Below, one piece after another: positions 1 to 24,911 of a stretch of DNA of 24,911 nucleotides; the first letter of the stretch is position 1, and each line of letters begins with the position of its first letter. The stretch covers positions 1 to 24,911 of the IMG/VR virus record IMGVR_UViG_3300025282_000226, one strand, 5' to 3'. Position numbers and translations under genes: made by a program. The stretch is from a virus. Below the pieces are notes generated by a model. It did no database searches, had not been told where the DNA came from, and saw only the letters and a program-made list of their open reading frames with translations.

Positions 1-1095
1 GCCAAAGGAAGAGGGGGAGGGGTAAAAACCACCCTCTCTTGGATTCACCATATAGTCCTCGTACTCGTCATAGAGAGGATCCCGATTTTCCAAAGTAACG
101 CTAAGATCCTTACCTTGATCATCGGTTTCCTCCTCACCATAGCCTAACAGGTTAGCGATCGCATCAAAGAAGTCACTTTTGATTTCCTGAACGGGGTCAT
201 GTCCTGTAAGAAGCCCCAATGCCTTAGAAGCGGCCATTACAGCACTTGCTACTGGAGATACTGCGCCTATTGCAAGGTTAGCTCCCACACTTACTAGATC
301 CGCCAGCGAAGCTCCAAAGACGGACGACGAAGTGAAAGGAGAATCATCATAGCCATATGGGTTTGTATTTGCGTCATATATTTCATCCCAATCCGATTCT
401 CCAATTCCATACTTTGTTGCGTAACGCTCTCCCCTTGTTTCTTCCTCTTCTCGTAAGGGTTGACCTTTTGGCATATCACCTATTGTCCCTGGTGGAGTAG
501 GTGTTAATCCTGGTAAGGCAAACATAGGTAATCCACTAAATCCTAGATTGGGATATGTACCCCAATCATCCACTGCTCCTAACCCTATACCCAAGGACTG
601 ACGAGGAGCAGCAGACGATAGTGGCACAGGTCCTTTATAATCTGGATTCGACTCCCATCCACTATCATCTTCTTTACGCCTTTCCCACGGTTCCCCAGGT
701 CTTGTCTTCTGTGTTTGGCCTAATGCATCTAGCTCTTCCCAAGTACGATTTAGAATGTCATCGGGAGGCTTACTTCGGTCCTCCGGTTCTGTCCGCCAAT
801 GAATTAGACTGCGCTTGGCCGGTGTCCTGGGTATTTGTGTAGAAAGTAGCTTTTCAACCTCTGCTCTTTTACCTCCTACTATCCGGTCTTGTGTAATGCC
901 TGGATACTCACGATATGGAGGTTCATACGAAAGCCTATTTAGGGTTGTGCCAGCCAGGTACTCTGCCCAAGGGTCTGCCCAGTCCGGCCTATCAGCGGAA
1001 ACAGTTTCTACCTCTTTCACTTCGTCGTCACCAAAAATTTGATGAGCTAGCCCTAGTCCGCCTACAGCAATATCTATCCAGTGATGAAATGGCAT
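1..1095 (-). CDS. Unrecognised late protein, cut by the left window edge
   Basis: The minus-strand frame is open for 365 codons from ATG at 1095 to base 1 without a stop, so the 3' end lies outside the window. I do not recognise the family. The first ~200 residues are hydrophilic and rich in Pro, Trp and Arg/Glu. A Gly/Pro-rich stretch follows (GLPMFALPGLTPTPPG), then an Ala/Val-rich segment around residues 265-305 (SVGANLAIGAVSPVASAVMA) that could insert in or lie on a membrane, then an acidic tail. The start is 1 nt after the TAA of the upstream gene and has no clear Shine-Dalgarno, so translation is probably coupled. As the last visible gene of the late operon, with a hydrophobic internal segment, it could be an internal or ejected virion protein. 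That role is inference only. Confidence 0.75.
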   Translation of the reverse strand, partial: MPFHHWIDIAVGGLGLAHQIFGDDEVKEVETVSADRPDWADPWAEYLAGTTLNRLSYEPPYREYPGITQDRIVGGKRAEVEKLLSTQIPRTPAKRSLIHWRTEPEDRSKPPDDILNRTWEELDALGQTQKTRPGEPWERRKEDDSGWESNPDYKGPVPLSSAAPRQSLGIGLGAVDDWGTYPNLGFSGLPMFALPGLTPTPPGTIGDMPKGQPLREEEETRGERYATKYGIGESDWDEIYDANTNPYGYDDSPFTSSSVFGASLADLVSVGANLAIGAVSPVASAVMAASKALGLLTGHDPVQEIKSDFFDAIANLLGYGEEETDDQGKDLSVTLENRDPLYDEYEDYMVNPREGGFYPSPSSFG

Positions 1096-1096
1096 A

Positions 1097-1306
1097 TTAT
1101 TTTAGATAGGCAATTACTAGCATAGCGGCACATGATAGTACGCCTATCGCCCCCCATATCATATAAGATTTGTTCTCCACGCCCCTTAACCGCTTTTCGA
1201 TACCGTTAGACCCATACAAGCCATCTAGCAAGCGGTCAAATCGTTGATTAAGTGATTTCAATTCGGTTTCAATGGAACCTAATTTTTCAGAAACATCCAT
1301 CTCCAT
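1097..1306 (-). CDS. XhlA-like small membrane protein (holin-associated candidate)
   Basis: 69 aa. Residues 1-45 are charged and heptad-like (VSEKLGSIETELKSLNQRFD), typical of a coiled coil. Residues ~49-68 form one hydrophobic helix (MIWGAIGVLSCAAMLVIAYL) ending in a single Lys. This N-terminal coiled coil plus C-terminal membrane anchor matches the plan of haemolysin XhlA-type phage lysis accessory proteins. The match is by architecture, not by a diagnostic motif. Its ATG overlaps the preceding stop (TAATG) and a G-rich SD precedes it (GGTGGGGGTTA). A role in membrane permeabilisation at lysis is plausible. A small membrane-anchored virion protein is the alternative. Confidence 0.7.
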   Translation of the reverse strand: MEMDVSEKLGSIETELKSLNQRFDRLLDGLYGSNGIEKRLRGVENKSYMIWGAIGVLSCAAMLVIAYLK

Positions 1307-1497
1307 TAACCCCCACCATCAGGCCCTTTATAGGGTTCTTCAACTACTATTGCTGACGGCTGTTTAGGCGTACTATTAAGTTTACCCTTGCAGTCAGGAC
1401 ACAGCCCCTCAACTGTTGAATCTAGTTTTTGCTGAAGCACTATATTATTCATCACAATGTCAGCCAGCACTTTCTTAATACGTTCGTCAATAGTCAT
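1306..1497 (-). CDS. Small protein with one CxxC knuckle
   Basis: 63 aa, function not recognised. An N-terminal helix of about 30 residues (TIDERIKKVLADIVMNN) is followed by a single CPDC knuckle (C33, C36) and a Pro/Gly-rich tail ending in GGG. One CxxC can hold half a zinc site, so a metal-bridged dimer is conceivable. The start is ATG with AGGA about 10 nt upstream, inside the end of the 165-aa gene. The stop overlaps the next ATG by one base, so it is translationally coupled to the XhlA-like gene. Confidence 0.65.
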   Translation of the reverse strand: MTIDERIKKVLADIVMNNIVLQQKLDSTVEGLCPDCKGKLNSTPKQPSAIVVEEPYKGPDGGG

Positions 1498-1500
1498 AAA

Positions 1501-1998
1501 TTACCATCCTACCTTTATTTTGAAACCTCGGCCTTGTTTACGAATTTCCTCAACCTTACTATTTAATTCCCTAGACTCGTTAATAATTGCATCCGCCTGT
1601 GTTATCTCTTCAGCACTATATGCAGATGGGTCACGTTTAACATCTTGAGCAAATGCGGATAAACGTAATTGTTTTAGCTGTTCATCCATAGGGCTGGAAC
1701 TACCTATAAACTTTCTTATTCGCATTGCGGTAACTTTATCAACCTTCTCTGCGCTTGTTACCTTCTCTGTTCCAGCCTTGTCTGGCCCTGTCCACTTGAA
1801 CTCTTTAGGTTTTAGTTCTGGATCGTATTCAACTTTAGACAAATCTTCTGTTAAACGTAGATAATCAGGATTTTCATTGTGCAAAGGTGAATCGTCTGCT
1901 ACTTCCGCATCGGCTTCTTCTGGCGTAACTGGAACAGTAAACCCAGGAACACTACGGTGTATTATTCTGCGTGTACTTTTGTTATATCGAATCCACAT
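1501..1998 (-). CDS. Hypothetical late protein, 165 aa
   Basis: Not recognised. It starts with a basic, aromatic segment (MWIRYNKSTRRIIHRSVPGF), continues with an acidic Ala/Asp/Glu stretch, and has a helical charged second half (residues ~105-155) ending in a basic FKIKVGW tail. There is no signal peptide, membrane segment or cysteine cluster. A good SD (GAGGGA) lies 5-6 nt before the ATG. It sits directly after the fibre-like gene, so it may be a fibre-associated or chaperone-like protein, but nothing in the sequence proves this. Confidence 0.7.
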   Translation of the reverse strand: MWIRYNKSTRRIIHRSVPGFTVPVTPEEADAEVADDSPLHNENPDYLRLTEDLSKVEYDPELKPKEFKWTGPDKAGTEKVTSAEKVDKVTAMRIRKFIGSSSPMDEQLKQLRLSAFAQDVKRDPSAYSAEEITQADAIINESRELNSKVEEIRKQGRGFKIKVGW

Positions 1999-2023
1999 TA
2001 AGTATCCCTCGCTAAGTTATTGA

Positions 2024-3556
2024 TTATTCATCCATATATGTTGCGCTATCGAGTGCGCCAGTGGTGACTGTCACCTTAAAATACCAATCGCCGGGTATTA
2101 TAAAAAAGCACGGCACTTGGTGAGCCGCAGAATTTGCGGCTACGTCAATAAACGGGTTTAGCAAAGTGGTACCAGGTGGACTACTTGCTCCGGCAGTAAC
2201 GGAATATTGATTTTCGCCCGTACTAGCACCGGCGATACGGACGTTGATCCTTCTCCACTTACTACCAACTTGATAAACCGTGCCAGCATTGATCGAGTAC
2301 ACCGCCCAAGTACCACTCTCGCCAGCCGTACCAACTGATAAAGTTCCTGTCTCATCTGGTAGTGTCCACGTTCTATCTGCCGATGCAGCGTGGGTAAACG
2401 TGCCTTGGAATCCGCTACCAGCAGTAGAGGCAAATCTATATTTTGTTTCTGCTGCTCTACCAGCTACACGCAGTAAAAGGTCCACATAGGTATCTTCTGA
2501 ACCAGAGCCAATGTCTGTGGCAGCAAAATCAAGACGACCAAGTACGCAGGGATTCTCATCAGCACTTTCAGCATCGAACTGAATACCCGTGCCAATACCA
2601 GCAGCAGGGGTTCCACTGGTTACGCTTCGTAGAATAGCAGCAACATCTACTGCATCGGTGCGTGAATCTGTTTCGCTCACGATTAGCTGTGAACCAGTGA
2701 TTGTAGTAGTACCGTCTGATGCTACCTTGAATCGTTCTGCTGCTGTTGCACCAGCTTCTCGAAGGAATATCTTAAAATCCGAATCCTCTGCACCAGCCCC
2801 TTTGTCTGAAAATGAAAATTGTAAACTACCTAGCACAGACGGATTTTCATCTGCGCTCTCGGCATCAAACTGGATTCCAGTACCTATACCCGTATCTGGC
2901 GTGCCAGATGTAACCGAGCGTAGAATAGCTGCTATGTCCACGGCATCTGTCCTACTATCAGTTTCGCTTACTATTAATTGCGAACCAGTAATTGTGGTTG
3001 TACCGTCAGATGCAATCCTGAATCTCTCGGCAGCAGTAGCACCGCCTTCCCGTAAGAACACTAGAAAATCAGAATCTTCCGCACCGGCCCCCTTATCGGT
3101 AAACAGGAATTGCAATGAACCAAGAACTGATGGATTTTCGTTTGCCGATTCTGCATCAAATTGTAATCCAGTTCCAATCCCATCAGCGGGTGTGCCACTC
3201 GTAGTGGACCTCAAGATTGCTGCTATATCTACTGTATTGGTACGGCTATCTTCTGGTGCTGCTGCAATAACTGCTTGTGCGCCAAATTCAGCAGCCATTG
3301 AACCGCCTGTAGTAATGTTCAGCGTATCGGCCCCACTGAAATATATTCCAGTATTGCTGTCACCGTTTGGATTAATGGAAGGATCACTTACCGAACCGGC
3401 ATTAATATCGTCTACACGATTATTATCAAGATCAAGAGTGCCAGTTAGAGGTGAAACCAACGACAATCCATTGTTAATAATGTTATTAAATTCTGCGTTA
3501 AGATCACTAGCTGTAAGGACTTCCGCAGTCCATGTTTTTACCCGACTTAAAGCCAT
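2024..3556 (-). CDS. Tail-fibre-like structural protein with three 97-residue repeats
   Basis: 510 aa. The N-terminus (MALSRVKTWTAEVLTASDLN) resembles the virion-attachment start of many phage fibre-type proteins. Residues 104-200, 201-297 and 298-~378 are tandem repeats with an exact 97-residue period, each opening with SRT(N/D)xVD(I/V)AAILRS. Repeats 1 and 2 are nearly identical, while the third decays after about 45 residues. The repeats are Gly/Ser/Thr/Asp-rich and beta-predicted. The C-terminal ~130 residues (from TWTLPDETGTLSV) form a distinct domain that may be the receptor-binding or trimerisation tip. The segment TWTLPDxxGTL is common in phage tail-fibre and collar proteins. SD AAGGA precedes the ATG. 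Host-surface recognition is the likely role. Confidence 0.8.
   Translation of the reverse strand: MALSRVKTWTAEVLTASDLNAEFNNIINNGLSLVSPLTGTLDLDNNRVDDINAGSVSDPSINPNGDSNTGIYFSGADTLNITTGGSMAAEFGAQAVIAAAPEDSRTNTVDIAAILRSTTSGTPADGIGTGLQFDAESANENPSVLGSLQFLFTDKGAGAEDSDFLVFLREGGATAAERFRIASDGTTTITGSQLIVSETDSRTDAVDIAAILRSVTSGTPDTGIGTGIQFDAESADENPSVLGSLQFSFSDKGAGAEDSDFKIFLREAGATAAERFKVASDGTTTITGSQLIVSETDSRTDAVDVAAILRSVTSGTPAAGIGTGIQFDAESADENPCVLGRLDFAATDIGSGSEDTYVDLLLRVAGRAAETKYRFASTAGSGFQGTFTHAASADRTWTLPDETGTLSVGTAGESGTWAVYSINAGTVYQVGSKWRRINVRIAGASTGENQYSVTAGASSPPGTTLLNPFIDVAANSAAHQVPCFFIIPGDWYFKVTVTTGALDSATYMDE
2423..3247 (-). repeat. Three tandem ~291-bp coding repeats in the fibre-like gene
   Basis: The protein repeat (97 residues, 291 bp) occurs at about 2957-3247, 2666-2956 and 2423-2665 (partial). 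Protein identity between copies 1 and 2 is very high, for example an ITGSQLIVSETDSRT block shared by both junctions. The DNA differs at many third codon positions, so this is not a recent copy. The third copy keeps the first ~45 residues and then diverges. Confidence 0.85.
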
Positions 3557-3565
3557 AATTGTTCC

Positions 3566-5146
3566 TTACGTTAAATCTGCTGCTACCGATGTGGCAACCA
3601 CATCGTAGTCTACCCCCATCTCATATATCTCTGCGCTTTGATTTAGCCCACCCTGTGTAATGTCAAGCTGGATAGATCTTGCTTCCCCAAGGGTATTATT
3701 GACCACCGTCTGCAATGGATTACCACCTAGAATACCAGTATCTAATTCGCTAGTATCAAGTAGAAACCCTGCTGTTCCCTGATTAAAAGTGTAGCTTTCT
3801 GCTGTTTCCTGATCTCGCTGTAAACTGACAGTAATATCCCAATTACCTACGGGACGAGACTTCATGTACATCGAATACAAGCCAACTGGCTGATCACCTC
3901 TTGGCTGTGGCGGTGGTAATATAATTTGAGGCGTAGTAATCCTAAAGGTATAAGCATCTGAACCATTATTCAGACTATAGTTGGTTCCAGTGTCATGTCT
4001 TTCAACAAACCCACCTGTAGTTCCAAAGCATAACTCAGGCACGCTAGTGCTAGGGTTTATTCTTATCGCTGCCGAATGACAGCTGCGACCAGGCCAAGTA
4101 AACGCCTTTAATCCTTGTTCTTGACTTAGAATATAAGATAATCCAAAAATCATATCTGGCTCCGAAGATGCAGCACTAGTCGCTGTCCATACTACACAAC
4201 TCTTTCTTGTGTAGTTCGTACCCCAAACAGCATTTAACTGAGATCGCTTAACCTCATTAGTAAAGAAGCCCCGAAGAAACCTAGTTAAATCAGCTTCTAC
4301 AAAATCTCCAAACTTCTCCGTTGCACTTAGGCTATGAATACCCCTATCGCTCATAAACCACACATCGTTTCCAACCTCTACAATGGAGTTATGAGACTGC
4401 AAGGCTATGCCACCTACCAACTTAGTAACTGCGAAGGCCGCCGTGGTACGCCCTGAGATAACGTGGACGCTACCTATGTTTGGACCTTTAAATATAAATA
4501 GACGATCCTTGTGAGATACTACCCCAATAATTCTATCACCATCATCATCTGATATGTCTATTGATCCAGTATCGCTACCTGTGTAATCTTCAGGATCGCC
4601 GCCAGCCCCATAGGTTATCCGTGATGGATTAGCATTTACCCCCCAGGTCCAAACACGGTTAAGATGCAATACCGCCCCTCGTCCAGCAGGAGGTGATCCC
4701 CCAAGAGTTGCCACGTTACCGCTTCCCGACCATTTAAGTGGCGTATCATTCTTGTCGGTAAAGATTAACAATAAATCGCCAGCCTGACAAAATACTGGAA
4801 TAGCATCTGCCGTAATAGAAGCTGAACCAGTTATCTCATCAAATGTTCCATCCATGTCTTCCTTGTAGATTTTCTGGTTGCTAGTCATCAATACATACTT
4901 TTGAGTATATGTACCCGATGTGCCAGTAATCCAGAAATCACGCATCCCTGTGATATTAGGGGTGCTCGATATGGCAGACGAATTAACTCGAACACTACCA
5001 CCGACCTTTAGAGCCGAACCGCCTACGCTGTATATCGTATTCTCGGCTCGTTGTAAGTGCGAAACCTCACGCACTTGCGGGGCCAGATCGGTTGCATAAC
5101 CACCTTGAAAGTTAAAAATTCGTGTTGCTTGTATCTTTTCAGGCAC
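3566..5146 (-). CDS. Tail hub / DNA-stabilisation protein, beta-propeller type
   Basis: 526 aa. The chain is a series of beta-hairpin blades with recurring motifs: LHLNRVWTWGVNANPSRITY, HKDRLFIFKGPNIGSV and GNDVWFMSDRGIHSLS. These are typical of the beta-propeller region of podovirus tail-hub proteins such as P22 gp10 (packaged-DNA stabilisation) and T7 tail tubular protein B. It follows the adaptor gene, the usual order for connector genes, and would cap or extend the portal-adaptor channel. The start is GTG with GGAG 9 nt upstream and overlaps the preceding small gene by 8 nt. The C-terminal ~100 residues may form a separate beta domain. The gp10-like call rests on architecture and position. 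Confidence 0.7.
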   Translation of the reverse strand: MPEKIQATRIFNFQGGYATDLAPQVREVSHLQRAENTIYSVGGSALKVGGSVRVNSSAISSTPNITGMRDFWITGTSGTYTQKYVLMTSNQKIYKEDMDGTFDEITGSASITADAIPVFCQAGDLLLIFTDKNDTPLKWSGSGNVATLGGSPPAGRGAVLHLNRVWTWGVNANPSRITYGAGGDPEDYTGSDTGSIDISDDDGDRIIGVVSHKDRLFIFKGPNIGSVHVISGRTTAAFAVTKLVGGIALQSHNSIVEVGNDVWFMSDRGIHSLSATEKFGDFVEADLTRFLRGFFTNEVKRSQLNAVWGTNYTRKSCVVWTATSAASSEPDMIFGLSYILSQEQGLKAFTWPGRSCHSAAIRINPSTSVPELCFGTTGGFVERHDTGTNYSLNNGSDAYTFRITTPQIILPPPQPRGDQPVGLYSMYMKSRPVGNWDITVSLQRDQETAESYTFNQGTAGFLLDTSELDTGILGGNPLQTVVNNTLGEARSIQLDITQGGLNQSAEIYEMGVDYDVVATSVAADLT

Positions 5147-5372
5147 GTCTTATATCTCCACCACAAATCTCACATTCGATACGATACTCGCTTGATGGAA
5201 TTGGAACATTCAATCGTGTAGGCCATAATATAGATTGGTAGACTTCAGGGAATAGCTCATCCCTTCTACCAAACAGTTGATATGGCACATCGTGGCAGCT
5301 ACCACATTCCATGTCTGATATAAACTTTAGATGATTATTTTCGTCATGGCATCCTAAAACTTTCAAACTCAT
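5139..5372 (-). CDS. Small zinc-ribbon-like protein
   Basis: 77 aa from ATG at 5372. The frame also allows a TTG start at 5423 (94 aa), but the ATG is the better codon. Cysteines sit at 8, 23, 26, 67 and 70. Two CxxC pairs (ECGSC and ECEIC) about 40 residues apart form a typical zinc-ribbon arrangement. The 5' end overlaps the adaptor gene's 3' end by 29 nt and the 3' end overlaps the tail-hub gene by 8 nt, so it is embedded in the connector block and translationally coupled. The function is unknown; it may help assembly. Two overlaps plus conserved-looking cysteine pairs argue that it is a real gene. Confidence 0.7.
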   Translation of the reverse strand: MSLKVLGCHDENNHLKFISDMECGSCHDVPYQLFGRRDELFPEVYQSILWPTRLNVPIPSSEYRIECEICGGDIRRA

Positions 5373-6375
5373 TGCCAGTGCTAAAACGCCTCTTTCTGAA
5401 CGAGTCGGAATTTCCACGACCAAAGTAACTGCGTGGACTAAATCGTGGCCTATCGTGAATTGAACTCGCTACATTATCTGACTGTACACGCTGCATCAGT
5501 TCGTTGTATTCTGCCTTGGTTTCCTGCGAGCGTGTATCGTCCTTCCTGTCCCTATACCAATGATATAGAGCATTTAGGACAATTAAATGCCTATAACGTA
5601 ATGGAATTATAGGCTCATCTGTATCATTTACTAATTGTGCTTGTTCTGTTCCTGACGATGTTACCGCTAAATTGGATGTTATATACTCATAGGGAATAAC
5701 ATAAATATTATCCGGTGGCGGGTGTACTACCACTCTATATCGAGGCGTAGTGTTACTGGAAAAATCAAGCTGAATTATCGTAGCAACCGATGGCCTGCCA
5801 ATAGTATAATTACCTGGGTATCGCCTACGAAATTCCTGTGGACCAATAAGAGGAATATTGAATTCCTTACTAAAACTGCGTAAGTCTACAGGTCTAAAGA
5901 AATCGGATTCTAGGGGATACTCGTCCTCGAAATATGTATAGGAATCGCCCGATAGGTCGGAATCACCCACATATCTATGGGCTAATGTAATACTTGTATC
6001 ACTACCAACTGCGCTTACAAGGTAGACATCTGTTTCGCCAGCAAATCTAACCTTTCCACCAACACGGGCATTGTTAAATCCCATGCCATCAACGGCTGTG
6101 TTCCATGCTGTACTAGAACCAGTTACGGCTGTGCGAGATACTGAAATATCAATCGCTACAGTACCAGTGGTATAGTCATCATGGGTTTCTAGGTAATTAC
6201 GCCTAATTGCCCACGGAACATAATTCCCTGGTGCAACGTGAATATCGTGAAGCGCAGTATTTAAAAACCTATCAGCCGCATTATTAGTGTCGGTAACGCT
6301 GGTAGCTTCACGCAAACGAAATAAAAAATCTCTTCGCAAGTCTGCTAGTGTTGTAACTTGTGTTGCTGCCCCCAT
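5344..6375 (-). CDS. Head-tail adaptor (connector) protein
   Basis: 343 aa. An N-terminal helix (LADLRRDFLFRLREA), a beta-rich centre and a C-terminal helical block (LRYRHLIVLNALYHWYRDRK, then SQETKAEYNELMQRV) match the plan of podovirus adaptor proteins of the P22 gp4 / T7 gp11 type. These form a ring beneath the portal. The DIHVAPGNYVPWAIRRNYLE and FRRRYPGN segments fit the same family. It lies before the beta-propeller hub gene, as expected for connector genes. The assignment relies on fold-level resemblance and gene order. Confidence 0.65.
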   Translation of the reverse strand: MGAATQVTTLADLRRDFLFRLREATSVTDTNNAADRFLNTALHDIHVAPGNYVPWAIRRNYLETHDDYTTGTVAIDISVSRTAVTGSSTAWNTAVDGMGFNNARVGGKVRFAGETDVYLVSAVGSDTSITLAHRYVGDSDLSGDSYTYFEDEYPLESDFFRPVDLRSFSKEFNIPLIGPQEFRRRYPGNYTIGRPSVATIIQLDFSSNTTPRYRVVVHPPPDNIYVIPYEYITSNLAVTSSGTEQAQLVNDTDEPIIPLRYRHLIVLNALYHWYRDRKDDTRSQETKAEYNELMQRVQSDNVASSIHDRPRFSPRSYFGRGNSDSFRKRRFSTGNEFESFRMP

Positions 6376-6389
6376 TTGTTGTACCTTTC

Positions 6390-7397
6390 CTAACCACGAA
6401 TTCCCCTATCAACATAATGTCCACTACTCATTATAGGAGAGCTTGGACGTTTAAGTGAAACCCACGCTTGCGGATTGGTTCCGGCCAACTGGACATACAC
6501 ACCTTTTTTGACCTGCACAGGAAGGTTCTGTCCTGGTGCTAGGTCGTTTGCTACAACATTCCTGACATAAACAACTGGTTCTCTGCTAAACGATATTCCT
6601 GTAGATGAATAAACATCAGTATCTAAAATTGTCATTACCGTATCAGTGCCGGTTCCCGTCAGGCTAACACTATCAATCGTGCAAGGACCAACGAAAGCGT
6701 TAATGTCACCAGTAACCCAAAATGTATCTACTCCAAATCTTTCCCGTGGATAAACCCTTGCATCATCAGCAATAATCCCACCTAGAAGCATTGTTCCAGT
6801 ATTTCCAGAAGCAGTTCCACTGACTGCCCCAAAGCGAGCTACCGTAATCGCCCCTTGGTCTAGGGATGCTATTTGTGATCCTACTTGCGCCCCATCAACA
6901 TAGAAGTCAATCGTGCCATCGTTACTTCCACCATCATCAATTTTTATACTTAACTCGATTTGATGCCATATCCCATTTGACCTGTTAAATGCAATAGAGT
7001 TAGTTGAAGTAGTTTCGCCAGCAAAGAATTTGTAGTCATCGCCATCTCTTTCTATTCCAAAAACAACCTCATCAGTGGATGAAGCCCGTAAGGCTAGTAC
7101 GATAACTTTATTTGTATCACTTAACGTAAAGTTTTCTGCTACTAGAATGGGGAACCAAATATGTAAGCTTGCATCAGCACCAATATCAAGCCCATCATCT
7201 TCTTGTATATCAGATGTAGCAGTACCATTTAGCTGAATTCTACAAGCGTGTGAACCCTGCCAAGGGGAAAGCCCGCTACCAGCTAAAGTCTTATAGTCGG
7301 GAAAGTCCAACAAGGAACTACCCGAATCGTTTGCACTATTAAAATTACCTCTAGTACCATCATCAAAGTTTTCGTAAAATGTCCAAGGAAAAGCCAT
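6390..7397 (-). CDS. Virion protein with a LamG/concanavalin-like domain
   Basis: 335 aa. Residues ~50-210 read as a jelly-roll lectin fold: NGIWHQIELSIKIDDGG, GTIDFYVDGAQVGSQ and ITVARFGAVSG carry the usual LamG features (a W-H strand, then a FYVDG hairpin). The last ~110 residues form a second beta domain. Such proteins decorate phage heads or tails and may bind glycans. There is no signal peptide. SD AGGGGGT lies 6 nt before the ATG. It lies between the adaptor and the lysis-type genes. Confidence 0.65.
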   Translation of the reverse strand: MAFPWTFYENFDDGTRGNFNSANDSGSSLLDFPDYKTLAGSGLSPWQGSHACRIQLNGTATSDIQEDDGLDIGADASLHIWFPILVAENFTLSDTNKVIVLALRASSTDEVVFGIERDGDDYKFFAGETTSTNSIAFNRSNGIWHQIELSIKIDDGGSNDGTIDFYVDGAQVGSQIASLDQGAITVARFGAVSGTASGNTGTMLLGGIIADDARVYPRERFGVDTFWVTGDINAFVGPCTIDSVSLTGTGTDTVMTILDTDVYSSTGISFSREPVVYVRNVVANDLAPGQNLPVQVKKGVYVQLAGTNPQAWVSLKRPSSPIMSSGHYVDRGIRG

Positions 7398-7418
7398 TTA
7401 TAAACCCCCTATACCAAA

Positions 7419-7637
7419 TTAGCGGCGCAAGAGCATATCCTGATAGCAAGCACCACTTATCAGAACATCACCAACCTTTGCCGTTGGCACTATTCCTCTA
7501 ACCGTATCTAGCGTGCTATTGCTCACGATATGCCTTTCACACTCACTTTCTACTGTCTCGATTGGCATCGTCATATTGGCGGCGCAACCGTTTAAGCTGA
7601 ATATGCAAAATACGCAAATTAGTAATGTCACCTTCAC
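7419..7637 (-). CDS. Outer-membrane lipoprotein, o-spanin (Rz1-like) candidate
   Basis: The preferred start is GTG at 7637 (72 aa). It gives a textbook lipoprotein signal: a short basic start, the hydrophobic stretch VTLLICVFCIFSL, then lipobox LNGC, with AAGG 6-7 nt upstream. A longer GTG start at 7679 (86 aa) is possible but adds a hydrophilic leader that would spoil the signal peptide. The gene begins inside the 75-aa coiled-coil gene in another frame and runs past its end, the arrangement seen for Rz/Rz1 spanin pairs. Unlike classic Rz1 it is not proline-rich, and it carries two extra cysteines. A Gram-negative host is implied if the spanin role is right. Confidence 0.6.
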   Translation of the reverse strand: MKVTLLICVFCIFSLNGCAANMTMPIETVESECERHIVSNSTLDTVRGIVPTAKVGDVLISGACYQDMLLRR

Positions 7638-7770
7638 GGTGAGCCTTGAGTGCAAGTTGTTCAATACGTTTGATTTCACGGTCTAGCTTTGCGCTTTTAG
7701 TATTATATTTAGCAATGGCATCCCATATTCGAGTAAATAATGTCGCAACCGGACCAAGCCATCCAAGCAT
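7543..7770 (-). CDS. Small coiled-coil protein, i-spanin candidate
   Basis: 75 aa. The first ~20 residues (MLGWLGPVATLFTRIWDAIA) are hydrophobic or amphipathic and could anchor in the inner membrane, although an Arg at position 14 weakens a transmembrane call. Residues 25-70 are a charged helix with heptad character (LDREIKRIEQLALKAHREGD), like the periplasmic coiled coil of inner-membrane spanins. It is shorter than typical Rz. SD AAGGA lies ~10 nt before the ATG. The lipoprotein gene overlaps its second half, and a two-helix holin candidate precedes it by 18 nt. Confidence 0.6.
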   Translation of the reverse strand: MLGWLGPVATLFTRIWDAIAKYNTKSAKLDREIKRIEQLALKAHREGDITNLRILHIQLKRLRRQYDDANRDSRK

Positions 7771-7788
7771 CTAGCAATGTCCTTCTAC

Positions 7789-7950
7789 CTAATCCTTGCT
7801 CGCTTTCTCTAATTTATGGCCTAACCCAACTACCCCAAACGCAGCCGCTATAGCATACAATGGGCCAACGATACTCCCATAGCCTAGAAATTCCAGCAAC
7901 GCTACTACCATTACTATTCCTGCTGAAGTCCAAGTTTTCCATCCCTTCAT
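7789..7950 (-). CDS. Two-helix membrane protein, holin candidate
   Basis: 53 aa from ATG 7950 to TAG 7789, with SD AAGGGGGT 5-6 nt upstream. It has a short basic N-terminus (MKGWKTWT), helix 1 at about residues 8-24 (SAGIVMVVALLEFLGYG), helix 2 at about 26-44 (IVGPLYAIAAAFGVVGLG) and a charged tail (HKLEKASKD). Length, two hydrophobic helices and a charged C-terminus fit class II-type holins, which permeabilise the inner membrane to time lysis. The position immediately before spanin-like genes supports this. A Glu at position 20 inside helix 1 is unusual but tolerated in some holins. Confidence 0.65.
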   Translation of the reverse strand: MKGWKTWTSAGIVMVVALLEFLGYGSIVGPLYAIAAAFGVVGLGHKLEKASKD

Positions 7951-7961
7951 AGCCTACCCCC

Positions 7962-8810
7962 TTATGTATCTTGTTGTTTCTGCGCTTCTCTTTTAGCCTT
8001 TAGTGCGTCTTGTGCCTTCTTGATATTAACCAGTCTTTTTTCTCTTGCCTCTGGTGACGAAACTCTTTTAGGCTGCGTTGCAGTTGCCCTGTCTACTTGA
8101 TTCTTGAGGTCATTAATCTCTGCCATTAATTTAGCTACTACATCCTCTTCAGCCTCTACTCTTTCGGCTTGCTTTAATGGCGTATCTACTTTAGTTTCCC
8201 CAAAGGTACGTTGCCAATTTTCTGCTGGCACATTGCTAAAGGCAAAATGACCAGGAATCTGTGCGTCTGCCATAAATGTTGTTTCACCTGGACGCATAAT
8301 TGATGGCCTTAATACTTCAATGTTAGCTAGATCCCTAGCATCAGAATCAGGATTCTGTACTCGCTTTATATTCTTCCACTCAAGTACATAATCTTTATTC
8401 GCAGCTTCCCAATTTCGATTCCAATCTACTGCCCCTGGTGGATTACGCCGCATGACTTCCCTTGGAGGCATCTTGTTCGTTATTTTTTCTTCCAAATGCT
8501 TTCTACGGGTTTCCAGAGCATCCTTAGTTTCCCCCGATAAATCAGTCGGCGGGGAATAATCCTTTAACTGTCTTTGTAGCATATGGGAACGCCTGGCGAG
8601 GGTTCTTCGCCCCTCGTCAGACATTCCACTTTGTACCCATTCAGGTGCGCTTAATCGCCTTTCAATACGACCTAACTCTTCTTCAGCAGACTGCTTCTCG
8701 TTTGTTCGTAAATAACGAAAGGCAGGCGTTACTGTTCCGTTCTCTTTGTCAAATCTATTTCTAGTTGCTTTGACTTTGTTTAGTATTACTTCTGCTTCGG
8801 TACTACTCAT
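7962..8810 (-). CDS. Helical virion-associated protein, 282 aa, function unknown
   Basis: Highly charged and mostly helical. Coiled-coil-prone segments lie at about residues 35-115 (Arg/Glu-rich) and 215-280 (VVAKLMAEINDLKNQVDRAT, then a Lys/Ala/Gln-rich end). A central 125-205 block (WEAANKDYVLEWKNIKRVQN, ARDLANIEVLRPS) looks like a folded domain. No enzymatic motif or membrane segment is visible. SD AAAGGAAG precedes the ATG. It lies between the beta-helix protein and the lysis genes. It could be a minor capsid or assembly protein. Confidence 0.7.
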   Translation of the reverse strand: MSSTEAEVILNKVKATRNRFDKENGTVTPAFRYLRTNEKQSAEEELGRIERRLSAPEWVQSGMSDEGRRTLARRSHMLQRQLKDYSPPTDLSGETKDALETRRKHLEEKITNKMPPREVMRRNPPGAVDWNRNWEAANKDYVLEWKNIKRVQNPDSDARDLANIEVLRPSIMRPGETTFMADAQIPGHFAFSNVPAENWQRTFGETKVDTPLKQAERVEAEEDVVAKLMAEINDLKNQVDRATATQPKRVSSPEAREKRLVNIKKAQDALKAKREAQKQQDT

Positions 8811-8836
8811 ATACTTCCTTTCTAGTTAGTCAGACA

Positions 8837-9772
8837 TTATGAATCTATTGCTGGCAGTACATAGCCTGATGCGGCAATAGCACCGCTACCAAGATTATCA
8901 AATTGATATACACCAACAAGGGTAGCTAGGGCTTCACCGGCAGTATCCAGATGACCACTACGGTTGTGTGCTACAACACCTTCATTGTCAGAGGTATCAC
9001 TAGTAATCAATACAGCCCCCGAAGTGTTTTTACATACATTATAATTCCATGTAACAAAGCATCGTCTTAAATCTTTACCCGTTGCAACCAGAATTACTCT
9101 TCCTGCCGTAGCCCCTGGGGTAAGAACAGCGTTGCCAGATACAATAAGGTCATCTAAGTCAGCATTTATCTCAATAAATTCTACGCAAGCGGCATCAGGT
9201 GAGGTCCATCGACAGTCAATAACCTTCAGTCCGTCAGAATCATTGTTGGTTGTGCTAGTTGCCTTAATAGGGGTCAGCCAGTTTTCATTAGTAGTATTGT
9301 CGGCAAACTCGATCTCTTCTAAGACTGTGCCTTTGGCAGTAAGATCCAAGCAAGCAACGATATCAGCATGACCAGCCGCAAAAACCAAGTTTTTGATTCT
9401 AACGTCAGCCGCAGAAATAACTGCCGTAACTGCTGTACCACCATCCATCAAGAAACGAGGACGTTGGTTGTATACGCCAAGCCCGATAATCGTGACACCA
9501 GCAACATCAAAGGTAATACCGCTTGCACCTGTAATGGTTTCTGCATGGTTAGGCATTACAATAATATGATCGCCCTGATTAGCGGTAGTTCTACCAATAG
9601 CAGCATCAAGAGTTGCCATTGGCTTTGTAGGAGAAGTTCCAGGGTTGCTATCGTTAGCAAAAGTTCCAGCACTATTTACGAAGTATGTATCCCCTGTCGT
9701 AAAAACTGGTCCAGAACCTAGAACTGGTACGCCAAAACTTGTTATACCATTCGGAAAATTTGTTAAACCCAT
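8837..9772 (-). CDS. Right-handed beta-helix virion protein
   Basis: 311 aa. After an N-terminal anchor-like segment (MGLTNFPNGITSFGVPVLG), the pattern of short strands with repeated V-I-I / I-K-N-L / L-I-V-S-G turns (GVTIIGLGV, VRIKNLVFAA, LKVIDCRW, LDDLIVSGNAV, NEGVVAHNR) indicates a parallel beta-helix. The segment YFVNSAGTFANDSNPGTSPT, followed by the MATLDAAI helix, is a common entry into such helices. It is probably a head fibre or surface appendage, possibly glycan-binding. SD GAGGAAA precedes the ATG. Its distance from the tail-fibre gene suggests a head-attached role. Confidence 0.7.
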   Translation of the reverse strand: MGLTNFPNGITSFGVPVLGSGPVFTTGDTYFVNSAGTFANDSNPGTSPTKPMATLDAAIGRTTANQGDHIIVMPNHAETITGASGITFDVAGVTIIGLGVYNQRPRFLMDGGTAVTAVISAADVRIKNLVFAAGHADIVACLDLTAKGTVLEEIEFADNTTNENWLTPIKATSTTNNDSDGLKVIDCRWTSPDAACVEFIEINADLDDLIVSGNAVLTPGATAGRVILVATGKDLRRCFVTWNYNVCKNTSGAVLITSDTSDNEGVVAHNRSGHLDTAGEALATLVGVYQFDNLGSGAIAASGYVLPAIDS

Positions 9773-9797
9773 TGCTATTTCCTCATACTAGGAACAT

Positions 9798-9876
9798 CGG
9801 TTAATACCGTTGCTACTGAGATTTGCACTCAGTCTTACCCATAATTATTCATCAAAGTAAATATATGATTCACTTT
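9798..9876 (-). promoter_or_regulatory. Cluster of three small hairpins before the beta-helix gene
   Basis: This 111-nt intergenic stretch holds three inverted repeats in a row: CGGT-TAAT-ACCG at 9798-9809, ACTGAG/CTCAGT with a 7-nt loop at 9815-9833, and an 8-bp arm pair (with one G.U in minus-strand RNA) at 9854-9876. None is followed by a U-run, so they are not standard terminators. They could be RNA processing or stability elements, or operators. Confidence 0.45.
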
Positions 9877-9883
9877 AACTACG

Positions 9884-10087
9884 TTAAATATCACCAGCAG
9901 GATGTATCCTGACTTTTGAAAACCCAACCTTGTTCATATTACTACCAGACTTAGGCGAAAGACTAGGCCATGAGACTGTCTTAACGGGTACGTCTGATAC
10001 TGTCTGCGACCCTGTGCCTGGGCTTGGGCGTGACCCTGACGGCCCAACAGACCTCTCTTTAGTTTTAGATTGATAACGACTTGCCAT
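9884..10087 (-). CDS. Small Ser/Pro/Lys-rich hypothetical protein
   Basis: 67 aa from the second of two adjacent ATGs. The SD AAAGGGGGT is only ~2 nt from the first ATG (10090) and 5 nt from the second, so 10087 is preferred. The protein is rich in Ser, Pro, Gly and Lys (SVGPSGSRPSPGTGSQTVSD) and probably disordered, with no hydrophobic segment. It belongs to a run of four very small basic or disordered proteins next to the major capsid gene. Confidence 0.6.
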   Translation of the reverse strand: MASRYQSKTKERSVGPSGSRPSPGTGSQTVSDVPVKTVSWPSLSPKSGSNMNKVGFSKVRIHPAGDI

Positions 10088-10098
10088 CATTACCCCCT

Positions 10099-10173
10099 TT
10101 AGTATTTAGAAGATTTCTTCTTTTTACCTTTCTTAACTTGTTTAACTTTCTTTGTACTTTTCTTTTTAGGCAT
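10099..10173 (-). CDS. 24-residue polylysine peptide
   Basis: ATG at 10173, TAA at 10099, with a strong SD (AAAGGAGAG) 6-7 nt upstream. Thirteen of 24 residues are lysine (K3-5, 8, 9, 11, 14, 15, 17-20, 23); the rest are Ser, Thr, Val, Gly, Gln and a terminal Tyr. The next gene's SD begins immediately after the stop. The good SD and tight spacing between two small genes support translation. Such a cation-rich peptide could neutralise packaged DNA or bind capsid or nucleic acid; this is inference. It is too short for ordinary gene calling. Confidence 0.6.
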   Translation of the reverse strand: MPKKKSTKKVKQVKKGKKKKSSKY

Positions 10174-10196
10174 AACACCTCTCCTTTAAATAATTA

Positions 10197-10451
10197 TTAC
10201 CACACCTTCCACCACGGGTCTTTTTTGTCCTCTTGTTTAGATGGTTTTTTAGAACGGAAATAAGATCGTTGTCCTGGAATTATTCCCTGATCTAATAGTT
10301 CTTGCCTTTCCTCTCTTGTCAAAGGACGATCTCGCTCACGCTCCCCTTCTTTGTCCTTAGAAGCGGATTCAACCTTATCCTCAGTTTGAGGATAATCTTT
10401 AGCGGGTGAATGGTGCTTAACTGTACGTCCTAAGAATGTTTCTTTTTTCAC
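10197..10451 (-). CDS. Small charged protein, paralogue of the upstream gene
   Basis: 84 aa. It starts at GTG 10451, one base after the upstream TAG, with AAGG 8 nt before. Its first 21 residues (KKETFLGRTVKHHSPAKDYP after the start) match those of the upstream gene with only three substitutions. The rest differs: an acidic/basic low-complexity linker, LTREERQELLDQGIIPGQ, then a tail ending DPWWKVW. It is probably a disordered tether with a conserved N-terminal docking motif. No function is known. Confidence 0.7.
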   Translation of the reverse strand: MKKETFLGRTVKHHSPAKDYPQTEDKVESASKDKEGERERDRPLTREERQELLDQGIIPGQRSYFRSKKPSKQEDKKDPWWKVW

Positions 10452-10452
10452 G

Positions 10453-10704
10453 CTAAGTGCCTTGCATTCCCAACTTATGCTGCTCTAGTCTTTCCCGATA
10501 TTTCCTGTCCTGTTCTATTTTTTCACGCAATAGTCTTTCTCGCTCTATTTCCAGCCTTTTTCGTTCTAACAATCTTTGTTCTTCGGGTGTTAAATTATCT
10601 GGACGGTGTTTCCATATAGGATAATTCCTAGATGTACTGCGAGGATAATCCCTGGCTGGTGAATGGTGTTTAACAGGACGACCTAAAAATGATTCTTTTT
10701 TCAT
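10453..10704 (-). CDS. Small charged coiled-coil protein, paralogue of the downstream gene
   Basis: 83 aa from ATG 10704. A GTG at 10719 is also in frame, but the ATG has AAGG ~8 nt upstream and aligns exactly with the start of the paralogue. The N-terminal motif is KKESFLGRPVKHHSPARDYP. It is followed by LTPEEQRLLERKRLEIERER and further Arg/Glu-rich helix, an uninterrupted charged alpha-helix or coiled coil. It lies directly downstream of the major capsid gene in transcription order, which suggests a capsid-related role. Confidence 0.7.
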   Translation of the reverse strand: MKKESFLGRPVKHHSPARDYPRSTSRNYPIWKHRPDNLTPEEQRLLERKRLEIERERLLREKIEQDRKYRERLEQHKLGMQGT

Positions 10705-10748
10705 ATTCTTCGCCTTCACTCAAGTATTCTTGTCTCAGATAAAGCATC

Positions 10749-10779
10749 GGGCGGGGGAACAGTGTACTTACCCCCACCC
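10749..10779 (-). terminator. GC-rich hairpin after the major capsid gene
   Basis: In minus-strand RNA, GGGUGGGGG (10779-10771) pairs with CCCCCGCCC (10757-10749). This makes a 9-bp stem with one U.G pair and a 13-nt loop. It begins 19 nt after the capsid stop codon. No U-run follows, so it is not a canonical intrinsic terminator. It may act as a leaky terminator or as a 3' block that protects capsid mRNA, keeping capsid expression above that of downstream genes. Confidence 0.45.
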
Positions 10780-10797
10780 AATGAACACTTCCATGAA

Positions 10798-11712
10798 TCA
10801 GCTTACCTGTGCGCCAAGTACCCAACGCCAATCAACGTAAGCATTACCCCAACGAGCATACACACGCCATTTGCCGTTAAAGGTGTCGAAGTCCTCAACA
10901 AATGAGAACTCGCCCTTATTCCTATCCATCCACACCAATCCACGACCACTCTTCATCATGTTGGCATCACATAGAAACCAATCATTGCTATCAGAGAGGT
11001 ATACCCACTCTTCTACGTTATACTGTCCATAATGCACGTTTGCGTTGTTATTGGCAGTATCCACCTTGCCCTGTGAACCTACGATCTCATACGCAGTTTC
11101 GTAAAGATCAGGTGGAACCAGTAGCATGGATGGCATTACGCCAATTACTTCTGCTCTATCGCCACGGAACCCAACCATCTGGATTCTAGCTGAAGCTAAC
11201 GCTACAGCAGACAATCCGGTTGTTACCAGGTTATCAAAACCAGTAGCAGTAGATGAGCTAGAGGTTGTCGTGTGCGAGTTAGAACAAAGTGCAACGCCTT
11301 CACTATGGCTGTAGAAGAAACTATCCTGGCTGAAAGCATTGGTAAACGGACGAACCGCATGGGATTGTCTCAAGCGAAAAAGTGCCTGTGACAAAGCCTT
11401 TGGCTTCTGATCTATGACATTAAAAAGGTCATCATCAAATAGCCTTCTCTCAATCTGGATACCAGCCGCAAACTCAAGCGGCGTAATAGCCACATCGTAT
11501 CCTTGAAATACATCATCATAGTTCAGATTACCCGTGAACTGTGGAATATCCCCCAAGGTTCCAACGGAACTAAAACGCTCGGTTTGTAGTCTACCAGGCA
11601 TCACGTTGTAGAAAGTGCCGACTCGATCTGGAACTTGCGTATACTCATCATCAAATATACGCTTGAATCTCGGATCAAGTACGTCAGCAAAATTTTCTGA
11701 TTTAAGTGCCAT
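10798..11712 (-). CDS. Major capsid protein
   Basis: 304 aa, in the size range of HK97-fold capsid proteins of the Mu gpT-like type. Supporting segments: the early TQVPDRVGTFYNVMPGR region with F-S-S-V-G-T-L-G-D, a central FAAGIQIERRLFDDDLFNV, a Ser/Thr-rich loop (residues 147-157), LLVPPDLYETA at ~197-207, and the C-terminal DWFLCDA / SFVEDFDTF / WRVYARWG blocks. The LVPP(D/E)L plus C-terminal strand pattern is frequent in phage major heads. It lies downstream of the scaffold-like and decoration-like genes. SD AGGAGAT precedes the ATG. Confidence 0.8.
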   Translation of the reverse strand: MALKSENFADVLDPRFKRIFDDEYTQVPDRVGTFYNVMPGRLQTERFSSVGTLGDIPQFTGNLNYDDVFQGYDVAITPLEFAAGIQIERRLFDDDLFNVIDQKPKALSQALFRLRQSHAVRPFTNAFSQDSFFYSHSEGVALCSNSHTTTSSSSTATGFDNLVTTGLSAVALASARIQMVGFRGDRAEVIGVMPSMLLVPPDLYETAYEIVGSQGKVDTANNNANVHYGQYNVEEWVYLSDSNDWFLCDANMMKSGRGLVWMDRNKGEFSFVEDFDTFNGKWRVYARWGNAYVDWRWVLGAQVS

Positions 11713-11730
11713 TATCTAATCTCCTATTTT

Positions 11731-11750
11731 CATAATTTCTATAAATTATG
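11731..11750 (-). promoter_or_regulatory. Hairpin in the leader of the capsid gene
   Basis: CATAATTT and AAATTATG form a perfect 8-bp stem with a 4-nt loop in minus-strand RNA. It ends about 6 nt before the capsid SD (AGGAG). A stem next to the RBS can stabilise the 5' end or tune initiation. The region is AT-rich and might also hold a weak promoter (TTGTAC with TATGAA too close at 15 nt), which I do not claim. Confidence 0.4.
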
Positions 11751-11787
11751 TACAACCCTCATAGGCAGTTATACTTGCCCTTATTTA

Positions 11788-12519
11788 TTATGTAGTAGCA
11801 AATGCGTGAGCATGGTCTGTCAAGACAAACTCAACTTCACTATTATTGCTATCACGCAGTATCAAGTTATAAACCGCACATAGACCACCAGTACCAGAAG
11901 CGATTGACGCATCAGCCTGATAGAAAGCAGCAGATGCTTGCACATTACCGTTTCCATCAGTAGTGTCCGTTCCATCCCCAGGGATCATCGTCCAAGGACA
12001 CATCAAGAATTGGTCATTAACGGCAATTCCGTATTCCAAATCAACAGGGATAGTTACCGTTGCACTGGCTGAATGTGCGCTGATAATACGCCACTCTGAT
12101 AGTCCAGCGATATTCCCATGTCTCTGTCTACGCCAAATGGTTCCACCGATCATCGAATTAGACTGTGCATCGGTTGAAGTAATCACATCAGGCGTACTTG
12201 TATCAGCAGCCGTATTGGTCATAACCGTAAGCGCAGTTCCCTCAGTAGAACTACCAGACATCGTTGCGTTGATAATGTTATCTGGCCTAATTGATACTTC
12301 GACCGTTCCTAGCGAACCAGCCGAAGGGGTTGCGCTATAGGTTCCCGAAGTAAGGGCAAGGCCAAGGCAATCCGCAAAGTCGGTTGCAGTAGAGGGAATA
12401 ACCCCATTAGGATCATTTCCTGCATCAATGGCTATAATTCCTGGGTTAGAAAAAGTAGCCCCAATATGGTAGCGGCGCATTACTTCTGCCCCGCCATATA
12501 ATGTTCCTGAAACTTTCAT
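11788..12519 (-). CDS. Capsid-associated beta-rich protein (decoration-like)
   Basis: 243 aa. The Gly/Ser/Thr/Ala-rich, beta-predicted sequence begins MKVSGTLYGGAEVMRRYHIG and contains GIIAIDAGNDPNGVIPSTA. Small beta-rich proteins just upstream of the major capsid gene are often decoration or cement proteins; here that rests on composition and position. It is coupled to the preceding gene by an ATGA overlap (12516-12519), with AGGAG about 8 nt before its ATG. Confidence 0.6.
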   Translation of the reverse strand: MKVSGTLYGGAEVMRRYHIGATFSNPGIIAIDAGNDPNGVIPSTATDFADCLGLALTSGTYSATPSAGSLGTVEVSIRPDNIINATMSGSSTEGTALTVMTNTAADTSTPDVITSTDAQSNSMIGGTIWRRQRHGNIAGLSEWRIISAHSASATVTIPVDLEYGIAVNDQFLMCPWTMIPGDGTDTTDGNGNVQASAAFYQADASIASGTGGLCAVYNLILRDSNNSEVEFVLTDHAHAFATT

Positions 12520-13028
12520 ATTCTTATTCTCCTATTATCGTTAATTTTAAAACCACTATGTTCTTTCCTGCTTGGGTTTGACGCTATGATCTTCTGCAAG
12601 AGAGAAACTTCCTGTGCCATTTTCCATCTTTGTTTCCATCTTCGCTTTGCTTCTGCTGGATCAATTCCAACTTGCAACCAGTATTCCTCGGCTACAAATA
12701 TAGTACCGCCACCCATCCGTTCGGTTCTCTCGTTACAGCCATCACATACTCCATTAGCCATATACCCACTTGTCTTTCCTGTAGGATCAGGTACATACCG
12801 CCTTCGATATTTATTCCTTCTAGGATTGAACTTCTGTCTACACCAACTACAAAGCAGTATTGCGTGTCTTGAGTCGGCAAGTTCAGTTATCCATCCAGCA
12901 GGACTTAAATAGCCACGTTTAGGATTAGTCTGTCGCCCTTTATGCTCAAGAGCCTTGAGTTTTTCTTGCTTAGAAAAACCCTCGCCTAGCCTATGATATT
13001 TCGGAACGACTACTATTGGGCTATTCAT
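12516..13028 (-). CDS. Zinc-ribbon protein in the head operon
   Basis: 170 aa, not recognised as a named family. Two CxxC pairs (CSWC, C60/C63; CDGC, C95/C98) flank a very basic loop (RQKFNPRRNKYRRRYVPDP), forming a treble-clef or zinc-ribbon-like site. A charged C-terminal helix follows (PAEAKRRWKQRWKMAQEVSL). The basic loop and zinc site suggest nucleic-acid binding. Both ends overlap neighbours by ATGA (13025-13028 and 12516-12519), so it is co-translated with the scaffold-like and decoration-like genes. It may help head assembly or packaging; no HNH catalytic His motif is visible. Confidence 0.7.
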   Translation of the reverse strand: MNSPIVVVPKYHRLGEGFSKQEKLKALEHKGRQTNPKRGYLSPAGWITELADSRHAILLCSWCRQKFNPRRNKYRRRYVPDPTGKTSGYMANGVCDGCNERTERMGGGTIFVAEEYWLQVGIDPAEAKRRWKQRWKMAQEVSLLQKIIASNPSRKEHSGFKINDNRRIRI

Positions 13029-13897
13029 TTTCTTGTAATCTGATCCTTACTTAGATATTCAGCCTCTCTTTTCATCTCCTCTGCCGAATAACCACGGGAA
13101 CGCCAGTGGTCGATATATCGTTGTGGAATCGCTTCGCCCCTAGAGGTACGAAGAAGATTGTCATTTTGGATTCCAGTCTGATGTATGCCCCCACTATTTA
13201 ATTCGCTATGGCTACTATTGCGGCGTTCAGCACCCGAACCAGATTGCCGCTTAAAACGATCTATCGGTCCAAATACAGTACGAAGTGCAAGAAGCTCGGT
13301 TTGAGGACTGCTAGCATATCCTTCACCTACTAGCTTGGTGAACTCTTTAGATATCTCACCGAATCTAGGATGCTGATGAGTTCCAAGACTAGGGGCTATA
13401 TCAATATATTGATTGATTTGCCCAAGGGCAGATTCAAGTTGTCTACTATTACTTGTTTCTACCGCAGCCCTGCTCCTTTCCCGTGTCATTGCCTCTTCAA
13501 TCTTAATATCAGCTAAAAGATCAGAAGCAGTTAATTGGTCCAATTCACCGCTATTAACAGCTGCATGAATCTGCTCACGGGTTATCCTCTTGTTAGACCC
13601 CCCATTTCCTCTGTCAACGACTTCGCCTGCGGGTACGCTTGGAGCCTGTCGGCTCGCTGCCTCTATCATGGCAGTTCTTTCTTCGGCACGAATTCGTGCC
13701 TCTCTTTCGGCCAAAAGTTCCCGTTCGGTCTGTTTGCGTATGCGGTATTCCTTTCGACCTCTAACGAAGCCAGGATGATCCCCGCTAGGTTCCCCTTCTT
13801 CTGATACCTCACCGACTTCAGTAGGGGTATCAACTTCAGGGGTTTCCGCAGGAACTACTTCCTCGGCTTGCACACCCTGCTGTTCATCATCGGGCAT
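13025..13897 (-). CDS. Scaffold-like head assembly protein
   Basis: 290 aa. The N-terminal ~45 residues are acidic and Glu/Pro/Val-rich. A long charged helix follows (RKQTERELLAEREARIRAEE), then further helical segments and a basic C-terminus (SAEEMKREAEYLSKDQITRK). An acidic start, central coiled coil and basic helical end, just before the capsid genes, is the usual plan of phage scaffolding proteins that template procapsid assembly. No protease motif is present. SD AGGAGG lies ~6 nt before the ATG after a 115-nt gap. Confidence 0.65.
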   Translation of the reverse strand: MPDDEQQGVQAEEVVPAETPEVDTPTEVGEVSEEGEPSGDHPGFVRGRKEYRIRKQTERELLAEREARIRAEERTAMIEAASRQAPSVPAGEVVDRGNGGSNKRITREQIHAAVNSGELDQLTASDLLADIKIEEAMTRERSRAAVETSNSRQLESALGQINQYIDIAPSLGTHQHPRFGEISKEFTKLVGEGYASSPQTELLALRTVFGPIDRFKRQSGSGAERRNSSHSELNSGGIHQTGIQNDNLLRTSRGEAIPQRYIDHWRSRGYSAEEMKREAEYLSKDQITRK

Positions 13898-13929
13898 GAA
13901 AAACCTCCTATGGACAGTATGAACTATCG

Positions 13930-13953
13930 CACTAATTGTAATGGCTATTAGTG
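13930..13953 (-). promoter_or_regulatory. Inverted repeat before the scaffold-like gene
   Basis: CACTAAT and ATTAGTG form a perfect 7-bp inverted repeat around a 10-nt centre, in the largest gap within the head operon (13898-14012). It may be an operator or an mRNA hairpin. I see no convincing promoter boxes around it and no U-run. Confidence 0.4.
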
Positions 13954-14012
13954 AGAGCCGCTTCCGCTACACGCAGAAGGCAGACAGGCAAGTAAAACTA
14001 ACTTAGCAGTAG

Positions 14013-14195
14013 TCAAACGGACGTAGTATCGGTTTTTTTAATTTTAAAAGTAGCATCTATCCTAACCATGTGATTATTTTCACCGTTAGGCCATTCTTCA
14101 TAATGGTAACGAGCATCATGGTTTTTTACCAACTGGTCAAATTTGTCTTTAATATCCGATATTTCTTGTAACCACGTTGCCATTGTTGTGCTCAT
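14013..14195 (-). CDS. Small hypothetical protein, 60 aa
   Basis: Not recognised. It has a helical N-terminal half (TWLQEISDIKDKFDQLVKNH) and a mixed half ending in basic FKIKKTD. No membrane segment or cysteine. There is no clear SD; it begins 3 nt after the upstream stop and probably depends on re-initiation. Confidence 0.55.
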   Translation of the reverse strand: MSTTMATWLQEISDIKDKFDQLVKNHDARYHYEEWPNGENNHMVRIDATFKIKKTDTTSV

Positions 14196-14198
14196 TTA

Positions 14199-14393
14199 TT
14201 ACTTTATATTTTTGGCCTTCTCGTAGTATTTGCCTTTTTCCCAGGATACCGATTGACCAGATTTAGCATACTTCTTTACTGATGCACCTTCGCCCTTTGG
14301 CTGAAGCACAGATGGATTAGAAGTAGCAATGTTAATAGGATAATAAGTAGTCGAGTTTCCAGGCGTTCCGCTTCTTCCTTCTTTAGCTGGCAT
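14199..14393 (-). CDS. Small basic Ser/Gly-rich protein, 64 aa
   Basis: Not recognised. It is basic and likely disordered (MPAKEGRSGTPGNSTTYYPI), ending in SWEKGKYYEKAKNIK. A strong SD (AGGAGGG) lies 7 nt before the ATG, and the start overlaps the 3' end of the 129-aa gene by 11 nt. Confidence 0.6.
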   Translation of the reverse strand: MPAKEGRSGTPGNSTTYYPINIATSNPSVLQPKGEGASVKKYAKSGQSVSWEKGKYYEKAKNIK

Positions 14394-14772
14394 TGTTTGG
14401 CCCTCCTGTGTTTTGTACCGTATAACTCTGTTCGCCTCTATTAATCAGGATTTTAATTAAATCTAAAACTTCTGTCAAGCCTTTGATTCTTCCTTGCTGA
14501 TAGGATAGCTCTAATCGCTTGGAAGCGAGCGCATCCCCGACTATATTTCTATCCTCAAGTATTTCTCGCTTTAGAGCATCTGCTATAGCTACTGCACGTT
14601 CTGACATAGCTGCTATATGGTCGGCATAAGTAACCCACTTTGGATCACCCTTTATACCACTCATGGCAACACCTACCATGTAGGCTAATCGTTTTTGCTC
14701 TACTTGAGTAGAATCATCCTTAACAACTTTCTCTTTTTCACGTTCATCAAAGTCTTGATACAAGATTGTCAT
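14383..14772 (-). CDS. Helical hypothetical protein, 129 aa
   Basis: Mostly alpha-helical and charged: RLAYMVGVAMSGIKGDP, AIADALKREILEDRN, SYQQGRIKGLTEVLDLIKIL. It has no cysteine cluster and no membrane span. The helix set GRIKGLTEVLDLIKIL resembles small phage proteins beside the portal, but I cannot name it. Its ATGA overlaps the stop of the lysozyme-like gene, so translation is coupled. Confidence 0.6.
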   Translation of the reverse strand: MTILYQDFDEREKEKVVKDDSTQVEQKRLAYMVGVAMSGIKGDPKWVTYADHIAAMSERAVAIADALKREILEDRNIVGDALASKRLELSYQQGRIKGLTEVLDLIKILINRGEQSYTVQNTGGPNNAS

Positions 14773-15455
14773 ATCTTAATATCTCTTCGCTGTTTTGGGG
14801 ACAACAGGGATAATCCTAACGGGTCTGTTCTGTCTATATCTTCAATCTCGGTAGCATATCGTTTCAGAGCTTTCGCATTGGAATCCATCCTGGCTATTAT
14901 ACCTCTATTTATCCCATGGCTTTTTGCCTTACGATAATCATCACGATCTAAATACTCATCTGCTGCGGTACGAAAATCGCCCCTTTCAATTGCCTTTGCT
15001 GTCTCATGCTTGGCCTTAATCTCACCCCGATAAACCATATTGAAGAGAGCATGTTGTAAATAAGTAGGAAAGTGTTCATACTTTTGAAATAAATTTTTTG
15101 CTATGTTGATTTTATCTACTGAATCCAAGTCGAACAATTGTTCCGCTTGCTTATCGGTTAAAGGTACTTCCCCTTTTACATACTTGTCATAATCTTCCTT
15201 CTTATTCCCTATAACTTTTTTAAGATTTTCATCCTTTTCATAAGAAAGAACCTTATGTCCTACCCCAATAGTTAATATGTTATTTGGTCCTTCTAGGTAT
15301 GCCCTTCCAGGTTCATCCGCTTTTCCCTTACCTTCCCATTTAAGAATGAAATTATATAACGATTCTTTAGGCTGTTCTTTCACGGCCTTTTCCCGAACCG
15401 GAGTAGAATTCCCTGCTAAATTTAACATGCTAGTTGTTATAGGTATAGCAACCAC
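14769..15455 (-). CDS. Lysozyme-like muramidase (endolysin or virion lysozyme)
   Basis: 228 aa. FILKWEGKG (E41) followed by LTIGVGH (T62-H67) is the hallmark of phage lysozymes of the T4/GH24 type, where the Glu is catalytic and the TIGxGH strand follows. The middle Asp of the usual E-D-T triad is not obvious between them; E55 in LEGPNN may substitute. The C-terminal part (QHALFNMVYRGEIKAKHET, FRTAADEYLDR) matches the helical lobe. Start is GTG sharing one base with the portal TAG, with a GAGGGGGGA SD 8 nt before. It lies next to the portal rather than in the lysis block, so it might be a structural lysozyme. There is no signal peptide. Confidence 0.75.
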   Translation of the reverse strand: MVAIPITTSMLNLAGNSTPVREKAVKEQPKESLYNFILKWEGKGKADEPGRAYLEGPNNILTIGVGHKVLSYEKDENLKKVIGNKKEDYDKYVKGEVPLTDKQAEQLFDLDSVDKINIAKNLFQKYEHFPTYLQHALFNMVYRGEIKAKHETAKAIERGDFRTAADEYLDRDDYRKAKSHGINRGIIARMDSNAKALKRYATEIEDIDRTDPLGLSLLSPKQRRDIKI

Positions 15456-17818
15456 TACTGTAATCCCCCCTCTGGCTCTACCCCTGCCTCTGGCGATATT
15501 TCTGCACCCTCAGTTGCCGCTTGCTGTTCTGGTTCACTTACCGTTGTTGGAACACCGCCCTCAACCGCCTGTCCACCAGCACCACCGAGTTGCTGCTGCA
15601 TCTGCTGTGCCGCTTGCATCATCTGTTGCTGTTGCGCCTCTTGCTGTACTCGTCTTAATACAGAACGCAAATAAGAACTATAGATATTCATTTCTATCTT
15701 GGTACTCAAAAGGCCAAAGTCATCGCTTTGCTGAAACGCCAGTAATTTTTGTAGATGGGTATTAACATCTTCCAATGGTGCGCCATCAGGAACCTCACCC
15801 TTAATGACAGCCGATATAGCCTGTTCGCCTGTAATTCGTGGAGTACGGTCATCTTCTGTTGGCGGCTTAACATACTGGTCTGGATCTTGATCTAAGGATT
15901 TCACATAATCACGAATAAGCTGGTGGGATGTTTGCTGATCGGTAATCCCCATCTGAAGCGCAAGCGGGCTAATAAGCACACCCATCATACGCTCGAATAC
16001 CTGAGACATCGCCTGTCTGTTAGTATTGAGAATTGTAGCACGAAATTCAAAATCCATGTCTGCATCTAGTTCCTTATTAGTAACCAACGTATACTCATCC
16101 CCCGGCTTTGGAAGCCCAACAACACGGATTTCTTTCTCTGGTGGAAAGTTAGCCTGATTTAGCCTGTGGAACATTCTATGAACTTTTTTAAGGCCACTAA
16201 AAAATCTTCTTAACATCTGCTCGCTTCTAACATCGCCTTGTTGCAATAAGGCCATTGTAGTTCCCATTGTTCTCAATGCCGATGCCTTGCCAGTAGGAAC
16301 TCGTCCAAGTTGAACATCTGAAATCATTGATAGTCGTTCAATCATTTGCTGCACAAGACCCATTGTGTTTAATACCCAGGCATTATTCTCGTTACCCCAT
16401 CTTGGGAACATAATATCTTGCTGTGGATTATCTAAGGGAAATCCATCACCAGGCGATAATCTAACTATCTCTGGTTGCATACTGCTGGATGAACGATAGA
16501 AGAAATATGGAACATTTCTAATCTCGCCCCAATCAATATTCATATCCATTAAGGTTTTGTAAATATCATAGAGAGGTTCTACAAGCTCTAGTAGTCCTAT
16601 TCCATAGAGCTGGTTGGGAACAGATATGAAACGAGCTTCGGCGATAGGACGCTCAATAGGTGTACCTGGATAAATTTCTGTAAGATATCTGGCTCTAAGT
16701 AATCGCTTAGTGTCTCTTGTTACCCAAAATATAACGTGTTCGGCTAGTCCATCGCCATTTACATCCCACAATCCATAATGTTCAACAATCTCAATACCAC
16801 GAAGCTCTTTCTTTGTTTGGTCATGCTTGGCCTGTTCGGTTTGAAAACCACTCATGGCATCTTTCTGTTCCCGCATTTGCTCATTTTCATTAGCACTTGT
16901 AATAGGCGAGGTAGATGTACTAATGGCAATCCAATCTTCTTCGGTCATTAAATCATATGTGCCATCGTTCATTCTTCTGCGTATCTCATCTAAGCTGGCA
17001 ATCCCAATGCGATTAACATAGGGCGCACCGAAGGGATTATCGGGGCCAGGTGGCTGAAGGTTAGCAGAGCGAATGGGAGCTACTATATCCTCAATATCTT
17101 CAACAATAACTACAGGCCCGTCTTTGACAAGAACTTCATGCTGAATATGAGCTTCCAGCCTACCATCGTCTCTGTCATAGAAATCTACCTTACCATCTCT
17201 ATGCTCGCCATTCTCGTCAAGTACGATCTTCCATGAATATCCATCCTCACTAGTAGCATTTGCATCTAAAAGAGAATCGCCAAATAAGTCTAAGAGCTTA
17301 TCGCCTATTAGTTCGGCAACCCCACCATTGGCGGCTTCCTCGGGTAGTTTATCTAAAATCCTAACATCATTAATTTGTTGCTTATCCTTTACCCATCTAA
17401 CGAAAGAAAATACAGTTCCATCATAAACAAAGTTAGAAGCCATATCGTCTATCTTGGACGCACCGTCTTGCTCGACAAATAACTGCCAATCAAGTAGCTG
17501 GTCTATTTTCTGTTGTTTAGCAACATTCCTGCTCTGTCGTGCTTTCGATTGTATGATAGGACGAAATCCCGTAGCGGCGTTAAAGATTGATGCCTGTACT
17601 CTTAGGGCAGCTACGGTCATAACTGGAATCCAGAAGTTAGAAGAATTAGCCCAAGGGCCGTTGTTGCTAGGCAACCAGCCACGAAACTTAGCGTATCGGC
17701 TGATTCGTCTGTTTAGCCAGTCACGCCTTTCGTTAATATCGTGTTCTAATCGTGAAATAACAAAACTAGAAACTTCGTCTTTATCGATTTTAAATGATTC
17801 TTTAGCTTTTCGAGCCAT
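15455..17818 (-). CDS. Portal protein
   Basis: 787 aa from ATG 17818, which has AGGAGAT 6-7 nt upstream. An in-frame TTG at 17842 would add eight residues and overlap terL, but is less likely. It immediately follows terL, has a size typical of large podovirus portals, and has matching segments: RRDWLNRRISRYAKFRGWLP near the start, IPNQLYGIGLLELVEPLYDI-like helix-forming centre (from ISVPNQLYGIGLL), IERLSMISDVQLGRVPTGKA with SALRTMGTTMALLQQGDVRS, and a Gln-rich C-terminus (QQEAQQQQMMQAAQQMQQQL) that may form a barrel-type coiled coil. It forms the dodecameric DNA channel at one vertex, docks the terminase and binds the adaptor. Confidence 0.85.
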   Translation of the reverse strand: MARKAKESFKIDKDEVSSFVISRLEHDINERRDWLNRRISRYAKFRGWLPSNNGPWANSSNFWIPVMTVAALRVQASIFNAATGFRPIIQSKARQSRNVAKQQKIDQLLDWQLFVEQDGASKIDDMASNFVYDGTVFSFVRWVKDKQQINDVRILDKLPEEAANGGVAELIGDKLLDLFGDSLLDANATSEDGYSWKIVLDENGEHRDGKVDFYDRDDGRLEAHIQHEVLVKDGPVVIVEDIEDIVAPIRSANLQPPGPDNPFGAPYVNRIGIASLDEIRRRMNDGTYDLMTEEDWIAISTSTSPITSANENEQMREQKDAMSGFQTEQAKHDQTKKELRGIEIVEHYGLWDVNGDGLAEHVIFWVTRDTKRLLRARYLTEIYPGTPIERPIAEARFISVPNQLYGIGLLELVEPLYDIYKTLMDMNIDWGEIRNVPYFFYRSSSSMQPEIVRLSPGDGFPLDNPQQDIMFPRWGNENNAWVLNTMGLVQQMIERLSMISDVQLGRVPTGKASALRTMGTTMALLQQGDVRSEQMLRRFFSGLKKVHRMFHRLNQANFPPEKEIRVVGLPKPGDEYTLVTNKELDADMDFEFRATILNTNRQAMSQVFERMMGVLISPLALQMGITDQQTSHQLIRDYVKSLDQDPDQYVKPPTEDDRTPRITGEQAISAVIKGEVPDGAPLEDVNTHLQKLLAFQQSDDFGLLSTKIEMNIYSSYLRSVLRRVQQEAQQQQMMQAAQQMQQQLGGAGGQAVEGGVPTTVSEPEQQAATEGAEISPEAGVEPEGGLQ

Positions 17819-17829
17819 TGAATTATCTC

Positions 17830-19578
17830 CTACCTTTGCCAACTAGGTGGCCGATTAGTATTTCTTTCTAGTGGTTTATAAAAAGTACCACGCCTAATAC
17901 GTTCTAGTTTATCGGAATACAAGGGGGAATTAACCACATCGCTCTTTCTAAGAATCTGAGTTCCGGTCTTTAAAGCTCTGAAAGTAAAATCCCCATTAAC
18001 CAGATAGCCAGCCAAGGTCGGAAAGTCATCATCCTTATCTCTAGGTCTTGGTTTAGGGTCACGTTCATCGTTTGAGTATCTAGTCCATTCTGCCCAACAG
18101 TATCTCAAGAACTGATTGTTGGTAAACTTACAGTTATTGAATATACGAAACCTGGGCAACATAGTTCGCTTATCAGGTTTCATCAGTTCCTTCAATCTCA
18201 TTCTAGCCGTTAAACGATTGTCGTTAGCCAAAGAGCAGCGCAGTCCAACTAAATCAAATTCCTCTTTTACCGTCCTTGCCGAAGTCTTAGATGACGAAGA
18301 AGGCGATTGGCCCATATTAGGATCAATTAATCTTTTGTGAACCTGTAGATGCAAATCACCTTCTATCTGCCTAACAGCATTGTAGACCAATAAGGGTTCA
18401 TCGTCTATGCGTAACTCGGCTACCTGGAATACGTCATCAGAAGGACTTATGGCATACCATGCTATACAATGAGGTTTTCGTGGATGTGGGTCTAAAACCA
18501 TAACCACAGGCCATGTGTACGCCTGGTCTATGGGTTCTACGAAATGACAGAAGCTGGCTGTATCTTCAGATTGGCAATAAGAACATTTTCTATCGCTTAC
18601 AGATAGAATAGCCTTACTACATCCAAAGCACCAGTATTTAGGCACATCGGTATAGAGCGGATAGATCCTACCCGTTAGATGCAGAAATTTCCCGTGAAAC
18701 CTTACTTCCTTCTGGTCATCCGATAAGCTCTTAGCAACATCGTGAATTTCCTGCTGACTAAGGATACGATTATGCTCGGTAAATAAAGTAAACGAATCAA
18801 TATTTTCATCCTTGTTTGGCCCTTCTAATCCTTTTTCATAAAGTTCATCATACACCCAAGCGGCATCCCAGGCTGCTCCCTCGTCATCCGGTGGGGTCAT
18901 TGCCATGTAGAGCTTGCCACCAGTGTCGATAGTCCTCATCTTATTCTCACGATATATGGACTTAGGCGGTCCTTCATCGTGAAGAATCAGGTGAAAACTA
19001 CCACCAGAGAAGTTCTCGGTTTCCTGATCGTGAGACATAAACTGGATAGTAGTACCATTAGCTAAAGAGAGAGTTCTTTGCTTCTCGCTCCAAGATTGAA
19101 ACCAATCACCGTTTTTAAGCATATGAGGCGGTATCCAGCCCCAATGACCGTAGGAACCACCTTCAGGATCTCTACCGTTCCACTTCCACCATTGTAGTTT
19201 TGGTTTAATGATAGGTTCCAATACGTTGGTTAGAGATTTACAAACAACACGAATTCTAAGGGGCGGTTTAAACTTCTTATCTCTAGGGTAATCCTTCTCA
19301 AGCGAATAGGGGATAATACCCGTTCCCTGAATACATATCTCAGCCAGGGTAGTGTCGGTCTTACTGCTTCTATTGCCACCAGTAACAATAATCTCTTTTG
19401 CCATACTAAGGTGAATCCTTCTTGCATCTTTGTTTACCGGCTCATATAGCAAAAGTTGCTGTTTCTGCTTTAAGTTGTTCCTGTATTCATTTATTTCATT
19501 AGCTAACTTAATCCGTTCTTCCAAAGAAAGAGCTAATATATCTTCTTTCGACTTCTTTAATGCGACTTTGAGGTTCAT
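17830..19578 (-). CDS. terL: Terminase large subunit
   Basis: 582 aa. ATPase domain: Walker A TGGNRSSKT (66-74), Walker B LILHDE (197-202) and a YMAMTPP coupling motif (224-230). Nuclease domain: acidic residues in VLDPHP (D363), LIDPNMG (D419) and KDDDFPTL (D517/518), consistent with an RNase H-like headful or cos nuclease. Between the domains, residues 317-344 hold CFGC, CSYC and a further Cys, a zinc-binding insert. It packages DNA through the portal encoded just downstream. No SD precedes the ATG, and the promoter at 19591-19618 would start transcription only a few bases before it. No obvious small terminase subunit lies next to it. Confidence 0.9.
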   Translation of the reverse strand: MNLKVALKKSKEDILALSLEERIKLANEINEYRNNLKQKQQLLLYEPVNKDARRIHLSMAKEIIVTGGNRSSKTDTTLAEICIQGTGIIPYSLEKDYPRDKKFKPPLRIRVVCKSLTNVLEPIIKPKLQWWKWNGRDPEGGSYGHWGWIPPHMLKNGDWFQSWSEKQRTLSLANGTTIQFMSHDQETENFSGGSFHLILHDEGPPKSIYRENKMRTIDTGGKLYMAMTPPDDEGAAWDAAWVYDELYEKGLEGPNKDENIDSFTLFTEHNRILSQQEIHDVAKSLSDDQKEVRFHGKFLHLTGRIYPLYTDVPKYWCFGCSKAILSVSDRKCSYCQSEDTASFCHFVEPIDQAYTWPVVMVLDPHPRKPHCIAWYAISPSDDVFQVAELRIDDEPLLVYNAVRQIEGDLHLQVHKRLIDPNMGQSPSSSSKTSARTVKEEFDLVGLRCSLANDNRLTARMRLKELMKPDKRTMLPRFRIFNNCKFTNNQFLRYCWAEWTRYSNDERDPKPRPRDKDDDFPTLAGYLVNGDFTFRALKTGTQILRKSDVVNSPLYSDKLERIRRGTFYKPLERNTNRPPSWQR

Positions 19579-19590
19579 TTTAAACGCTAT

Positions 19591-19618
19591 TTTATACCCT
19601 AAAACAAGAATCTGTCAA
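19591..19618 (-). promoter_or_regulatory. Sigma70-type promoter for the late operon
   Basis: On the minus strand, TTGACA (19618-19613) is followed after 16 nt by TATAAA (19596-19591), continuing as TATAAAAT. The -35 is a perfect consensus and the -10 matches 5 of 6. Transcription should begin near 19584, about 6 nt before the terL ATG. It points into the whole structural operon. Confidence 0.7.
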
Positions 19619-19661
19619 TAGTCTTATAGGTTATGTGACGATTCAATTGATGATTATTGAT

Positions 19662-19762
19662 GGGTTGGAGGGGCTTAAAATTCGTTTCATTCTAATCCCA
19701 ACCCTATAGAAGAAAAGGAAACGAATTCGTTTCCGCCACGGGTAATCCCCTAGTGGCGGAAA
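19662..19762. promoter_or_regulatory. Overlapping, mutually exclusive hairpins
   Basis: GGGTTGG (19662-19668) can pair with CCAACCC (19698-19704). A perfect 18-nt palindrome, GGAAACGAATTCGTTTCC, lies at 19717-19734. TTTCCGCCAC (19730-19739) pairs perfectly over 10 bp with GTGGCGGAAA (19753-19762). The last two structures share 19730-19734, so only one can form at a time. AATTCGTTTC also occurs as a direct repeat at 19679-19688 and 19725-19734. The set lies just upstream of the late promoter. Operator sites or an attenuator-like switch are possible. Confidence 0.55.
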
Positions 19763-19782
19763 TGTATTTATATTCGAGATAC

Positions 19783-19826
19783 AACCTAACCTCTGACTAT
19801 AGAGACCCCCCATCGGAGGTTAGGTT
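19783..19826. repeat. Perfect 11-bp inverted repeat
   Basis: AACCTAACCTC at 19783-19793 and GAGGTTAGGTT at 19816-19826 are exact reverse complements separated by 22 nt. A hairpin or a dimeric protein site are both possible. There is no U-run on either strand after it. Confidence 0.6.
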
Positions 19827-19847
19827 TAGGTATACACCCCAGGATTG

Positions 19848-19975
19848 CTCTACATCTCTACACTCGTTGACATTTCCTCTTATATTTCAACTATTTGTGC
19901 CGGTGTAGAGTGCTTCTGATGTAGAGGTGTAGAGGGAATATGGGGCAAGTGAAGGTGAGATGTAGGTATGTAGGT
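19848..19975. repeat. TGTAGAG iteron-like array with 8-bp steps
   Basis: The heptamer TGTAGAG occurs five times: inverted at 19848-19854 and 19856-19862, direct at 19904-19910, 19920-19926 and 19928-19934. A variant, TGTAGGT, follows at 19961-19967 and 19969-19975. Start-to-start steps within the groups are 8, 16, 8 and 8. The first pair and the 19920-19934 pair form a 15-bp inverted repeat with one mismatch. The regular spacing suggests an array of binding sites. Confidence 0.65.
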
Positions 19976-20041
19976 CGTAGCCCTAAGAAATAAAGCTTCA
20001 TTCCCTATTCCCCGTTTCTTAGCCAAAGCCAAATAACTCAT
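19880..20041 (-). CDS. Possible 53-aa protein overlapping the repeat array
   Basis: The minus-strand frame from ATG 20041 to TAA 19880 has an AGAGG sequence about 6 nt upstream. The first 20 residues (MSYLALAKKRGIGNEALFLR) look like a normal helical protein start. The remainder is Pro/His/Thr/Ser-rich and reads through the TGTAGAG repeats. It could be a genuine small protein, or the stub of a decayed gene whose tail has been replaced by repeats. I do not recognise a family. The repeat step is not a multiple of three, so the repeats were not shaped as codons. Confidence 0.35.
   Translation of the reverse strand: MSYLALAKKRGIGNEALFLRATTYIPTSHLHLPHIPSTPLHQKHSTPAQIVEI
19983..20022. repeat. 8-bp inverted repeat CTAAGAAA / TTTCTTAG
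   Basis: CTAAGAAA (19983-19990) and TTTCTTAG (20015-20022) are perfect complements around a 24-nt pyrimidine-rich centre. It lies between the two repeat arrays. A stem or a bipartite site is possible. Confidence 0.45.
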
Positions 20042-20112
20042 TTTTCACCTCTCAGGACTGCGAAAAGTGCGAAAAATGCGAAAAGAATTCGCTTAATTCG
20101 CTTAATTCGCAT
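20038..20112 (-). CDS. Possible 24-aa basic-hydrophobic peptide encoded by the 9-mer array
   Basis: ATG at 20112, with TGA (20040-20038) overlapping the ATG of the 53-aa frame as ATGA. The 9-bp repeats read as three RI(K/L) tripeptides and then three FA(F/L/V) tripeptides, giving a basic start followed by a 12-residue hydrophobic run (ILFAFFALFAVL) and RGEK. No SD is visible upstream. The ATGA junction and membrane-active composition are suggestive, but the frame may simply be a by-product of the repeats. Confidence 0.25.
   Translation of the reverse strand: MRIKRIKRILFAFFALFAVLRGEK
20059..20112. repeat. Six 9-bp units: three direct, three inverted
   Basis: Bases 20059-20085 are three copies of TGCGAAAAR in tandem. 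Bases 20086-20112 are three copies of AATTCGC(T/A)T. The core GCGAA therefore appears three times on the plus strand and three times on the minus strand, with no spacer and total length exactly 6 x 9. The two halves can also fold into a stem with three GCGAA/TTCGC helices. Initiator or repressor binding sites, or a cruciform, are possible functions. Confidence 0.75.
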
Positions 20113-20336
20113 GGGGGACGACCAATTACAGTCATCTACTATCAGGTAAAAAGTTAGATAAATATAGGAAATCATTAAAGAAAAGAGCAGATATTTGGCG
20201 GATCAGGTAAATACCTAAAACCCTAAATACCACAATTTGGGCTTCAAACTACCATTTTGGGCCTCTATACTAGCAAAATTGACACTCAAGTTGGGGTTTT
20301 AAGGCAAGAAGTCGCCAAACATGGACTTAACCTTCT
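20113..20336. other. Non-coding AT-rich stretch with scattered short repeats
   Basis: No gene is supported. ATCAGGTAAA occurs directly repeated at 20141-20150 and 20202-20211. TTTGGCG (20194-20200) is inverted as CGCCAAA (20313-20319), and AAAACCC (20217-20223) is inverted as GGGTTTT (20294-20300). None is strong enough to name. Confidence 0.4.
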
Positions 20337-20519
20337 TTATTTTGTTATTTTATGCCAATGGTCTTGCCATTTTTTTAATTCCCTTAGATGAGTCTCTAGC
20401 CGTTTAGGATTTAAACGAACCCCCATTTTCTTCCAGGCTGCCAAGATTCTTTTAATGACAGCTAAATCAATAACCTCAATGCTGTTGGTAGATAGAGATT
20501 GAAAGCTATCCTGAATCAT
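20337..20519 (-). CDS. Small helical protein coupled to the zinc-ribbon gene
   Basis: 60 aa, not recognised. Helical and basic: IEVIDLAVIKRILAAWKKMG, then NPKRLETHLRELKKWQDHWHK. The Trp/Lys/His-rich amphipathic helices suggest protein or DNA binding. Its ATG lies inside the last codons of the zinc-ribbon gene (14-nt overlap), so the pair is translated together. It is too small for a usual terminase small subunit, although it is upstream of terL in the same orientation. Confidence 0.55.
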   Translation of the reverse strand: MIQDSFQSLSTNSIEVIDLAVIKRILAAWKKMGVRLNPKRLETHLRELKKWQDHWHKITK

Positions 20520-20661
20520 TTGCGTCTATACCTAGATAACCGCCTAGAATCTCGTTACAGGATTCGAAATATCCACAGCCTTCCCTAGTACAGAGTAACT
20601 GGCAGTGTCTTTCAATCATGTGAGTACCACATACAGGACAAATAGTATTAACTTCTATCAA
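20506..20661 (-). CDS. Six-cysteine zinc-ribbon microprotein
   Basis: 51 aa from TTG 20661 to TAG 20506. A G-rich SD (ACGGGGGT) lies 7 nt upstream. Cysteines fall at 8, 11, 20, 24, 29 and 35 in the pattern CPVCG...HCQLLCTREGCGYFESC, as in zinc ribbons of transcription or topoisomerase accessory domains. Six cysteines in 28 residues could hold one Zn with spares, or a binuclear site. Its 3' end overlaps the 60-aa gene. Function unknown; nucleic-acid binding is likely. The TTG start is the only one that keeps the first CxxC with an SD. Confidence 0.6.
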   Translation of the reverse strand: MIEVNTICPVCGTHMIERHCQLLCTREGCGYFESCNEILGGYLGIDANDSG

Positions 20662-20677
20662 TTAAAATACCCCCGTA

Positions 20678-20695
20678 AGGGCCGTAAGTGGCCCT
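20678..20695 (-). promoter_or_regulatory. Hairpin before the zinc-ribbon gene
   Basis: AGGGCC and GGCCCT form a perfect 6-bp stem with a 6-nt loop; in minus-strand RNA it ends ~5 nt before the SD ACGGGGGT of the zinc-ribbon gene. The loop bases (ACUUAC) and the following UUACGG share a UUAC element. A translation-control hairpin is possible. Confidence 0.4.
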
Positions 20696-20857
20696 AGAAT
20701 GAACTTTTATTGAGTAGCCTATACCAAAGTACCCCTTTTTTGTTTTCATGGTGTGTGAGTAGGAACCCTATTGTTTCGTATATATAAGCTTTTATACCAT
20801 CGTGGTGTATGGCTGGGAACCATATAGTATGCCCCAAGGGCAGCCTGCCCATATTAG

Positions 20858-20934
20858 TATTATTATTATTATTATTATTATTATGATTATTATTATGATG
20901 ATTACTATCATTATTATTATTATTACTATCATTG
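20858..20934. repeat. (TAT)9 microsatellite with degenerate continuation
   Basis: Nine perfect TAT units occupy 20858-20884. Degenerate ATT/ATG/ATC triplets follow to about 20934, with TTACTATCATT repeated. It is almost pure A+T, non-coding and easily melted. Such triplet runs are uncommon in compact phage genomes. Confidence 0.8.
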
Positions 20935-21049
20935 TGTCAAGCCCTACCCTATCTATAGCAAGCTCCGCCACCCTACCTTGATAGTCGGATAATATTACAC
21001 CCCACCCCCACCTCTTTAAAAAATAATAAAAAATAATTGCAATAAACGG

Positions 21050-21077
21050 TTGACGTGGTTGTCTAGTATAATATATA
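21050..21077 (+). promoter_or_regulatory. Promoter candidate for the plus-strand operon
   Basis: TTGACG (21050-21055) is followed after 16 nt by TATATA (21072-21077). A perfect TATAAT at 21067-21072 is only 11 nt from the -35 and would need another partner, but could act with an activator. Transcription would enter the plus-strand genes from about 21085. Confidence 0.5.
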
Positions 21078-21135
21078 TGATGATAGTGTTAATTAGATAT
21101 CAAATAAACCGTACCCCAACAGGGGGAGTAACAAA

Positions 21136-21207
21136 ATGAGGAGACACTATGACAATGAACAAACGCTTAACAATCTACGAAATAAAAAGGCGGACCGAAG
21201 AGACTAA
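21136..21207 (+). CDS. Short leader ORF overlapping the next gene's start
   Basis: ATG at 21136 has a strong SD (AGGGGGAG) 7 nt upstream and encodes 23 residues, rich in Arg, Asn and Asp (MRRHYDNEQTLNNLRNKKAD...), ending at TAA 21207. The next gene's SD and ATG (21149) lie inside it in another frame. It could be a leader peptide that opens or competes for the downstream start. Alternatively the upstream SD is just a standby site. Confidence 0.35.
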   Translation: MRRHYDNEQTLNNLRNKKADRRD

Positions 21208-21448
21208 CCCGTACTTTTTCAGCAGGAAAACCATGAAGTTCTTCGGGCAAACACTGCGAGACTTTCGTATCCGCAGGGAGGCAGACGGGCGCTATCGTAT
21301 AGAGGCTCCTACCTATCGGGGTCCGGATAAACTAAATAGACCAACGGTCAGATACTACAACCCATCAACCAATGATCTGGATCTGGAAGAATGGGAAGAT
21401 TTAAAGACGCTCTTGGAGAGTAGCTATCAAAGGGGGTCACATATATGA
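21149..21448 (+). CDS. Small conserved-type phage accessory protein, 99 aa
   Basis: The segment EETNPYFFSRKTMKFFGQTL, followed by RDFRIRREADGRYRIEAPTY and VRYYNPSTNDL, matches a small family I recall from phages and mobile elements of diverse bacteria, with no assigned function. It is basic in the first half and acidic at the end (LEEWEDLKTLLES). SD GAGGAG lies ~5 nt before the ATG at 21149; a second ATG at 21155 is less well placed. It ends in an ATGA overlap with the next gene. Confidence 0.75.
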   Translation: MTMNKRLTIYEIKRRTEETNPYFFSRKTMKFFGQTLRDFRIRREADGRYRIEAPTYRGPDKLNRPTVRYYNPSTNDLDLEEWEDLKTLLESSYQRGSHI

Positions 21449-21609
21449 AAAAAGGCAAATCGACAACACAAACACACTACCAGCTTGAGGCAGACACAGT
21501 CGGGGCTACATTAGACGAACTAGAGGATTATATCAGTAGCAGTCAGGATGATGATGTGGTCGCATGGAGCGTATACCTGTCAGCCTGCGATCCTGATGGG
21601 TACCTCTAG
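21445..21609 (+). CDS. Small acidic protein, 54 aa
   Basis: ATG 21445 overlaps the upstream TGA (ATGA) and has SD AAAGGGGGT 7 nt before. A short basic, Thr/Gln-rich start is followed by an acidic helix (LEADTVGATLDELEDYISSS) and a C-terminal strand (DVVAWSVYLSACDPDGYL). Not recognised. The small size, charge and early-operon position are typical of phage accessory proteins acting on host targets, but nothing specific is shown. Confidence 0.65.
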   Translation: MKKGKSTTQTHYQLEADTVGATLDELEDYISSSQDDDVVAWSVYLSACDPDGYL

Positions 21610-21644
21610 TGGTAAATCCTTTTTTAAAGGCAACAATAATAGGT

Positions 21645-21680
21645 GAATAACAACGTAGCCCCGTCGGGCGAATAACAACG
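21645..21680 (+). repeat. Direct repeat GAATAACAACG with small hairpin
   Basis: GAATAACAACG occurs at 21645-21655 and 21670-21680, a 25-bp step. Between them GCCC and GGGC (21658-21669) can form a 4-bp stem with loop CGTC. The second copy ends at the SD (GGGAGGA) of the 108-aa gene. It may be a duplicated leader segment or a binding site. Confidence 0.45.
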
Positions 21681-21690
21681 GGAGGATAAA

Positions 21691-22017
21691 ATGGGAGAGA
21701 GAAATAGCTGGGTTATAGAAGGCAAACGCTACCGGACCGATACTGCTGACTACATAGCGGATCATCACCCTAGTGGTGTGTCAAGAAATGATTTTAATTT
21801 TTTTGAGGACACCCTATACCTATCGCCTAGAGGCAACTGGTTTATAGTCGGGTACGGTGGCGCAATGAGCCACTGGGCAACCTCTTGCGGTAACGGGCAT
21901 AGCAGTGGAGATGGATGCAGTCCACTCACTCCCAGTGAGGCTAGGGAAAAACTTGAGGAGTGGGGAGAGCAGGGCGCCCTAGAAGAGTACTTTGGCCAAG
22001 ACCTAGAGGACGCATAA
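21691..22017 (+). CDS. Conserved-type phage accessory protein, 108 aa
   Basis: SD GGGAGGA lies 5 nt before the ATG. The core EDTLYLSPRGNWFIVGYGGAMSHWATSCG plus GCSPLTPSEAREKLEEWGEQ follows a pattern I recall from many small phage and plasmid proteins: an aromatic-glycine strand set ending in a G-G-x-M-S turn, then P-L-x-x-x-E-A-R-x-x-L helix. No enzymatic activity is assigned to that family as far as I know. Here it has two cysteines (C66, C75) and an acidic C-terminus. Confidence 0.75.
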   Translation: MGERNSWVIEGKRYRTDTADYIADHHPSGVSRNDFNFFEDTLYLSPRGNWFIVGYGGAMSHWATSCGNGHSSGDGCSPLTPSEAREKLEEWGEQGALEEYFGQDLEDA

Positions 22018-22030
22018 ATACCAAGCAACA

Positions 22031-22055
22031 TAGGGGGGGGTATCACCCCCCCCTA
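22031..22055 (+). promoter_or_regulatory. Very stable G8/C8 intergenic hairpin
   Basis: TAGGGGGGGG (22031-22040), loop TATCA, then CCCCCCCCTA (22046-22055), form a perfect 10-bp stem. No U-run follows; the next gene's SD (AAAGGA) begins 7 nt later. It could be a strong transcription pause or attenuator, an mRNA-end protector, or a hotspot for slippage in the homopolymer tracts. Confidence 0.6.
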
Positions 22056-22074
22056 ACCAGAAAGGAATTATAAA

Positions 22075-22419
22075 ATGAAAATAACCAAGCGATATAAAAA
22101 CGATGAAAACCCAGTCCTTGCATTCGAGGAGAGCGACAAGGAAGAAATGATTAAGGTTGGCAGGAAAGCTGAAGACATATGGTATCAAAAGTGGGTTGAC
22201 CTTGGAAAAAATGATCATGGGTCTTGTTGTGGCGGTAAGGGTATCGAGGTCTACTTTAGAGGTAGGGGCCAAAGATACGCTAGACCAACACTTATTGCTG
22301 AATGCGACTGGATCCAAGGAAACGTGTCAGCGCAGGAATCTAAAGACGATGCCATAGGGTATCTTGCTGGCTACTTCGGGGGTGTCGAGGTTTGGTACAG
22401 CGATGGATACATGGACTAA
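22075..22419 (+). CDS. Hypothetical early protein, 114 aa
   Basis: Not recognised. It has a mixed alpha/beta sequence with a CCGGKGIEVYFRGRGQRYARP central strand-turn segment (C51, C52), LIAECDWIQGN, and a C-terminal ESKDDAIGYLAGYFGGVEVW block. No membrane or signal segment. SD AAAGGA lies 8 nt before the ATG, after the G8/C8 hairpin, so its expression may depend on that structure. Confidence 0.65.
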   Translation: MKITKRYKNDENPVLAFEESDKEEMIKVGRKAEDIWYQKWVDLGKNDHGSCCGGKGIEVYFRGRGQRYARPTLIAECDWIQGNVSAQESKDDAIGYLAGYFGGVEVWYSDGYMD

Positions 22420-22442
22420 ACAAGCCTATAAGGAGATAAATT

Positions 22443-22658
22443 ATGACTAGCTTCATTGAAATAGGTGAAAAAAATCAACTAAATATTGCTAAAAAATCGA
22501 TGGATTATAATTGCATCGGTACGGTCTTCCTTGGTATCAGTCACGCAAGGGCCATCGAAATTATCAAAAAGGCAACGGGAAAAACGGTCGAATTGCCGAC
22601 CGATTGTAGTTGCCAATATCTCCACGGCCACATAGACGTGATACGTATAACTGAGTAA
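22443..22658 (+). CDS. Small hypothetical protein, 71 aa
   Basis: Not recognised. The fold looks alpha/beta: IGTVFLGISHARAIEIIKKATG, then a Cys pair CSC near residue 55-57 and a C-terminal HGHIDVIRITE strand. SD AAGGAG lies ~7 nt before the ATG. It ends 11 nt before the methyltransferase gene, so it is probably co-expressed with it. Confidence 0.65.
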   Translation: MTSFIEIGEKNQLNIAKKSMDYNCIGTVFLGISHARAIEIIKKATGKTVELPTDCSCQYLHGHIDVIRITE

Positions 22659-22669
22659 AGGAGTTATCT

Positions 22670-23749
22670 ATGGATGATTTTGATTTACCAGTCATTATAC
22701 ATGGAGATGTAATGGATGGGCTGAAACAAATAGAAGCTAAATCAATACAAACGTGTGTCACATCCCCACCTTACTGGGGGTTGCGTGACTATGGTACTGG
22801 GATATGGGTTGGTGGTAAAGATGATTGCTCTCATTTCGGAGACTCAAAGAAGAGTAAGCATACCATAACAGGACACAAGAATAATCCTACAGTTGGTGAT
22901 GCAATTTATAAAACAATTTGTCCCAAGTGCGGAGCCAAGAGGATTGACAGCCAGCTTGGGCTTGAGGAAACACCAAAAGAATACATAGAGAATATGGTCA
23001 AGGTGTTTCGTGGAGTCCACAAAGTATTAAAGAATGACGGTACACTGTGGGTAAACATAGGAGATACCTATTGTGGTACTGGACACAAGGGAGATTTAGT
23101 AGACCCTATGTTTCCAGAGAGAAGAAACGCTCAGTCTACTGCCATTAATAATAAGATAGATGGAATCAAACCAAAGGATATGGTGGGGATTCCTTGGCTG
23201 TTGGCATTAGCATTGAGGAATGATGGATGGTATCTGAGACAGGACATCATATGGAATAAGCCTAACGCTATGCCTGAACCTGTCAAGGATAGATGTACTA
23301 AATCACATGAGTATATCTTTCTACTATCCAAGAGTAGACAGTATTACTTTGACTGTGAAGCATTGCAAGAACCAACAACAACATACGATAAGAATGTAAG
23401 AGACAGGGACAAGGGCAAAACTAACAAGACACCCGGTAGGAAAAGAATCTCTGGTCTTAAGACAAATGATTACGAGATGAAGAATAAAAGGGATGTCTGG
23501 AATATTAACCTTAAGCCATACAATGAAGCACACTTCGCAGTATTCCCACCAGAACTACCAGAGTTTTGTATCAAGGCAGGTAGTAAGGAAGGTGACAAGG
23601 TGCTTGATCCTTTCTGGGGTTCAGGCACTACTGGGGTTGTGGCTGTTAAGCTAGGAAGGAAGGTGATTGGAATAGAATTGAATAAAGATTACATAGATTT
23701 AAGTTTAAAAAGATTTAGTCAACGACACTTAGATTTATGGGGAAGATAA
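22670..23749 (+). CDS. DNA methyltransferase (N6-adenine or N4-cytosine), beta class
   Basis: 359 aa. TSPPYWG (31-37) is catalytic motif IV. DPFWGSGTTGVVAVKLGRKV (313-332) is the SAM-binding motif I. The order IV then I defines beta-class amino-methyltransferases. Between motif IV and the rest of the catalytic domain, C53-x-H55 and C84-x-x-C87 form a likely zinc knuckle, then LGLEETPKEYIENMV; this inserted module is common in phage methylases. IPWLLALALRNDGWYLRQDI and IIWNKPNAMPEPVKDR are typical later motifs. SD AAAGGAG lies 7 nt before the ATG. No matching restriction gene is nearby, so it is probably a solitary phage methylase protecting phage DNA. TSPPY does not decide between N6-A and N4-C. 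Confidence 0.9.
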   Translation: MDDFDLPVIIHGDVMDGLKQIEAKSIQTCVTSPPYWGLRDYGTGIWVGGKDDCSHFGDSKKSKHTITGHKNNPTVGDAIYKTICPKCGAKRIDSQLGLEETPKEYIENMVKVFRGVHKVLKNDGTLWVNIGDTYCGTGHKGDLVDPMFPERRNAQSTAINNKIDGIKPKDMVGIPWLLALALRNDGWYLRQDIIWNKPNAMPEPVKDRCTKSHEYIFLLSKSRQYYFDCEALQEPTTTYDKNVRDRDKGKTNKTPGRKRISGLKTNDYEMKNKRDVWNINLKPYNEAHFAVFPPELPEFCIKAGSKEGDKVLDPFWGSGTTGVVAVKLGRKVIGIELNKDYIDLSLKRFSQRHLDLWGR

Positions 23750-23770
23750 GTGTAACACTAGGGGGATAAT

Positions 23771-23998
23771 ATGGACCGGCTAGAAGAGCTATCTATAAAG
23801 TTAATGGCAGACTTAGAACGCAGACGCAGTATCCCTACCCCAGGCTGTATCTCAGACCAACAACTGATCGACTACTATATGGGTGATCTTGTGCATAACG
23901 AGTGGGAACTCATAGACCAGCACCTCGCAAGGTGTTTAACCTGTATGTACGCTATGGTCATTAATAGTAATCAAAGCTATAACGAGAAGTCAGGCTAG
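23771..23998 (+). CDS. ZAS-type zinc-finger protein, anti-sigma-like
   Basis: 75 aa. Residues 26-60 match the zinc-binding anti-sigma (zf-HC2/ZAS) domain: C26, then LIDYYMGDL, then H51-x3-C55-x2-C58 in QHLARCLTC. The L-x-x-Y-x-x-G-(D/E)-L element and the HxxxCxxC signature are both present. In anti-sigma factors this fold clamps an ECF-type sigma factor. Cellular ones usually continue into a membrane helix; this protein is soluble and ends soon after the domain. No sigma gene is visible, so a host sigma factor would be the target (inference). It starts with an AGGGGGAT SD, 21 nt after the methyltransferase, and its 3' end overlaps the convergent gene by 9 nt. Confidence 0.7.
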   Translation: MDRLEELSIKLMADLERRRSIPTPGCISDQQLIDYYMGDLVHNEWELIDQHLARCLTCMYAMVINSNQSYNEKSG

Positions 23999-24337
23999 CT
24001 TATAGTTTTTTGACCACGACCGGATACGGCGGGTCGGCCTCGGCCCGTGGTATTTTGGACTTGCCAATCGTTTTTGTGCCTTGAGCAATCCAGCCCTAAT
24101 CCAATGAGGATCTAAACTGAGGTGGTCGCAAACGGTGTGAAATGAAACGACCCACCAGGACTCGTCTGACCACAGCCACTTTTCAGCTTGACGCTGAAAA
24201 TTTTGCCCGTATTTGCCTTTGCCATATAGATATGTCCATATAGCATCGTCTAAAACTGCCAATAGCAAATGTTGCTCCGGCAATAGTGGTCTAGCCTCCG
24301 CCTCTTGGCTATGAAATTCTTTTCGAATTTCAATCAT
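23990..24337 (-). CDS. Helical protein with possible helix-turn-helix, 115 aa
   Basis: Not firmly named. LLLAVLDDAIWTYLYGKGKY, FQRQAEKWLWSDESWWVVSF, then HTVCDHLSLDPHWIRAGLLK fit a small all-helical family I recall from phages and phage-rich genomic islands. The last segment (V-C-x-x-L-x-L-D-P-x-x-I-R-x-x-L) reads as a helix-turn-helix, and the tail (RPTRRIRSWSKNYK) is strongly basic. DNA binding is likely; regulation of the rightward or leftward genes is plausible. SD GAGG lies 7 nt before the ATG. It converges on and overlaps the anti-sigma-like gene at their 3' ends. Confidence 0.65.
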   Translation of the reverse strand: MIEIRKEFHSQEAEARPLLPEQHLLLAVLDDAIWTYLYGKGKYGQNFQRQAEKWLWSDESWWVVSFHTVCDHLSLDPHWIRAGLLKAQKRLASPKYHGPRPTRRIRSWSKNYKLA

Positions 24338-24352
24338 AATTCAGCCTCACCC

Positions 24353-24607
24353 CTACTTCCACGATTTGATTTTAACTTTTTTCTTGGGCTTCTTTTTTTT
24401 CCTCTGCTCTCTAAATCTCTCTGTTAGATAATCGTCCCGATAGGAAGCGAGGAACGTCCCGTCTTTGCTGGCCCAGATTCTGTGGAGGTGAATTAATCCA
24501 CAGTCACAGCATGACGTGTAATAGATCCCAGAGTCTGAGATCGGCTGGATATCACCATTTCTCATCTGTTTAATTTTCAGATGCGGCATGAAAATTTCAT
24601 TATTCAT
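24353..24607 (-). CDS. CCDC-motif small phage protein with Lys-rich tail
   Basis: 84 aa. TSCCDCGLIHLHRI (C33, C34, C36, H40/H42) is a motif I recall from many small phage proteins and is likely metal-binding. The C-terminus is a long basic tail (KKKKPKKKVKIKSWK), suggesting nucleic-acid contact. SD is the G7 run four bases before the ATG. It overlaps the upstream nuclease gene by 8 nt. Confidence 0.7.
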   Translation of the reverse strand: MNNEIFMPHLKIKQMRNGDIQPISDSGIYYTSCCDCGLIHLHRIWASKDGTFLASYRDDYLTERFREQRKKKKPKKKVKIKSWK

Positions 24608-24911
24608 TTTCCCCCCCGTGCAAATCTAACCAGGCAGCTTGATCTAGCACAAAATATCTCTGTGTTTTTTGCCCTCGTTTGGATACGCAAAATACTGTCA
24701 GGGGGACTTTAGCGGGTGGGCAATTAGTCCTAGCCTGGGCAACCGCCTCTTGTAACCAGGATGGAAAGCTCTTACGGTGTTTAACCTCTACCGCAAATAG
24801 ATCGTGAGATACGTCAGGCTGACCGTATCCGCTATTAGGAATTCGCTTTGATCCCTTCCCTAGTAAAACTGCTACTTGCCTCTCGTGCACTTTCCAATTT
24901 GATGAAGATCC
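24600..24911 (-). CDS. PD-(D/E)XK nuclease, Holliday-junction-resolvase-like, 5' end cut off
   Basis: The frame is open to the right edge, so the start is outside the window; the GTG at 24890 is only an internal possibility. Upstream codons (GSSSNWKVHERQVAVLLG) look like the normal N-terminal helix of the family. Residues RIPNSGYGQPDVSHD, AVEVKHRKS and WLQEAVAQA give PD-x8-ExK catalytic spacing followed by the usual helix. Such small nucleases in phages resolve branched DNA before packaging. Alternatives include a VRR-NUC-type repair nuclease. Confidence 0.7.
   Translation of the reverse strand, partial: GSSSNWKVHERQVAVLLGKGSKRIPNSGYGQPDVSHDLFAVEVKHRKSFPSWLQEAVAQARTNCPPAKVPLTVFCVSKRGQKTQRYFVLDQAAWLDLHGGENE

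Follow-up and report, generated by a model that had tools for sequence, protein, structure and literature searches.

The open reading frame at positions 23771 to 23998 (+ strand) of the window, by which we mean the whole 24,911-nucleotide stretch that was analyzed, is a real, conserved coding gene, and its 75-residue product bears a weak but above-chance sequence resemblance to the ZAS/zf-HC2 zinc core found in anti-sigma factors. We regard the protein as a phage form of the zinc anti-sigma fold that has diverged and been truncated, rather than as a proven anti-sigma factor. The explanation that we prefer, at a probability of roughly 0.4, is that it would be a small soluble ZAS-type protein that captures a host sigma factor and mutes a stress regulon.

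A conserved coding gene behind a methyltransferase

The window, an IMG/VR virus record of 24.9 kb, contains the terminase, portal, and capsid genes of a tailed phage. The ZAS-like frame is the last gene of a small plus-strand cluster that lies apart from the structural genes, and its product, MDRLEELSIKLMADLERRRSIPTPGCISDQQLIDYYMGDLVHNEWELIDQHLARCLTCMYAMVINSNQSYNEKSG, contains four putative zinc ligands arranged as C26-x24-H51-x3-C55-x2-C58, together with the motif L32-x2-Y35-x2-G38-D39-L40. Coordinates, strand, length, ligands, and the L-x-x-Y-x-x-G-D-L pattern are exactly those given by the first-pass annotation. The features of the locus are as follows:

21149 to 22658 (+): remainder of the plus-strand cluster, a DUF7447 protein and four small unknown ORFs
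22670 to 23749 (+): N6/N4 DNA methyltransferase, directly upstream of the ZAS-like gene
23760 to 23765 (+): Shine-Dalgarno-like AGGGGG, 5' of the ATG at 23771 (sequence)
23771 to 23998 (+): ZAS/zf-HC2-like zinc-core ORF, 75 residues (sequence, selection, profile, and model)
23774 to 23827 (+): predicted N-terminal helix, residues 2 to 19, outside the zinc core (AF2 model)
23846 to 23848 (+): C26 codon; the residue is the putative first zinc ligand and aligns with ChrR His6
23855 to 23881 (+): predicted core helix 1, residues 29 to 37, which contains L32 and Y35
23921 to 23944 (+): H51-x3-C55-x2-C58, three putative zinc ligands (ChrR 31, 35, and 38)
23990 to 24911 (-): opposing cluster, including a RusA-like resolvase, converging on the ZAS-like gene

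The upstream methyltransferase gene matches PF01555 in Pfam with an E value of 7.7e-56, and 21 bases separate its stop from the start of the ZAS-like frame. At its 3' end, the frame overlaps the opposing minus-strand gene by 9 bases. The highest 19-residue Kyte-Doolittle mean in the protein is 0.88, far below the membrane-helix level, so the earlier proposal that the protein is soluble holds. The first-pass annotation also spoke of an early-type operon, a label that we can only infer from the position of the cluster apart from the structural genes.

Comparison with L004, a contig from another sample, indicated that the frame is translated and under purifying selection: 5 of its 228 bases are changed, and every one of the five changes is synonymous (one is TTA to CTA, and the other four fall at third positions), an outcome with a chance probability of 0.00036. 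Four other IMG/VR contigs, L004 among them, are 99.85 to 99.98% identical to the window. The codon usage of the frame is near the bottom of the range for this phage (log-odds of -0.03, against a mean of 0.25 for its real genes) and is not separable from that of wrong frames, as would suit a frame that is not translated at all. That reading is nonetheless highly improbable and largely refuted, given the five synonymous substitutions, the ribosome site before the ATG, and the position right behind the methyltransferase gene in what is the sole stop-free frame there.

Several other features of the window were recorded. Nearly all differences between the window and L004 fall into two short clusters, at 21735 to 21762 and 23766 to 23989; since the DNA beside the second cluster is otherwise nearly identical, the clustering suggests recombination with a related phage. 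A long low-complexity run of the ATT/ATA type (20792 to 20981), which reads as poly-isoleucine on both strands, sits between the structural genes and the plus-strand cluster, and a perfect G-run/C-run inverted repeat, TAGGGGGGGGTGATACCCCCCCCTA, lies between two small genes at 22031 to 22055. On the minus strand, two adjacent small ORFs at 10197 to 10719 share the segment E-(S/T)-F-L-G-R-(P/T)-V-K-H-H-S-P-A-(R/K)-D-Y-P, an apparent tandem duplication, and a 51-residue ORF at 20506 to 20661 has a zinc-ribbon-like C-x2-C ... C-x4-C pattern and no match in Pfam. A tail-fibre-like protein at 2024 to 3556 contains long internal repeats (DSRTDAVDIAAILRSVTSGTP...).

Resemblance to the zinc core of anti-sigma factors

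Pfam, PHROGs, and NCBIfam returned no zf-HC2 match for the protein. PF13490 gave no match to it at an E value of 1 or below, nor to anything in the whole record at 10 or below, and the protein does not reach the curated cutoff of that family, which is 22.2 bits. A weak match to UBZ_FAAP20 spans 9 residues and was set aside as noise. We also built a zf-HC2 profile from domains collected in six bacterial genomes, the final version of which has 22 rows that each match PF13490 individually. With this profile the phage protein scored 14.4 bits, and hhalign gave the pair a probability of 92%. Among 200,000 random 75-mers of viral-frame composition, not one reached 14 bits. With the first version of the profile, 1 of 20,000 composition shuffles of the protein scored as high as the protein itself, and with another earlier version none of 20,000 shuffles of its residues did; with earlier versions it also ranked first among 6,238 open frames in viral loci (E value of about 0.01). 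The weight of this above-chance homology is lessened because the candidate had been picked from a large scan for matching in the first place.

When the PDB was searched with the final profile, DdvA, 3hug, ChrR, and RsiW came first in that order, followed by RsrA. The scores of RsiW (19.2 bits) and RsrA (16.4 bits) are similarly low to that of the phage protein, and, as a true anti-sigma factor such as RsrA obtains only 16.4 bits, a low score is compatible with a real member of this group. The ligands C26, H51, C55, and C58 form the C/H...H-x3-C-x2-C pattern with the spacing of the family; the distance from the first to the second is 25, as in ChrR and several of the bacterial rows, where the family range is 24 to 26. 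A motif derived from the part of the protein from Y35 on matched six bacterial ORFs, all of them zf-HC2-like.

An AF2 model made from the single sequence had low confidence and found no structural match in the PDB, whereas a model guided by an alignment with six bacterial zf-HC2 proteins matches the three-helix zinc bundle of ChrR and RsiW. In the guided model, pLDDT values are 81 to 84 over residues 31 to 60, and helices are predicted at residues 2 to 19, 29 to 37, 42 to 54, and 56 to 74. Foldseek placed RsiW (5wuq; probability, 0.80) first and ChrR (2q1z) next, with weak E values of 1.5 and 2.5. VIA-align gave a Z score of 7.2 for ChrR (54 aligned residues; root mean square deviation [rmsd], 2.5) and 5.2 for RsiW (52 aligned; rmsd, 1.6), while the next unrelated entry had 2.5. 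Because Z scores below 8 can arise from common helical arrangements and because the zf-HC2 alignment steered the model, we take the structural match as support rather than as independent proof. A ZAS-type zinc-core fold is probable. The N-terminal helix is moderately amphipathic, with a hydrophobic moment of 0.504 that is not significant, as 9% of shuffles equal it.

The match to ChrR of Rhodobacter sphaeroides (2q1z/2z2s) is gapless: residues 22 to 75 of the model fall on ChrR residues 2 to 55 with a constant shift of 20. In this register C26, H51, C55, and C58 fall on ChrR positions 6, 31, 35, and 38. The PDB sequence has H, H, C, and C at these positions, which we take to be the zinc ligands of ChrR, so that C26 replaces H6. 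The pairs L32/L12, Y35/Y15, G38/G18, and L40/L20 (phage/ChrR) match, and L32 of ChrR is also kept, yet identity in the core is limited to 10 of 40 residues. The resemblance to ZAS/zf-HC2 claimed by the first-pass annotation is thus upheld by the home-made profile, the gapless ChrR match, and the guided model, but not by the curated libraries. Its description as a complete anti-sigma signature went too far: all of the 35-residue zinc core is present, but helix 4, which should follow at the C terminus, is absent. The protein stops where helix 3 ends, with only 17 residues after C58, and the last residue of the model corresponds to ChrR residue 55 or RsiW residue 54.

Distribution and relatives

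A tblastn search with the 75-residue protein found no homologue in phage and plasmid records, and none turned up in 84,980 bacterial and archaeal genomes, in a search that reached close relatives only. In IMG/VR, both the search for relatives and DNA motif scans recovered only copies of the same phage; one further motif-scan match, L089, was rejected for its in-frame stop codons. A strict cell-like YxDG ZAS motif, of a kind that would miss most real members, gave zero matches in IMG/VR. Divergent homologues in which the conservation of the ligands could be followed were therefore not among the phage, plasmid, bacterial, and IMG/VR sequences searched. Methyltransferases with 71 to 84% identity to the upstream gene occur in other phages, in records that are fragments, and have no ZAS-like gene beside them (the profile search in these records ran without a positive control). 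We therefore rejected an obligate partnership between the protein and the methyltransferase. The gene, which the first-pass annotation proposed to look for in related phages, thus appeared only in copies of this phage among the sequences searched.

The zf-HC2 consensus and RsiW were also used as tblastn queries against phage records. The best match, MT839839, carries an ECF sigma factor and a membrane anti-sigma factor as a pair on an unverified fecal contig that is most likely bacterial DNA, and MT838715 looks similar; neither was accepted. Both entries, MT839839.1 (L120, 2 to 1302) and MT838715.1 (L121), are unverified records named "Bacteriophage sp." in which a sigma gene is followed by an anti-sigma-like gene, and both sequences look like bacterial DNA. 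Neither 50,697 phage records nor the open-licence literature searched yielded a convincing phage ZAS protein, and the fold alone would for that reason be new for phages.

Possible function and comparison with known systems

Two other readings of the protein have to be weighed against sigma capture. The four-ligand spacing could be a coincidence in a small orphan phage protein that possibly binds zinc through another fold. For a score of 14.4 bits the chance expectation in 177,635 sequences is about 0.27, false matches in the PDB reach the same value (bL32m), and the first-stage scan presumably covered so many genes that one chance match could surface; the silence of the curated libraries and of the unguided model fits as well. 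However, C26 is correctly placed though it lies outside the stretch scored by the profile, and it is thus partly independent evidence, the helix pattern and hydrophobic positions agree with ChrR, and random 75-mers did not reach such scores. We consider coincidence unlikely.

Nearly as probable as a miniature anti-sigma protein, though itself tentative, is a docking domain with another target. Here the ZAS/zf-HC2 fold would serve as a general protein-docking module whose zinc core and N-terminal helix bind some other partner, for example RNA polymerase itself, a regulator of the host, or a protein of the phage. A single genome can encode many zf-HC2 domains (two genomes gave 19 and 16 matches, in both long and short open frames), so not all of them need be sigma inhibitors; helix 4, the main contact to sigma domain 2, is absent, and no sigma gene was recognized nearby. 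Against this stands the finding that the well-scoring solved structures under the zf-HC2 profile are anti-sigma factors, with the exception of 8rot, a CHAT-domain protein that shares the DdvA domain, and with the caveat that 3hug_B is named in the PDB only as a conserved membrane protein.

Capture of a host sigma factor, our preferred reading, would combine a fold like the ChrR/RsiW core with binding to a host sigma factor. With helix 4 absent, such capture is a plausible hypothesis and cannot be read from the sequence. The protein would form a three-helix, zinc-stabilized ZAS-type bundle held by C26, H51, C55, and C58, with an extra helix in front. Core helix 1 would dock onto domain 4 of the sigma factor; the missing helix 4 may have its substitute in the N-terminal helix, unless the domain 2 contact is absent altogether. 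The target would be a host sigma factor, most likely of the ECF type, which would be kept off RNA polymerase so that a host stress regulon is muted during infection. We infer sigma binding, the replacement arm, and early expression alike. A more specific version, in which a rearranged minimal ZAS protein has its sigma-2 arm moved from the C terminus to the N terminus, captures a host ECF sigma factor, and silences an envelope or oxidative stress response, seems rather unlikely as a whole. If that version is true, no phage protein before this one would, as far as we have found, have been shown to use the ZAS fold.

Class I anti-sigma factors (ASDI/ZAS) contact sigma domain 4 with helix 1, while helix 4, which comes after a flexible linker, blocks the face with which sigma domain 2 binds RNA polymerase (PMC7406223; PMC4598750), and helix 4 holds 12 of the 14 strongest sigma-contact couplings (PMC7406223). 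The phage protein differs from this class in lacking helix 4 and in having an extra helix before the core. Class I factors are encoded beside their own sigma factor, and no sigma factor gene was recognized among the window proteins scanned with Pfam, PHROGs, and NCBIfam; with a host sigma factor as the target, such linkage would not be required. With Pfam PF13490 the protein has in common the four ligands, their spacing, and the Y..G.L motif, but M37 takes the place of the usual acidic residue of YxDG, the D before G. Since some anti-sigma groups have hydrophobic residues at the helix 1 contact (PMC7406223), this change is not disqualifying.

RsrA of Streptomyces (5frf) and RsiW of Bacillus (5wuq) have the H-x3-C-x2-C zinc core in common with the phage protein. 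They differ from it in that the cell also encodes their partner sigma factor and in that both proteins extend past the bundle. RsiW is, moreover, a membrane-bound protein. RsrA is a redox switch with further cysteines (PMC4598750). In zinc anti-sigma factors, H-x3-C-x2-C is accompanied by a fourth ligand that is C or H (PMC4598750). The phage protein lacks two parts of ChrR, helix 4 and a second domain at the C terminus, and ChrR controls a sigma factor of its own (PMC4598750).

T4 AsiA and Xp10 P7, of which the latter displaces sigma, are likewise small and encoded by phages, and they target the sigma factor or RNA polymerase of the host, but they are functional analogues only, and we know of no ZAS fold in either. 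Known phage anti-sigma proteins mostly act on the primary sigma factor. AsiA and P7 affect transcription that depends on the primary sigma factor (PMC2988021; PMC5053324). A phage version of the fold with which bacteria control ECF sigma factors would imply that phages are able to target particular stress regulons.
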